From: Burkholderiales bacterium RIFCSPLOWO2_12_FULL_61_40
GTDB lineage: Bacteria; Pseudomonadota; Gammaproteobacteria; Burkholderiales; Burkholderiaceae_C
Assembly: GCA_001770935.1 (NCBI GenBank)
Contig: MESI01000043.1
Coordinates: forward strand, 1-64,000
Direction of reading: 5' to 3'
DNA: 64,000 nt
The position numbers were made by a program, and so were the translations under genes. Below, in pieces: positions 1-64,000 of this stretch. Position 1 is the stretch's first letter, and every line of letters starts with the position of its first letter. The notes below the pieces were generated by a model. The model was not told where the DNA came from, did no database searches, and saw only the letters and a list, made by a program, of their open reading frames with translations.

Positions 1-580
1 ACAAGGGCATGGACACCACGCTGGAGGCAAACAGGGGCGCTGCCATCACCCCGCCCAAGGCCAGCCACAGCTCAAACAACCACCCGTCCTGGGCCAGCAC
101 CACATGGCGGATGAAGTCCACCGGGGTTTGGATCGGCACCGGTGCCAGCAAGGTGATCAGCGCCGCGGAGGTCAGTACCCAGCCGGTGGCGGCCAGCGCC
201 AGCAGCGATCCAAATTGCACCAGACACCAGTAATCACTGTCCCACTTGCTGGAATGGGTGTTTTGCCAGCTGAGCCAGGTTCTGAGCACCACCCGCGCGT
301 CGGCTTTTTCACCGCGTTCCAGGGCGCGGCTCAGCGCATACAGGCTGGTGGCCAGCACCGGTGCGACCACCAGAAAGCCGGACAGCGCACCGGCCAGCAA
401 CCAGAAGCGGTGGTGGGCCAGGGCGATGATGGCGGCGCCCGCCACGACCATGACCGAGCCATGGGCCAGACTGGCAAAGCCGATACGGACCATGTCGTCC
501 CAGGCCCGTACCAGCCAGGTCAGGGGCTGCATCAGGCCGATGGTGCGCACTTTGGGAGCAGAAGAGGAGGTGGGAGGCAT
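1..580 (-). CDS. DUF2189-like integral membrane protein (runs off window start)
   Basis: Reverse-strand ORF beginning at CAT 578-580 (MPPTSSSAPKVRTIGLMQPLTWLVRAWDDMVRIGFASLAHG...); hydrophobic DUF2189-like pattern; truncated by window edge, so absent from ORF track. Confidence 0.75.
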   Translation of the reverse strand, partial: MPPTSSSAPKVRTIGLMQPLTWLVRAWDDMVRIGFASLAHGSVMVVAGAAIIALAHHRFWLLAGALSGFLVVAPVLATSLYALSRALERGEKADARVVLRTWLSWQNTHSSKWDSDYWCLVQFGSLLALAATGWVLTSAALITLLAPVPIQTPVDFIRHVVLAQDGWLFELWLALGGVMAAPLFASSVVSMPL

Positions 581-721
581 GGGCAGACCGAGGGTGAAGT
601 GGGGGGCAGTGTAGGGGCTCAAAACACGGGGTGGACCCAAAAAACGGGTTGAGTACGCCGCTCTAGAGGCGATTTGAACAATTCGCCGACAATCACGGCT
701 TGATTTTCCAAGTTTAAATTC

Positions 722-1423
722 ATGACCTGTCCCCCCTTTGCAGCACCTGTCCAGCACCTTGAACCCACGCCAGTTCCAGAGCGGGCCTCCAGGCCGGTTC
801 GTCCCAAGGCGCCTGAGGTGCAGCCGGTGCTGGAAAAACTGTTTGAACTTTATCCACATTTGTTTGGTGCGGAGTTCTTGCCACTCAAGCTGGGTATTTT
901 CCAGGAATTGATGGCACGCCACCCCGAGCATTTTGAGCGTGCCGGTCTGAAAGCCGCCTTGGGACTGCACACGCGTTCGGCCCGCTACCTGCAAAGCGTG
1001 GCCGCAGGCAAGCAACGCCACGACCTGGACGGGGCCGCGGTGGAAGACGTGTCGCCTGAGCATGTGTACCTGGCATTGCTGGAACTGTACCGGCGCAAAC
1101 AGGGCCGCTCCAGGGAAGATTTGCGTCCCAAAGTCCGTGCGCAAGTGCTGGCGGCTTTTGCGGGCTCGGGTTTGACCCGCCAGGAATACGCCACAAGAGC
1201 CTTGGTGGTGGCGCCCGACACCGGCGCCTTGCTGGACGATGCGTTTGCCGAATACGACCAGACACTGGCCAAGCAGGAAGCCTTGCTCAGGGCCTTTGAC
1301 AGCAGTGGCAAGACGGCCGCGGAGTTTGCCGACATGTATGGACTGGACGCACAGGCGGTCAGCGCCTTGCTGGGCCGGCGCCCATCCGTGGCAGCGGCGC
1401 CTGCGGATGCCACATCCCTTTAA
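722..1423 (+). CDS. ProQ/FinO family RNA-binding protein
   Basis: ORF 233 aa with ProQ/FinO-like core (LFELYPHLFGAEFLPLKLGIFQELMARHPEHFERAGLKAALGLHTRSARYLQSVAAG). Confidence 0.85.
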   Translation: MTCPPFAAPVQHLEPTPVPERASRPVRPKAPEVQPVLEKLFELYPHLFGAEFLPLKLGIFQELMARHPEHFERAGLKAALGLHTRSARYLQSVAAGKQRHDLDGAAVEDVSPEHVYLALLELYRRKQGRSREDLRPKVRAQVLAAFAGSGLTRQEYATRALVVAPDTGALLDDAFAEYDQTLAKQEALLRAFDSSGKTAAEFADMYGLDAQAVSALLGRRPSVAAAPADATSL

Positions 1424-1457
1424 TTCCCTGCATTGACCCCCCCCCAGGAGACACGCC

Positions 1458-1823
1458 ATGCCGCGTTCCGTTTTGAGCGAAGCCCAGATCCATCCCGCCA
1501 TTCGGGAGCGCATTGCCACCCTGCACCAGGATATCGTCCAGGAAGTAAAGACGGCGGTGGACGCCAAGGCGGTGGTGGTGGTCGGCATGGGCATGAACCC
1601 CATGCCCAGAAAAGCCCGTGCCGCGCTGGATGCCGCCGGTGTGCCCTACACCTACCTGGAGTACGGCAATTACCTGAACAGCTGGCGCCGGCGCAATGCG
1701 CTCAAGATGTGGACCGGCTGGCCCACCTTTCCCATGGTGTTTGTCAAAGGCACCCTGGTGGGCGGCGCGACCGACGTGCAAAAGCTGATCGCCAGTGGTG
1801 AACTGAAAAAAATGCTGGCCTGA
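1458..1823 (+). CDS. Glutaredoxin-fold protein without cysteine
   Basis: 121 aa; VVVVGMGMNPMPRKARAALDAAGVPYTYLEYGN...GWPTFPMVFVKGTLVGGATDVQKLI matches a Grx fold with TFP cis-Pro loop; active-site Cys absent. Confidence 0.75.
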   Translation: MPRSVLSEAQIHPAIRERIATLHQDIVQEVKTAVDAKAVVVVGMGMNPMPRKARAALDAAGVPYTYLEYGNYLNSWRRRNALKMWTGWPTFPMVFVKGTLVGGATDVQKLIASGELKKMLA

Positions 1824-3251
1824 GTGCCCAGCGGCACGTATGAGCGTATGAAATACAGCGGTAAAAAACCCGACGGCGCCATCCAGCGCAATGCCCTGGG
1901 ACGCGGCCTGTCCGTGTCGGTGGCGGGCGCGCGGGCCAGCAGCGCACTGGCGCTGGATGCAGCCTTGGGCCGGGTATTCCCCCTGTGGAAGAAACACAGC
2001 ACGGTCATGGAAAACGAGGCCCGGCGTTTTGTGGCCGAGCTGGGGCGGCTCAAAGGCACCTATGTCAAGGTCGGCCAGATGTGGGCCCTGTTTGGGGAAC
2101 ACTTCCTGCCGCCCGAGTTGACCGAGGCCCTGCACGAACTGGAAGCCAGCACCACGCCCCTGGCATGGCGCGCCATTGAACCTGTGCTTCAGCACAACCT
2201 GGGCCCGGCCTATGCCGCACTGGTGGTAGACCCCCAGGCGCTGGCGGCGGCCTCGCTGGCCCAGGTGCACCGGGCGCGTGTCATTGCCAACGGTGAAGAA
2301 ATTTGCCTCAAGGTGCTGTACCCCGGCGTGCGCGACACCATTGACGCCGATTTCAATGCCGTGGTGCGCTTGCTCAAGATGACCCGCTGGTTGAAGGCCG
2401 GGCGCGAGCTGGACGACTGGCTGGAAGACATGCGCACCCAGCTGCACCTGGAAGTGGACTACCAGCGCGAGGCCCGGATGACCTTGCGCATGGCGGCCCT
2501 GGTGGCGAATGACCCGCGCTACTGCGTGCCCCGTGTCTACCCGCAGTACAGCGGCAGTGCGGTGCTGGCATTGGAGTACCTGCCCGGCGAAGCGGTGACC
2601 AGTGCGGTGGTGGCGGCTTTGCCGCAGGCCCGGCGCAACCGGCTGGCGGTGGCCATGCTGGATTTGTTCCTGCACGAAGTTTTTGTGTGGGGCGTGATGC
2701 AGACCGACCCCAATTTCGGCAACTACCGCATCCGGGTGGGGGAAACTTCGGACCAACTGGTCTTGCTGGACTTTGGCGCCCTGAGCGAGTGTTCGGAAGA
2801 CTTTCTGGATGCCCTGGGGCGCACCATCGCCGCTGCCCAGCAGGGTGACCGGGTTGCCGTGGTGCAAGGCTTGATGGACCTGGGCTGCCTGCCGCCCGAC
2901 AGCTGTGCGGATGCGCAGCAGATGTTTGCCGACTTCTGCCTGCGCCTGCTGGAGCCCTTGCGGGAGGTGCAGAATTTGCCGCCCGAGCGGCTCAATGCCC
3001 AGGGCGAGTACCGCTGGGGCGCGTCCAACCTGATGCAACGTGCGGGGAAAAAGGCCGCCAAGTCGACTCTGAGCCGCCATTTCACGACCCCTTCGCGCGA
3101 GTTTGCCTTTGTCGCCCGCAAGCTGACGGGGGTGTTCACCTTCATCGCGGTGCTGAACGCCGAATTCAACGGGGCGGAACTGCTCCAGCAGCATGTGGCA
3201 CGCTGGCGTGCACGCCAGACCACCCGCCGGGGCGAGGCCTCGCTGGCCTAG
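1824..3251 (+). CDS. ABC1/AarF/UbiB-family kinase-like protein
   Basis: 475 aa; GTYVKVGQMWALFGEHFLPPELTEALHELE, ASLAQVHRARV, DPNFGNYRI, LLDFGALSE motifs; GTG start at 1824 or ATG at 1848. Confidence 0.88.
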   Translation: MPSGTYERMKYSGKKPDGAIQRNALGRGLSVSVAGARASSALALDAALGRVFPLWKKHSTVMENEARRFVAELGRLKGTYVKVGQMWALFGEHFLPPELTEALHELEASTTPLAWRAIEPVLQHNLGPAYAALVVDPQALAAASLAQVHRARVIANGEEICLKVLYPGVRDTIDADFNAVVRLLKMTRWLKAGRELDDWLEDMRTQLHLEVDYQREARMTLRMAALVANDPRYCVPRVYPQYSGSAVLALEYLPGEAVTSAVVAALPQARRNRLAVAMLDLFLHEVFVWGVMQTDPNFGNYRIRVGETSDQLVLLDFGALSECSEDFLDALGRTIAAAQQGDRVAVVQGLMDLGCLPPDSCADAQQMFADFCLRLLEPLREVQNLPPERLNAQGEYRWGASNLMQRAGKKAAKSTLSRHFTTPSREFAFVARKLTGVFTFIAVLNAEFNGAELLQQHVARWRARQTTRRGEASLA

Positions 3252-3255
3252 ACGT

Positions 3256-4407
3256 TCAAGGGGGGTGCCCTGCGGTGGCGACGGTCTGTAGCGTTTGCAG
3301 GCGCAGGGTGCGTTCTGCTTTGGGCAGCTCGGCCAGTGCTTGGACGGCGCCGTAAAACGCCTGCCAGTCGCCGTGCTGGCGGGCAAACAGGGTTTCAAAC
3401 GCGTCCACCCAGTCGTCGTAGGCGGCTTGTGCGCCAAAACTGGCGTTGTTGGCACCGGCCGCCCAGGCGTCATAGGCGGCGTAGCCGCCCCAGTCCTGTT
3501 TGAGCCGGGCATAGGCGTGCTGAAAATCGGCAATTGCTACCATTTTCATAGCTGCCTGCGCACTGTTTACGGGGGCTAGAGGGTTATTTGGTCCATAAAT
3601 ACCGCTCAAACGCTGGCGGGTGGACCGGGTCAGGGCCCGAAAGCTTTTGCGACGCGCATCGAAGGCGGCGTATTCCTGGCGGGCCGCTGCACCGGCTTCT
3701 TCCTGCAGCCAGCGTGCGCCGCCCAGCCGCTCGACCGCGGTGGCAAACGATTCGTTGAAAGCCGTGTCGTCCTTCACGTACAGCACCTGGTGCGCCAGCT
3801 CATGAAAAATCATACGGGCCAGTTCCCCTTCCGGGTAACGGATAAAGGTGCTGAGCAGGGGGTCACCCCCGGCCCAGTTCATCCAGCCCAGGGTGGAGTA
3901 GGCGGGCACCGGGTAGACATGGACTTCCAGGCCCTCGGTGCGCAAGGCGGCCGCCTGCTGCTGCGCCGCCTGCTCGTCAAAGTAGCCGCGGTAGCCGACA
4001 CAGCCAGCCACCGGGAAACACCATTGGTGGAGCGTGAGGGAAAAAGGGGGCGCCGCCACCACGTTCCACACCGCCGCACGGCGCTGCACATCGGCGTAAC
4101 GCTGGTAGCTGGGATTGTCCGGCAGGTGCAAGGCGGTCACGGCAAAACGGCGGATCTGCTGGGCCAGCTGCAAGCGCTGTTTCAGGGGCTGGGGCGTGCT
4201 GTCGTCGGCCAGCCACTGGTCCACCGGCCGCGCCGCCTGCAGGATCTGGAGGTGGCCGCTGACCGAGCCCAGCAGGTACGTGGTGTCGGCACAGCCTGCC
4301 GCCAGCAGTGCCAGCAGCCCACCCCCCAGGGAATGCCAGCGCCCACCCCGGCGCACCCGCCAAGAGGGTGGGTGCGCGGAGGAAGAAGGGGCGCTCGGGG
4401 TGGTCAA
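3256..4407 (-). CDS. Predicted aminopeptidase (COG4324-like lipoprotein)
   Basis: 383 aa; lipobox-like LLAAGCADT, GYRGYFDEQAAQQQA, MIFHELAHQVLYVKDDTAFNESFATAVE zinc-protease motif. Confidence 0.82.
   Translation of the reverse strand: MTTPSAPSSSAHPPSWRVRRGGRWHSLGGGLLALLAAGCADTTYLLGSVSGHLQILQAARPVDQWLADDSTPQPLKQRLQLAQQIRRFAVTALHLPDNPSYQRYADVQRRAAVWNVVAAPPFSLTLHQWCFPVAGCVGYRGYFDEQAAQQQAAALRTEGLEVHVYPVPAYSTLGWMNWAGGDPLLSTFIRYPEGELARMIFHELAHQVLYVKDDTAFNESFATAVERLGGARWLQEEAGAAARQEYAAFDARRKSFRALTRSTRQRLSGIYGPNNPLAPVNSAQAAMKMVAIADFQHAYARLKQDWGGYAAYDAWAAGANNASFGAQAAYDDWVDAFETLFARQHGDWQAFYGAVQALAELPKAERTLRLQTLQTVATAGHPP
3536..3593 (+). repeat. Dispersed ~60-bp intergenic-type repeat, copy inside aminopeptidase CDS
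   Basis: gctaccattttcatagctgcctgcgcactgtttacgggggctagagggttatttggtc; same family as copies at 6690, 12541, 23628, 25424, 36608, 58602. Confidence 0.7.
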
Positions 4408-4418
4408 TGACGCGTCAA

Positions 4419-4973
4419 CTACTGCTTGGGCGCTGCGGGAGGCGCTTTTTTGTCGGCCTTGGGGGGCATTTTGGGGCCACGGTCGCCACCATGGCGGCCA
4501 CCCATGCGGGCGTGTTCGCTGTCAAAGACCTTTTTTTGCTCGGCGTTCAGGGCGGCGTAAAAGGTTTTGGTGGCTTCGTCGCGTTTGTCCATCGCAGCAG
4601 TCATGTCGGTCAGGTGCTGTTTGCGCAATTCGTGCATTTTGTCGATGCGCTCCGGCGTGGTGAGCTTGTCCAGCTCCGCGCGGTCGGGATACTGGTTCAT
4701 GGTGCGGGCTGCGGGCTTCATGGCGGCGGCAAAGGCGGTCCAGGCACCTTCTTGTGCGGTGGTGATTTTCAGTTTGGCTTTGAGTGCGTCGAGTCGTTTG
4801 GCCACCATGGCCTCCATTTTGCGCATGCCGTCTTTGCCTTCGTGGCGCATCATGCCGCCGTCCCCCATCATGGCGCGGTGGTCGGCCATGGGGCTGGGGT
4901 TTTGTGCGAATGTGGCAAAGCCTGCGCTGGCCAACAGACCTGCTACGACCAGAGATTTGAAAGCGGGTTTCAT
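4419..4973 (-). CDS. Spy/CpxP-family (LTXXQ-like) periplasmic protein
   Basis: Signal peptide MKPAFKSLVVAGLLASAGFATFAQ, helical MHELRKQHLTDMTAAMDKRDEATKTFYAALNAEQKKVFD. Confidence 0.82.
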   Translation of the reverse strand: MKPAFKSLVVAGLLASAGFATFAQNPSPMADHRAMMGDGGMMRHEGKDGMRKMEAMVAKRLDALKAKLKITTAQEGAWTAFAAAMKPAARTMNQYPDRAELDKLTTPERIDKMHELRKQHLTDMTAAMDKRDEATKTFYAALNAEQKKVFDSEHARMGGRHGGDRGPKMPPKADKKAPPAAPKQ

Positions 4974-5176
4974 AAATACATCCTTTTTGGGGTGGCTTGA
5001 CGCGGACATCGCGATCAGCTTGGGTTTAGTATCCGGCGCGGGTGTATCTGCTCCATTGCAGCAGGATAAGGCTTTGTAAAGTTGCGTGAAAATAGTCGGT
5101 TAGTGCAGGGAGGACACCCCAGGTTCGCACAGTGGCTTGCGACGGTGTTCCCCACCAGGTTTCAACAAAGGTGAAT

Positions 5177-6085
5177 ATGTTTAAAAACGTGATGGTGTTT
5201 CGCATGGTGTCGGGCTGGTCGGCGACCCAGGCGCAACTGGAAGAGGCGCTGGATGGCGCCCGGTTTGTGGAGTGTGGTGCTTCGCAGGAAAAATCGGTGG
5301 GCTGGGTGGAACCCCGGGGCCAGGCGCATGGTGCGCTGGTGGAGATTGTGGGCGGCCAGTGGCTGCTCAAGCTGATGGTCGAGATCAAGACGGTGCCCGG
5401 CTCCGTGGTCAAGCGCAAGGTGCAAGACCAGCTGGCCCATATCGAAGCCACCACCGGGCGCAAACCCGGTAAAAAGGAAAAGCGCGAAATCAGCGAAGAC
5501 GCCCGCGTGGCGCTCCTGCCCATGGCGTTTAGCAAACAGTCCAGCGTGACGGTGTGGATTGACCCCAAGAGTGGCTTTCTGGTGCTGGACTCGGGCAGCC
5601 AGTCCAAGGCCGACGAGGTGATGACGGCCCTGGTCAAGGCGGTGGATGGCTTGGCGGTGCAACTGGTCAATACCCAGACCTCGCCCGCCGCCGCCATGTC
5701 GATCTGGCTGTCCACCCACGAAGCGCCCCAGGGTTTCAGCGTGGACCGCGAGTGTGAACTCAAGGCGGCCGACGAGTCCAAGGCCGTGGTGCGCTACACC
5801 CGCCACGCGCTGGACACCGACGAGGTGAGCCAGCACATTGCCCAGGGCAAGGTGCCCACGCGGGTGGCCATGACCTGGAACGACCGGGTGTCCTTTGTGC
5901 TGACCGAGGCGCTGCAGCTCAAAAAAGTGGCGATTTTGGACGTGGTGCTGGAAGGCGCCCCCGCGTCGCCCGGCGACCGCCAGGACGACAACTTTGATAC
6001 CGATGTGGCCATTGCCACGGGCGAGCTGTCGCAGCTGATTCCCGACCTGCTGGAAGCCCTGGGCGGCGAAATGGCGCTGGCCTAG
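5177..6085 (+). CDS. rdgC: Recombination-associated protein RdgC
   Basis: ~302 aa from ATG 5177: MFKNVMVFRMVSGWSATQAQLEEALDGARFVECGASQEKSVGWVEPRG; RdgC family layout. Confidence 0.92.
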   Translation: MFKNVMVFRMVSGWSATQAQLEEALDGARFVECGASQEKSVGWVEPRGQAHGALVEIVGGQWLLKLMVEIKTVPGSVVKRKVQDQLAHIEATTGRKPGKKEKREISEDARVALLPMAFSKQSSVTVWIDPKSGFLVLDSGSQSKADEVMTALVKAVDGLAVQLVNTQTSPAAAMSIWLSTHEAPQGFSVDRECELKAADESKAVVRYTRHALDTDEVSQHIAQGKVPTRVAMTWNDRVSFVLTEALQLKKVAILDVVLEGAPASPGDRQDDNFDTDVAIATGELSQLIPDLLEALGGEMALA

Positions 6086-6139
6086 CGGGTCTTGCGGTGC
6101 TGCCACGGGGGGGCTTGCGACTGCCGGGTTTCCCGATTT

Positions 6140-6655
6140 CCGAACTTCCGAGCTTTCCAACTTCCGGCCCCCACTCCCCCCAACCCCCTCGCCCCGCCGG
6201 GCGAGGGGGAGCTCAACAGCCGATTGGGTGGCTTCGCGCCGAATACGCAATCACTGGCGCAGTGTTGCCCAGGGCTTTGTGGTGCCTGGGCTTTGCGCAT
6301 GGGGTCGTAGTCAAGGGCGCAGCCCAGGCGTGCCAACGGCGGCCCGCTGCGCGGCCGCGCGACCCATCGAACACTCCCAGCCTTCACCTTCGCTCTCGCC
6401 CGCCCCAGGTTTGCCATCAAACCCAGCCATGGCTGCTGGCGCGCAGCCGCCAGCCTTGCGCGTGCCAAGGACGCGGATGACCCTACGACCGCCTGCGCAA
6501 AACCTTCACCAACCACACCCTTGGCAACGCCTCGACCGTAATTCCGTAGTCGGCGCACCGCCACCAAATTCGGCTGTTGAGCTCCCCCTCGCCCGGCGGG
6601 GCGAGGGGGTTGGGGGGAGTGGGGGCCGGAAGTTCGGAAGTCGGAAGTCGGAAGT
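6140..6655. repeat. Long inverted repeat (arms ~6140-6222 and ~6570-6655) with ~350-bp interior
   Basis: Arm core ccggcccccactccccccaaccccctcgccccgccgggcgagggggagctcaacagccg is the reverse complement of cggctgttgagctccccctcgcccggcggggcgagggggttggggggagtgggggccgg at 6571-6629. Confidence 0.88.
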
Positions 6656-6689
6656 TCGCCAGAAAGCTTGTTGGAGCGGCAGATTTTGA

Positions 6690-6746
6690 GTCAAATTCGA
6701 CTGTAGCCTCCGTGAAATCTGCGCAAGTAGCTACATTTTTTATAGC
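6690..6746 (-). repeat. Dispersed ~60-bp repeat copy
   Basis: gtcaaattcgactgtagcctccgtgaaatctgcgcaagtagctacattttttatagc, reverse orientation of consensus. Confidence 0.6.
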
Positions 6747-6911
6747 GAATGATGACTGGTGGCTTGGCAATTGATACAGACACATTGGGGGCAAGGGGTA
6801 CTTCAAATGCCCGCGACAGCTCCGCACTGAGCTTGAATAGCACCCGGTGGCACCCGGGCCAGCGCAGGGATGGGATTGTGGCTATGCTGGCGCTTTTGGG
6901 GGAGTGTCCAC

Positions 6912-7802
6912 ATGCAACGAAAAACCGCCCAGGATTTTGACCAGGACCTGCTGATCCTGTTTGACGCCTATGTGCACGGCACGATCGACCGCCGTGGTTT
7001 TCTGGAAAAGGCGCAGAAGTTTGCCGTTGCGGGACTCAGCGCTGCCGGTCTGCTGGCCGCGCTGAGCCCTGACTTTGCCTTGGGGCAGGTGGTTGCCCCG
7101 AACGACGCCCGCGTCAAGACAGAAATGCTGGAGTTCGCCTCACCCCAGGGCTACGGCACCCTGAAGGGCTACCTGGCACGGCCTGCCAACGCCACGGGCA
7201 AACTGCCTGCGGTGCTGGTGGTGCACGAAAACCGGGGCCTGAACCCGCACATCGAAGACATTGCGCGACGTTTGGCGCTGGAGGGTTTCATGGCCTTTGC
7301 GCCCGACGCGCTCACGCCCTTGGGCGGTTACCCTGGGGATGAAGACCAGGCGCGTGCGCTGTTTGCCAAGCTGGACCAGACCCAAACCCGCGAAGACTTT
7401 GTGGCCGCCGCCCAATGGTTGAACGCCCGTGCGGACGGCAACGGCAAACTGGGCGTGGTGGGGTTTTGCTACGGTGGTGGCATCGCCCACCTGCTGGCGG
7501 TGCGCCTGCCTACCCTGGCCGCCGCCGTGCCGTTTTACGGCAACCTTCCCGCGCCTGCGGATGCTGCCCAGGTGAAAGCCCCGCTCCTGATCCACTTTGC
7601 TGCGGTGGACGAACGCATCAACGCGGCCTGGCCCGCCTACGAAGCCGCGCTCCAGGCGGCGGGGGTGCATTACACCGCCTACCAGTACCCCGGAACCCAG
7701 CATGGTTTCAACAACGACACCACGCCGCGGTTTGACGCCGCTGCTGCCAAGCTGGCCTGGGAGCGCACGCTGACTTTTCTGACACTGAAGCTGCGCGCCT
7801 GA
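6912..7802 (+). CDS. Dienelactone hydrolase family protein
   Basis: LVVHENRGLNPHIEDIARRLALEGF, GVVGFCYGGG nucleophile elbow, PGTQHGFNND; start ATG 6912. Confidence 0.9.
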   Translation: MQRKTAQDFDQDLLILFDAYVHGTIDRRGFLEKAQKFAVAGLSAAGLLAALSPDFALGQVVAPNDARVKTEMLEFASPQGYGTLKGYLARPANATGKLPAVLVVHENRGLNPHIEDIARRLALEGFMAFAPDALTPLGGYPGDEDQARALFAKLDQTQTREDFVAAAQWLNARADGNGKLGVVGFCYGGGIAHLLAVRLPTLAAAVPFYGNLPAPADAAQVKAPLLIHFAAVDERINAAWPAYEAALQAAGVHYTAYQYPGTQHGFNNDTTPRFDAAAAKLAWERTLTFLTLKLRA

Positions 7803-7871
7803 AACGGCGCTTGGCCGTCGTGCCGGTCATGGCCATACGCAGGGCCGTGGAAACCATGGTCTCGTCGTGCG

Positions 7872-8330
7872 CTACCGGGAGCTGGCCGACTGCTGTAACA
7901 AGGTCTTACAAAAGTCCTGCTCCACCATGTGGCGCAGGCCGATTTCCGAACTGAAGTAGGTCTGGCCCTGGCAGACCTGGCGAATCGCCGTGTGCAGTTC
8001 ATCGGCGGCATTGGCCTTGGTGACATAGCCCAGCGCACCGGCGCGGTGCATCTCGACCACCCGGTCCAGGTCCGCATGGGCGGACAGGCCGATGATGCGG
8101 GCGTGGGGGTAACTGCTGCACAGGTGTCGCGTGGTCTCCAGGCCATTCATGCCCGGCATGCTCAGGTCCATACACACCACATCCGGCTGGAACTGCGCCA
8201 TGCAGTCCAGCACCTGGTGGCCGTTTTCTGCCTCTGCCACCACCTCCATATCCGGGGCCATTTCCAGCACCATGCGCAGCGCGTCGCGAAACAGCGCATG
8301 GTCATCGGCCAGCATGACACGGATTTTCAT
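7872..8330 (-). CDS. Response regulator receiver-domain protein
   Basis: MKIRVMLADDHALFRDALRMVLE...DVVCMDLSMPGMNGLETTRHL; ends shortly after REC domain, no HTH seen. Confidence 0.88.
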   Translation of the reverse strand: MKIRVMLADDHALFRDALRMVLEMAPDMEVVAEAENGHQVLDCMAQFQPDVVCMDLSMPGMNGLETTRHLCSSYPHARIIGLSAHADLDRVVEMHRAGALGYVTKANAADELHTAIRQVCQGQTYFSSEIGLRHMVEQDFCKTLLQQSASSR

Positions 8331-11281
8331 GCGAATCCGGGCTCGGTGGCCTGCATGATGGCCATTTGCAGGCGGTCCATCTGCAGGGGTTTGCTGTGTA
8401 CTGCGATGCCACGGGCCGCCATGCTGTGGATCAGGGCCGGATCGGTGTCGCCGGTCAGGATGATGGCGGGCAGTTGGGCGCCATAGGCATGCCTTGCTGC
8501 GTCAATCACATGGACGCCGGTTTCATGGCCGTCAAGCCGGTGGTTGGAAATGACGATGTCCGGCGCCCATTTGCCCAGGCGCAGCAGCAGGGCCTGGCTG
8601 CTGGTCGCCGCAAGCACCTCATGGCCGGTGTTTTCCAGCGCCATGACCAGCGCCTGTTGCACTTCGGTGTGGTCTTCCACCAGGCCGATGCGCAGGGGGC
8701 GGGGCTCGGCCTGCGGGGCGCAAGGCTCGGCTTGGACATGCGCCTGCCCGGCGGGCAGTTCAATGGCAAACATGGAGCCGCGTCCGGGTTTGGTGCGCAG
8801 GCGAATTTGCAGCCCCAGCAATTCGGCTGTTTTGGCCACAATGGCCAGGCCCAGGCCGCTGCCCCGCAGGTGCGCGCCATCCCCGAGTTGGGTGAATTCC
8901 TCAAAAATGGCTTCGGTTTTGTCGGCCGCAATGCCCACGCCGGTGTCCCATACCTCAATCCATTGCGCACCCGCATGGCGTCGGCAGGCGACCAAAATGC
9001 CGCCCTTTTCCGTGTAACGCACGGCGTTGGCAATGAGATTGCCGACGATGCGCGTCAACAAGGCCTGGTCGGTGCGTGTAAACACGGTAGCGCAGGGGCG
9101 CAAATGCAGGCACAGGCCTTTGCTCTGCGCCTCGGCCGAATGCACGGACACCAGTGCGGACAAAAAGTCCTCCACCACAAAATCAGTCAGACGGGGGGTG
9201 ACGACGCCCGCTTCGAGTTTGCTGACGTCCAGCAAATCGGTGAGCATCTCGGTCAGGCTGTCGCTGCAGGCCTGGATTTTGCGCACCAGGCTGCGGTTGT
9301 CTGGCGTGGTTTTGCTCTGGAGCACACCGACATACATGGACAGCGCCGAAAGCGGCTGCCGCAGGTCATGGCTGGCAGCGGCCAAAAAGCGGGATTTGGC
9401 GCGGTTGGCCTGCTCGGCGCGGGCCTTGGCGGTTACCAGCTCGGCTTGTGCCTGCTTGCGCGCACTGATATCGACAAACGCCCAGATCGATTCGCCGCTT
9501 TGCGGGTCGAGCATGCTGCCGACGACGTCGTACCACCCCAGGCTGCCGTTTTTGCGGCGGTACTGGATCTCCGAGCGAAACACCTCGCCTCTTTGCAGCA
9601 CGGGGTAGGCGGCCTCGGCGAAGGTGCGGTAGGCCTGTTCGCTGGGGTAAACGATTTTGGTCGACTGTCCGGTCAGCTCGTCCAAGGAGTAGCCCATCAT
9701 CTCGGCGAATGCCACGTTGCCCCAGACCAGTTTGCGGTCGTTGAGTTTGACGAAGCCCACAATCCGGCTGTTGAGGATGGCGGTTTGCTCGCACATCAGG
9801 CGGTAGAAGCGTTGCTCGGTGCGCGCGCGTTGGGTGATGTCATGGATGATGGACACCCATTGCGTTTGGCTCCCCACCGTGACGGGGGTGGAGTGCATCT
9901 CCACAGTTTTGATTTCGCCGTTGGCCATGCGGTGCTGGACAGCGAAAGGATTGCGCTCATGGCTGTCTGTTGCCAGGCGTTTTTCGGTGATGTGGTCCGG
10001 GTTGAGCGCATTGATCTCCTGCAGGGTCTTGCTGCGTATTTGCACAGGGGACCATCCATAAAACAGGCAGGCGGCCGCGTTGGCGTCCAGAATTTGACCG
10101 CTGGCCGGGTCCGTCTGAAGAATGGCGGCGTTGTTGTTGTCGATCAGGTTGCGAAAGCGCATTTCACTTTCCCGCAGGGCCGTTTCCCGGGTGTCCAGGG
10201 TTTCCAGCAGGCGATTGAATGCGCCAAATAATTCGCCAATTTCGTCTTGCCGGGTGATGGGCAGGCGCGGCGTGCGCAGGCTGGTTTCCGACATCTCCGA
10301 CAGGCTTTGCATGGCTTTGAACACGGGTGTGAGTTGGCGCCGCAGCATCCACCAGGTCAGCGCGCCCGCCACCAGGGTCAATAGCAGCGCGCCCAGCAGC
10401 AGGCCCCGCTGCATGGCGTAAATAGGGGCAAAGGCGTCCTCCGCAGGCATGGCAGACCCCAGAATCCAGCCCGCTGCGGGAATGCCTTTGGCGGCAGTCA
10501 GCATTTCCACGCCTCTGGAGTTGGTGGTCAGGCCATAGCCCTCATAACCCTGCAAGTAGCGATCAAGCATCGTGTTCACACCCGGTTTGGCAAGCGGCTG
10601 CATGGTGCGGCTCTTGTCGGTGGCGGTTACAACCAAGCCGTGTTGCGGTGTGATGAGCGCGTAGCTGCCTGCTTGGCCGTAGGGCGCGTTCGTAACTTTG
10701 TCCAGAAAAGTGGGCTTGTTGAGGTCGGTCACCCCCGCCAAGGCACCGAACACCTTGCCCTGTGCATTGCGCAGGGGCATTGCCATGACAAAAAGGGGCA
10801 CCAGCCGCTGTTTGCCCATGACGGGCCGACCGACGCTCGCCTTGCCCTCTTTGAGCGCGGCGACCAGGAAGTCCCGTTCCATGTAATTGACACCGATCCG
10901 TTCTGCCGAGTACGGAAGCGAAGCCAGGGTGATGCCATCCAGCCCGGTGATGAAGGCCCCGCCATTGAACAACTGCCGGAAAATCGGGCGTTGCTCCAGG
11001 AAGGTTTGCATTGCCGGGGTGTTGCCCATAAGGGCTGGGTTGACCGTTTCGCCGACCATTTTTAAGGCCCTGAACCGGTCTTCCAATTCTTCATTGATTC
11101 CCGTGGCCGCCATGGACACCGCTGCATACTGCTGAGCGCCCACCAGGTTTTGCATATCTTCGCGCAGCACGTGGCGGGCGTAAAACGCCAGCAAGCCGAT
11201 GCTGAGCATAAAAATGCCCAGCGTGAATAGCGTGACCCGGATCTTGATCGAACGCAGCGCAAAAATACCTGGTTTCAGCAA
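8327..11281 (-). CDS. Hybrid sensor histidine kinase/response regulator
   Basis: 984 aa: N-terminal sensor, HAMP-like, two PAS, HisKA (FLAAASHDLRQPLSAL), HATPase (LIANAVRYTEKGG, GSGLGLAIV), C-terminal REC; 4-bp overlap with 7872-8330. Confidence 0.9.
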   Translation of the reverse strand: MLKPGIFALRSIKIRVTLFTLGIFMLSIGLLAFYARHVLREDMQNLVGAQQYAAVSMAATGINEELEDRFRALKMVGETVNPALMGNTPAMQTFLEQRPIFRQLFNGGAFITGLDGITLASLPYSAERIGVNYMERDFLVAALKEGKASVGRPVMGKQRLVPLFVMAMPLRNAQGKVFGALAGVTDLNKPTFLDKVTNAPYGQAGSYALITPQHGLVVTATDKSRTMQPLAKPGVNTMLDRYLQGYEGYGLTTNSRGVEMLTAAKGIPAAGWILGSAMPAEDAFAPIYAMQRGLLLGALLLTLVAGALTWWMLRRQLTPVFKAMQSLSEMSETSLRTPRLPITRQDEIGELFGAFNRLLETLDTRETALRESEMRFRNLIDNNNAAILQTDPASGQILDANAAACLFYGWSPVQIRSKTLQEINALNPDHITEKRLATDSHERNPFAVQHRMANGEIKTVEMHSTPVTVGSQTQWVSIIHDITQRARTEQRFYRLMCEQTAILNSRIVGFVKLNDRKLVWGNVAFAEMMGYSLDELTGQSTKIVYPSEQAYRTFAEAAYPVLQRGEVFRSEIQYRRKNGSLGWYDVVGSMLDPQSGESIWAFVDISARKQAQAELVTAKARAEQANRAKSRFLAAASHDLRQPLSALSMYVGVLQSKTTPDNRSLVRKIQACSDSLTEMLTDLLDVSKLEAGVVTPRLTDFVVEDFLSALVSVHSAEAQSKGLCLHLRPCATVFTRTDQALLTRIVGNLIANAVRYTEKGGILVACRRHAGAQWIEVWDTGVGIAADKTEAIFEEFTQLGDGAHLRGSGLGLAIVAKTAELLGLQIRLRTKPGRGSMFAIELPAGQAHVQAEPCAPQAEPRPLRIGLVEDHTEVQQALVMALENTGHEVLAATSSQALLLRLGKWAPDIVISNHRLDGHETGVHVIDAARHAYGAQLPAIILTGDTDPALIHSMAARGIAVHSKPLQMDRLQMAIMQATEPGFA

Positions 11282-11518
11282 ATCACCCTCCCTGTTAATG
11301 GCTTTTTTATGGGCAACACCGTTGCCCCATTCTGTGTGTTGTCAGAAAAGAGTCAGTTATTGGTGATCCGCAGACACAAACAAGCAGTCTAGCCACCCTT
11401 TGTTACAGGTTGGAGGGTTGCGACTCTAGTCTAAACAAGGGCAGGTTTTAGCTCAGTTGGGCGCCTGTGTCTGTGACACAAGTCATGCAACAGGCGGTAT
11501 GGGGCTTCGCCCATTCTC

Positions 11519-12001
11519 TCAACCCAGGGGGAGATACAAAGCCATGGGGGAATCTGCGCAGGCCATGAATCCATAGTGTTGGTAAAAGGACTTGGCTTTA
11601 CCGTTCTTTGCGTCGACAAGAAGCGCATAGGCCCCTACATGGGCCCTGGCCTTCAGACACCGATCCACGGCAAGACCTACCAGCAGCTCCCCCAGATGGT
11701 GTCCACGGGTTTCAATCTTGCGAGCCAGGCGCCCCATTCGAAAGCACGGAATCGGGTGGCGGGGCAACTTTTTTCGTTCGGTATCACTGAGTTGGTCGAC
11801 GCTGATTTGTGCGGCGCTCAGCGTGTAGAAGCCCAAAATTTCGCGTGGAGCGGCGTCGTCAATCAGCACAAAAATCGAGCAAATGCCCTTTGCGCTTTGC
11901 TGCACCGCATATTTGTGCAAGAAGTCATCAAGCGCTGGCTCCCCGCACTGAAAACCGGACCGATCATGCAGCTTGGCGTTAAAAAGCCGCTCTTCAAGCA
12001 C
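11519..12001 (-). CDS. GNAT-family toxin (TacT-like) of a TA pair
   Basis: LEERLFNAKLHDRSGFQCGEPALDDFLHKYAVQQSAKGICSIFVLID...GRLARKIETRGHHLGELLVGLAVDRCL; proposed GTG start at 11999-12001 overlapping the antitoxin stop. Confidence 0.82.
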   Translation of the reverse strand: MLEERLFNAKLHDRSGFQCGEPALDDFLHKYAVQQSAKGICSIFVLIDDAAPREILGFYTLSAAQISVDQLSDTERKKLPRHPIPCFRMGRLARKIETRGHHLGELLVGLAVDRCLKARAHVGAYALLVDAKNGKAKSFYQHYGFMACADSPMALYLPLG

Positions 12002-12263
12002 GCTTGACCTTGGCCGCAGCGTTGATCGCTTCTTGCAGTGCCACGTTGGGTGCAAATGCGCCGTTGATGGCCGTATTGAACGCCAGGAAATCACGCTTGG
12101 AGAGCGCCACGCGGGATTCCTGCTCCAGAAGAGTTTGGGCCTTCTCCTTGGCGGCGCTGCGAACAAAGCCCGCCATGGTCGTGCCCATGAGGCTTGCCGC
12201 ACGCGCAAGAAGGTCTTTGTCTTCGGCATCCAGCTTGAGGTCAAAACGGGCAGCGATGGTCAT
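11994..12263 (-). CDS. DUF1778 (TacA-like) antitoxin
   Basis: MTIAARFDLKLDAEDKDLLARAASLMGTTMAGFVRSAAKEKAQTLLEQESRVALSKRDFLAF. Confidence 0.82.
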   Translation of the reverse strand: MTIAARFDLKLDAEDKDLLARAASLMGTTMAGFVRSAAKEKAQTLLEQESRVALSKRDFLAFNTAINGAFAPNVALQEAINAAAKVKRA

Positions 12264-12272
12264 GGGGTACTC

Positions 12273-12309
12273 CAATAAATCATACGGTATTTTGCCGTAT
12301 GATTTATTG
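12273..12309. promoter_or_regulatory. Palindromic operator candidate of the TacAT-like module
   Basis: caataaatcatacgg-tattttg-ccgtatgatttattg: perfect 15-bp arms, 7-nt spacer, immediately upstream of the antitoxin. Confidence 0.75.
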
Positions 12310-12313
12310 CCAG

Positions 12314-12537
12314 TCAATGCATACCAGGTTCAAGCCAAAACGGTTGATGCCATGCTGCGCTGTGGACGATGTGGATGTGTTCGCGCCCCAGAGTGCCCCA
12401 GCCCTCGCGCTCGAAGCGGCGCAGCAGCCGGGTGACGATTTCGCGCACCGTGCCCAGTTCGTCGGCCAAAGCCTGGTGCGACAGGGCCAGGTCGGGGCCC
12501 CGCCCCAACAGCGCAGCGGCCAGGCGCTGGTTTTTTT
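12314..12537 (-). pseudogene. Truncated 3' end of a Crp/Fnr-family regulator
   Basis: NQRLAAALLGRGPDLALSHQALADELGTVREIVTRLLRRFEREGWGTLGREHIHI = C-terminal Crp-type HTH only; N-terminal sensor missing, border abuts dispersed repeat. Confidence 0.75.
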
Positions 12538-12540
12538 AAG

Positions 12541-12596
12541 CAAAAAATGGCTGTAGCCCGCGCAGAATGTGCGCAAGCAGCTATGAAATAAGGAGC
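12541..12596 (-). repeat. Dispersed ~60-bp repeat copy
   Basis: caaaaaatggctgtagcccgcgcagaatgtgcgcaagcagctatgaaataaggagc. Confidence 0.7.
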
Positions 12597-12605
12597 GAAA
12601 GTGGG

Positions 12606-13064
12606 CTAGCAGCAGTGGCCCGCCAGATCATCCAGGATCGGACAATCCGGCCGTTCGTCGCCGTGGCAATGGTCCAACAGGTGGGCCAGGGTGCGCTGCA
12701 TGGCTTGCATGGCCTCAATGCGCTGGGCCAGCGCGTCCACATGGCTTTGGGCAATGCGCTTGACGCTGGCGCTGGCGCGACTCCGGTTGTGCCACAGGCC
12801 CACCAGCTCGGCAATCTCGGCCATGGAAAAACCCAGTGCGCGCCCGCGTTTGATGAACTGCAGGGTGCGCACCTCGGCCTGGGTGTACTGGCGGTATCCG
12901 CTGTCGGTGCGCGCCACGCTCTGCAGCAGGCCCAGCGACTCGTAATACCGCACCATCTTGGCCGACACCTGGGACAGCCGCGCCGCGGTGCCTATGGTCA
13001 CCGGCCACGCGGCGTGCTCTTCCACCTGGCTGGGAGTCGGGCGGGCTGTGGCGAGCAGGTTCAT
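12606..13064 (-). CDS. cueR: MerR-family copper regulator CueR-like
   Basis: IGTAARLSQVSAKMVRYYESLGLLQSVARTDSGYRQYTQAEVRTLQFIKRGRALGFSMAEI ... CHGDERPDCPIL; adjacent to copZ/copA. Confidence 0.85.
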   Translation of the reverse strand: MNLLATARPTPSQVEEHAAWPVTIGTAARLSQVSAKMVRYYESLGLLQSVARTDSGYRQYTQAEVRTLQFIKRGRALGFSMAEIAELVGLWHNRSRASASVKRIAQSHVDALAQRIEAMQAMQRTLAHLLDHCHGDERPDCPILDDLAGHCC

Positions 13065-13258
13065 GCGGCGACCGCGTAGCCTTCTTCGGCGATGGCCTGG
13101 GCCAGCACCGCGCGCGGCTGCTCGGACTGCACCTCCACCTGGTTGGCGGCGCGGTCGATGCGGACTTCGGCCTGGGGGTCGGCCTGTTTGAGGGCGCGGG
13201 TGACGGCTTTTTCGCAGTGGCCGCAGGTCATGCCGGTGACGGTGAAGGTTTGGTTCAT
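13061..13258 (-). CDS. copZ: Heavy-metal-associated (CopZ-like) copper chaperone
   Basis: MNQTFTVTGMTCGHCEKAVTRALKQADPQAEVRIDRAANQVEV; GMTCGHC metal-binding motif; 4-bp overlap with cueR. Confidence 0.85.
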   Translation of the reverse strand: MNQTFTVTGMTCGHCEKAVTRALKQADPQAEVRIDRAANQVEVQSEQPRAVLAQAIAEEGYAVAA

Positions 13259-13318
13259 GGGTTCGCTCCTGGAGTGCGCCCGCTGTGGGGCGATGGGTTG
13301 ATGGACAGCATAGTCTGA

Positions 13319-13339
13319 ACCTTGCCACCATGGCAAGGT
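13319..13339. promoter_or_regulatory. CueR/MerR-type operator of the copZ-cueR promoter
   Basis: accttgccaccatggcaaggt inverted repeat downstream of a reverse-strand TTGACC -35. Confidence 0.75.
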
Positions 13340-13368
13340 CAAGCCCGGAGATGTGTCGCAATTTGCTG

Positions 13369-13422
13369 TTGCGCGCCATTTTAATTGGCGCAATAATGGC
13401 GCAATCTTTCGTTTGCGCGCCA
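13369..13422. promoter_or_regulatory. Putative four-copy operator array upstream of Fic gene
   Basis: ttgcgcgcca (13369), tggcgcaa (13386), tggcgcaa (13397), ttgcgcgcca (13413). Confidence 0.5.
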
Positions 13423-13424
13423 CC

Positions 13425-14834
13425 ATGCCCAAGTTAACCCCACCCCAAGACCTGGATCGCCTTGTCCAGTTAGTGGCCCAGCACCCCGAGGGCGTGGGTG
13501 TAGAGCTGCTCACTGCTGCCATGGGTGGTACACCCCGGCGTACGCTGCAGCGCCGCTTGGCCGCACTGGTGCAGGCCCGGCGAGTGGACTTGGTGGGGCT
13601 GGGGCGCGCCGCGTGTTATGTGGTGCCAAGCGCGCCGCCGGTGTCCTCGTTAACGCCCGCATTTCTGCCACTGCCGGTGCACGAGCCCGGCGCGGATTAC
13701 CCCACCGAGGCCTATGTGCCGACCTCGCCCGAGGGTGAGGCCATCAAAACCTATGTACGCCAGCCGCGCCACCTGCGCAAACCCGTGGGTTACCAGCAGC
13801 AGTTTCTGGAGGCCTACCAGCCCAACGTTACCGCCTACCTGCCAACCGGGTTGCGCGCCCAATTGCACACCCTCGGCCAGTCGCCTGCCGCGCAAACCCC
13901 GGCGGGCACTTTTGCGCGCGACATCCTTAACCGCTTGTTGATCGATTTGTCGTGGGCTTCGTCGCGCCTGGAAGGCAACACCTACAGCCGCCTGGACACC
14001 GAGCGCCTGATCGCCCAGGGCCAGGTGGCCGACGGCAAGGATGCGCTGGAAACCCAGATGATCCTCAACCACAAAGAGGCTATCGAATACCTGGTGCACG
14101 ACCCCGAGCGGGCCAGTCTGACGCCTGAGACGGTCATTGCGCTGCATGCTTTTCTGTCCAATGGTTTGATGGCAGACCCTGCCGCAGTGGGGCACCTGCG
14201 GCAGCGAGCGGTCGGCATAGGGGGCAGCGTGTATTTGCCCTTGGCCTCACCGCAAGGTGTGCAAGACCTGTTCGGCTTTGTGGTGGAGATGGCGGCCGAG
14301 ATTGAAGACCCGTTTGAGCAAGCCTTCTTTCTCATGGTGCACCTGCCGTACCTGCAGCCGTTTGAGGATGTGAACAAACGTGTTTCGCGCCTGGCAGCCA
14401 ATATTCCCTTCATCCGGCACAACCTGTGTCCGCTGTCCTTCATTGATGTACCCCAGCAAGCCTATGTGGACGCCATGTTGGGTGTGTACGAACTCAACCG
14501 GGTGGAGCTGCTGCGCGATGTGTTTGTGTGGGCCTACGGACGCTCTTGCCAGCAGTACGTGGCGGTGCAACAAAACATGGGCAAGCCGGACGTGTTTCGC
14601 GTGCGCTACCGGCGTGCCCTGGGTGAAGTCGTCGCGACCATGGTGCGAGCCATGGAGCCAGCTACGGACGAGGATGTACGCAGGCGGATACCCGCGGAAG
14701 TGGCGCAGGCTGATCGGGCAGGTTTTACCGCACTGGTGCTGTTGGAGCTCCGAGCGCTGCATGTGGGGAATGCGGTGCGGTTTGGGCTGCGGCCGTTGGA
14801 GGTGGAGGGGTGGCTGGAAAAAATGAAGCGTTGA
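13425..14834 (+). CDS. Fic-family protein with degenerate Fic motif and N-terminal wHTH
   Basis: Fic-domain layout; motif reads [13 protein letters not shown] instead of HPFxDGNGRxxR; N-terminal winged-helix-like segment. Confidence 0.8.
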
Positions 14835-14854
14835 GGTGGGAAAGCATTCCCGGC

Positions 14855-14885
14855 TTGACCTTCCCACCATGGGAAGGAATACGAT
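14855..14885 (+). promoter_or_regulatory. CueR-type copA promoter
   Basis: TTGACC -19 bp- TACGAT with palindrome ttcccaccatgggaa between the elements. Confidence 0.75.
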
Positions 14886-17361
14886 GACCCCCATGACTAC
14901 TTCAACCATCACCCTGCCCACCCCCGCCTCGCTGGACATCGGGGTCGGCGGCATGACCTGCGCCTCCTGTGTGGCGCGGGTGGAAAAAGCCCTGAAAAAA
15001 GTGCCCGGCGTGCAGGACGCCACGGTCAATCTGGCCACCGAGTCGGCGCGCATTGTGTTCGCGCCCGCCGAGCAGATGGACGCCAGGCTGCGCCGTGCGG
15101 TGCGCGACGCCGGTTACGAGCCCCGCGCGGCCGACGCGGTGATGGACGCCGCCGCGCCCTCGTCCTGGGCCGGCTTTGGCCCGGTGGCGTTGGGGCTGGC
15201 TTTGTCCACCCCGCTGGTGGTGCCCATGGTGGGCGACCTGCTGGGCCAGCACTGGATGCTGTCGGCCTTCTGGCAGTTTGTGCTGGCCACGCCGGTGCAG
15301 TTCATCCTGGGGGCGCACTTTTACACCGGGGGCTGGCATGCCCTGAAGGCGCGCACTGGCAATATGGACTTGCTGGTGGCCATCGGCACCACGGCGGGCT
15401 GGGCGCTGTCCATGTGGCTGTGGCTCACGGCCGAGCCCGGGGCCATGGTGCACCTGTACTTTGAAGGCTCGGCCTTGGTGATCACGCTGGTGATGCTGGG
15501 CAAATGGCTGGAGGCCCGCGCCAAGCGCCAGACCACCGCCGCCATCCGCGCCCTGCATGCCTTGCGCCCCGACGTGGCGCACCTGATCGGGCTGGACGGC
15601 GAAGTGGACGTGCCGGTGGCCGAGGTGCTGGTGGGCGACCGGTTGGTGGTCAAGCCCGGTGAACGATTTCCGGTGGACGGACTGCTGCTGGAGGGCCGCA
15701 CCCAGGTGGACGAATCCATGCTCACCGGCGAGCCGCTGCCGGTGGAAAAAAGCCCGGCGCAGAACCCGGCTCCTGGGGCCGTAACCGATTCCGCAGCCCT
15801 GCTCACCGGTGGCTCCATCAACGGCGAAGGCCGGGTGGTGATGCAGGTGCGCGCCGTGGGGGTGGACACCGTGCTCTCGCGCATCATCCGGCTGGTGGAA
15901 GACGCACAGGCCGCCAAAGCGCCCCTGCAGCGCATGGTGGACCAGGTGAGTGCGGTGTTTGTGCCGGTGGTGCTGGTACTGGCCCTGCTCACTTTGCTGG
16001 GCTGGTGGCTGAGCGGCCACCCGTTTGCCCAGTCGTTGATTTACGCGGTGGCGGTGCTGGTGATCGCCTGCCCCTGCGCGCTGGGGCTGGCCACACCGGT
16101 GGCCATCATGGCGGGCACCGGTGTGGCGGCGCAGCACGGCATTTTGATCAAGGACGCGCAGGCACTGGAGCTGGCGCACAAGGTGGACGTGGTGGCCTTC
16201 GACAAAACCGGCACCTTGACCGTGGGGCGGCCCCAATTGACGGCGCTGCGGGTGGCGGTGGTGAACGCCGTTTCCACGACTCCCGCTACGACCAATGTTG
16301 CTGCGGCGCTAATGGACACCGATGCCCTGCTGCAGATTGCCGCCAGCCTGCAAAGCGGCAGCGAACACCCGCTGGCGCGCGCCGTCGTGCTGGCCGCGCA
16401 AGCCAAAGGGTTGCCCATCACCGCACCTGACGATGTGCGCGCTGTGCCCGGCCGGGGCACCGAAGGCGAGGTGGCGGGGCGCCAGTTTGTGATCGGCAGC
16501 CTGCGCTGGATGGACGAACTGGGTGTTGACACCTCGGCCCTGGCCGCCGAGGCCGCTGCCTTGCAGGCGCAAGGCGCCACGGTGTCGGCCATGGCTGAGC
16601 GCACGACCGCAGGCCTGGGCACCGCCGGGCCGTCCCAAAGCACGAGAGCCCCCATAGGTGGCAGTGAAGACCCGCAGTGCGGAACGGGTGGGGCGTATGC
16701 CTTGCGCGCCCTGCTGGCCTTTGGCGACGAACCCAAACCCGGCGCCAAGGAGGCGCTGGCCGCCCTGCGCGCGCGCGGCATCAAAACCGTGATGATCTCC
16801 GGCGACAACCGGGGCGCCGCCGAAGCCATGGCCCGCCGCCTGGGGCTGCGCCCGGAGGAGGGCGAAGTGATGGCCGAGGTGCTGCCCGGGGACAAGGCGG
16901 CCGCAGTGATGGCATTGAAAGAGGTCGGCCACGAACCACGCCGGGCCGCCCCAAGGGGTGAGAGCCCCCTCGGGGGGCAGCACAGTACGCGCAGCGACAA
17001 GCGTGGGGGTCGCCATGTTGTGGCGATGGTGGGCGACGGCGTCAACGACGCCCCCGCACTGGCCGCCGCCGATGTCGGCATGGCCATGGGCAACGGCACC
17101 GACGTGGCCATGCACGCCGCCGGCATCACCCTGATGCGTGGAGACCCGCTGCTGGTGGCTGCCGCGCTGGATATCTCGGGCCGCACGGTGGCCAAAATCC
17201 GGCAAAACCTGTTCTGGGCCTTCGCCTACAACGTGGCCGGCATCCCGCTGGCCGCGCTGGGTTTTTTGAACCCCGTGGTGGCCGGTGCCGCCATGGCGAT
17301 GAGCTCGGTGAGTGTGATGGGCAATGCGCTGCTGCTCAAGCGCTGGAGGGCGGGGAAGTGA
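14884..17361 (+). CDS. copA: Cu(+)-translocating P1B-type ATPase CopA
   Basis: HMA GMTCASC, TGE, CPC ([17 protein letters not shown]), [29 protein letters not shown]; start ATG 14884 or 14893. Confidence 0.93.
16621..16695 (+). repeat. GC-rich repeat inserted in frame in copA, copy 1
   Basis: accgccgggccgtcccaaagcacgagagcccccataggtggcagtgaagacccgcagtgcggaacgggtggggcg aligns with copy 2. Confidence 0.7.
16938..17012 (+). repeat. GC-rich repeat inserted in frame in copA, copy 2
   Basis: acgccgggccgccccaaggggtgagagccccctcggggggcagcacagtacgcgcagcgacaagcgtgggggtcg. Confidence 0.75.
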
Positions 17362-17375
17362 AGGGGTGAATCGGG
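17320..17375 (+). repeat. Direct repeat A1: native copA 3' end
   Basis: 56 nt, 52/56 identical to 19356-19411. Confidence 0.9.
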
Positions 17376-17435
17376 CTCTGGCTGGCGTGGAATGAAGTTT
17401 TAGAAGCAAATAACTGATCGGGACAGGCCACGCAA

Positions 17436-18194
17436 CTACTGCATGGTCGAATTCATGCCTGCACGCTCTTGAAGCACGGTCATATCCATCACAGGACTGG
17501 CCCCGTTAAGCACCATGCTTTCACGTCTAGCAGCCTGTTCATCCTGTCGGTTATCCAGCACCACCAGTGTCTTTAGCTTGGCATTGGCCGGCAGACTGTG
17601 GATATCAACCAGTTTATGAAGCGCCGAACTGGTTGCGCTGTGGTGTGACCCGACAGCCAGCACCATGGTTCCGTCCAGATCAAAATCCAAGGTGTAAACC
17701 CTGCCAGTAATCCCTGTCACTGAGGGATTGCGCCTGAGGTTACCCCCCCTTTTCCAAGCTGCCAGACAGTGCGCAACCTCTTCAACGAAGAGTGCTGCAT
17801 CAGACGAAATTCCAGTGTGCTCAATTTCCCAGCGAGCCAGGTCCATCAACGTGGCGAGGTAGCGGGAAAAGCCTTCAGAGGCCGCATCGGTTCGGCTCCA
17901 AACCTCAACCTCACCATTGTCTGTGAAGGACGCACCATGGGCTTGCGCTGCTGTTTTGATGAATCGCGTGTGTGTCGCGCTGGAAAGGCTTATGCCGCGA
18001 CTGCGAAAGTGCAGAAACACTGCACCATCATCAAAAAACCTCACTTGTTCCCCCGCATGCTCTACAAACACAGGCATCGCATCGCCATCGTTAAAACAAA
18101 AGGGAGTTTCAATCATGACCACATTGCCCGTATCGTCCAGCGGATGGCAGGCCAATCCCAACAGTGATGTAAGTTGTGTGCAAATCATGGTCAT
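17436..18194 (-). CDS. DUF1828-domain protein
   Basis: ETPFCFNDGDAMPVFVEHAGEQVRFFDDGAVFLHFRSRGIS pattern; ATGA overlap with upstream ORF. Confidence 0.65.
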   Translation of the reverse strand: MTMICTQLTSLLGLACHPLDDTGNVVMIETPFCFNDGDAMPVFVEHAGEQVRFFDDGAVFLHFRSRGISLSSATHTRFIKTAAQAHGASFTDNGEVEVWSRTDAASEGFSRYLATLMDLARWEIEHTGISSDAALFVEEVAHCLAAWKRGGNLRRNPSVTGITGRVYTLDFDLDGTMVLAVGSHHSATSSALHKLVDIHSLPANAKLKTLVVLDNRQDEQAARRESMVLNGASPVMDMTVLQERAGMNSTMQ

Positions 18195-18646
18195 CCTTTC
18201 AATTCAAAAACCTCTGGATGGCTCACAGGGGGTAAAAATTCTATTTTCGTCTGAGTACTGAAACGCTGCAAGACATCCTTCATTTGCCATTTCTGCCAAC
18301 TCAACTCGCCATTGACGCGGCGTTTTCCAATATGTTCGTGCGGCAGACTATGTTTATCTTTGATTGGCCGCAGGGAATGCGTGACATCCAACTGGTAAAC
18401 CCGCTCAAGGCCCCACGCATGACGCAGAAAAACGGTGAATTTGTACCATGTAAGCCCGGTTTTTTGGCTGTGGCGATAAATCAACTCGACCTGTAGTTGG
18501 GTGCGTATTCCGTTTTGGTCAAGCACTCCGATGGACAACGACCATGTATCGCGCTGCTGCTTTTCAGGTTCCCAGTCACCTGGGTTTTCACATCGCTGAG
18601 GTGTTTTGAGTAACTCTTGCGCTTCTTCGTAGTTGACATCATGCAC
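18191..18646 (-). CDS. Uncharacterised protein, operon partner of DUF1828 gene
   Basis: 151 aa, 4-bp overlap with the DUF1828 ORF; possibly DUF6978-like (low certainty). Confidence 0.6.
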   Translation of the reverse strand: MHDVNYEEAQELLKTPQRCENPGDWEPEKQQRDTWSLSIGVLDQNGIRTQLQVELIYRHSQKTGLTWYKFTVFLRHAWGLERVYQLDVTHSLRPIKDKHSLPHEHIGKRRVNGELSWQKWQMKDVLQRFSTQTKIEFLPPVSHPEVFELKG

Positions 18647-18841
18647 GTCTTCAGTCCCCCTTTTGTTTTTTCGTTATGCGGTTCTATCCACTCCGTCCTC
18701 GGTCTGTATCGTAGCTGCATGCATATGTCTTTTGATGTGGATTAACCCAGAATAGGGAAATTCTGGGAGGGCTTCCCATTCAGTCCAGTGCAGCCTTGGG
18801 TGCTTTGTTTAACACTTTGTGAGTAGTGCCTTTGCTTGAGG

Positions 18842-18925
18842 GTGTGGCGAAACATTGATTTGATTCACGAGCGCCTCAAGCTCGCCCAACAGCATTACAA
18901 GGACCACCATGAGCACGAAAACTAA
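18842..18925 (+). pseudogene. Candidate C-terminal remnant of a HigB/Gp49-like toxin
   Basis: VWRNIDLIHERLKLAQQHYKDHHEHEN* overlaps the antitoxin start, as in HigBA-type operons; rest absent. Confidence 0.4.
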
Positions 18926-19271
18926 AGCACCCACCACGCAAACCGTGGAACTGGGCTCTGGCAACGTTTTTGCCGATCTCGGGTTACCGGACTCTGATGA
19001 GCGCCATTTGCGCGTGCAATTGGCCGTGCGCCTGAATGATCTGCTGCAAGCCGAAGGGCTGACGCAAGCGGCCGCAGCCAAACTGTTGGGCATTGCACAG
19101 CCGCACGTTTCAGAACTGAAAAACTACAAGCTCGCGCGTTTCTCCAGCGAACGCTTGATGCACTACATCACGCTGCTCAACCGTGATGTCGAAATATTTA
19201 TCCGCCCGCGTGCCAAGGCGTCCGGTAGCCGTTCTGGAACGGGTGCGGTGATGGTCTGGTCAGCGGTTTGA
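18909..19271 (+). CDS. XRE-family antitoxin (HTH_37-like)
   Basis: NVFADLGLPDSDERHLRVQLAVRLNDLLQAEGLTQAAAAKLLGIAQPHVSELKNYKLARFSSERLMHYITLLNRDVEIFIRPR. Confidence 0.85.
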   Translation: MSTKTKAPTTQTVELGSGNVFADLGLPDSDERHLRVQLAVRLNDLLQAEGLTQAAAAKLLGIAQPHVSELKNYKLARFSSERLMHYITLLNRDVEIFIRPRAKASGSRSGTGAVMVWSAV

Positions 19272-19355
19272 ATCCCGGCCTTGGTTTCCAAAAACACCTT
19301 GGTTCTTGGTGACAACCAGAGTGCAACTCGATATTTCAGTGCACCCCGTGGACAT

Positions 19356-19411
19356 GGCAACGCGCTGCTGCTCAAGCGCTGGAGGGCGGGGAAGTGATGC
19401 GGTAAATCGGG
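19356..19411 (+). repeat. Direct repeat A2: second copy of copA 3' end including stop codon
   Basis: ggcaacgcgctgctgctcaagcgctggagggcggggaagtgatgcggtaaatcggg; 4 mismatches to 17320-17375. Confidence 0.9.
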
Positions 19412-19441
19412 TGGTAGACCTTGTGGAGCGTGCGCAGAAGG

Positions 19442-20344
19442 CTATGCCATCTGCGCCAGCCAGTCGGCCCAGTAGTCGATGCAGGCGCGTATCTTGGGCA
19501 GGCGGTGGCGCTCTTGCAGCATCATCGCGTAGATGGGGACGCGCGGGCTGTCCAAGTGGTCTTGCAGCAACGGCACCAGGGCGCCGGTGGCGACCAGCGG
19601 GCGCGCCAGCAGGTCCATCAGCCGCCCAATGCCCACGCCCTGCTGCACCAGGGTCAGCGTGACGGCCGAGTTGTCGGTCCGGGTCTGTCCGCGCACCGCC
19701 AGGTCGCCGCCCTTGCCGTGCGGCCCGGCCTTCAGTGCCCACTGGTTGAGGGCCGGGTTGACGCTGTTGGTGATCAGGTGGTGGTGCTGCAGATCGTCCG
19801 GGTGCTGCGGCGTGCCACAGCGGGCCAGGTAGGCCGGTGCCGCATACAGAGAGCGGCTGAAGTCGCCAATCCGGCGCGCCACCAGGGTCTCGCTGTGGGG
19901 GGAGCCGGTGCGGATGGCGATGTCGATGCCCTCGCGTGCCATGTCCGCCATGCGGTCGTCGGCGGCAATATCGATATGCAGCTGGGGGTGCTGCCGGTAC
20001 AGGCCGTTTAGGCTGGGGGCAATCACCATTTGCGCCAGCACCGGGCTCATGCCCACGCGCACCCAGCCGCTGGGTGCGGCCTGCTTGCCGGTCAGTTCAG
20101 CGCTGAGTTCCGCCGTGGTGTCCAGCAAACGCCGTGCGTAGGCCAGAAAGGTGTCGCCCTCATCGGTCAGGCTCAGGCCGTGGGTGCTGCGGTGCAACAG
20201 CCGCACACCGCAGGCCGCCTCCAGGCGCGCCAGCGATCGGGTGACCTGGCTGACCGGCACATCGCGCTCGCGGGCGGCAGCCGACAGGGTGCCGAGTTCG
20301 GCAATGCGGGTGAATAGGGCGACGTCATCGAGTTGGAGCTGCAT
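19442..20344 (-). CDS. LysR-family transcriptional regulator
   Basis: MQLQLDDVALFTRIAELGTLSAAARERDVPVSQVTRSLARLEAACGVRLLHRSTHGLSLTDEG. Confidence 0.9.
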   Translation of the reverse strand: MQLQLDDVALFTRIAELGTLSAAARERDVPVSQVTRSLARLEAACGVRLLHRSTHGLSLTDEGDTFLAYARRLLDTTAELSAELTGKQAAPSGWVRVGMSPVLAQMVIAPSLNGLYRQHPQLHIDIAADDRMADMAREGIDIAIRTGSPHSETLVARRIGDFSRSLYAAPAYLARCGTPQHPDDLQHHHLITNSVNPALNQWALKAGPHGKGGDLAVRGQTRTDNSAVTLTLVQQGVGIGRLMDLLARPLVATGALVPLLQDHLDSPRVPIYAMMLQERHRLPKIRACIDYWADWLAQMA

Positions 20345-20461
20345 GCGTGCATTGTGGCTTGGCTTTGCAATAACTGCAAAACCAATGTGAAATTTTGGCT
20401 ATTTCCGTTTGGTTGCTATTCCAATAAAGTTGTCTCCATCACCCACCCACCGGAGATAACC

Positions 20462-20719
20462 ATGTTTGTTGACCATTCCGATGCCGCCCTCCAGGACCGT
20501 CTGCACGACCAGGCCAAGGCCGATGCCCTTCGCCTGCGCAGTGAGGCGGTGGACGATTTTTGGCGCGGTGCCGACGCGGTCTGGCAGCGCAGCCTGCGCA
20601 GCGGCCAGGCCCTGGCCGAGCGCAGCGCGGCGCGCCTGAGGTCCAGTCTGGCGCGCCGCGCCCGCAGCCGCAGTGCCGAGGCCAGTGCGCCCCAACCTAG
20701 CAAGCGCCTGGGAGTTTGA
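20462..20719 (+). CDS. Small hypothetical protein
   Basis: 85 aa from ATG 20462 (MFVDHSDAALQDRLHDQAKADALRLRSEAVDDFWRGAD); divergent from the LysR gene. Confidence 0.5.
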   Translation: MFVDHSDAALQDRLHDQAKADALRLRSEAVDDFWRGADAVWQRSLRSGQALAERSAARLRSSLARRARSRSAEASAPQPSKRLGV

Positions 20720-20816
20720 CCATGCCGACCTTGCAACTCCAAGTCTCGCCACTGCAAAACCCCCTCGCGCTACCGCTCACTGGTACGTGGGCGGCACGCA
20801 GTGAAGGGTTGCGCTG

Positions 20817-21560
20817 TTACGGCTTGAAGTAAGGCCGCTGCTGGTCCTGTGGCAGCTTGTATTTTTTGGCCAGCGCTTCGTAGAAGCCGCTGGTTTGTAA
20901 CTGGCCCAGTGCCTGGTTGAAACGGTCGCGGATGGCGGGGTCGCGAAATTGCATGCGGTACAGGGTGGGGGGAAAGACCGCAAAGGGGCACAACGGCTGG
21001 CGGGCCTGGGGATCGGCTTCTGCCTGCTCGTGCTGGAAGATGTTGATGTCGGCAATGGCTACGTCGATGCGTTTGGCCAACAGCATGCGGTTGAGCAGCT
21101 TTTGGGGCGAAATTTCCCGGTAGTGCTGCGGGTCAGCGGCGATGCGGGCGAAGTCCTCCCCGAGAAATTTCCCGGCATTGTTGAAGGCCCCCGTTTGGTA
21201 GGAGGCGAGGTCGGTGACCTTGCCGACCGTGATCCGCCGCTCGCACAGCGTGATGGCCATGTTCTTGTAGGCGATATAGGGTTCGGAGACGGTGTCGCCC
21301 GCGGTGACGATGACGGCGTCCAGCTGCCCATGGGAAAACTGCATTTGTGCGCGTTTGTTGGGCAAATGCTGCACCTCAAAGGCATAACCCGCATCGCGCA
21401 AGACCCGTGTGACCAGTTCGTATTCGATGCCCGATTGGGTTTCGGCGTCGACATACGGCATCTTGCTTTCGCCGAGGGCGATCTGCAGTGGCGCTGCCTG
21501 CAGGGCGCACGCGTACAGGAGCCCGATACCCCATCCAAGTGCGCGTGGGTTGCGGTTCAT
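20817..21560 (-). CDS. Periplasmic substrate-binding protein (SBP_bac_3-like)
   Basis: Signal peptide; IALGESKMPYVDAETQSGIEYELVTRVLRDAGYAFEVQHLPNKRA. Confidence 0.82.
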   Translation of the reverse strand: MNRNPRALGWGIGLLYACALQAAPLQIALGESKMPYVDAETQSGIEYELVTRVLRDAGYAFEVQHLPNKRAQMQFSHGQLDAVIVTAGDTVSEPYIAYKNMAITLCERRITVGKVTDLASYQTGAFNNAGKFLGEDFARIAADPQHYREISPQKLLNRMLLAKRIDVAIADINIFQHEQAEADPQARQPLCPFAVFPPTLYRMQFRDPAIRDRFNQALGQLQTSGFYEALAKKYKLPQDQQRPYFKP

Positions 21561-21781
21561 AGGGTTGGGATTTCTAACGATGAGTGGGATTTTTCAAAAA
21601 AACACGGCGATTATGGCGCAGCACGGGAAAGTTCCCCATCCCGTTACGGCCTGCCAGCCTTATCCGATAGGCGTGGGCAGCAACGCAATGGACCGCGTCT
21701 GGAGCGGGATCGACCTGATCTGCATCAAGGTAAATTTGGATGCCGCATGCCATGCTCGGACCCAAAAATATCGGAGACGCT

Positions 21782-22366
21782 ATGGCCCATGAGAGTATTC
21801 GCATCATCTGCGAGGAGCACGCCGTTTTGGCGTCCATGTTCCGTTCCTTGGGGCTGATGGTGGAGCGCGGTCCGGTGGACGACGTGGAGGGTTTTTTTGA
21901 CGTGATGCGGGCCATGCTGTTTTACGTGGACGAGTTTCCCACCCGATTGCACCATCCCAAGGAGTCCGAGTTGTTGTTTCCCCGCGTGGCCCGGCTGGCG
22001 CCCGAGACGGTGGACCTGATTGCCCGGCTGGAGCAGGACCATGCCAATGGCGAGAGCGAGGTGCGCGAACTGCAGCACCTGCTGCTGGCCTGGGAATTGG
22101 TGGGCAGCGTGCGCCGACCGGCCTTCACGGCGGCGGCCAAGCAGTACCTGGAGTTTTCTCTGGAGCACATGCGGCTGGAAGAAACGGTGATCCTGCCCGC
22201 CGCGCTGCGGGTGTTGGATGATGCCGACTGGAAAGAGCTGAACGCGGCTTTTGCCACCAATTGCGACCCCTTGACCGGCAAATACCTGCGTGATCCGGTG
22301 TACGACCGGTTGCACACCTACATCGTGATGCGCGCGCCAGCCCCCATTGGTCTGGGCAAAAGCTGA
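21782..22366 (+). CDS. Hemerythrin-domain protein
   Basis: ICEEHAVLASMFRSL...LFYVDEFPTRLHHPKESELLFPRV...LEQDHANGESEVREL...FSLEHMRLEETVILPAA. Confidence 0.88.
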   Translation: MAHESIRIICEEHAVLASMFRSLGLMVERGPVDDVEGFFDVMRAMLFYVDEFPTRLHHPKESELLFPRVARLAPETVDLIARLEQDHANGESEVRELQHLLLAWELVGSVRRPAFTAAAKQYLEFSLEHMRLEETVILPAALRVLDDADWKELNAAFATNCDPLTGKYLRDPVYDRLHTYIVMRAPAPIGLGKS

Positions 22367-22406
22367 CGCGGCCGGTTGGCGGGGGCGGGCCACAATACGG
22401 GACCCT

Positions 22407-23621
22407 ATGCACACCCCCGATCCCCCTTTTTCGACACCCACGCGGCAGCTGGTGGCCCTGGCCCTGGCCCTGGCCCTGTCCGCCGGGGCCGCGCTGTCCC
22501 TGGGCGTGACCCGTTTTGCCTACGGGCTCTTGTTGCCGCCCATGCGCGCCGACCTGGGGTGGTCGTACACGCTGGCCGGTGGCATGAACACCGTCAACGC
22601 CCTGGGCTACCTGCTGGGCGCCTTGCTGACCCCGCGCCTGCTGCAGCGCTGGGGCGCCGCGCGGGTGCTGGTTGTTGGGGCCGTGCTGGCGAGTGGGTTC
22701 ATGGGGTTGAGTGGCTTTTTTACCGCCACCGAGCCCTTGCTGGCGCAACGTTTGCTGGCGGGCGTGGCCAGCGCCTGGGTGTTCATTGCCGGGGGCCTGC
22801 TGGCCGCCCGGTTGGGGGCCAGCCAGCCGGCGCAGGGCGGCTTGCTGATTGGCCTGTATTACGGGGGCACGGGTTTTGGCATTGCGCTGTCGGCCGTGCT
22901 GGTGCCTGCGGTGCTGGAGGCCGCCCACGCGCAGCCCCACGGCTGGGCCTGGGCGTGGTGGGGCCTGGCGCTGGTGTGCGCGGGCCTGACGGCGCTGCTG
23001 TGCTGGCCTGCGCGGGTGCTGCGGCCCCTGGCGCCGGTCGCTCCGGCGGAGGGTGCGCCTGCAGTGGCCTTTGCCTGGCGCCCCTTTGCGTTTGCCCTGG
23101 GCGGCTACGCGATGTTTGGTGTGGGCTACATCGGCTACATGACCTTTGTGATCGCCTTGCTGCGCGAGCAGGGCGCCAGCGCTTCGGCTGTCACCGTCTT
23201 TTATGCGCTGCTGGGCCTGGCGGTGTTGGCGTCGCCCCGCATCTGGGCACCGTATCTGGACCGCTACAAGGGCGGCCAGATGCTGGCGCTGTTCAATGCC
23301 TTGCTGGGCGTGGCCACGGTCTTGCCCGCGCTCACCGCGGCGTGGCCGGTGGTGCTGGCCTCGGGCCTGCTGTTTGGCGGGGTGTTTTTGTCGCTGGTGG
23401 CGTCCACCACCGCCCTCGTGCGGCACAACGTCCCGCAAGCGGCCTGGGGTGCGGGCATCAGCGCCTTCACCATTGTGTTTGCCGCCGGGCAGATCGTGGG
23501 CCCCACCGTCGTGGGCTGGATTGCCGATGGCCCTGGGGGCCTGGCGCGTGGCCTGGTGTTCTCGGCGGGCGCGCTGTGGGTGGGCGCCGCGCTGGCCTGG
23601 CGCCAGCGGGCCTTGGCTTAG
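22407..23621 (+). CDS. MFS transporter, YbfB/YjiJ-like
   Basis: SLGVTRFAYGLLLPPMRADLGWSYTLAGGMNTVNALGYLLGALLTPRLL. Confidence 0.87.
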   Translation: MHTPDPPFSTPTRQLVALALALALSAGAALSLGVTRFAYGLLLPPMRADLGWSYTLAGGMNTVNALGYLLGALLTPRLLQRWGAARVLVVGAVLASGFMGLSGFFTATEPLLAQRLLAGVASAWVFIAGGLLAARLGASQPAQGGLLIGLYYGGTGFGIALSAVLVPAVLEAAHAQPHGWAWAWWGLALVCAGLTALLCWPARVLRPLAPVAPAEGAPAVAFAWRPFAFALGGYAMFGVGYIGYMTFVIALLREQGASASAVTVFYALLGLAVLASPRIWAPYLDRYKGGQMLALFNALLGVATVLPALTAAWPVVLASGLLFGGVFLSLVASTTALVRHNVPQAAWGAGISAFTIVFAAGQIVGPTVVGWIADGPGGLARGLVFSAGALWVGAALAWRQRALA

Positions 23622-23693
23622 TTTTGTGTTTTGTAAGCCTTTTAGGCCTCTGGCCCGCGTTCTGCTTGCGTGAGCAGCTATTAAATCAATAGC
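23597..23693 (+). repeat. Direct repeat B1: MFS gene 3' end plus dispersed repeat
   Basis: ctggcgccagcgggccttggcttag...ttttgtaagccttttaggcctctggcccgcgttctgcttgcgtgagcagctattaaatcaatagc; counterpart 25398-25481. Confidence 0.9.
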
Positions 23694-23758
23694 AACTGCT
23701 GACTAGCCTCAGGGCAATCGCATCTACTTGAGGGCTTTTTGGGTTTTGCTTGCTATTT

Positions 23759-24607
23759 TCAAGTTTTCTTTTGTTCCAGTTTCTTGGCGACCGTTTCAAT
23801 TTGCTTGATGCTGGTGTCCGGCGTCGGCAAGGCCTCTGGCATGGTGCCGCCCAGTTCTGCGATGGTTTTGCGCACAGTCTGGCCCACTTGAAAGTGCGTC
23901 TGGTTGGCTTGCCGTTTGCCGCTGACCTCGTCGCGTTTGAGTTTTTCTTCGGTTTGCGTGGCGCGGAACAGATTGGCGGCCAACTCGGTGCTGCCCATGT
24001 GGTCCAGAATTTTTTGGCTTTTCTTCAGTCCCTTGTTGTCATGAATGTCTTTGGCCGACATGCCGCCGTACAGACCCCGGTAGCCGTGGTCCTGAAAGAT
24101 GGCGTAATCAATCGGCGTCTCCACCCCGGCAATTTTGGCAGCGGCGGCGAGATGCTTGTTGTGGGTCGCCATTTCATTGCGAATTGCCAGGCGTTTTTCG
24201 TCTTCGCTGAGCTGGGTGAACTTGGCATCGTCGGCCAGTTCTTGGCGCCGGGTCTGCATGGCAAAGTAGGTCTGGCCGTTGGCAATGACGGGTTTGCTGG
24301 GGTCGCCGTTCTGAACGATCAGGTAACAGGCGTAGCGGTCCAGTCGAACATCCTCCAATTCACGCTCGGCACCAGAGCCAATGGTGACCATTTTGCGGAC
24401 GTCCGCAAAATGGTTTTCAACTGGTCGATTTGACTGCTGACACGCGGTACGCGCTTTGTCTAAGACCGGCGTGAAATTTCGCCAGTATGGGTAGTCCAGC
24501 AACGGGGCCAGCTCGCGTGCCAACCAGAATTCATTGTTATTTTCATCAACATGGCGAATGCCTTCAAAGGTGGCGTGGTGTGGGGTGGCGATTTGTTTGT
24601 CAGTCAT
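23759..24607 (-). CDS. dinD: DNA-damage-inducible protein D (DinD-like)
   Basis: FEGIRHVDENNNEFWLARELAPLLDYPYWRNFTPVLDKARTACQQS...YACYLIVQNGDPSKPVIANGQTYFAMQTRRQEL. Confidence 0.88.
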   Translation of the reverse strand: MTDKQIATPHHATFEGIRHVDENNNEFWLARELAPLLDYPYWRNFTPVLDKARTACQQSNRPVENHFADVRKMVTIGSGAERELEDVRLDRYACYLIVQNGDPSKPVIANGQTYFAMQTRRQELADDAKFTQLSEDEKRLAIRNEMATHNKHLAAAAKIAGVETPIDYAIFQDHGYRGLYGGMSAKDIHDNKGLKKSQKILDHMGSTELAANLFRATQTEEKLKRDEVSGKRQANQTHFQVGQTVRKTIAELGGTMPEALPTPDTSIKQIETVAKKLEQKKT

Positions 24608-24638
24608 TTTTATGTTTCCCTGCGTGTTAAAAGTTTGC

Positions 24639-25250
24639 TCAAGGTTTGGCCCCCAGTGCTTCCATGTAGGGTCGCATCACATTGGCGACCCTGCAAATCT
24701 GTGCGTAGCGCCACAGCGCGTCCATGCTGACGCGCCCTTGTGACCAGGCTTCGTTGAGCGCTTCCAGCGCTACATCCAGCCCGATCTTGTTGCGGAACTT
24801 GAAGCAGTCGGCCACGGTTTTAGCCATGCCAAACACCCGTACGTTGACGCCCGCCACATTGACCGTTTCAATGCCTGCCGTCATGGCATCGCCCGACATG
24901 TGCACCACCCGCAGCGGCGGATAGGTCAGCTTGGGCGGGTGCGCTTTATGGGGGATGGCCAGCCAGATGTCAGATGACTGCTGCGTGGTCAGCTCCAGCA
25001 AACGCAGCGCGGAGATTAGGCACACCACGCCTTGCCCACTCCTGGCGGCAACTTCTGCCAGTGCGCCGTGCTCAGACAATGGCCGGTCCGGCAGGGCGTA
25101 CAGCCCTCGCCCGAGTTTGGACAGCTGGCCTGCGCGTACCAGTTGTGCCACCGACACCCGAGATGCTCCCACCGCGCTGACATCCCGCGTGCGCAGCACG
25201 CCCTTGCTGCGGGCGAGCGTGAGAATGGGGTGGTGTGGTTCAAGCGCCAT
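24639..25250 (-). CDS. AbiEi-family antitoxin-like protein
   Basis: RSKGVLRTRDVSAVGASRVSVAQLVRAGQLSKLGRGLYALPDRPLSEHGALAEVAARSGQGVVCLISALRLLELTTQQ. Confidence 0.83.
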   Translation of the reverse strand: MALEPHHPILTLARSKGVLRTRDVSAVGASRVSVAQLVRAGQLSKLGRGLYALPDRPLSEHGALAEVAARSGQGVVCLISALRLLELTTQQSSDIWLAIPHKAHPPKLTYPPLRVVHMSGDAMTAGIETVNVAGVNVRVFGMAKTVADCFKFRNKIGLDVALEALNEAWSQGRVSMDALWRYAQICRVANVMRPYMEALGAKP

Positions 25251-25397
25251 GGGGACAGCTTATACAAAAAAGCGGCATAAATTAACAAATGCCGATTATT
25301 TGTATATTCCTTTTCACGAAACCATTGTGAGCAAGTCCTCAAAATGGTCGCGTTTGAACCCTATCGAGGACGTGCTCGGAATGGTTTCCAAACGGCG

Positions 25398-25481
25398 CTG
25401 GCGCCAGCGCGCCTTGGCCTAGTTTGTAAGCCTTTTAGGCCTCTAGCCCGCGTACTGTTTGCGTGAGCAGCTATTAATAGC
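25398..25481 (+). repeat. Direct repeat B2: second copy of MFS 3' end plus dispersed repeat
   Basis: ctggcgccagcgcgccttggcctagtttgtaagccttttaggcctctagcccgcgtactgtttgcgtgagcagctattaatagc. Confidence 0.9.
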
Positions 25482-25498
25482 GTAGCAAGTGCAGGGGC

Positions 25499-27106
25499 TC
25501 AAACCCCCGCGCGGATCAGATCGGCGGCCTTCTCGCCGATCATCATGGTGGGGGCGTTGGTGTTGCCGGTGATCAGGTTGGGCATGATGGAGGTGTCCAC
25601 CACACGCAGCCCGGCGATGCCGTGTACCCGCAGGCTGGGGTCCACCACTGCCATGGGGTCGGTGGCCGGGCCCATTTTGCAGGTGCCGCTGGGGTGGTAT
25701 TCGGTATCCGAGTGCCGACGCAAAAAATTCACCACTTCCGGGATGTTGTCGCGCTCCAGGGGGTACAGCATCTTGCCCCGGTAGGGCGCCAGCGGTGCCG
25801 ACTGCATGATGTCGTAGCCGATCTGCGCGCCCTTGACCAGGGTGGCCATGTCGCGCGGGTCTTGGAAGTAGGCGGGGTCGATCAGCGGCGCGGCCTTGGG
25901 GTCGGCACTGGCCAGGGTGACGCTGCCCCGGCTCTTGGGGCGCATCAGGGTGACGTGCAAGGTGTAGCCGTGGCCCAGGTGCGGTTTGCGGGTGTGGTCG
26001 TCCACCATGCCGGTGCACAGCGCGAGCTGGATGTCCGGGGCTTTTTCGGTTTTGTCGGTGTACAAAAAGGCCTGCGATTCGGCCACGTTGGTGCTGACCC
26101 AGCCAGTGCGCTTCTTGCGCCACTCAAAAATCGAGCGAACAATCGCCCAGGCGCCGGACAGTGAAAAGCCCAGGGTGGCGTCCTTGCGCCGGGTGCGGTA
26201 AATCAGGACTGTGGTGACGTGGTCTTGCAGGTTCTGGCCCACACCGGGCAAATCGTGGGCGACAGGAATGCCGTGCTGCTGCAAGTGGGCGGCCGGGCCA
26301 ATGCCTGAGAGCATGAGCAACTGGGGCGAGCCATAGGCCCCGCCCGACAAGATCACTTCGCGGCGGGCGCGCACCTGCGTGGATTGGCCGCCTTGCAGGT
26401 ACTGTGCACCCACTGCGCGTTTGCCTTCGAGCAGCACACGGCTGGTGTGCGCGCGGGTGATGACGCGCAGGTTGGGGCGGTTCAGGTGGGGCGTGATGTA
26501 GGCCTTGGCGGCGCTGAAACGCTCGCCATTTTTTTGGGTGACCTGGGCCGGGGAACAGCCGAACTGGGTCGCACCGTTGTAGTCCGGCGTGCGGGGCACG
26601 CCCTGGGTGGCGCAGGCCTCCAGAAACGCGTCGTTGATCACGCTGGGGCTGCGCAGGTAGCTCACGTTCAAGGGGCCGCCTTCTCCCCGGTATTTGTTGG
26701 CGCCTATGCACTCACTGTGTTCGGACCGTTTGAACAGGGGCAGCACATCGTGGTAGCTCCAGCCGGTATTGCCCAGCGCGGCCCATTGGTCATAGTCTTC
26801 GCGGTTGCCGCGGGTGTAGACCATGGCGTTGAGGGAACTGCTGCCGCCCATGACTTTGCCGCGGGGTTGAAAGCCTTTACGGCCGTTCAACCCAGGTTGG
26901 GGCACGGTGTTGTAGCACCAGCTGAAGGCGCCCACGGGCGCGGTGGCAGCAAAGCCCAGGGGAGCGTGGATAAAGGGTGATGAGTCAGGGCCGCCAGCTT
27001 CCAGCAGGCATACGGACACCGCCGGGTCTTCGCTCAAGCGGCTGGCCACCACGCAGCCGGCTGCGCCGCCCCCCACCACGACGTAGTCAAATTCTTGCAG
27101 TTCCAT
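25499..27106 (-). CDS. GMC-family oxidoreductase (choline dehydrogenase-like)
   Basis: FDYVVVGGGAAGCVVASRLSEDPAVSVCLLEAGG...KVMGGSSSLNAMVYTRGN...HGIAGLRVVDTSIMPNLITGNTNAPTMMIGEKAADLI. Confidence 0.93.
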   Translation of the reverse strand: MELQEFDYVVVGGGAAGCVVASRLSEDPAVSVCLLEAGGPDSSPFIHAPLGFAATAPVGAFSWCYNTVPQPGLNGRKGFQPRGKVMGGSSSLNAMVYTRGNREDYDQWAALGNTGWSYHDVLPLFKRSEHSECIGANKYRGEGGPLNVSYLRSPSVINDAFLEACATQGVPRTPDYNGATQFGCSPAQVTQKNGERFSAAKAYITPHLNRPNLRVITRAHTSRVLLEGKRAVGAQYLQGGQSTQVRARREVILSGGAYGSPQLLMLSGIGPAAHLQQHGIPVAHDLPGVGQNLQDHVTTVLIYRTRRKDATLGFSLSGAWAIVRSIFEWRKKRTGWVSTNVAESQAFLYTDKTEKAPDIQLALCTGMVDDHTRKPHLGHGYTLHVTLMRPKSRGSVTLASADPKAAPLIDPAYFQDPRDMATLVKGAQIGYDIMQSAPLAPYRGKMLYPLERDNIPEVVNFLRRHSDTEYHPSGTCKMGPATDPMAVVDPSLRVHGIAGLRVVDTSIMPNLITGNTNAPTMMIGEKAADLIRAGV

Positions 27107-27117
27107 ACATCAAGGCC

Positions 27118-28560
27118 CTATTTGGTGAGGAAATTGAGGTACCAGTCGGCGAACTTGCCATAGGGGGGCCACAAAAACTTCACGGCGCTGAAGGGGGCCT
27201 GGTAAAACACCGGGCGCATTTTGGAGAAGGTGACAAAACCCTCGTAGCCGTGGTAGTGGCCCATGCCGCTGTCACCCACGCCACCAAAGGGCAGGTCGTG
27301 CTGGCCGACGTGGAACAGGCCGTCGTTGACACTCACGCCGCCCGACATGACCTTGTGCAGCAGGTCGTGTACCAGGCGCTTGTTGTTGCTGAAGGGGTAC
27401 AGCGCCAGGGGGCGCGGTCCGTCGTTGATGGTCTCTATGGGTTCTTCGATGGCGTTGAACGCAATGACCGGCAACACCGGGCCAAAGATTTCACGGGTCA
27501 GCAGGCTGCAGTCCGCCGGGGCGTTGAGCACCAGGTGCGGGGCAATCTTGTGGGTGGCGGCATCCCATTTTTTACCGGGGATGAGTTGCACCAGCTTGGC
27601 ACCACGCTGCTCGGCTTCTTCCATGGCGGCCACCACGCGGTTAAAGGCGCGTTCGTCGATCATGGCGGTGAAGTCGGGCGAATCCAGCCGGGGGTAGCGG
27701 GCCACCACAATCTCTTTGGCCATGGCGACAAAGTCCGCAATCTTGGTCTTGGGCACGTAGACGTGGTCGACGGTGGTGCAGATCTGGCCCGCGTTGAAAC
27801 ACTTCACAAAGAGCAGGCGTTCCGCGGCCTTGCGCAAGGGGAAGTCGTCGCAAATGATGGCGGGGGATTTGCCGCCCAGCTCCAGCGTGACCGGGCACAG
27901 GTTGGTGGCTGCGGCAGCCATGACGGCGCGCCCGGTCTGGCCGGAGCCGGTGAACAGCAGGTGGTCGAATTTGAGCTGGGAAAACTCGATGCCCACGCCG
28001 CCGGTTTCGTCAAAAAAGGCCAGTTTCTCGCGGGGGAAGTAGGCCGGGCATTTGTCGATGAGCAGCTTGGCCAGATGGCGGGAGTTTTCCGACATTTTGA
28101 CCATGGCGCGGTTGCCGGCGGCAAAGGTGGCAATCAGGCCATTGAAGCTGAGGTTGATGGGAAAGTTCCAGGGCACGATGGAACCCACCACCCCAAGGGG
28201 TTGCGGAATGACGCGGTTGCGGGCGCCAAAGAAATTGCGCCAGTCCACGCCCCGGCGCTGGGGCTTCATCCATTTTTTGAGGTGCTTGAGGGTGTGGTCC
28301 ACACCGTCCATGACGCCAAAGATTTCGGCAAACAGGGTCTCGTGGCGGGAGCGGTTGCCGTAGTCGGCGCTGATGGCGTCCACGATGGCATCGCGGTTGT
28401 CGCGGATGAACGCTTTCAGGGCGAGCAAATCGGCCTTGCGTTCGGCAAAGCTGGGGTAGGGGTGGGCGAGGTAGGCGGAGCGTTGCAGCTTGAGGGTTTC
28501 TTTCAGCGCGGTGCGGGTCACGTCAATGGGCGTCACGGAATGCAGGGGGATGGCAGACAT
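27118..28560 (-). CDS. Coniferyl-aldehyde-dehydrogenase-like ALDH
   Basis: VVGSIVPWNFPINLSFNGL, LELGGKSPAIICDDFPL, NAGQICTTVDHVYVP. Confidence 0.88.
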   Translation of the reverse strand: MSAIPLHSVTPIDVTRTALKETLKLQRSAYLAHPYPSFAERKADLLALKAFIRDNRDAIVDAISADYGNRSRHETLFAEIFGVMDGVDHTLKHLKKWMKPQRRGVDWRNFFGARNRVIPQPLGVVGSIVPWNFPINLSFNGLIATFAAGNRAMVKMSENSRHLAKLLIDKCPAYFPREKLAFFDETGGVGIEFSQLKFDHLLFTGSGQTGRAVMAAAATNLCPVTLELGGKSPAIICDDFPLRKAAERLLFVKCFNAGQICTTVDHVYVPKTKIADFVAMAKEIVVARYPRLDSPDFTAMIDERAFNRVVAAMEEAEQRGAKLVQLIPGKKWDAATHKIAPHLVLNAPADCSLLTREIFGPVLPVIAFNAIEEPIETINDGPRPLALYPFSNNKRLVHDLLHKVMSGGVSVNDGLFHVGQHDLPFGGVGDSGMGHYHGYEGFVTFSKMRPVFYQAPFSAVKFLWPPYGKFADWYLNFLTK

Positions 28561-28728
28561 GGGGGATACCTCTTTTGGTTGGTCTACGAGGAGCAGCGGG
28601 GACGCATGTGCGGTGCAGATGCCATGGCAGCGTCCATGCGGTGCTTCATTGTCCTGAACGTTAACCCGTCGCTTGACTGACAACTGTCAAAAATTTAACA
28701 TTCGAGGGTATTTACCGGGTGGAAATGG

Positions 28729-29424
28729 ATGCCGTACTCCAAAAGTGAAATGCTCAAAACCATGTCGCACAACCCCTGGTTCGCAGGGCTGCCTTTGAGC
28801 GAGCGCAGGGCGATGCTGGCCGTAGCGGACGTGGTCCATGTGCACGCAGGGGAAATGCTGTACCGCAAAGGCGATTCTGCAGCCGGATTTTTTGGCGTGC
28901 TTGCGGGCGCGTTCAAGGTGTCCAGCGTGGGGGAAGACGGACGCGAAGGCATCTTGTCGGTGGTGGAGCAGGGCAACTGGTTTGGCGAGGCCTCGCTGCT
29001 GGATGGCTTGGCGCGCCCCCATGATGCGACGGCGATGCACAACAGCGATGTGCTGGTCATCAGTCCGCCCGCCTTTGCGCGGCTGATGCGGCGCAATGCG
29101 TTTGCCCGTGGCATGGCGGGTTTGCTGTGCAGCCGGGTGCGTGCCTTGTACGGCCTGGTGGAAGACGCCATGCTGCGCTCCACCCGGACCCGTGTGGCGC
29201 GGCGTTTGCTGGCCTTGACACGGGGGGACGCCACCATGGCGCCCAAGGCCCGTGCCAGTGTGTTGGTGTCCCAGGAGGCGCTGGCGATGATGCTGGGCAT
29301 CACCCGCCAGACCATGTCCCGTGAGCTCAAGGATCTGGTGCGTGCGGGTGTGGTGAAGCTGAGCTATTGCCGCATTGATATTGTGTCGATGGCGGCCTTG
29401 GAACTGCGGGGCGCTTCGGCCTGA
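28729..29424 (+). CDS. Crp/Fnr-family transcriptional regulator
   Basis: cNMP-binding fold (YRKGDSAAGFFGVLAGAFKVSSV, GNWFGEASLLDGLARPHDATA) plus HTH (VSQEALAMMLGITRQTMSRELKDL). Confidence 0.9.
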   Translation: MPYSKSEMLKTMSHNPWFAGLPLSERRAMLAVADVVHVHAGEMLYRKGDSAAGFFGVLAGAFKVSSVGEDGREGILSVVEQGNWFGEASLLDGLARPHDATAMHNSDVLVISPPAFARLMRRNAFARGMAGLLCSRVRALYGLVEDAMLRSTRTRVARRLLALTRGDATMAPKARASVLVSQEALAMMLGITRQTMSRELKDLVRAGVVKLSYCRIDIVSMAALELRGASA

Positions 29425-29520
29425 ATTCAGAGACTTTTTGCGTCGGACTGTCTCCGCGTTTGTGTCAGTCCATGGCACACTTGCCTTCGGTGTGTCAGCG
29501 TTCATAGCGTGGAGTGAAGA

Positions 29521-30534
29521 ATGGCGAAAGTTCAGTTGCAGGTTCTCAAGTCGGGCATCACGTCGGCAGCGGTTGCCCACCCGCAACGCCTTTGCGCGAT
29601 GCTGGCCGAGCAGCACGGGGTGAGCCACTCCACCATGGGCAAATGGCTGCGCTTGTTGATTGACGAGGGCTGGCTGGTGCGCGAGGGCACCTCCCGCCCG
29701 GTCTACCGGCCCGGCCTGTGGCGCGATGTCAGCCGCAGTTATGCGCTGGCGGGGCTGGATGAACAGACCCCGTGGGAGCGCGACTTTGCGCCCTGTTTTT
29801 CTTTGTCGCCCAACGTCACCCGTCTGGCGCACTACGCTTTTACCGAGTTGCTGAACAATGCGGTGGACCACAGCGGCGGCAGCCGCGTGTCCGTGTCCAT
29901 GCGCCAGAACCGCACCCACCTGCACTTGCTGATGCGCGACGACGGCTGCGGCGTGCTGGAGCGTATCCGCACGGCGTTTCAGATCGACAACCCGCAGCTG
30001 GCCCTGCTGGAGCTGAGCAAGGGCAAGCTCACCACCCAGCCCGACTTCCACACCGGGCGGGGCCTGTTTTTCACCTCCCGCTTGTTCGAGGTGTTTGACC
30101 TGTACGCCAACGGCCTGACCTACCAGCGCAACGACTGGAAGCGCGGCGGCTGGCTCAAGGCCAGCCCGGCACAGGCCCCCGGCACCGCCATCTTCATGTC
30201 CTTGTCGCTGAACTCGCCGCGCACGCTGGAAGAGGTGTTTGTCGCCCATGCCAAGGGCGCCGACGATTTGAGTTTTTCACGCACCGAAGTGGCCATGCGT
30301 TTGGCCCATGCCGAGGGAGAAAAGCTGGAGTCGCGCGGGCAAGCCAAACGCATTGCCGCGCGGCTGGAGTCGTTCGATTCCGTGGACCTGGATTTTGAGG
30401 GCGTGGACGTCATTGGCCAGGCCTTTGCCGACGAGTTGTTCCGGGTTTTTCCCCGGCGCAGTCCGCAGGTGCAACTGAACCCCCGCAACATGTCCAGCGC
30501 GGTGGCGGCCATGGTGGCGCAGACACTGGAGTAG
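29521..30534 (+). CDS. wHTH - HATPase_c - STAS-like (DUF4325-type) fusion protein
   Basis: HPQRLCAMLAEQHGVSHSTMGKWLRLL (wHTH), FTELLNNAVDHSGG...MRDDGCGVLERI (GHKL N and G1 boxes), VDLDFEGVDVIGQAFADELFRVFP (STAS-like). Confidence 0.8.
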   Translation: MAKVQLQVLKSGITSAAVAHPQRLCAMLAEQHGVSHSTMGKWLRLLIDEGWLVREGTSRPVYRPGLWRDVSRSYALAGLDEQTPWERDFAPCFSLSPNVTRLAHYAFTELLNNAVDHSGGSRVSVSMRQNRTHLHLLMRDDGCGVLERIRTAFQIDNPQLALLELSKGKLTTQPDFHTGRGLFFTSRLFEVFDLYANGLTYQRNDWKRGGWLKASPAQAPGTAIFMSLSLNSPRTLEEVFVAHAKGADDLSFSRTEVAMRLAHAEGEKLESRGQAKRIAARLESFDSVDLDFEGVDVIGQAFADELFRVFPRRSPQVQLNPRNMSSAVAAMVAQTLE

Positions 30535-30553
30535 GGGTAGGCTGCGGCCTGCC

Positions 30554-30599
30554 TTGACAATTGGGTACAGTGGAATACACTCTTTTAGTGCTGCACTAA
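30554..30599 (+). promoter_or_regulatory. sigma70-like promoter plus palindromic operator of TA-like pair
   Basis: TTGACA (30554) -16 bp- TACACT (30576-30581); palindrome ttagtgctgcactaa 30585-30599. Confidence 0.7.
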
Positions 30600-30625
30600 T
30601 TTGGTAATACTCTAATGAGAACACC

Positions 30626-30904
30626 ATGCAAACTATCACTTCCCCCCCAACAGTCAAGGTCGTCGGTGCCAACGGACAGATTTCGCTCGGCAAACAATTT
30701 GCGGGCCGTCAAGTTTTGGTCGAAGAACAGGAAGCGGGCGTTTGGCTGATCCGCACGGCAACGGTCATTCCAGATAACGAACGCTGGCTGCATGAAGCGC
30801 AAGCGGCCTCCGACTTGGCTCGTGCTCTTGAATGGTCAAAGCAACATCCTGCCTCTGACGTTCACACGGACACTCTTCTGGCGGCTGCGGCCCAGAGCGA
30901 GTGA
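30626..30904 (+). CDS. AbrB/SpoVT-like antitoxin candidate
   Basis: PTVKVVGANGQISLGKQFAGRQVLVEEQEAGVWLIRTATVIPDNERWLH; overlaps next ORF by 4 bp. Confidence 0.6.
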   Translation: MQTITSPPTVKVVGANGQISLGKQFAGRQVLVEEQEAGVWLIRTATVIPDNERWLHEAQAASDLARALEWSKQHPASDVHTDTLLAAAAQSE

Positions 30905-31230
30905 ACCGGATGGGTTCCAACGACACCCCTATTCGCCTTGACTTGAACAACCCGGTTTTTCAAGAACGCTTGTTTGGCCTGCAAAAGCCGGAACGCAACG
31001 CTGCCATTGATACCCTGCGGAAAATCCGGCAGTTGAGCTGGGGCCAGCTTTACCGTGACAACGGTTTGAAGTGGGAAAAAATCGTCAGCGTCAAACCACC
31101 GCGGGGGATTGACGCAATCTACTCATTGAGAATCACCCAGTCCCGCCGTTGCACCGCGTATCGTGACGGCGATTTCATGCGGTTTTTGACAGTGGCACCA
31201 GATCACGACAGCACCTACGGGCGGAAGTAG
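30901..31230 (+). CDS. RelE-superfamily-like toxin candidate
   Basis: 109 aa, GTG start 30901; QLSWGQLYRDNGLKWEKIVSVKPPRGIDAIYSLRITQSRRCTAYRDGDFMRFLTVAPDHDSTYGRK. Confidence 0.6.
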   Translation: MNRMGSNDTPIRLDLNNPVFQERLFGLQKPERNAAIDTLRKIRQLSWGQLYRDNGLKWEKIVSVKPPRGIDAIYSLRITQSRRCTAYRDGDFMRFLTVAPDHDSTYGRK

Positions 31231-31441
31231 CCAATTCGGGGGGGGCCTTCAACTTTGCATATTTCGGCATCTTGCTTGACTCTTGTCGGAAACAAAAGGG
31301 AATTCCTTCTACCCAATGGCAGTCTCGCAGTAGAGGAGGCATCAGGTAGATCATCCAGCCAGTTCAAGACAGACTCAGCAAATAGAGTCATGGAAATATG
31401 AAATGTTCAACTGGAACTTTGGTTATTGCCATGAAGAATTG

Positions 31442-31606
31442 TCAAGAGTCCATTCTTCTCATCTGTGAATTCCCGTTTGACCTCATCGGCGCATGGATGA
31501 GCGCGTAACGCTCCACGCCGTCGCTGTGGTCCGTAAACGCAACTTCGCAACTGGCCTTGAGAAATTGCTCGATTTGTTCAATCGTGCGTAGCTGCGACTC
31601 CTTCAT
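31442..31606 (-). pseudogene. N-terminal remnant of an integrase-type transposase
   Basis: [39 protein letters not shown]... resembles N-termini of DDE transposases with this lead-in; truncated. Confidence 0.5.
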
Positions 31607-31732
31607 GTTGATCACCATTCTGAGGATGATCAACCCACTCACCAATTCACCTCAAATTGCGGCTTCAGGCTCATACCTCATTGGACAAGGCTAGCTTTTA
31701 TGCATTCAGGGGTGGCCGGTAAAATCGGCCCC

Positions 31733-33811
31733 ATGCTCTACCCACAAAATTTTGACGTTATCGTCGTTGGCGGCGGCCATGCCGGAACCGAGGCTGCACT
31801 GGCGGCCGCCCGCATGGGTTGCAAAACCCTGCTCCTGAGCCACAACATCGAGACCCTGGGGCAGATGAGTTGCAACCCCTCGATCGGGGGCATTGGCAAG
31901 GGCCATCTGGTCAAAGAGGTGGACGCCCTGGGTGGTGCCATGGCACTGGCCACGGACGAAGGGGGCATCCAGTTTCGCATTCTCAACTCCAGCAAGGGAC
32001 CTGCCGTGCGCGCCACCCGCGCCCAGGCCGACCGCGTGCTGTACAAAGCAGCCATCCGGCGCATGCTGGAAAACCAGCCCAACCTGTGGCTGTTCCAGCA
32101 GGCGGTGGACGACTTGATGGTGGAGGGCGACCGGGTGGTGGGCGCCGTGACCCAGGTCGGCATCCGTTTCCGTTCGCAAACCGTGGTGCTGACGGCCGGT
32201 ACCTTTTTGGACGGCAAGATCCATGTGGGCCTGAACAACTACGCCGCCGGACGGGCAGGGGACCCGCCCGCCGTGAGTTTGAGCGCCCGCCTGAAAGAAC
32301 TCAAGCTGCCTCAGGGGCGCCTGAAAACCGGCACGCCCCCGCGCTTGGACGGCCGCTCCATCGACTTCAGCAAGTGCCAGGAACAACCCGGCGACGGTGT
32401 GCCCGGTGGCATGAGTCCGGCCATGCCGGTGTTCAGTTTCATGGGTAAGGTGGAGCAGCACCCGCAGCAAATGCCCTGCTGGATCACCCACACCAATGAA
32501 CGCACCCACGACATCATCCGCAGCGGCTTCGACCGCAGTCCCATGTTCACCGGCAAGATTGAAGGCGTCGGCCCGCGCTACTGCCCCAGTGTGGAAGACA
32601 AGATCAACCGCTTTGCCGACAAGGACAGCCACCAGATTTTTCTGGAGCCCGAAGGCCTGACCACCCACGAGTACTACCCCAACGGCATCAGCACCAGCCT
32701 GCCGTTTGACATCCAGTACGCACTGGTGCGCAGCATGGCGGGCTTGGAGAACGCGCACATTTTGCGTCCGGGCTACGCCATCGAGTACGACTACTTCGAC
32801 CCGCAGCATCTCAAAAGCAGCTTCGAGACCAAGGCCATTGGCGGCCTGTTTTTTGCCGGGCAGATCAACGGCACCACGGGCTACGAGGAGGCCGCCGCGC
32901 AGGGCCTGTTTGCCGGCATCAATGCGGCGCTGCAGGCGGGCGCCAAAACGGCGTGGACCCAGGACATCTGGGTGCCGGGCCGGGACGAAGCCTACCTGGG
33001 TGTGCTGGTGGACGACCTGATTACCAAGGGGGTGACCGAGCCCTACCGCATGTTCACCAGCCGGGCCGAGTTCCGCCTGCAACTGCGTGAGGACAATGCC
33101 GATGCCCGGTTGACGGAAACCGGGCGCAAATTGGGCCTGGTGGACGATGCGCGTTGGGATGCCTTCAGCCGCAAACGCGATGCTGTTTCACGTGAAACAG
33201 AGCGCCTGAAGGCGATCTGGGTGAGCCCCAAGAACCTGGCGGCTGCGGAGTCGGAGCGGGTGTTGGGCAAGGCCATCGACCATGAATACAACCTGGCCGA
33301 TCTGTTGCGCCGCCCCAATGTGGGTTACGCCGGATTGATGTCGCTGGACGGTGGCCGGTATGCCAACCCGGAATTGCCGGTGGCCGGTGTGGCGTTGGAT
33401 GCCTTCTCCGAACTGGACCCGCTGGACCTGGACGCCTGCATGCGCGGTGCGCCGTTGGATGATGCGTCGCCGGTAGTGGTCGATGCCTTTGTGGCGTCGG
33501 TGGTGGAACAGGTGGAAATTGCCGCCAAATACTCCGGTTATATCGACCGCCAAAAAGGGGAGGTCGAGCGTGCGGCGCATTACGAAAACCTGCGCCTGCC
33601 TGCCGACCTGGACTATATGCAGGTGTCTGCCCTCAGCATCGAGGCGCGCCAGCGCTTGAGCAAGCTGCGCCCCGAAACCCTGGGGCAGGCTTCGCGCTTG
33701 TCCGGCATCACGCCCGCCAGTATTTCCCTGTTGCTGATCCACCTGAAGAAGGGTGGTTTTCGGGGATTTGCGGGAAAACTGGATGCCGATACCGTGGAGG
33801 GGTCTGCCTGA
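31733..33811 (+). CDS. mnmG: tRNA uridine-5-carboxymethylaminomethyl modification enzyme MnmG (GidA)
   Basis: [62 protein letters not shown]. Confidence 0.97.
33184..33199. promoter_or_regulatory. parS: parS site (intragenic, mnmG)
   Basis: tgtttcacgtgaaaca, exact 16-bp match to TGTTTCACGTGAAACA. Confidence 0.92.
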
Positions 33812-34461
33812 TGCATACACTTGAAACTGGGCTGCGCGAAGGCGTTGCGGGTCTGCCGGGCCTGGAGTTAAACGACGCGCAGATAGCAGGTTTGCTGGCC
33901 TACCTGGACCTGATCCAGAAATGGACCAAGGTGTACAACCTGACGGCGGTGCGCGACCCGGCAGAAATGCTGACGCACCATCTTCTGGATAGCTTGGCGG
34001 TGATTGTTCCGCTGCGTCGGCGGTTGGCACCACTTGCCCTGCCAGCGGTGCGCCTGTTGGATGTGGGTTCGGGGGCCGGGCTACCGGGTGTGGTGATTGC
34101 CATTTGCTGCCCCGACATCACGGTGCATTGTGTGGACACTGTGGGCAAGAAAGCGGCCTTTATTCAGCAGGTGGCGGTGGCGTTGAAACTGCCCAATCTG
34201 CGCGGTGTGCATGCACGGGTCGAAAATCTGACCGACACCTACCAGGTGGTGAGTTCGCGGGCTTTTGCGTCGCTGGTGGATTTCACGCAATGGTCGGGTG
34301 CGGCTTTGGCGGAGGAGGGGGTTTGGATGGGGATGAAGGGCAAACATCCTGCAGACGAGATAGCCGCTTTGCCTGCTACCGTATCTGTGTTTCACGTGGA
34401 ACAGTTGGTGGTGCCTGGGTTGGATGCTGAGCGCTGCATTGTCTGGATGCGGAAACACTGA
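33811..34461 (+). CDS. rsmG: 16S rRNA (guanine-N7)-methyltransferase RsmG (GidB)
   Basis: KWTKVYNLTAVRDPAEMLTHHLLDSLAV, LLDVGSGAGLPGVVIAI. Confidence 0.95.
   Translation: MHTLETGLREGVAGLPGLELNDAQIAGLLAYLDLIQKWTKVYNLTAVRDPAEMLTHHLLDSLAVIVPLRRRLAPLALPAVRLLDVGSGAGLPGVVIAICCPDITVHCVDTVGKKAAFIQQVAVALKLPNLRGVHARVENLTDTYQVVSSRAFASLVDFTQWSGAALAEEGVWMGMKGKHPADEIAALPATVSVFHVEQLVVPGLDAERCIVWMRKH
34388..34403. promoter_or_regulatory. parS: parS-like site (intragenic, rsmG)
   Basis: tgtttcacgtggaaca, one mismatch to consensus. Confidence 0.8.
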
Positions 34462-34772
34462 GTTTTCTTTGCCTGCTTCGTGGGGGATCAGGCGGACGCT
34501 GTACTCTGCTCCGTTCGTGTCCCCCGGCCTGCGGCCTCCTCCTTTACCTCACTGCGCAGAGCACAGCACCCACCTGAACGGCGTGGCGTGTCGGCGTGCA
34601 AGAGGGGTGACAAGTGCTGCATTGTCTGGATGCGGAAACACTGAGTTTTCTTTGCCTGCTTCGTGGGGGATCAGGCGGGCGCTGTACTCTGCTCCGTTCG
34701 TGTCCCCCGGCCTGCGGCCTCCTCCTTTACCTCACTGCGCAGAGCACAGCACCCGCCTGAACGGCGTGGCGT
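34433..34772 (+). repeat. Tandem duplication of rsmG 3' end and downstream sequence (157-nt copies, 183-bp period)
   Basis: 34433-34589 versus 34616-34772, 2 mismatches seen. Confidence 0.93.
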
Positions 34773-34867
34773 ACGCAAGGGAAAACCGGGCTGAGCAAGA
34801 CCTCAAGCAGGATGCCTGGGGTGTGTGCCATAGCGAAGTAAAGGAGGAGGCCGAAGGCCGGGGGACA
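34703..34867. repeat. Inverted repeat in the rsmG-lysE intergenic region
   Basis: cccccggcctgcggcctcctcctttac and gtaaaggaggaggccgaaggccggggg. Confidence 0.8.
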
Positions 34868-35103
34868 TGAGCGGCGGCACATACCCCAGGCGTCCTGCGG
34901 GCGATAGCAAGAAACGCAACCCCCATTATTTAGCGTTCCCAGAAGGAAAATCCTCGCGCGGGACCAGACGTGGGCATGAGCGGTGGCACGCACCCCAGGT
35001 ACCCAGCGGGCGATAGCAAAAACGCAAACCGCAAAAAACGCATCGCAAACTTTCCCACGTAAACTCACCCCTTCCACCGGCAAAGATTTTCAAGGGATTT
35101 CCT

Positions 35104-35718
35104 ATGTTTGGCATAGCAGACTACGGCGCTTTTGTTGCCGCCATCATTGTTTTCCTGCTCATTCCCGGACCGGGGAATCTGGCTTTGATTACCTCCACCA
35201 GCAAAGGGCGCATACGCGGTGGTCTGGCTGCCACCCTGGGGGTGATCTTGGGTGACCAGGTGCTGCTGTGGCTGGCCGTGGCGGGCGTGGCGGCATTGCT
35301 CGCAGCCTACCCGACCGCTTTCACTGCGGTGCAATGGCTGGGTGCCGCCTACCTGGCTTGGCTGGGTGGCAAGATGTTGTTGGCGAAACCCGGTGCTGCG
35401 CCCATCCTCCATATCCAGCCGCACCACTATCTGCGCCAGGCGCTGATGATCACCGTGCTCAATCCCAAGGCGATTGTGTTTTACATGGCGTTTTTCCCTT
35501 TGTTCGTGGACCCCGCCACACACCAGGGTGTGGTGACCTACGCCGTGATGGCCGCTACCATCGCTGCCATCACCTTTGCCTATGGTTTGACATCGGTGCT
35601 GTTGACGCATTTTCTGGCCGAACGCCTGCGGGCCAACCCCCTGATTTCACGCGCCCTGGAAAAACTGGCCGGTCTGTTTCTGATCGGGTTCGGCGCCAAG
35701 TTGGCCTTGTCGCGTTAG
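35104..35718 (+). CDS. LysE-family translocator
   Basis: LIPGPGNLALITSTSKGRIRGGLAATLGVILGDQ, LNPKAIVFYMAFFPLFVD. Confidence 0.9.
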   Translation: MFGIADYGAFVAAIIVFLLIPGPGNLALITSTSKGRIRGGLAATLGVILGDQVLLWLAVAGVAALLAAYPTAFTAVQWLGAAYLAWLGGKMLLAKPGAAPILHIQPHHYLRQALMITVLNPKAIVFYMAFFPLFVDPATHQGVVTYAVMAATIAAITFAYGLTSVLLTHFLAERLRANPLISRALEKLAGLFLIGFGAKLALSR

Positions 35719-35736
35719 TCGCTGGCAGGCTTGCAT

Positions 35737-35752
35737 CGTTTCACGTGAAACA
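35737..35752. promoter_or_regulatory. parS: parS-like site upstream of parA
   Basis: cgtttcacgtgaaaca, 15/16 match. Confidence 0.85.
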
Positions 35753-35796
35753 TTCTTTTCCCCTTCGGTTTTTATTTACTCTCAGCTAAGTACCCC

Positions 35797-36585
35797 ATGG
35801 CCAAAATATTCTGTGTCGCCAATCAAAAAGGTGGAGTCGGCAAGACCACCACCACGGTCAACCTTGCGGCGGGTTTGGCCAAAGTCGGGCAGCGGGTGTT
35901 GATGGTGGATCTGGACCCGCAGGGCAATGCCACCATGGGTTCGGGCGTGGACAAGCGCAAGCTGGAACTCAGCATCTATGACGTGCTGCTGGAATCCGCC
36001 TCGGTGGCCGAAGCGCGGGTGCAGAGCGACAAGCTCAAGGAGGGCGGCTGCAGCTACGACATTCTGGGGGCCAACCGCGAACTGGCCGGGGCCGAGGTGG
36101 AACTGGTGGAAGTCGAGCGGCGCGAGAAGCGCCTGAAAAATGCGCTGGCGGCGGTGGATGCGGAATACGACTTTGTGCTGATCGACTGCCCCCCCTCCCT
36201 GTCCATGCTCACCCTCAATGGCCTGTGCTGCGCCCATGGCGTGATCGTGCCCATGCAGTGTGAGTACTTCGCGCTGGAAGGACTTACCGACCTGGTCAAC
36301 ACCATCAAGCAGGTCAAGGCCAATCTCAACGACGATCTGCAAATCATTGGGCTGTTGCGTGTCATGTTCGACCCGCGCATCACCTTGCAGCAGCAGGTGA
36401 GCGAGCAGCTCAAGGCCCACTTTGGGGACAAGGTGTTTAACTCCGTCATCCCGCGCAATGTGCGTCTGGCCGAGGCGCCCAGCTACGGTGTGCCGGGTGT
36501 AGTGTTTGATCCATCGTCTAAGGGGGCACAGGCGTTTGTGAACTTTGCGCAAGAGATGGTGGCGCGCATTCAGGCGGCACCGTGA
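35797..36585 (+). CDS. parA: Chromosome partitioning ATPase ParA (Soj)
   Basis: IFCVANQKGGVGKTTTTVNLAAGLAKVGQRVLMVDLDPQGNATMGSG. Confidence 0.97.
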   Translation: MAKIFCVANQKGGVGKTTTTVNLAAGLAKVGQRVLMVDLDPQGNATMGSGVDKRKLELSIYDVLLESASVAEARVQSDKLKEGGCSYDILGANRELAGAEVELVEVERREKRLKNALAAVDAEYDFVLIDCPPSLSMLTLNGLCCAHGVIVPMQCEYFALEGLTDLVNTIKQVKANLNDDLQIIGLLRVMFDPRITLQQQVSEQLKAHFGDKVFNSVIPRNVRLAEAPSYGVPGVVFDPSSKGAQAFVNFAQEMVARIQAAP

Positions 36586-36607
36586 TGGGGGTAAATATGC
36601 GAATGAA

Positions 36608-36659
36608 ATGGGACGCTAGCCCTTATATTCTGTGCGCAAGCAGCTATCAAATTGGTAGC
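36608..36659 (-). repeat. Dispersed ~60-bp repeat copy
   Basis: atgggacgctagcccttatattctgtgcgcaagcagctatcaaattggtagc. Confidence 0.7.
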
Positions 36660-36670
36660 GAAAGTACAAC

Positions 36671-37228
36671 ATGCCCATAACCCCGTCTCCGGTCCTGGTG
36701 CTGCCGGGCTGGCAAAACTCGGGCGCCGCCCATTGGCAAAGCCGCTGGGAAGCGCTGTACGGCTATGAACGCGTGGACCAGCACGACTGGATGCGCCCCT
36801 TGCGCGGCGACTGGATTGCCCGGCTTGAAGACGTGTTGCTCAGCCAAAGCGGCCCCAGTGTGCTGGTGGCCCACAGCCTGGGCTGTATGCTGATTGCGGC
36901 CTGGGCCTCGCACTCGCGTAACACCCACCTGGTGAAGGCGGCGCTGTTGGTGGCACCCGGCGACCCCGAGCGTGAAGAGCTGCGTCCCGTACTCACCAGT
37001 TGGGCGCCCGTGGCAATGCAAGCCTTGCCCTTCCCCAGTGTTTTGCTGGGCAGCCACAACGACCCTTACTGCAGCCTGGAACGGGCACAGGCTTTTGCCA
37101 GAGCCTGGGGTGCGCAGTTCCTGGACTACGGCCATGCGGGCCACCTCAACGCCGAATCGGGTTTGGGCGACTGGCCGCAAGGCCACGAAATTTTGATGCA
37201 ACTGATGCAAGAGAAGGACGAAAAATAA
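36671..37228 (+). CDS. RBBP9/YdeN-family alpha/beta hydrolase
   Basis: VLVLPGWQNSGAAHWQSRWEALYG, VLVAHSLGCMLIAAWA, GHLNAESGLGDWPQG. Confidence 0.88.
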   Translation: MPITPSPVLVLPGWQNSGAAHWQSRWEALYGYERVDQHDWMRPLRGDWIARLEDVLLSQSGPSVLVAHSLGCMLIAAWASHSRNTHLVKAALLVAPGDPEREELRPVLTSWAPVAMQALPFPSVLLGSHNDPYCSLERAQAFARAWGAQFLDYGHAGHLNAESGLGDWPQGHEILMQLMQEKDEK

Positions 37229-38160
37229 TGGCTACCAAAAAACCCAAGGGTTTGGGAATGGGTCTGGAGGCGCTGCTGGGTCCGAAAGTGAAGGACCGCA
37301 CACCGGAGGAGCAGCAAGCCGACACCGCCAACCTGCCCAGCACCCTGGCGCTGGGCGTGATGGTGGCCGGTATGTACCAGCCCCGCACCCGCATGGACGA
37401 GGGCGCTTTGTACGAGCTGGCTGAAAGCATCAAGATGCAGGGCATCATGCAGCCGATTTTGGTGCGCCGCCTCACGGACGGTGTGAACCAGGGCAAGTAC
37501 GAGATCATTGCCGGTGAGCGGCGTTTCCGTGCCGCCAAGTTGGCGGGCCTGGACAGCGTGCCGGTGCTGGTGCGCGACGTGCCCAACGAGGCCGCTGCCG
37601 CCATGGCGCTGATCGAAAACATCCAGCGCGAAGACCTCAATCCGCTGGAGGAAGCGCAGGGCCTGCAGCGCCTGATCAAGGAATTTGGCCTGACCCATGA
37701 AACCGCCGCGCAGGCCGTGGGGCGCTCGCGCAGTGCCACCAGCAATTTGCTGCGCCTGCTGAACCTGGCCGACCCGGTGCAGACCATGCTGATGGCGGGC
37801 GACCTGGACATGGGCCACGCCCGCGCCCTGTTGGCGCTGGACCGGGCCACGCAGATCACGGCGTCGTCCCAAATTGCCGCCAAGAAAATGTCGGTGCGCG
37901 AGGCCGAAAGCCTGGTCAAAAAACTCAGCGCCGAGTTCACGCTGACCAGCGCCAAGCCCAAGGCCGAAAAATCACGCGACCTGAAGCGAGTGGAAGAAGA
38001 GCTGTCGGACCTGCTCATGGCGCAGGTCGATGTCCACGTGAAAAAGCGCGTCAAACGCCATGGGCGCATGGAAGAGATGGGCGAGGTGGTCATCCAGTTT
38101 GGTTCGCTGGACGAACTCAATGGCCTGATCGAACGCCTCTCGCCGGGCTCCAGCCGCTAG
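37228..38160 (+). CDS. parB: Chromosome partitioning protein ParB
   Basis: KPKGLGMGLEALLG, YEIIAGERRFRAAKLAGLDSVPVLVRD, ALIENIQREDLNPLEEAQG. Confidence 0.96.
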   Translation: MATKKPKGLGMGLEALLGPKVKDRTPEEQQADTANLPSTLALGVMVAGMYQPRTRMDEGALYELAESIKMQGIMQPILVRRLTDGVNQGKYEIIAGERRFRAAKLAGLDSVPVLVRDVPNEAAAAMALIENIQREDLNPLEEAQGLQRLIKEFGLTHETAAQAVGRSRSATSNLLRLLNLADPVQTMLMAGDLDMGHARALLALDRATQITASSQIAAKKMSVREAESLVKKLSAEFTLTSAKPKAEKSRDLKRVEEELSDLLMAQVDVHVKKRVKRHGRMEEMGEVVIQFGSLDELNGLIERLSPGSSR

Positions 38161-38173
38161 CCCCAGGGAAGAC

Positions 38174-38932
38174 ATGCCGAAGTTGCCCTGGCCTCAGTCC
38201 TGGCCCTTGCCTGCCATCCTGGCCTGGGCCCTGGCCTGGGGCGTATTCAAAGGGCTGTTGGGGCAGGGCGTGGCGGCGGCCTACGCCATGGGCCTGGCCT
38301 GTGCGCTCAGCGTGGGCCTCAGTGTGTGGGGTAGCACCTGGTGGCGTCGGTGTCTGATTGCTGCGGGCTTTCCCTTGTCGCTGCTTTTGACTCTGCCCAC
38401 ACTGGGCCTGGCGGTTCTGCCCGCGTGGGCCTGGCTGGTGCCGCTGGCGCTGCTGGCGCTGGTGTACCCCCTGAATGCCTGGCGCGATGCGCCTTTGTTT
38501 CCCACCCCGTCCGATGCCCTGGCAGAGCTGCCGCAGTACGCCCTGCTGCCTGTCGGCGCCAGGGTGCTGGATGCCGGTTGCGGCCTGGGCCACGGCCTGC
38601 AGGCCCTGCATGGCGCCTACCCCCACGCCCGCCTGTATGGCCTGGAATGGAGCTGGCCGTTACGCTGGATTTGTGCCCTGCGTTGCCCCTGGGCGCAGAT
38701 TCGCCGGGGTGATATCTGGGCGGCCGACTGGTCGGTGTACGACATGGTGTACCTGTTTCAGCGCCCGGAGAGCATGCCGCGTGCGTGGGACAAGGCCGCG
38801 CGCGAACTCCAGCCCGGCGCCTGGCTGGTCAGCCTGGAATTTGAGGTGCCGCAGCATACCGCGAGCGCCCACTACCGCAGCCACGGTGGCAAAATGGTGT
38901 GGCTTTACCAGACACCGTTGGCGCTGTCATGA
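38174..38932 (+). CDS. Membrane-anchored class I SAM-dependent methyltransferase
   Basis: N-terminal TM segments; ALLPVGARVLDAGCGLGHGLQALHGAYPHARLYGLEWSWPL. Confidence 0.8.
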   Translation: MPKLPWPQSWPLPAILAWALAWGVFKGLLGQGVAAAYAMGLACALSVGLSVWGSTWWRRCLIAAGFPLSLLLTLPTLGLAVLPAWAWLVPLALLALVYPLNAWRDAPLFPTPSDALAELPQYALLPVGARVLDAGCGLGHGLQALHGAYPHARLYGLEWSWPLRWICALRCPWAQIRRGDIWAADWSVYDMVYLFQRPESMPRAWDKAARELQPGAWLVSLEFEVPQHTASAHYRSHGGKMVWLYQTPLALS

Positions 38933-38943
38933 GGAGAACAAGC

Positions 38944-39693
38944 ATGGAAAACCCGTCCCCACCGCCGCAAGACACGCTTGCACAGCAGCTGCAATCGCAC
39001 CAGGCCATGCTGTTCGCCTTCGCCTCGCTGGCAGAACTGCGCGAGTCGGATACCGAAAGCCATATTTTGCGGGTGCAGCACTATGTGCGTGCGCTCACGC
39101 TGCAAATGCAAACCCGCCCCGAGTTTGCGCAGGTGCTCACCCCCGGCTATATCGAATCCCTGTGCCAGTGCGTGCCGGTGTACGACCTGGGAACAGTGGG
39201 CGTGCCCGACCGTATCCTGCTCAAGCCCGGTCGCCTGGATGCGGAAGAGCTGGCCATCATGCGCACCCACACCCAACTGGGGTACGACGCCCTGGTGCGG
39301 GCCGAGAAAAAACTGGGGTGCAGCACACCCATGTTGGCCATGGCCAAGGACGTGACTTTGTCGCACCAGGAAAAATGGGACGGCAGCGGTTATCCACGCG
39401 GCCTGTCGGGGGCCCTCATTCCGCTGTCGGCGCGCATCATTGCACTGGCCGACGTGTACGACGCCCTCATCACCAGCAAGGTCTACAAGAGCGGCGTGCC
39501 CCATGACCGGGCCATGCAGATCATCTTCAGCGAACGTGGCGCCCACTTCGACCCCGACCTGGTGGATGTGTTCATGGAAGTCGAAAACGAGTTTGCCCTC
39601 ATTGCGCTGCGTTTTGCCGACACCGAGGCTGACATGCAGCAAAAAATCGAATACATGGCCAACGCCATTGCGGAGGTTGCGGTTTTATCCTGA
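38944..39693 (+). CDS. HD-GYP-like protein with substituted HD motif
   Basis: HILRVQHYVRALTLQMQ, VYDLGTVGVPDRILLKPGRLDAEELAIMRTHTQLGYDAL, HQEKWDGSGYPRGLSGALIPLSARIIALADVYDAL. Confidence 0.85.
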   Translation: MENPSPPPQDTLAQQLQSHQAMLFAFASLAELRESDTESHILRVQHYVRALTLQMQTRPEFAQVLTPGYIESLCQCVPVYDLGTVGVPDRILLKPGRLDAEELAIMRTHTQLGYDALVRAEKKLGCSTPMLAMAKDVTLSHQEKWDGSGYPRGLSGALIPLSARIIALADVYDALITSKVYKSGVPHDRAMQIIFSERGAHFDPDLVDVFMEVENEFALIALRFADTEADMQQKIEYMANAIAEVAVLS

Positions 39694-39750
39694 AGGTGGT
39701 CCGGCACAGCGGTAGAAACGCGGCTTCCTCAAAACTGGCTTTGGCGGCGG

Positions 39751-40644
39751 TTAACCGAACAACTGCCCGCGTGCTGCCGTGGTGATGGCCACCACACAGG
39801 GGTGGGTGATGCGCCGCTCGACCGACACGGCAAAAAACTCCTCCACCAGCTCGTCGCTGCGGCCAATCACCTCCACGCCAAACTGCGCCACCGTCTCGGC
39901 CTCCATCACGCTGGGGCCCATGAACACACCGCGCCCCTTGCGGCCAAAAGCGGTCATCAGCGCGCCGTCGTCAAACTCGCCAATGATGCGCGGGTGGATC
40001 TGGTGCCGGGTGAGCCAACCCTCCAGCTGCTGGCGCACCGAGGCCTGCGCGCCCTGGATCAGCAGGGGCGCGCCGTTCAGGCAGCCGGGGAAACTGCCCT
40101 GGAGCTGACTCTTCAGGCCGGGCGCACAAAAGAAACTCATGGCGGTGCTGCCCAGCGGGTGGTTGAAGGCCTTGACGCTGATGCGCCGCGACATCGGTTC
40201 GTCGGCAATCACCAGGTCCAGCCGGTGCAGGGCCAGTTGCGCCAGCAGGTCGGGGAACTTGCCCTCGCTGCAGATCAGGCGCACCGGCTCAGCCACCGAC
40301 AAGGCGGGCTCCAGCAGCCGGTAGGCCACCGACTTGGTGACCGAATCCGCCACCCCCACCTTGAAGTCCAGCACACGCTGGCCGCCGTGCGCCTGGCGTA
40401 CTGCGGTTTCCAGCTCAGTACCCAGCGTGAAAATCTGGTCGGCGTAACTCAACGCCAGACGGCCGTCTTCGGTCAGTTCCAGATGGCGGCCGCTTTTCTG
40501 GAACAGCTTGCGGCCCAGCCAGTCCTCCAGTTGCTTGATCTGGCCGGACAGGGTTTGCGGCGTGGTGTGCAGCTGCTCACCCGCGCGCATCACACCGCCG
40601 GCCTTGGCGGTGACCCAGAAATAATGCAGATGTTTGAAGTTCAT
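39751..40644 (-). CDS. LysR-family regulator, NhaR-like
   Basis: MNFKHLHYFWVTAKAGGVMRAGEQLHTTPQTLSGQIKQLEDWLGRKLFQKSGRHLELTEDGRLAL. Confidence 0.85.
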   Translation of the reverse strand: MNFKHLHYFWVTAKAGGVMRAGEQLHTTPQTLSGQIKQLEDWLGRKLFQKSGRHLELTEDGRLALSYADQIFTLGTELETAVRQAHGGQRVLDFKVGVADSVTKSVAYRLLEPALSVAEPVRLICSEGKFPDLLAQLALHRLDLVIADEPMSRRISVKAFNHPLGSTAMSFFCAPGLKSQLQGSFPGCLNGAPLLIQGAQASVRQQLEGWLTRHQIHPRIIGEFDDGALMTAFGRKGRGVFMGPSVMEAETVAQFGVEVIGRSDELVEEFFAVSVERRITHPCVVAITTAARGQLFG

Positions 40645-40751
40645 GCGGTTTTTTCGAAGTGAAATTATAAAAAATACGAATTTACGCGAAGCATAGCCTT
40701 CTCTACAGTCTGGGTTTTTACAAGCACCACCACACGTCAAGGAGTAACACC

Positions 40752-41288
40752 GTGCGACTCAGTACCCGAGGCCGATTTGCCATCACCGCCATGATTGATC
40801 TTGCGCTGCGCGAAAGCGCCCAGCCCGTGCCCCTGGTGGAGATTGCGCTGCGCCACCGCATCTCGCTGTCCTATCTGGAGCAGGTGTTTGCCAAGCTTCG
40901 CCAGCAAGGCCTGGTGGACAGCACGCGCGGGCCCGGTGGCGGCTACACCCTGGGTTTTCGGGGTGACAGCATCACGGTGGCCGACATCATTGGGGCGATT
41001 GAGGACGGCGACGATGATCGCAAGCCCGAGAGCCAGCGCGAAACCTCGCAAAGTGCGCAGGACATGACGCAGGGGCTGTGGGACGATTTGCATTCGGCCC
41101 TGGTGAAACACATGAAAACCATCACCCTGCGCAGTTTGGCCGCAGAGCAGCGCGCCAAGGGGTTTCAGGTGGAAGAGCGCATGGCCACCAAAAAGGGCGT
41201 GTTCCAAAAGCCCAAGGCCGATCCGCTGCGCCCCCATGTCCCGAATTCGGTGTTTGCGTTGGGGCAGTGGCAGCCGGGTGGGGTGTAG
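40752..41288 (+). CDS. Rrf2/IscR-like regulator lacking cysteines
   Basis: MRLSTRGRFAITAMIDLALRESAQPVPLVEIALRHRISLSYLEQVFAKLRQQGLVDSTRGPGGGYTL; no Cys in the translation. Confidence 0.85.
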   Translation: MRLSTRGRFAITAMIDLALRESAQPVPLVEIALRHRISLSYLEQVFAKLRQQGLVDSTRGPGGGYTLGFRGDSITVADIIGAIEDGDDDRKPESQRETSQSAQDMTQGLWDDLHSALVKHMKTITLRSLAAEQRAKGFQVEERMATKKGVFQKPKADPLRPHVPNSVFALGQWQPGGV

Positions 41289-41290
41289 AC

Positions 41291-42076
41291 CTACCGCCCT
41301 TTGCGAAACTCGTCCGGCGTGGCCCCCACCAGGCGTTTGAACATGGTGATGAAGGCCGAGGCGCTGCCGTAGCCCAGGTCCAGGGCGATGGTCTCCACCG
41401 TCTGGCCCGCCTCCAGCAAGGGCATGGCCGTCACCACCCGCAGGCGCAGGCGCCATTCGGCCAGCGACATGCCTAAGTCGCGCTGGGCGCGGCGCATCAG
41501 GGTGCGCTCGGTGGTGTGGGCGGCATGCGCCAGCTCCGGCAGCGGCCGGTTGTCGCCCGGCTGGGCCTGCAGCATGCGCAGCACGGCGCCCAGCGCGGGG
41601 TCGTCCGAGCTGGGCAGGTAGCTGCCCGCACAGGGGGCCAGGGCCAGTTGGTCCAGCAGCACCTGCAGCAGGCGCTCGTCCTGCGGGCTGGTTGGCTGCA
41701 CGGCGCCTTGCTGGTGCAGATGCTCCAGCAAGGCGCGCACCAGGGGGCTGACCGTCAGCGCGCACGGGCTGCGGGGCAGGGCGCTGCACTGCAGGGGCGC
41801 AATGTAGAGCGAGCAGTGGCAGGCTTCCTGGCGGTTCAGCCCCACATGCTCCAGGTCGGGCGGCAGCCAAATACCGTACTGCGGTGGCGCCAGGTAATGG
41901 TGACCGGCCACCTTCACCTCCATCACGCCGCTGAAGGAATACACAAACTCGCCCCAGGCGTGCTGGTGCTGCGGGTACAGCCCCTCGGCGGGCACCTGTG
42001 CACTGCGAAACATGATGGGCGCGGGTAAATCCGGGCTGGACAGCGGAATTTCCAGCTTCGGGCTCAGGATAGGCAT
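41291..42076 (-). CDS. AraC-family transcriptional regulator
   Basis: Cupin-like N-terminus; TERTLMRRAQRDLGMSLAEWRLRLRVVTAMPLLEAGQTVETIALDLGYGSASAFITMFKRLVGATPDEFR. Confidence 0.9.
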   Translation of the reverse strand: MPILSPKLEIPLSSPDLPAPIMFRSAQVPAEGLYPQHQHAWGEFVYSFSGVMEVKVAGHHYLAPPQYGIWLPPDLEHVGLNRQEACHCSLYIAPLQCSALPRSPCALTVSPLVRALLEHLHQQGAVQPTSPQDERLLQVLLDQLALAPCAGSYLPSSDDPALGAVLRMLQAQPGDNRPLPELAHAAHTTERTLMRRAQRDLGMSLAEWRLRLRVVTAMPLLEAGQTVETIALDLGYGSASAFITMFKRLVGATPDEFRKGR

Positions 42077-42185
42077 GGCTTTGTCGGCTCCGGCGTATGG
42101 CTTGTCAGTTTTTCACTATATCAACGAAAGCAGTCAATCGAATAATCAAGGCCTCTTTCCCCGCACCCACACCCAAGGACCCACG

Positions 42186-43136
42186 ATGGACATACGCAAA
42201 GCACTGGATTCACGGGCCATTGGACTGATGCTGGTGCTCTGCCTGGTCTGGGGCCTGCAGCAGATCGTGCTCAAGGCCACAGCGTCCGAGATCGCACCCA
42301 TCCTGCAAATCGCGCTGCGCTCGGGCGTGGCGGCGGTGCTGGTGGGCCTGCTGATGGCGGCGCGGGGTGAACGCCTGAACTGGTCCGACGGCAGCTGGCG
42401 CCCCGGCCTGGTGGTGGGCCTGCTGTTCGCGCTGGAGTTCTTGCTGGTGGGCGAGGGCCTGCGCCACACCAGCGCCTCCCATATGGTGGTGTTTTTGTAC
42501 ACCGCGCCCATTTTTGCGGCACTGGGCCTGCACTGGAAACTGCCCGCCGAGCGTTTGGGGCCGGTGCAGTGGCTGGGCATCGGCCTGGCCTTTGCCGGGA
42601 TCGCGCTGGCGTTTTTTGGCCGCAGCCAGCCCCGCGTGGCGGCGCCCGGCAACATGCTGTGGGGTGATTTTCTGGGCCTGATGGCCGGTATGGCCTGGGG
42701 CGCCACCACCATGGTGGTGCGCTGCTCGGCACTGGCCAAAGCGCCGGCCACCCAGACCCTGCTGTACCAGCTGGTGTGCGCCTTTGTGCTGCTGCTGGGC
42801 GCGGCCTTTGCCACCGGCCAAAGCAGCTTCAAGTTCACCCCCCAGGTCTGGGCCAGCCTGGCCTTTCATTCGCTGGTGGTGTCGTTTGCCAGTTTTTTGG
42901 CGTGGTTCTGGTTGCTGCGCAAGTACCTGGCCTCGCGCCTGGGTGTGTTTTCCTTCATGACGCCGCTGTTTGGCATCGTGTTTGGCGCCTGGCTGCTGAA
43001 CGAGCCCCTGGAAATGAGCTTTCTGGCAGGCGCCGTGCCGGTGCTGGCGGGCATTGTGCTGGTCAGCGGCGGCGGCGCCTGGGTGACGCAGGCACTGGGC
43101 GGCCTGGGATGGCGGCGTGCCCGCGTGGGGGGATAA
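42186..43136 (+). CDS. DMT-superfamily (EamA) transporter
   Basis: LVLCLVWGLQQIVLKATASEIAPILQIALRSGVAAVLVGLLMAARGE; ~10 hydrophobic segments. Confidence 0.88.
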   Translation: MDIRKALDSRAIGLMLVLCLVWGLQQIVLKATASEIAPILQIALRSGVAAVLVGLLMAARGERLNWSDGSWRPGLVVGLLFALEFLLVGEGLRHTSASHMVVFLYTAPIFAALGLHWKLPAERLGPVQWLGIGLAFAGIALAFFGRSQPRVAAPGNMLWGDFLGLMAGMAWGATTMVVRCSALAKAPATQTLLYQLVCAFVLLLGAAFATGQSSFKFTPQVWASLAFHSLVVSFASFLAWFWLLRKYLASRLGVFSFMTPLFGIVFGAWLLNEPLEMSFLAGAVPVLAGIVLVSGGGAWVTQALGGLGWRRARVGG

Positions 43137-43393
43137 TTCCATTTCCATATCAATGCGATATGTCGTTGCCCCTCCTTGTCGTGCTAAAGCACTGCCTGCG
43201 TCGGTGCGCCTAATCTCTCATTGATCTGAAAACGGAATAACAACGCCGTAGACCTGCGTTTTCCAGCCGGAGTTGCTCGATCCGTTGCTCTGTTGTGTGA
43301 AGGCGCATCTGCAAATCCTGGTTGGCGAGGGTCAACCGTTCAACTTCAACAGCGAGGCCATTCGCCATGGCTGTGACCCGCGCACGGATACCT

Positions 43394-44185
43394 TCACGGG
43401 ACTGCGCTAAACGGCAACAGAGCCTTGGCAGCCTCAATGCGCAGCGGCAGCGCAATCGCCGGATCGTTCATCACGTCAAGCAAAAACTGCTTGGGGTCCA
43501 GACATTGTCCCTGCGATGCTGACTCTGCCACGGTGTGCTGGTTTGGGTGGACCGCCCGCTCGCCTGTGGCGCAGGCCATGGGCGAGGGCGCTGGTCTGGC
43601 CACCGGTGTGGTCCGCTCCAAAAGGGCTTGAAAGACCGCAGGTTGGATGCATTCCAGGCGTGACAGCACATGGGCCTGGGCATCGGGGCTGGGGGGCAGG
43701 TCGAGCCAGGGCTCCTCCGCGAAGATGGCGGCCAGGTCCGGGGCCACAAACGCGGACCATAGGCCCGTGTCCGGCTGCCGTGCCGGTACCAGCCGGGCGT
43801 GGCGGGTTTTTCCCGGCGCAGAAGTGTCCGCACAAGGCAGCATGCCAATGCGCCCCGGTGCCACCGTGCCCAGATAGCGCAGGCGCAATGCTTCCAGGAA
43901 GGCCTGCGCTGCAGCGACGGAAACCGGCTCCGCCAGAGAGAACCACAGTTGGTACGCGTCAACGCCGGAGACGGCAATCGCCGGTGCGGGCAAGGCCAGA
44001 TCCGCCTGCACCCCGCGCCACAGCGCAGACAGGGCATTCCAGTCGGCCGGTCTGCCCAGCTCCAGAACCAGGGCGCGCACGCGCCCATCGGAAGCAACCA
44101 GGTCGGGCCCACCCGCATGCGGGTGGGAGCTGCTGGGGGCGGTAGAAAGGTAGAGGCGGTCAAGCTCGGCTTGCAGTGTGCTCAT
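43394..44185 (-). CDS. Conserved hypothetical protein
   Basis: ORF from ATG 44183-44185 (MSTLQAELDRLYLSTAPSSSHPHAGGPDLVASDGRVRALVLELG). Confidence 0.6.
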   Translation of the reverse strand: MSTLQAELDRLYLSTAPSSSHPHAGGPDLVASDGRVRALVLELGRPADWNALSALWRGVQADLALPAPAIAVSGVDAYQLWFSLAEPVSVAAAQAFLEALRLRYLGTVAPGRIGMLPCADTSAPGKTRHARLVPARQPDTGLWSAFVAPDLAAIFAEEPWLDLPPSPDAQAHVLSRLECIQPAVFQALLERTTPVARPAPSPMACATGERAVHPNQHTVAESASQGQCLDPKQFLLDVMNDPAIALPLRIEAAKALLPFSAVP

Positions 44186-44259
44186 GGCGAAATAGGGGAT
44201 GTGGGCCGTATGGCAAAACAGTGTTTGTACCCGAATTGGATTGGCAAGCCATTCGGCAA

Positions 44260-44898
44260 TTACTCCCGCGCCGCCGCCATCACGGCCGCAAAGCCCACAA
44301 AAACGCCACCCGTAAGGCGGTTGAACGCCCGCATCACCGTGGCGCGCCGCAGGTAGACCGACAGGGACTGGCCGCTGATGGCGTACACAAAATACCAGCC
44401 CACTTCGATGACACTGAAGGTGGTCAGCAGAATCGCGAACTGCGGCCACTTTGCCAGACCCGGTTCGATGAACTGCGGAAAGAAAGCTGCCGCAAACAAA
44501 ATCGCTTTGGGGTTGCTGGCGGCCACCAAAAAGCCCTGCCGGTAAATGGCACCTGATGGGGTCGCGGACAACGCGGTCAAAGTGGGGCCACCCGCTTGGT
44601 CATTTTGGTCGTGCACCGGAGCGCGCCAGCACTTCACCCCCAGGTACGCCAGGTAGGCCGCCCCGGCCAGGCGCAGCGCTTCGAACACGGTGGGGAAGGT
44701 CTGCAACAAAGCCCCCAGGCCCGCCGCCGAAATACCCATCATCGCAATCAACGCCGTCATGCACCCCGCCATGGCAATCACCGCTGCGCGCACGCCGTGG
44801 CGGGCACTGGTGCTCATGACAAAAAGCATGTTGGGGCCGGGCGTGGCGGAGACCACGAAGGTCATCAGGATAAAGAGCCACCAGGTGCTGAGGGTCAT
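44260..44898 (-). CDS. LysE-family translocator
   Basis: MTLSTWWLFILMTFVVSATPGPNMLFVMSTSARHGVRAAVIAMAGCMTAL. Confidence 0.9.
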   Translation of the reverse strand: MTLSTWWLFILMTFVVSATPGPNMLFVMSTSARHGVRAAVIAMAGCMTALIAMMGISAAGLGALLQTFPTVFEALRLAGAAYLAYLGVKCWRAPVHDQNDQAGGPTLTALSATPSGAIYRQGFLVAASNPKAILFAAAFFPQFIEPGLAKWPQFAILLTTFSVIEVGWYFVYAISGQSLSVYLRRATVMRAFNRLTGGVFVGFAAVMAAARE

Positions 44899-45076
44899 GG
44901 GGATTTCTCCGATTGGGAATAGGGACAAGAGGCTACCAGATGCACCCCCGCACCAGAAAAGCACAGTTCGTATGGAAGGCAGGGCAGGGCTTGGAGGCTG
45001 CGGCCAAAGCCCCGTGAGCCGACCTCTGGATCAACGTTCTCTTTGAGGTTTTCGGGTCCAGGAATGTTCATGGCGC

Positions 45077-46699
45077 TCACGGCAACAGATTCAGCCCCAG
45101 CTCTTTCAAAAAGGCGTTGTGCTTTTGCTTAGCCGCCACAATCGCCTTTTCAATTTCGACCAATTCGCCATGCGTGGCAGCCAAATCAATCTCTGCCTCA
45201 CCCACCGCCGTGCTGATGTAGCGCGAGATGTTCAGGTTGAACTCGTTCTTCTCGATCTCTGCCATCCCCACCCGGCGTGAATAGCGTGCCTCTTCCTCGC
45301 GGAATTGGTAAGTTTTGATGATCTTGGCAATGTGCGCATCCGTCAGCTGGTTCTGGCGCTTGCCTTTGACAAAGTGCTCCGCCGCATTGATGAACAGCAC
45401 GTCGTCCGGCTTCTTGCACTTCTTCAGCACCAAGATGCAGACCGGGATGCCGGTGGAATAGAACAGGTTGGATGGCAGCCCAATCACGGTGTCGATGTGG
45501 CCGTCTTTCAACAGCTTGGTGCGGATACGCTCTTCCGCACCGCCACGGAAGAGAACGCCGTGCGGCAGGATGATGGCCATCACCCCCTCGTCTTTCAAGA
45601 AATGAAAGCCGTGCAGCAAAAAGGCAAAGTCTGCGGCGGACTTTGGCGCCAGGCCGTGGTTTTTGAAGCGCACATCGTCAGCCAGAGCGTCAGTAGTGTC
45701 CCAGCGATAGCTGAATGGCGGGTTGGCCACGATGGCATCAAACGATGGTTTTTTGGCCGGGTTCAGCTCGCGCAGGATGTCCCAGTCGTTGGTCAGCGTG
45801 TCGCCGTGGAAGATTTCAAACTCGGTGTCCTTCACCCCGTGCAGCAGCATGTTCATGCGCGCCAGGTTGTAGGTGGTGATGTTCTTCTCTTGCCCGTAAA
45901 TCTTGCCAATGCCATGCTGCCCCATGCGCTTGCGCACGTTCAGCAGCAGCGAGCCCGATCCGCAGGCAAAGTCCATCACGCTGTCGAGCCGCTGTTTCAC
46001 CCCCGTTTTGGGCTCTTGGCTATCCAGTGTGACGATGGTGGAGAGGATGTCCGAGATTTGCTGCGGCGTGTAAAACTCGCCCGCCTTCTTGCCGGAGCCC
46101 GCAGCAAACTGGCCAATCAGGTATTCATAGGCATCACCCAACGCGTCCATTTCCCTGGAGAACTCTGCCAGCCCATCGGCGATCTTCTGGATGATGGTGC
46201 AGAGCTTGGCATTGCGCTCCGTGTAGGTCTTACCCAGCTTGGGCGAGGCCAAGTCGATTTCTGAAAACAGGCCCGAAAACGTGCTTTGAAACGACTCGGT
46301 TTCAATGTACTTGAAGCCTGCCTGCAACGTGCTCAGCATTTCTGCGTTCTGCGTGCGCGCCATGTTGGCAATGCTGCTCCACAGGTGCAGCGGCTCAATC
46401 ACGTAATGCACCTTACGGCGCATCTGCTTTTCAAAAGCGGGCACGTCGCTCAGGTTTTCCTCATACCAGATTTGAAGAGGCGTGCTCGCTCCGGTTTTCT
46501 GTAATACATCTGCCGCGATATCGGGGTAGTCGCTACCCAGCTCCTTCTTGGCCGCAGCCTCATAGTTGTCAGACAGGTAGCGCAGGAACAGGAAGGACAG
46601 CATGTAGTCGCGGAAATCGTCCGCGTCCATGGCCCCGCGCAGTTGGTCGGCAATGGCCCAGAGGGTCTTGCCCAGTTGTTTTTGGTTTTGTTCGGTCAT
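45077..46699 (-). CDS. hsdM: Type I R-M DNA methyltransferase subunit HsdM
   Basis: FYTPQQISDILSTIVTLDSQEP, VMDFACGSGSLLLNVRKRMG, FDAIVANPPFSYRW (NPPF). Confidence 0.95.
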   Translation of the reverse strand: MTEQNQKQLGKTLWAIADQLRGAMDADDFRDYMLSFLFLRYLSDNYEAAAKKELGSDYPDIAADVLQKTGASTPLQIWYEENLSDVPAFEKQMRRKVHYVIEPLHLWSSIANMARTQNAEMLSTLQAGFKYIETESFQSTFSGLFSEIDLASPKLGKTYTERNAKLCTIIQKIADGLAEFSREMDALGDAYEYLIGQFAAGSGKKAGEFYTPQQISDILSTIVTLDSQEPKTGVKQRLDSVMDFACGSGSLLLNVRKRMGQHGIGKIYGQEKNITTYNLARMNMLLHGVKDTEFEIFHGDTLTNDWDILRELNPAKKPSFDAIVANPPFSYRWDTTDALADDVRFKNHGLAPKSAADFAFLLHGFHFLKDEGVMAIILPHGVLFRGGAEERIRTKLLKDGHIDTVIGLPSNLFYSTGIPVCILVLKKCKKPDDVLFINAAEHFVKGKRQNQLTDAHIAKIIKTYQFREEEARYSRRVGMAEIEKNEFNLNISRYISTAVGEAEIDLAATHGELVEIEKAIVAAKQKHNAFLKELGLNLLP

Positions 46700-47796
46700 G
46701 TTTCGCTATCGTCGTTGCCTTCGCCACGCAGGTCTTGGTGGGCTTCAATTTCTTCACGGTCACGCTGCAGTTCCAGCCGCAGCTCTTCTTCGCTGGGCAA
46801 CACCAAACGGTACTTGCTGGCAAAAAGCTGTTCACTGCCATTGAGCACGGAGTAGCGCACCACTGACTTGTCTTTGCTGCCGCACAGCAAAATGCCAACC
46901 GTGGGGTTGTCGCCCTCGCCCCGGCGCAGATCGTCGTACATGCGCACATACATGTCCATCTGCCCGACATCCTGGTGCGTGAGTGGCCCGGTTTTCAGGT
47001 CGATCAGCACAAAGCACTTGAGCAGGTAGTTGTAAAACACCAGGTCGATGTAGAAATCCTGCGTTTCGGTGCTGATGCGCTGTTGGCGGGCCACAAAGGC
47101 AAAGCCCTTGCCCAGCTCCATCAAAAACTGTTGCAGCTTGTCCATCAAGGCAGTCTCCAGCTTGGCTTCCAGCAGGCGGCCCGTGTCGGGCAGACCCAAG
47201 AACTCCAGCATCACCGGGTCACGCACAAAAGCGCGTGGCGATTGTTCCAGTGCGCCCAGGTTTGTCTGCGCTTCGGCGGTCACGGCTGCCTTGTCTTGGC
47301 TTAACAGTAGGCGCTCAAAATACAGACTGCCAATTTGCCGCTCCAGCGCGCGCGTACTCCAGTTTTGTGCTGCTACCTCTTGCACATACCACTGCCGCGC
47401 CTCGGCGCTGTCCACCCGCAGCAGCAGGCGGTAATGCGTCCAGCTCAATTCGTGACGCAATGCGTCACGAATTGGAAATGCCTGGTAAAAAAGCCTCATG
47501 TACCGCAGGTTCGATGCATCAAAGCCTTTGCCAAACTCGCGGGTCAGAGACTGCGCCAAGGTGGCCAGCAATGCCTTGCCGTGCGCAGCCCTGTTTTTGC
47601 CGCCCTGCTCAAATTCGACGATGTGCCGCCCGACCTGCCAGTAGGTCTGCACCTGCACCGTATCCACCGCCCGCAGCACCTGTTGCCGAGAGTCTCCAAT
47701 GAGTTGGCGCAGGGCGTCCAGCAAAGGCGAAAAGCCTTCGAGAGTGCTGGCTACTTTTTCGGGTTTCCCCAAAGGGTTATTGCGGTGTTCGATCAT
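46696..47796 (-). CDS. DUF1016 / YhcG-type PDDEXK-fold protein
   Basis: QTYWQVGRHIVEFEQGGKNRAAHGKALLATLAQSLTREFGKGFDASNLRYMRLFYQAFP, DLVFYNYLLKCFVLIDLKTGPLTHQDVGQMDMYVRMYDD. Confidence 0.9.
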   Translation of the reverse strand: MIEHRNNPLGKPEKVASTLEGFSPLLDALRQLIGDSRQQVLRAVDTVQVQTYWQVGRHIVEFEQGGKNRAAHGKALLATLAQSLTREFGKGFDASNLRYMRLFYQAFPIRDALRHELSWTHYRLLLRVDSAEARQWYVQEVAAQNWSTRALERQIGSLYFERLLLSQDKAAVTAEAQTNLGALEQSPRAFVRDPVMLEFLGLPDTGRLLEAKLETALMDKLQQFLMELGKGFAFVARQQRISTETQDFYIDLVFYNYLLKCFVLIDLKTGPLTHQDVGQMDMYVRMYDDLRRGEGDNPTVGILLCGSKDKSVVRYSVLNGSEQLFASKYRLVLPSEEELRLELQRDREEIEAHQDLRGEGNDDSET

Positions 47797-48794
47797 TGTT
47801 TCGGGCGGCGTTTGATGGTGTTTTCCAGCGCTTTCAGGTCGGCTTCGTCTTGCTGGTCGGCCTGCAGTGCCTCCTGCTGCTTGCGACGCTGGTCGAAGTC
47901 TTGGTAAAGCGTATTCGTCTTTGCTTCCATTTGCGCATGGCTCACTGCGCCTGCGTGCGTGAGCACAGGGAATCCGTTAGAGCTGATGATCTGATCCACG
48001 TTCTGCTTCCAAAAGGCCATGCGGATTTCCTGGCGGCTCTTGGTGCGCAGCTCTGCCGTTTCAAGGAAGATGACCACCAGCCGGTTCAGGGTGTCTATTT
48101 CATCCTCGGTCAGGTAATTCTTAGCTACCAGAATGTCCTGCTTGCGCACCTGGGCGCCCTTCCAGTGCATCAGGCCAAAGTTCAGGTCTTCGCGATTGGC
48201 CCGGGCGGTAATGAGTTCGGCAGCCGTCTTTTGCGTCACGGCGTGGAGCAACAGGTTTTGCACCGTGGCAAAAAAGATCTGCGTGGCCTGGTCCGTCTTG
48301 TCGTAGTCGCTGCTAAGGGCAAACAGCTCGCGCACCTTCTGATAGAAGCGCTTTTCCGAGGCCCGTATGTCCCGGATGCGCGCCAGCATCTCGTCGAAGT
48401 AGTCCGGGCGACCATCCGGGTTCTTCAGCCGCTCGTCGTCCATCACGAAGCCCTTAAGCAGGTACTCCTTCAGCACAGTGGAGGCCCAGCGGCGGAACTG
48501 CACGCCACGCGGCGAGCGCACCCGGTAGCCCACGGCCAGAATGGCATCCAGGTTGTAGAGCTGTGTTTGGTAGCGTTTCCCGTCTGCGGCAGTTGTCAAG
48601 GATTCCTTGACAACTGCCTCTGCATCCAGTTCACCGTCCTCAAAGATATTTTTGAGGTGTAAAGAGATGTTCTGTTTGGTGGCGTCAAATAGCTCCGCCA
48701 TTTCAAGCTGTGTCAGCCACACCGTACCCAGATCAGCCCGAAGCCGAATTTGGCTTTTTCCGTCCTCGGTGGTGTAAAGAATCAAGTCGTTCAT
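47793..48794 (-). CDS. RhuM-family protein
   Basis: VWLTQLEMAELFDATKQNISLHLKNIFEDGELDAEAVVKESLTTAADGKRYQTQLYNLDAILAVGYRVRSPRGVQFRRWASTVLKEYLLKGFVMDDERLKNP. Confidence 0.92.
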   Translation of the reverse strand: MNDLILYTTEDGKSQIRLRADLGTVWLTQLEMAELFDATKQNISLHLKNIFEDGELDAEAVVKESLTTAADGKRYQTQLYNLDAILAVGYRVRSPRGVQFRRWASTVLKEYLLKGFVMDDERLKNPDGRPDYFDEMLARIRDIRASEKRFYQKVRELFALSSDYDKTDQATQIFFATVQNLLLHAVTQKTAAELITARANREDLNFGLMHWKGAQVRKQDILVAKNYLTEDEIDTLNRLVVIFLETAELRTKSRQEIRMAFWKQNVDQIISSNGFPVLTHAGAVSHAQMEAKTNTLYQDFDQRRKQQEALQADQQDEADLKALENTIKRRPKQ

Positions 48795-49981
48795 AGTGCA
48801 GGGGTCGCAGTAGCCCTTTTTGCGGGCCGCTCAAAGATGTCGGGCAGCGCGAATTCGTAGCGCCTCAAAAAAGCATCAAGAATTTGCCGGAACAACTTCT
48901 TGTTGTCGTCCACCATCTCCGAAGGCTGGTAGATGTCGTACTTGCCGTGGCTCAGCAGATTGAGTGCACGGGAAAACAGGTCCGCATCCGCCAGCCCGTG
49001 AATGCAGGCCGAGAAATCGTCACACCCAAAAAAGGTGGCTGTCTTCTCCAGAATGCTGCGCAGCATGTTGAAGTGGTAGGTGTAGAGCGTGCCGCCCTGG
49101 GATGCCTTTTGCAGCTCTGCCAGCATCGAGACATGGTGAAAGAACGGCGTGTCATCCGTGGCGCGCAGCGTGTAGGTGGTGCCGCGCTCAGGGCGCTGCA
49201 GCAGGTACTTCTTGTGTGCGTCTTTCTTCAGCTCATTGCACACCACATTGAAGAACAGGGAATGGTGGGACGAGATCACCGCCTTGATGGGCGCGGGGAC
49301 CATGCGCGGCGGGTTTTCGGCCTCGCCCGGCCCATCGGCCACCACGGCTTCAGGCCGGGTTCTGCTCTTGGCCTTGCGCAGCAGCTTGGCCAAATCGCTG
49401 GCAACAGCAATGGCATTGTTGTCGTCCAGCGAGGTTATGGGGTCGTCAATGTAGAGGTACTTCACCCACGAATATGTCTCCAGCCCGTCGATCACGCGTT
49501 CACAAATGGCCATGAACACACACCAAATGAAGATGTTCTCCTCGCCACGGGATACCTTGATGTGGCGCGCATCTTCACCCTTGCGAAAGCTGATGGCCCA
49601 TTGGTCGTAGTCAATGTCGAACAGAAAGTCGGCATAACGGCCCAGGTAGTGGCCGATGCGCTCATCCAGAGCCAAGTCCTTCAAACCCTTGAAAAACTCC
49701 GAATCTGTGTTGATATGCAGCCGCCGCTCGCTGTCGTTCGCTAGGTCGTTGTCCCAAGAGAACAAGTCTTCGGTGAACGCATTGAAATACAGCGTGTCAG
49801 GTTTACCCTTGTTTTTCCGCTTGCCAGCATCCTTAAACTCCATAGATACACGGGTTTTACCCGTGCCGTTATAGGCATAGAGCAGCACAAAATCCTGATT
49901 GCCACCATTCAGGTCATCGCGCAGCCGGGTGACCAATCTGCGCATGTCCGTGAAGCGATGAATCTTCAACTTCTCGCTCAT
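48791..49981 (-). CDS. prrC: PrrC-like anticodon nuclease (AAA ATPase-ACNase)
   Basis: 396 aa; LLYAYNGTGKTRVSMEFK, LYFNAFTEDLFSWDNDL, KVSRGEENIFIWCVF, YLYIDDPITSLDDNNAI, AVISSHHSLFFNVVCNELKK, HFNMLRSILEKTATFFG...LLSHGKYD. Confidence 0.85.
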   Translation of the reverse strand: MSEKLKIHRFTDMRRLVTRLRDDLNGGNQDFVLLYAYNGTGKTRVSMEFKDAGKRKNKGKPDTLYFNAFTEDLFSWDNDLANDSERRLHINTDSEFFKGLKDLALDERIGHYLGRYADFLFDIDYDQWAISFRKGEDARHIKVSRGEENIFIWCVFMAICERVIDGLETYSWVKYLYIDDPITSLDDNNAIAVASDLAKLLRKAKSRTRPEAVVADGPGEAENPPRMVPAPIKAVISSHHSLFFNVVCNELKKDAHKKYLLQRPERGTTYTLRATDDTPFFHHVSMLAELQKASQGGTLYTYHFNMLRSILEKTATFFGCDDFSACIHGLADADLFSRALNLLSHGKYDIYQPSEMVDDNKKLFRQILDAFLRRYEFALPDIFERPAKRATATPAL

Positions 49982-50002
49982 GGCTCAGCCGCCTGCGCCG
50001 AA

Positions 50003-50041
50003 GGGAAAATCTGCTGCATCAGCCCATTTTTTGTAGGTCTT
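50003..50041 (-). pseudogene. Remnant of hsdS 3' end between fic and prrC
   Basis: gggaaaatctgctgcatcagcccattttttgtaggtctt vs gggaaaagctgctgcatcagcccttttttgtgggtctt at 51301. Confidence 0.7.
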
Positions 50042-50120
50042 AAAGATTTCTGGTTTTGGGGGCTGATCTGTCATGGTACGTGAGTGGATGGCGCGGCTTC
50101 TTTAACCAAGAAGTGTTTTT

Positions 50121-50148
50121 AGTTAAAGTTAAGCTGATTTCTTTAACT
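50121..50148. repeat. Small inverted repeat at the fic 3' end / upstream of prrC
   Basis: agttaaag - 12 nt - ctttaact. Confidence 0.5.
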
Positions 50149-51276
50149 AATGAAAGCCTTCATGTAAGGTTCGCACACATAGACGCGCCCCCGTTGTTGC
50201 CCTGTCAGCTCTTTGAGCAGGTTCTTTTCCAGAAACACCTTCACCAGTGCATTGGCTGTTGGGGTGCTGATACCCAGCTCCGTTTGAACATCTTTGGCCG
50301 TCAGAACAGGCTTGCGGTAAATCAATGTCAGCAAACGGCTCGCCAGCTCCCCCCGTTTACCCATCGTTAAGACGAGCTTGTCAAATTCAGCACGCAGATG
50401 AAGAACTTGACGAAACACATCCCGCCCTTTGATGGCGGTCTGCTCCACCCCATTCAAGAAAAAGAGCAACCAATGGGTTAAGTCATTGCCTATGCGAACC
50501 TTCATCAACGCATCGTAATAACTGGCACGGTTGCGTTCAAAAAAGTCGGACATATACAGCGAAGGCTTTTCCAATAGCCCATGACTGATCAGGTAGAGCG
50601 GAATCATCAACCGCCCAATACGTCCATTCCCATCCAAGAAGGGATGAATGGTTTCAAATTGGTAGTGACTGATAGCAGCCCTGATTAAATGCGGAACATG
50701 AATGTTCTCGTTGTGCCAAAACTTTTCCAGGTCACCCATCAGATCGGGGACACTGTTCTGGTGCGGTGGAATGAAAGCCGCATCGGAAAGGCCAGAGCCC
50801 CCAATCCAGTTCTGACTGACGCGAAATTCGCCGGGTTGCTTCGTTTTTCCCCGCACACCACTCATCAGTATGGCGTGCGTTTGTTTGAGCAGGCGGTTGG
50901 AGAGTGGCAACCGCTTTAACTCCGCAACCGCCCCATTCATGGCATTCACATAGTTGCGCACCTCGCGCCAATCGTCACGCTTTTCAATGGCAATGTGCTC
51001 TTCGGGCATCACCGCTTCGTCAAAAGCGGTTTGCATCCCTTCAATGCGACTGGAAGTTTGGGCTTCCTTGGTAATGTGCATTTGAATGAACAGATCAATA
51101 TCGGGGACGATCAGAGAAAACGCATTCAACTCACCGAGCACTTTGTTGGCGCGCTCCAGCATGGTGTTGATTTGCGGATTTTCCCAACTCCATTCCACAT
51201 TGACCGGGACAGGCTGGAAACTCTTGTATTGGTATTGGGGTTGCCAGATGCCCGACTTGAAGTCTTCTACTTTCAT
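50143..51276 (-). CDS. Fic-family AMPylase-type protein
   Basis: Canonical HPFLDGNGRIGR motif and inhibitory-helix-like TSSRIEGMQT; 4-bp overlap with hsdS. Confidence 0.93.
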   Translation of the reverse strand: MKVEDFKSGIWQPQYQYKSFQPVPVNVEWSWENPQINTMLERANKVLGELNAFSLIVPDIDLFIQMHITKEAQTSSRIEGMQTAFDEAVMPEEHIAIEKRDDWREVRNYVNAMNGAVAELKRLPLSNRLLKQTHAILMSGVRGKTKQPGEFRVSQNWIGGSGLSDAAFIPPHQNSVPDLMGDLEKFWHNENIHVPHLIRAAISHYQFETIHPFLDGNGRIGRLMIPLYLISHGLLEKPSLYMSDFFERNRASYYDALMKVRIGNDLTHWLLFFLNGVEQTAIKGRDVFRQVLHLRAEFDKLVLTMGKRGELASRLLTLIYRKPVLTAKDVQTELGISTPTANALVKVFLEKNLLKELTGQQRGRVYVCEPYMKAFIS

Positions 51277-52553
51277 ACTGCTTCCTCGCTGGCATTTTGT
51301 GGGAAAAGCTGCTGCATCAGCCCTTTTTTGTGGGTCTTGTGGGTTTCGAGTTCTTGGGTTGCACAGGTGATGAGGTCATTGATAGATGTGATGCATTCAG
51401 CGATGCGAATCTGTTCAAGCTCATTTGGAATGAATGTCTTGATATTTTCGATCTGTTGCGCTGATAAATTTGGTGGCTCAGCCCCAGAAATACTTTTCTC
51501 AATATCACCTATCGTTTGCTGACATTGAAGCAAAAAGTAGACAAACGGCATGTGGTGCGTTGTCACCAATTTGCCAACTCGCTGCTTCAATAAGGCTCCG
51601 GCAAAGGTCTGATCAACTTGCGCCATCTTTAGCTGGCCACTTAATATTGGACGCGTCAAGGCAATAACATAATCGCCCTCCGATACCGAGAATTTTTCAA
51701 ATTGCTTCTTGAATTGAAAAGGCAGATGAGACGGGGTGCTGTGACTCATCTGCTGGATACCCACATCGGCAATTTTTAACCATCGCACTCCGTTTTCGAC
51801 ACTATCGTTGCTTGAAAACGCGAAGCCTTGAAAAATTGAAAACACGTCTTTCAGGGAATATTTTTTCCATTCCCCCACATCACGGAACTCAGGAAACCGA
51901 AGACGCGGTTGAGTTTCACCTTCGCGGGGGAAAAGCTGCTGCATCAGCCCTTTTTTATGGGTCTTGAGCGTGTCCACTTTGCGGGCTTGCGCGGCGATCA
52001 GTTCGTCCAACGAACTCAGGCAATCGGCGATTTTTTGTTGTTCAGCTGAGTTTGGTGTTGGGATCGCCACGCCAAAGAAGGCCTCTTTGCTGATATTCAA
52101 GAGGCCATTGCTTCGCGCACCGCTGGTAATGTGTTTTTTAAGCTGCTTCCCGTGCGCATTCGACTCAAAGCAGTTTTGAAAGAAGCCATTCGAATAGCCT
52201 GCTTTGAGTCGAAAACAAATGAAGACACTTGGGGCGGCAACCTGTCCCCATCCCTGCAAGAGATAAATGCAACCTTCCGGGAACTTGAGAGAGTTGCCTT
52301 TGTTGTAGACAAAATCGCCATCCCTTGCCAGCGTGTAGAGCTGATATTGATTGCCTGAAATATCTCTGCCGAATTTTTCCGCTTGTGGAACAAACCCAAT
52401 GCCAGCAGAAATGCTCACGGGAGTCAGTTTCCTTTCCCCAACACGTTCAGCCACGGGGATAGAAGCCTCCCTAAGCGAAATCGGTCGCCAAGGTTCAGCC
52501 TCCCGAAACTCCGAAAACCGCAGCTTGGGCACTAACTTTTTGTCTTCACTCAT
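51273..52553 (-). CDS. hsdS: Type I R-M specificity subunit HsdS
   Basis: Two-TRD architecture, repeats KTHKKGLMQQLFPREGETQPRLRFPEF and KTHKKGLMQQLFPQNA, N-terminal PKLRFSEF. Confidence 0.94.
   Translation of the reverse strand: MSEDKKLVPKLRFSEFREAEPWRPISLREASIPVAERVGERKLTPVSISAGIGFVPQAEKFGRDISGNQYQLYTLARDGDFVYNKGNSLKFPEGCIYLLQGWGQVAAPSVFICFRLKAGYSNGFFQNCFESNAHGKQLKKHITSGARSNGLLNISKEAFFGVAIPTPNSAEQQKIADCLSSLDELIAAQARKVDTLKTHKKGLMQQLFPREGETQPRLRFPEFRDVGEWKKYSLKDVFSIFQGFAFSSNDSVENGVRWLKIADVGIQQMSHSTPSHLPFQFKKQFEKFSVSEGDYVIALTRPILSGQLKMAQVDQTFAGALLKQRVGKLVTTHHMPFVYFLLQCQQTIGDIEKSISGAEPPNLSAQQIENIKTFIPNELEQIRIAECITSINDLITCATQELETHKTHKKGLMQQLFPQNASEEAV
52159..52213. repeat. Perfect 15-bp-arm inverted repeat inside hsdS
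   Basis: ttcgactcaaagcag - 25 nt - ctgctttgagtcgaa. Confidence 0.9.
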
Positions 52554-53932
52554 TTCAATACGCTCCGGCCTTTATCCGTCAGGCGGTATTGCTGCAGGCG
52601 GCTGCTGGGTTTGTCGGGCAGGGTTGGCTCGATCCACCCCTTTTCCAGGGCCGGGTGCAGGTAGTTGGCTTTGAAGGTGGGGCGGTGTTTGAGTGCAAGC
52701 CTCTGCTGAATGTCTGAAGGCGCCAGCGGCCCATTCAGCAAGGTTTGCAGAAGCCGGGCGACTGGGTCGGTGACTGGGTCGGTGACTGGGTCGCTTACTT
52801 GCTCACTGACTGGTGCCATCTCCTCATCCGCATGCACCGGCCTGCTGGCGGGAAACGTGATGCGCAAGAAGTTCTCCGTAAAGCGAAAGCACTCCGGTCC
52901 AAAAAATTCGGTGATGCGGGGCAGGCCCGAGCCGAGGTGTTCCACCATGTCCAGGTCTCTAAATACGCGCATCAGCTCTTTGTTGCGCGGTATGGAGTAG
53001 CCCTCAAAAAACTCGGCTTGGGTCAGGCCTTCGGGCAGTGCGCAGGCAGAGGTGAGTTCGATGCGGTCGGCAAATATCTCGAACTTGGGCGGCACCTCGC
53101 GGGTGTAGTCGTTGTGGACGATGGCGTTAATCACCGCCTCGCGCAGGGCGATGGGGCTCCACAGGCGCACGTCGATCCGCTCTTTGGCGGTGATGGTGCT
53201 GGCAGTTTTGTTTTCCAAATCGAGCTTATCGAGCACGCTTTTGGTGGCTTTGATGAGGGAGCAGTAGCCGTATTCGTTGCTCTCGATGAGGTGCACACGG
53301 TCTTTGCCCCGGTATTTGGCCACTTTGATGGACGTGCCGTTTTCATCGGCCAGCAAGTAGGCGGCGTAGTTGAGCGCCCCGTCTTCGGTGGTCAGCTCCA
53401 GGTTGGTTTTGAACTGCCTGTTCAGCGGCTTGCGCTTTTCATCGTAATAAATGCGCAGCTGCTCGAAGCTCAAGGCTTGTCGGTGCGATTTGATTTTGCC
53501 AATGGAATTGCGGGTGCGGGTGGCAAAGAGTTTTTCGACCATGGCCACAGGCATGGGCTCGGCAGCAGTGCCTATGCGCAGGAAGCAGCCTTTTTCGCTG
53601 AGGCCGTATTTCTTTTTGGCGTAAGGCTTTTCGCTGCCACTGGCCACGATGATTTTGATGCAGTGAACGCCTGGGGGCTGCTCCTCTTCCACCAGATCAA
53701 ACAAGCCCATGGCGGAGGGACTGATGTTGTGTTTGATGCGGTCTTTCACTTTGAGCATGTCGCCATCTACATCGGCCACGCCCACGCGCGCGCCCGTTTT
53801 GTCTATGCCCAGGTAAATAAACCCGCCCTCGGGGGTGTTGAGAAAGGCGATGACTTCTTTCTCCAGGTCGAGGTCTGGCGTGAGTTCACGCTTGTATTCG
53901 ATGCGGTGGGTTTCAGGCATGGGCACACTCAT
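52550..53932 (-). CDS. AlbA_2 (Schlafen-like) ATP-binding protein, paralogue 2
   Basis: THRIEYKRELTPDLDLEKEVIAFLNTPEGGFIYLGIDKTGARVG; REAVINAIVHNDYT; C-terminal wHTH. Confidence 0.88.
   Translation of the reverse strand: MSVPMPETHRIEYKRELTPDLDLEKEVIAFLNTPEGGFIYLGIDKTGARVGVADVDGDMLKVKDRIKHNISPSAMGLFDLVEEEQPPGVHCIKIIVASGSEKPYAKKKYGLSEKGCFLRIGTAAEPMPVAMVEKLFATRTRNSIGKIKSHRQALSFEQLRIYYDEKRKPLNRQFKTNLELTTEDGALNYAAYLLADENGTSIKVAKYRGKDRVHLIESNEYGYCSLIKATKSVLDKLDLENKTASTITAKERIDVRLWSPIALREAVINAIVHNDYTREVPPKFEIFADRIELTSACALPEGLTQAEFFEGYSIPRNKELMRVFRDLDMVEHLGSGLPRITEFFGPECFRFTENFLRITFPASRPVHADEEMAPVSEQVSDPVTDPVTDPVARLLQTLLNGPLAPSDIQQRLALKHRPTFKANYLHPALEKGWIEPTLPDKPSSRLQQYRLTDKGRSVLK
52760..52807. repeat. 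12-bp tandem repeat (DPVT linker)
   Basis: gactgggtcggt x2, gactgggtcgct, degenerate fourth unit. Confidence 0.85.
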
Positions 53933-55410
53933 TTCAACAATGCCTTTCCTTTTTCAGTCAAGCGGTATTGCTGCAGACGGCTGTTGGGTTTGTCGGGGAT
54001 GGTGGGTTCGATTAGCTCTGCTTGTAACAGTCTGGCCATGGCGGCCTTGTAGTTGCCGGTTGGTTGCCCATAGCCAAGAGCGTTCAATAGGGCACTGCGG
54101 CCCAGTGGCAGTGAGGCGAGCGAGGCCATTATTTTTCGTTCGGTTTCCGTCTGGGGCACCGGGGCCTTGACTGGGGCCATGACTGGGGCCTCGACTGGGG
54201 CCTCGACTTGCGTGGTGACTGGGTCGGCCACGCCGTCCTGCTGAGCATTCGGCCGCCACACTTGGGCGGTGAACTGATTGCCGCGAACATCGTCGATGAG
54301 TTCAATCTGCGGCCACTCTTCCAGCGCACGGGGTATGCCGCTGCCCAGGCCACGGTAAGGCAGCAGCTTGAAGGCGTGCTCGGTCAGCGTGGGGTTGCGG
54401 CGGTTGGTTTTCCCTTGGCGTATGTCTGCAATGCTCAGGCTGTCGGGCAGGTGGCCGGGGCTGATGATTTCGATGCGGTCGCGAAACACCAGGATGCGGA
54501 TGGAGGCGCTGGTGAAGTAGTCGCGGTGGATGAGGGCGTTCACCAGTAGCTCTTGCAGGGTCAGTTCGGGCACTTCCAGCAGGCCCAGCGAATTAAAGCC
54601 CTGGTCGCCCTGCACGCGGTGCAGGTTGCGTTTGATGAAGGCCAGCGCCTCGGTGTATTGGGTGGGCAAGGTGCCGCTGATGTCCTGGCTGTCCTGGTAG
54701 TGGCTGTCGGCAATGCTGGTGCCGTAAAAGGCCACGGCCTTGATGGAATACGCGGGCCGCCAGCGCTGCTGGTTGCGGCCAAATAGCATAAGACCAGCCA
54801 GGGTGAGTTCGCGGCCGTCGCCCAGGCCCAGGTTTTGCAGCACCGAGTCCAGTGGCTGCGCTGGGTCTGGTTGGTTGGCTCCGTAGCGCTGTTCCAGGTA
54901 ACGACGAAAGGCAGCTTCATCCAGGTCGGCGCTGGTGGTGTCGGCCACGGGCACCACGTCGGCATACACCAGCCCGGCGCGCTGGAACATGCGCTGCATT
55001 TCTTCTCGTGCGGTGACGTGGCGTTTGTCAGCACCTTGTTTGACCCAGATGCTGCCTTGGTGGTCCAGGTAAGGCTTGGCCAAGCCATCGGGAATGGTCA
55101 CCACGATTACCAGCCCGGCGTGGGTGAGTACGTTTTCCGTTAGCGGGTGCACGGGCGGACGCAGGTGCTGGCTGGCGGCGTTGCTCAGCATCTGATTCAG
55201 GCGGCGCACTTCGGCAGCATCCAGCCCTGCAATCGAGCCATCGTCGTTGATGCCAATAAACAGCGTGCCGCCGCCACTATTGGAAAAGGCCACCAGTTCG
55301 GCTGCCAAGGCATCGGGGCTGTTGAAGGTGCGTTTGAACTGCTGGCGGCTGTGCTCGCCCAAGACGATGCGCTGCAACAGTTCAGCCTCAAGCAGGGCTT
55401 TATGACTCAT
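53929..55410 (-). CDS. AlbA_2 (Schlafen-like) ATP-binding protein, paralogue 1
   Basis: EHSRQQFKRTFNSPDALAAELVAFSNSGGGTLFIGINDDGSIAGL; QELLVNALIHRDYF; C-terminal wHTH related to paralogue 2. Confidence 0.9.
   Translation of the reverse strand: MSHKALLEAELLQRIVLGEHSRQQFKRTFNSPDALAAELVAFSNSGGGTLFIGINDDGSIAGLDAAEVRRLNQMLSNAASQHLRPPVHPLTENVLTHAGLVIVVTIPDGLAKPYLDHQGSIWVKQGADKRHVTAREEMQRMFQRAGLVYADVVPVADTTSADLDEAAFRRYLEQRYGANQPDPAQPLDSVLQNLGLGDGRELTLAGLMLFGRNQQRWRPAYSIKAVAFYGTSIADSHYQDSQDISGTLPTQYTEALAFIKRNLHRVQGDQGFNSLGLLEVPELTLQELLVNALIHRDYFTSASIRILVFRDRIEIISPGHLPDSLSIADIRQGKTNRRNPTLTEHAFKLLPYRGLGSGIPRALEEWPQIELIDDVRGNQFTAQVWRPNAQQDGVADPVTTQVEAPVEAPVMAPVKAPVPQTETERKIMASLASLPLGRSALLNALGYGQPTGNYKAAMARLLQAELIEPTIPDKPNSRLQQYRLTEKGKALLK
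54161..54220. repeat. 12-bp tandem repeat (APVE/APVM/APVK linker)
   Basis: ggggccttgact ggggccatgact ggggcctcgact ggggcctcgact tgcgtggtgact. Confidence 0.85.
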
Positions 55411-58400
55411 ACGCATTCAGCCCAGAAATATCGCGCCCCTGCGCACGTTTGGTCAGCAGCGGTACCAGCTCTTTCATCAGCGCCAGTTCAGCTTGGGCGC
55501 GGGCTTTCCACCCCAGGTCCAGCGGGGCCATCAGGTCGCTCAAGGCCTCGCCGTCAAAAATCATGCGCTGCAAGATGCCGTCCACAAAGGTTTGCAGGGC
55601 AGCGGGGGTTAGCTGGTGTTGGGTGGCGATGGTGGCGAGTTCGCCAGCGTCCTTTTCCTTTTTGAACCGGGTGTAGCCCTCGCGGATGGCGGTCTCGCTC
55701 AGGCCCTCGCCTGCCTTCAGGGTGTTGATGTACGCAGCAATGTCGTCGCGCTCGTTCATGAACTTGGCATCGGCCTGGATAAGGCCAATAAGCTGTTCGC
55801 GGCTCATGGTCTGCTTGGTGCCCGACCCCTGCTGCGAAAAGCGGGACATGAGGCCCATGATGTAGTCGTAGTCGATCACTGCGCTGGCAAAGAGCACGAA
55901 CTCGAAGTCGAGCTGGCCCACATCGGCCGAGTCATCGCCTTTCGCCTCGCCCCCCTTGTCCTGCTGGGCCTGTTGTTGCTTCAGACGCTGGGCTGTTTCC
56001 AGGTAGGCGCCGCGAAAGCCTTGCAGGTTTTCTGCGGGCAAGATGTGCTCTATGGCGGTGGCGTTGTCTTCGGTCTGGTCGGTGTATTGGTCCAGCTGGG
56101 TTTTGAGGCGCTGCACTTCTTTGAAGTTTTGAATGAAGGCGGCGCGGGCCTCGTCGCCCTTGAGGCTGTGCACGGCGTCGGGCGTGCAGGCCAGGCCTTG
56201 GCTTTGCATGAAGTCGGCCAGCTTGGTGACGGCGGCGTCCAGCTTCTGGATGACGACAGGGGCCTTGTCCACCAGCCAGATCTTGCGGGCCTCTTCGCCC
56301 GACTTCTCGCCCGAGAACAGGGCAATGGCGGCGTCCACATTGCCTTGCTGCTGGCGGAAGTCGAGGATGTTGCCGTAGGGCTTGGTGCCATTCAGTACGC
56401 GGTTGGTGCGCGAGAAGGCCTGTATTAAGCCATGGTGCTTGAGGTTTTTGTCCACGTACAGGGTGTTGAGGTACTTGGAGTCAAAGCCGGTGAGCAGCAT
56501 GTCCACCACGATGGTGATGTCGATCTTCTTGGCAGCGGGGTAGTCGGCATTGGGCCACTGCTGGTCTTTGATGCGCTTTTGCACGTCCTGGTAGTACAGG
56601 TCGAACTCGCTGATGGTGTGGTTGGTGCCGTAGCGGGTGTTGTAGCTGACCAGGATGGCTTTGAGTGCGGCTTTTTTGCCCTCGGGGTCTACCTGGTTGT
56701 CTTCTTTTTCTTGGGGCAGGTCTTCTTGAATTTGCTTGACATCGGCATCACCCTCGGCGGGCGGCGAGAACACGCCAGCGATGTTGAGCGGCTCAAAGGC
56801 AGGGTCGGCTTCTTGCTTGGTTTTTTGAAGGTCTGCAAAGAGCTTGTGGTACTCGATGGCGTCATTGATGCTGGCGGTGGCCAGCACGGCGTTGAACCTG
56901 CGCCCAGCGGTGGCCGTGTCGTGCTTGGACAGGATGGCTTCTATCACGGCCTTTTTGGCCAGGGCCTCGCCGGGCTTGGGTGGGTTCTTGCCCTCGGGCT
57001 TGAAGTAGTCCACATGGAAGCGCAGCACGTTGGCGTCTTCAATGGCGTGGGTGATGGTGTAGGCGTGCAGCTGCTTTTGGAACAGGTCTTCCGTGGTGCG
57101 GAACTGCCCCTCTTCGCCCTCAAACTGCTTGGCCGTGGCGTTGGCCTCAAAAATGGGCGTGCCGGTAAAGCCAAACAGCTGCGCCTTGGGGAAGAACTCT
57201 TTGATGGCTGTGTGGTTGTCGCCGAATTGGGAGCGGTGGCATTCGTCAAAAATGAAAACGATGCGCTTGTTGCTCAACGGTGCCAGCTGCTCTTTGTAGG
57301 TGGCTTTGCCGTCTTTCTTTTGCTGTTTGTTGCGCTTGCTGTTCTCATCCAGCGCCAGGCCCAGCTTCTGGATGGTGGTGACGATGACTTTGTCGGCACG
57401 TTCGTCAGACAGCAGGCGGCGCACCAGCGCGGCGGTGTTGGTGTTTTCTTCGACGCAGCCTTCCTGAAAGCGGTTGAACTCCTCGCGGGTCTGGCGGTCC
57501 AGGTCTTTGCGGTCCACCACAAAAAGGCATTTCTCCACGTCGGGGTTGTCCTTCAGCAAGGTGGATGCTTTGAAGGATGTGAGCGTTTTGCCGCTGCCGG
57601 TGGTGTGCCAGATGTAGCCGTTGCCGCAGTTCTGGTGGATGCAGTCCACAATTTGCTTGACGGCATACATCTGGTAGGGCCGCATCATCAGCAGCTTTTG
57701 TTCGCTGGCCACCAGCACCATGTAGCGGCTGATGGTTTGGCCCAAGGTGCATTTGACGAGGAACCGTTGAGCAAACTCGTCGAGCTGCGTGATCTTCTTA
57801 TTGGCCTCGTCCGCAAACTGGTAGATGGGTAGGAAGCGCTCGTCCGCATTGAACGCAAAGTGCCGCGCGTTGTTGTTGGCGAAGTAGTAGGTGTTGGTGC
57901 GGTTGCTGACGATGAAGAGCTGCAAGAAGCTCAGCAGCGTCTTGGTGTAGCCGTTGCCGGGGTCGTTTTTGTAGTCAACGATCTGCTCCATGGCGCGGCG
58001 CGGGTTGATGCCCAGCGTTTTGAGCTCGATTTGCACACATGGCACGCCGTTGATGAGGATGAGCACGTCATAACGGTGGTGGCTGTTGTCGGTGTTGATG
58101 CGCAGCTGGTTGACGACCTCGAAGGTGTTTTTGCACCAGTCTTTGATGTTGACCAGGGTGTAGTTCAGCGGCGTGCCGTCTTCGCGGGTGAAGGCGTTGA
58201 TGCTGCGCAGGGTCTTGGCGGCGGTGAAGACATCGGGGGTGACGATTTCGTCCAGCAGGCGGGCGAATTCTCCATCGGAGAGATGAACACGGTTAAGGGC
58301 CTCGAACTTCTCGCGGAAGTTGCGCTCCAGTGATGCGCGGTCCCGAATGTCGGCACGGTGCTCGTACTTGAGGCCCTGCAGCTTGCCAATGAAGCCGTAC

Positions 58401-58474
58401 TCGATCTGCTCTTCCTTGACGACGTGACTCGGCTTGCTGGCGGGAGGGTCGTAGGTGAAGTTGGATGAGGACAT
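55400..58474 (-). CDS. hsdR: Type I restriction endonuclease subunit HsdR
   Basis: 1024 aa; QIELKTLGINPRRAMEQI nuclease region, YIWHTTGSGKTLTSFKAS, FIFDECHRSQFGD, GFTGTPIF, FSRTNRVLN. Confidence 0.96.
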   Translation of the reverse strand: MSSSNFTYDPPASKPSHVVKEEQIEYGFIGKLQGLKYEHRADIRDRASLERNFREKFEALNRVHLSDGEFARLLDEIVTPDVFTAAKTLRSINAFTREDGTPLNYTLVNIKDWCKNTFEVVNQLRINTDNSHHRYDVLILINGVPCVQIELKTLGINPRRAMEQIVDYKNDPGNGYTKTLLSFLQLFIVSNRTNTYYFANNNARHFAFNADERFLPIYQFADEANKKITQLDEFAQRFLVKCTLGQTISRYMVLVASEQKLLMMRPYQMYAVKQIVDCIHQNCGNGYIWHTTGSGKTLTSFKASTLLKDNPDVEKCLFVVDRKDLDRQTREEFNRFQEGCVEENTNTAALVRRLLSDERADKVIVTTIQKLGLALDENSKRNKQQKKDGKATYKEQLAPLSNKRIVFIFDECHRSQFGDNHTAIKEFFPKAQLFGFTGTPIFEANATAKQFEGEEGQFRTTEDLFQKQLHAYTITHAIEDANVLRFHVDYFKPEGKNPPKPGEALAKKAVIEAILSKHDTATAGRRFNAVLATASINDAIEYHKLFADLQKTKQEADPAFEPLNIAGVFSPPAEGDADVKQIQEDLPQEKEDNQVDPEGKKAALKAILVSYNTRYGTNHTISEFDLYYQDVQKRIKDQQWPNADYPAAKKIDITIVVDMLLTGFDSKYLNTLYVDKNLKHHGLIQAFSRTNRVLNGTKPYGNILDFRQQQGNVDAAIALFSGEKSGEEARKIWLVDKAPVVIQKLDAAVTKLADFMQSQGLACTPDAVHSLKGDEARAAFIQNFKEVQRLKTQLDQYTDQTEDNATAIEHILPAENLQGFRGAYLETAQRLKQQQAQQDKGGEAKGDDSADVGQLDFEFVLFASAVIDYDYIMGLMSRFSQQGSGTKQTMSREQLIGLIQADAKFMNERDDIAAYINTLKAGEGLSETAIREGYTRFKKEKDAGELATIATQHQLTPAALQTFVDGILQRMIFDGEALSDLMAPLDLGWKARAQAELALMKELVPLLTKRAQGRDISGLNAYES

Positions 58475-58601
58475 GGACTGGGTGAAACGATCAGGCTGGC
58501 AGAAAAAAGGCGCCTCAGCGCCGGTTGATCGATTCTAGGCGTAGGCCTACCCTGTTGGGACACCAAAATGTCGGTGAAAAGAGCGGCAGGGAGGCTGATC
58601 T

Positions 58602-58659
58602 GCTCCTAATTCAATAGCTGTTCGCGCAATGAGTACGGGCGCTAGAGGCCAATTTGCCT
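58602..58659 (+). repeat. Dispersed ~60-bp repeat copy
   Basis: gctcctaattcaatagctgttcgcgcaatgagtacgggcgctagaggccaatttgcct. Confidence 0.7.
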
Positions 58660-58704
58660 CATGCCGCTGGGGGCGCGTCGTTTGGCCATGTAGACGGCGG
58701 GCAT
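58660..58704 (-). pseudogene. Fragment of carbamoyl amidase gene (F1)
   Basis: catgccgctgggggcgcgtcgtttggccatgtagacggcgggcat vs 61189-61254 with an internal deletion. Confidence 0.7.
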
Positions 58705-58762
58705 TAAACTCAACAGGGAGCGTCGCTGCGCGTGCGTCTTGAATCCGTCTGTGAGAAAAACC

Positions 58763-59938
58763 ATGTTGATCAAAAGCCTGAGAGTGTCGAACCTGTTGAG
58801 CTATGGGCCAGATGCAGAGACGGTTGAACTGGGCCCTTTGAATGTGTTGATCGGTCCCAACGGTTCGGGCAAGTCGAATTTTTTGGAAGCGCTGTCGCTG
58901 TTGCAGGCTGCGCCGGATTTGCTAACGCGCCCGATACGGGATGGTGGCGGAATTCAAGACTGGCTGCACAAGACCGGTAAGCCAGGTTCCATGCAAGACG
59001 CTCGGATTGAAGCAGTCATCGCCAGCAACCATAAAGGCCGAAAAAATTTTCGATACGGGCTCGCGTTCAATGAAATGGGCAGCCGCTTTGAAGTGAGCGA
59101 TGAATTTCTGGAAAACGAAAAACCGGATTCAGGAAGGGAGCAGCCGAATTTCTACTACCGCTGGAATCAGGGGAGCCCGGTATTGAATATGCAAGGACTG
59201 GGGGAGCGCAAGTTGTTGCGCGAAACGATCAAGCCCGACCAGTCCATCCTGGCCCAAAAGAGGGATGCGGACCTGTATCCAGAACTAACCTGGGTCGCAG
59301 AGTAATTTCAGGCGATTCGGCTTTATCGCGAGTGGACTTTTGGGCGCTATGCAGCACCGAGGATGCCGCAAAAAACAGATTTGCCTAACGACAAGCTGGA
59401 GCAGGATTGTTCCAATCTAGGTTTGGTGCTCAACCGTTTGAAGGGGAACGCCACTGCTCGGAAGCGGCTGGTCGAGGCGCTTCGCGTTGTGTATGACGGT
59501 ATAGAAGACATTCATGTCAGCATTGATTCGGGGACGGCCCAAGTCTCTTTGATCGAGACCAAGGGTGTCATTCCTGCCACGCGCTTGTCCGACGGTACGC
59601 TGCGCTACCTGGCGATGCTTGCCTTGTTGTGCGATCCATCCCCGCCCCCATTGGTGGGGCTGGAGGAGCCAGAACTTGGGCTGCATCCCGACATGCTGCC
59701 GTCCCTGGCCAAGTTGCTGATCGATGCCAGCTCCCGAGCCCAATGGATTGTGACTACCCACGCACCCAGTCTGATTGATGCACTTTCAGACAACCCCGGC
59801 GCAGTGTTGGTGTGTGAGCGGGAACTGGACGGGACACACATCGAGAGATTGGATGCTGAACACTTGGCGCCCTGGTTGGAAAAGTATCGCTTAGGCGAGT
59901 TGTGGACACGCGGCGAAATCGGGGGGACCCGGTGGTGA
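58763..59938 (+). pseudogene. AAA-family (AAA_21-like) ATPase split by in-frame TAA
   Basis: MLIKSLRVSNLLSYG...LNVLIGPNGSGKSNFLEALSLLQ ... TAA at 59303-59305 ... RLSDGTLRYLAMLALLCDPSPPPLVGLEEPELGLHPDMLP...WIVTTHAPSLIDAL in the same frame. Confidence 0.85.
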
Positions 59939-60070
59939 AAATCAAAAACGATGTCTTTGTTTACGTGGAGGGTGGGGGGAGCGGTTCCCATAGTGCTGCT
60001 TTGCAGGCCGAGTTTCGGCAAGCGGTTGCCGAATTTTTTTCAAGAGCTTCGAATGCGCAAGCCCTGAGTT
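59935..60070 (+). pseudogene. Truncated partner gene of the AAA ATPase (DUF4276/RloB-like N-terminus)
   Basis: GTG start overlapping ATPase stop; VKIKNDVFVYVEGGGSGSHSAALQAEFRQAVAEFFSRAS then junction to amidase-derived sequence. Confidence 0.65.
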
Positions 60071-60130
60071 TCAAACCACCCCCGCCCGCTCCAGCATCGC
60101 ATCCCCAATCTCGTGGCGGCTGCCGCCGTC
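60071..60130 (-). pseudogene. Fragment of carbamoyl amidase gene 3' end (F2)
   Basis: tcaaaccacccccgcccgctccagcatcgcat identical to 61066-61097, then ccccaatctcgtggcggctgccgccgtc resembling 61143-61171. Confidence 0.85.
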
Positions 60131-60263
60131 TGACCAAAAAAGCCCCTACGCACCACCCCGATGGTGGCTCTGCCACGCGGCCAGTTCCAAGGGCCGGATG
60201 CCGAATCGCACGGCGTTTATGGAGACGGGGCATGTATTTCCGAGGGCGGCCTGAGGGCTAGGA

Positions 60264-60590
60264 CTAAGCCTCGTCGTCTGTCATCCAGGCGGGAATATCG
60301 CGTTTCATGTGGAGCACCCGCCATACGTCAATGTGGTCGGCACGCTCCACATAGAAGACCAGGTAGGGGTACTTGCGCAAAGGCCAGGAGCGCAAATTCG
60401 GTATGCCCAATTCATGTGCGTAGCGCGGTGATCCTGTGCCTGCATGCTTGCTGATGTGGGCGTAGGCATGCTCCAATGCATCCACAAAACCAAGCGCCGC
60501 ATCCTGCGCGTCTTGCTCCAGGTAATGCGCTATGGACTGGTCAACGTCTCCCAGTGCCAGCGTGCGCTGAATCAGCGCTTTGGGCTTCAC
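60264..60590 (-). CDS. ParE/RelE-family toxin
   Basis: HYLEQDAQDAALGFVDALEHAYAHISKHAGTGSPRYAHELGIPNLRSWPLRKYPYLVFYVERADHIDVWRVLHMKRDIPAWM. Confidence 0.88.
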   Translation of the reverse strand: MKPKALIQRTLALGDVDQSIAHYLEQDAQDAALGFVDALEHAYAHISKHAGTGSPRYAHELGIPNLRSWPLRKYPYLVFYVERADHIDVWRVLHMKRDIPAWMTDDEA

Positions 60591-60826
60591 TGGAATTTTT
60601 TACCGTTGATGCGCTTGCGCAGACTTTCAAAGTAGCTGGCATCGACAGGCGCAGTGGGGGCAGACTGCGCGCCTGCCAGCAGCAGGCCACGTAACTGTTG
60701 CCGATCCTGGTCCTTGCGGATCAGCTCGCGCACGTACTCGCTGCTGGTGCCGAAGCCACGCGAACCGACTTGCGTGTCAACGAATTCCTTGAGGCCGTCG
60801 GGCAGGGAAATGTTCATGGTGCTCAT
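60587..60826 (-). CDS. ParD-family antitoxin
   Basis: MSTMNISLPDGLKEFVDTQVGSRGFGTSSEYVRELIRKDQDRQQLRGLLLAG; 4-bp overlap with toxin. Confidence 0.9.
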   Translation of the reverse strand: MSTMNISLPDGLKEFVDTQVGSRGFGTSSEYVRELIRKDQDRQQLRGLLLAGAQSAPTAPVDASYFESLRKRINGKKFQ

Positions 60827-60844
60827 TTGAACAATTTTAGGGAC

Positions 60845-60863
60845 TTTGGCAAATTTTGCCAAA
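60845..60863. promoter_or_regulatory. Palindromic ParD operator candidate
   Basis: tttggcaaa-t-tttgccaaa, perfect 9-bp arms upstream of parD. Confidence 0.75.
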
Positions 60864-61065
60864 CCCTCTTCACAGCGCCTAAAGCCGCTTTCAAAAAGAG
60901 CGCAATGCCCTGACGGGTCAAATGCAAGATGACCCTACTGGACGAATACTGAGAGGTGAAATCACCCGACAGCATGCTTGTGCATAAGCATCGGCTAGCT
61001 TCTACATAGGCGCGAGAAAGCCGGATCGTCATCTTCCTTCATATTCGCCTCATACCGCATCTGTC

Positions 61066-62319
61066 TCAAACCACCCCCGCCCGCTCCAGCATCGCATGCA
61101 ACAACACATTGCACCCCGCCGTGATGTGCTCGGGCTTCGCATCCTCAATCTCGTTGTGGCTGATGCCGTCCTTGCAGGGGATAAAAATCATGCCGCTGGG
61201 CGCCAGCTTGGCCATGTACACGGCGTCGTGGCCGGCGCCTGAGACGGCGGGCATGTTGGAGTAGCCCAGTTTCTGCGCGGCGCGGGCGACGGCGTCCACG
61301 CAGTCGCTGTGGAAAACCTGCGCGGAGTAGCTCGATACCAGGTCGATCTTCACGTCCAGCCCGGTTTTCTGGGCCATGTCGGCGGCAAAGGCTTTCACCT
61401 CGTCGGCCATCTGGTCCACCAGGGCGTCGGTGGCGTTGCGCAGGTCGATGGAGAATTTGACGCGTCCCGGAATCACGTTGCGGCTGTTGGGGAAGACCTG
61501 CACCATGCCCACGGTGCCGCGGCCGTGCGGCGCGTGGCGCAGCGCGGCTGCCACGGTCTCTTGCATGATGTGGGTGGCGACCTGCATGGCGTCTTTGCGC
61601 AGCGCCATGGGGGTGGGGCCGGCGTGGGCTTCCATGCCGGTGACGGTGCAGTCGAACCAGCGGATGCCCAGCACGCCGCTGACCACGCCGATGGTTTTGT
61701 CGTTGTCTTCCAGCACGGGGCCTTGTTCGATGTGGGTCTCGAAGTAGGCGCCTATGGGGTGGTCGCCGGGTTCCTGCGTGCCGATGTAGCCGATGCGCTC
61801 CAGCTCGCCCTTCACGGTCTTGCCCTCGGTGTCCGTCGCCGCATACGCATGCTCCAGCGTGAAGGCCTTGGCGAACACGCCCGAGCCCATCATGACCGGC
61901 ACAAAGCGCGAGCCTTCTTCGTTGGTCCAGAACGCGACTTCGATGGGCGCTTCGGTGGTGATGCCGTGGTCGTTGAGGGTGCGCACCACTTCGATGCCGG
62001 CCAGCACGCCGTAGTTGCCGTCGAACTTGCCGCCCGTGGGTTGGGTGTCGATGTGGCTGCCGGTCATGATGGGGGGCAGGGCGTTGTTGCGCCCGGCGCG
62101 GCGCATGAAGCCGTTGCCGATTTTGTCGATGGTGACGGTCATGTCGGCCTCGCGTGCCCAGCCCAGCACCAGGTCACGGCCTTGTTTGTCGAGGTCGGTG
62201 AGGGTCAGGCGGCAGACGCCGCCTTTGGGGGTGGCGCCTATCTTTGCCAGCTCCATGAGGGAGGACCAGAGGCGGTCGCCGTTGATGCGGATGTTTTCGA
62301 TGTGGGTGGCTGTCGTCAT
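61066..62319 (-). CDS. Zn-dependent hydantoinase/carbamoylase-family amidase (beta-ureidopropionase-like)
   Basis: MTGSHIDTQPTGGKFDGNYGVLAGIEVVRTLNDHGI, FWTNEEGSRFVPVMMGSGVFA, SGAGHDAVYMAKLAPSGMIFIPCKDGISHNEIED. Confidence 0.93.
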   Translation of the reverse strand: MTTATHIENIRINGDRLWSSLMELAKIGATPKGGVCRLTLTDLDKQGRDLVLGWAREADMTVTIDKIGNGFMRRAGRNNALPPIMTGSHIDTQPTGGKFDGNYGVLAGIEVVRTLNDHGITTEAPIEVAFWTNEEGSRFVPVMMGSGVFAKAFTLEHAYAATDTEGKTVKGELERIGYIGTQEPGDHPIGAYFETHIEQGPVLEDNDKTIGVVSGVLGIRWFDCTVTGMEAHAGPTPMALRKDAMQVATHIMQETVAAALRHAPHGRGTVGMVQVFPNSRNVIPGRVKFSIDLRNATDALVDQMADEVKAFAADMAQKTGLDVKIDLVSSYSAQVFHSDCVDAVARAAQKLGYSNMPAVSGAGHDAVYMAKLAPSGMIFIPCKDGISHNEIEDAKPEHITAGCNVLLHAMLERAGVV

Positions 62320-62350
62320 GGTGAACTCCTAAAAGCTTTTGTTGTTGTCG

Positions 62351-62430
62351 CGGCGAGAGAGGGGAATGCCGGGGGCCTCATACCGTCCTGCTGGCCAAAA
62401 ATCGGCCCCCGGCATTCCCCTCCCTCGCCG
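62351..62430. repeat. Large hairpin 1 (27-bp arms, 26/27 paired)
   Basis: cggcgagagaggggaatgccgggggcc / ggcccccggcattcccctccctcgccg. Confidence 0.92.
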
Positions 62431-62485
62431 AGGGTGGGTACGCGTGCTGTATTCAAATGCACGCCATCCGTCACGCTGCTGCTCG

Positions 62486-62562
62486 CCGGGGTGGGGAGTC
62501 TCGGGGACCGATTTGCTGGACCAGCAGGGACTGATGAGGCCCCCGAGACTCCCCATTCCGGC
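62486..62562. repeat. Large hairpin 2 (core 14-bp perfect arms, extended stem)
   Basis: ggggagtctcgggg 62493-62506 / ccccgagactcccc 62541-62554; inner tgctggaccagca. Confidence 0.92.
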
Positions 62563-62620
62563 AGGCCACGAGCCTGCGCGTGAAAGGAAGTTTGCGATAG
62601 GGTGCATGAAGAAGCGGCAG

Positions 62621-64000
<1,380 letters not shown>

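Follow-up and report, generated by a model that had tools for sequence, protein, structure and literature searches.

A PrrC-family gene for a predicted anticodon nuclease within a type IC-like restriction-modification operon of a Burkholderiales bacterium

The prrC gene and its operon

The 64,000-nt stretch of DNA analyzed here (the window), from Burkholderiales bacterium RIFCSPLOWO2_12_FULL_61_40 (contig MESI01000043.1), carries a gene of the PrrC family, with the motifs and catalytic triad of that family, linked to the operon of a type I restriction-modification (R-M) system. Taken as a whole, the gene is best explained as an anticodon nuclease that would be held by the Hsd complex and would most probably cut tRNA-Lys, a reading in which we have high confidence. 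It is an additional member of a known family, and as such the finding is sound but ordinary and unsurprising.

The gene encodes a 396-aa protein with ABC-ATPase and HEPN-type anticodon-nuclease parts; its ORF (48791–49981, minus strand) runs from an ATG at 49981 to its end at 48791, 396 codons without an internal stop. A preliminary description had reported a protein of this length bearing PrrC motifs, with no strand given, and all of the motifs that it quoted were located on the minus strand: NGTGKTR, YFNAFTEDLFSWDNDL (residues 65–80), RGEENIFIWCVF (145–156), IDDPITSLDDN (178–188), HFNMLRSILEKTATFFG (303–319), and LLSHGKY (342–348). Its designation of the protein as PrrC-like also holds, as the PADLOC PrrC profile (PDLC02360) matched residues 8–379 (E = 4.6e-134), with other PADLOC families far behind, and the protein aligned from end to end with an orthologue of E. 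coli PrrC (EcoPrrC). Because the PADLOC match is accompanied by relatives of up to 91% identity in other genomes and by a dN/dS of 0.05–0.09 against six of them, the ORF is not a chance one, and the gene is under purifying selection. Searches of PDB sequences and of phage records returned no relatives of the window PrrC.

The surrounding locus, described earlier as type I, is type IC-like, judging from EcoR124-type matches of both HsdR and HsdM. Transcription on the minus strand begins with hsdR (55400–58474; PF12008 EcoR124_C, 7.3e-66; PDB 4bec/2w00, about 1e-110), followed by two accessory AlbA_2/HATPase_c_4 genes (53929–55416 and 52550–53932; each with PF04326, PF13749, and PF21247), hsdS (51273–52553; PF01420; PADLOC Specificity_I, 4e-105), an accessory SoFic-like Fic gene (50143–51276; PF02661, PF13784; PADLOC SoFic, 2.9e-116), and prrC. 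Two more accessory genes, encoding RhuM (47793–48794; PF13310, 2.3e-106; PADLOC PDC-S05), whose ORF shares 4 bp with the end of prrC, and a YhcG/DUF1016 PDDEXK nuclease (46696–47796; PF06250, PF17761; PADLOC PDC-S02), separate prrC from hsdM (45077–46699; TIGR00497 over its cut-off; EcoR124 HsdM, 9.1e-90). The ORFs overlap their neighbors, by 4 bp at most junctions, the sole exception being Fic and prrC, which are 161 bp apart.

The intervening gap contains the decayed 3′ end of an hsdS gene (minus strand, approximate limits 49985–50050), out of the hsdS frame by a 1-bp insertion. The scar matches the junction of hsdS and prrC in a Rhodoferax relative (L001) at 84% identity over 58 columns (2e-14) and the tail of the window's own hsdS at 83% identity over 59 columns. 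The simplest reading of these alignments suggests that hsdS formerly ended directly upstream of prrC, before the insertion of Fic separated the two. We considered a 29-aa ORF in the gap (49985–50074), for which the 47-aa AS1 downstream of Sofic was a candidate parallel, as a small gene or antitoxin and rejected it, as it is not conserved in relatives and consists mostly of the out-of-frame hsdS tail; no promoter or RNA family scored above chance in the 161 bp.

Several other features of the region were observed. The two AlbA_2/HATPase_c_4 genes (52550–55416), between hsdR and hsdS, have Fic-like C-terminal domains (PF21247) and are apparently paralogues. Beside the operon on the plus strand (58739–59938), an ATPase-like gene is present as two ORFs (58739–59305 and 59363–59938) and may be frame-broken. 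The G+C content of the R-M region (45000–61000) is 0.47–0.63, mostly 0.55–0.60, as compared to 0.62–0.68 in the flanks, which is compatible with horizontal acquisition. No tRNA genes were found in the 64,000-nt window.

Motifs, putative catalytic residues, and predicted structure

Conservation was assessed across 98 aligned PrrC proteins, and all positions given here are on the minus strand. In the Walker A motif (NGTGKTR, N38–R44; 49850–49870), G41, K42, T43, and R44 are invariant in 98/98 sequences, as are T70, E71, D72, L73, F74, W76, and N78 of a PrrC-box-like motif, NAFTEDLFSWDNDL (N67–L80; 49742–49783). The corresponding NAFTEDLFxWDNDL block is strongly conserved and common to EcoPrrC and to both PrrC branches described below; we apply the label "PrrC box" by position and conservation only. 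A degenerate ABC signature (SRGEE, S144–E148; 49538–49552) has G146 and E147 in all 98 proteins, and the Walker B/D-loop (IDDPITSLD, I178–D186; 49424–49450) has invariant D180, P181, S184, and D186, the last of these equivalent to EcoPrrC D222. The linchpin (H-loop) histidine, H239 (49265–49267), is likewise invariant (98/98).

A counterpart of the EcoPrrC catalytic triad had been proposed, and the alignment bears this out: R308-x3-E312 (49046–49060) aligns with R320/E324 of the EcoPrrC orthologue and H345, 33 residues past E312, with H356, these being kept in 98, 98, and 97 of the 98 proteins, respectively. R338 (EcoPrrC R349), which the preliminary description overlooked, lies seven residues before H345 in a HEPN-type R338-x6-H345 motif (48947–48970) and is kept in 98/98. 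PrrC and RloC were assigned to the HEPN nucleases, with their Rx4-6H motif, in 2013 (Anantharaman et al., PMC3710099). Because HEPN nucleases carry that motif, R338-x6-H345 is likely the core of the nuclease, with R308/E312 as a supporting pair.

An AlphaFold2 model built from 80 homologues (pLDDT 84.9, pTM 0.78) comprises an alpha/beta head and, after it, helices at 279–296, 302–317, 333–344, and 358–375, without a long coiled coil. Foldseek comparison with the PDB gave Rad50 and SMC heads as the best matches (E about 5e-4, low TM-scores), with retron ATPases lower and no PrrC structure among the matches; a literature search likewise returned no PrrC cryo-EM structure. The predicted model thus supports an ABC/Rad50-like head for the N-terminal part. 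The putative HEPN assignment of the C-terminal part comes from the R-x6-H motif and the helical content, the best Foldseek matches being ATPase heads with no HEPN fold match.

Two types of PrrC and alternative readings

For comparison with EcoPrrC we used a 396-aa protein encoded at locus L082 of the E. coli plasmid CP057689 (hsdM-hsdS-"anticodon nuclease"-hsdR), which we treat as the EcoPrrC orthologue because D287, R320, E324, H356, and segment 284–294 sit at their published positions. The window PrrC is 33.4% identical to it over 344 aligned positions and shares its length of 396 aa, Walker A and B, signature, H-loop, the R320/E324/H356 triad, R349, and linkage to a type IC R-M system. The likeness to EcoPrrC noted previously therefore stands for family and triad; with 33% identity, a different operon order, and a different tRNA-recognition segment, however, the window protein belongs to another branch. 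EcoprrI is arranged hsdM-hsdS-prrC-hsdR, as were 10/11 of the Eco-type loci, whereas the window-type order is hsdR-hsdS-prrC-hsdM, complete in at least 68/87 window-type loci, a lower bound in that most of the others end at contig ends or have no recognized hsdS. The Eco-type PrrCs that we examined share at least 54% identity with the EcoPrrC orthologue. In the tree the EcoPrrC branch forms a clade (99/100), and the window-type sequences form either a single clade or a grade around that branch (43% of bootstrap trees). At least one hsd gene adjoined prrC in all 98 neighborhoods examined. We conclude that PrrC divides into two types matching two R-M gene orders, and that the window PrrC, with the hsdR-hsdS-prrC-hsdM order and T275 in place of D287, lies outside the EcoPrrC branch. 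One further genome, that of a relative from the same family as the window (L130, G142), has an Eco-type prrC in pieces, probably a decayed copy.

A generic AAA_13 or RloC-type ATPase without the PrrC arrangement would be consistent with the Pfam AAA_13 match (42.6 bits, over the cut-off of 36), and RloC shares with PrrC an ABC head and a HEPN-type anticodon nuclease with an R-x3-E…H motif. Published RloCs, however, are 658–897 aa long with a zinc-hook/coiled-coil insert and rarely occur in R-M loci, whereas the window protein, at 396 aa, is within the range of PrrC lengths (341–416 aa) and has no such insert. When 399 genomes of the phylum were searched with the PrrC profile, 16 loci scored 428–483 bits (the window, 446), as compared to 20–53 bits for many ORFs of mostly 620–1,070 aa that fit RloC and other AAA_13 proteins, and in the tree the PrrC and RloC-type proteins were separate clades (100/100), the window protein clustering with the former. 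On length, score gap, and tree we reject this assignment as extremely improbable. It is also very unlikely that the protein has lost nuclease activity, either regulating only the R-M complex or being encoded by a gene in decay: catalysis by the window PrrC is a prediction, and the adjoining hsdS scar shows both decay and insertion, but the ORF itself is intact, all catalytic residues are kept, and dN/dS is low.

EcoPrrC cleaves the anticodon loop of tRNA-Lys, its mechanism and triad mutants have been published, and its segment 284–294, including D287, contacts the wobble base (PMC3014915, PMC2610378). In EcoPrrC this segment reads KYGDSNKSFSY; its branch-specific counterpart in the window PrrC is ATDDTPFFH (A274–H282; 49136–49162, minus strand), and D287 aligns with T275, a threonine in 84/88 of the window branch. 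This conserved replacement, together with the statement of a PrrC review that different PrrCs may have different substrates, would fit an anticodon nuclease with another target or a wider set of targets. Against this stands PrrC170 of Klebsiella quasipneumoniae, an ABC-ATPase anticodon nuclease that confers protection from T1 and T7 and whose induction halts growth; tRNA sequencing identified tRNA-Lys as its specific target (PMC11555353). PrrC170 is 35% identical to EcoPrrC and is encoded in an hsdR-hsdS-prrC-hsdM operon (PMC11555353); a homologue on a K. quasipneumoniae plasmid (L083) shares 34.8% identity with the EcoPrrC orthologue and 56% with the window PrrC. Because this level of identity is that of the window branch rather than of Eco-type proteins, and because the operon order agrees, PrrC170 is very probably a member of the window type, as judged from its published description; unlike that system, the window operon also has Fic, RhuM, DUF1016, and two AlbA_2 genes. 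We thus regard a target beyond tRNA-Lys as rather unlikely and favor tRNA-Lys, for which the host anticodons are UUU and CUU.

Accessory cassettes, proposed mechanism, and significance

Among the 87 window-type loci, RhuM was recognized in 14, YhcG in nine, and Fic in a single one, counts from a search that distant relatives would escape, and because of these frequencies we regard the three as variable cassettes. In three loci of the Eco-type order (L118, L123, and L125; M-S-C-RhuM-R), RhuM also adjoins prrC, which shows that it has become associated with both types of PrrC. R-M operons in which RhuM or Fic/Doc accompanies a PrrC-like gene were reported in 2013 (Anantharaman et al., PMC3710099); the operons in the part of that report consulted resemble the window in combining R-M, a HEPN nuclease, and RhuM or Fic, whereas the window has RhuM and Fic together, plus DUF1016 and two AlbA_2 genes. 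No paper linking PrrC to RhuM and type I restriction was returned by our literature search under those terms.

EcoPrrC is silenced by its Hsd complex and activated by a phage antirestriction factor (PMC3014915, PMC2610378). PrrC in the window is encoded in the same operon as a type IC-like HsdR/S/M enzyme, which by analogy would most likely hold it inactive until a phage product disabled or altered the complex; an NTP-driven rearrangement would then free the nuclease to cut a tRNA anticodon loop, most probably that of tRNA-Lys, and translation would stop. A broader proposal, that PrrCs of the hsdR-hsdS-prrC-hsdM type recognize tRNA differently (through the TDDTPFF segment) and that one Hsd complex restrains PrrC, Fic, and RhuM together, we consider unlikely as a joint claim; if it were true, a single antirestriction event would release all three at once.

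The window thus adds one more candidate anticodon nuclease acting as a guardian of R-M, and the tRNA-recognition segment provides a marker for the split of PrrC into two types by R-M gene order. With several candidate toxins encoded amid the subunits of one restriction enzyme, the operon is also suited to testing whether an R-M complex may guard multiple effectors.
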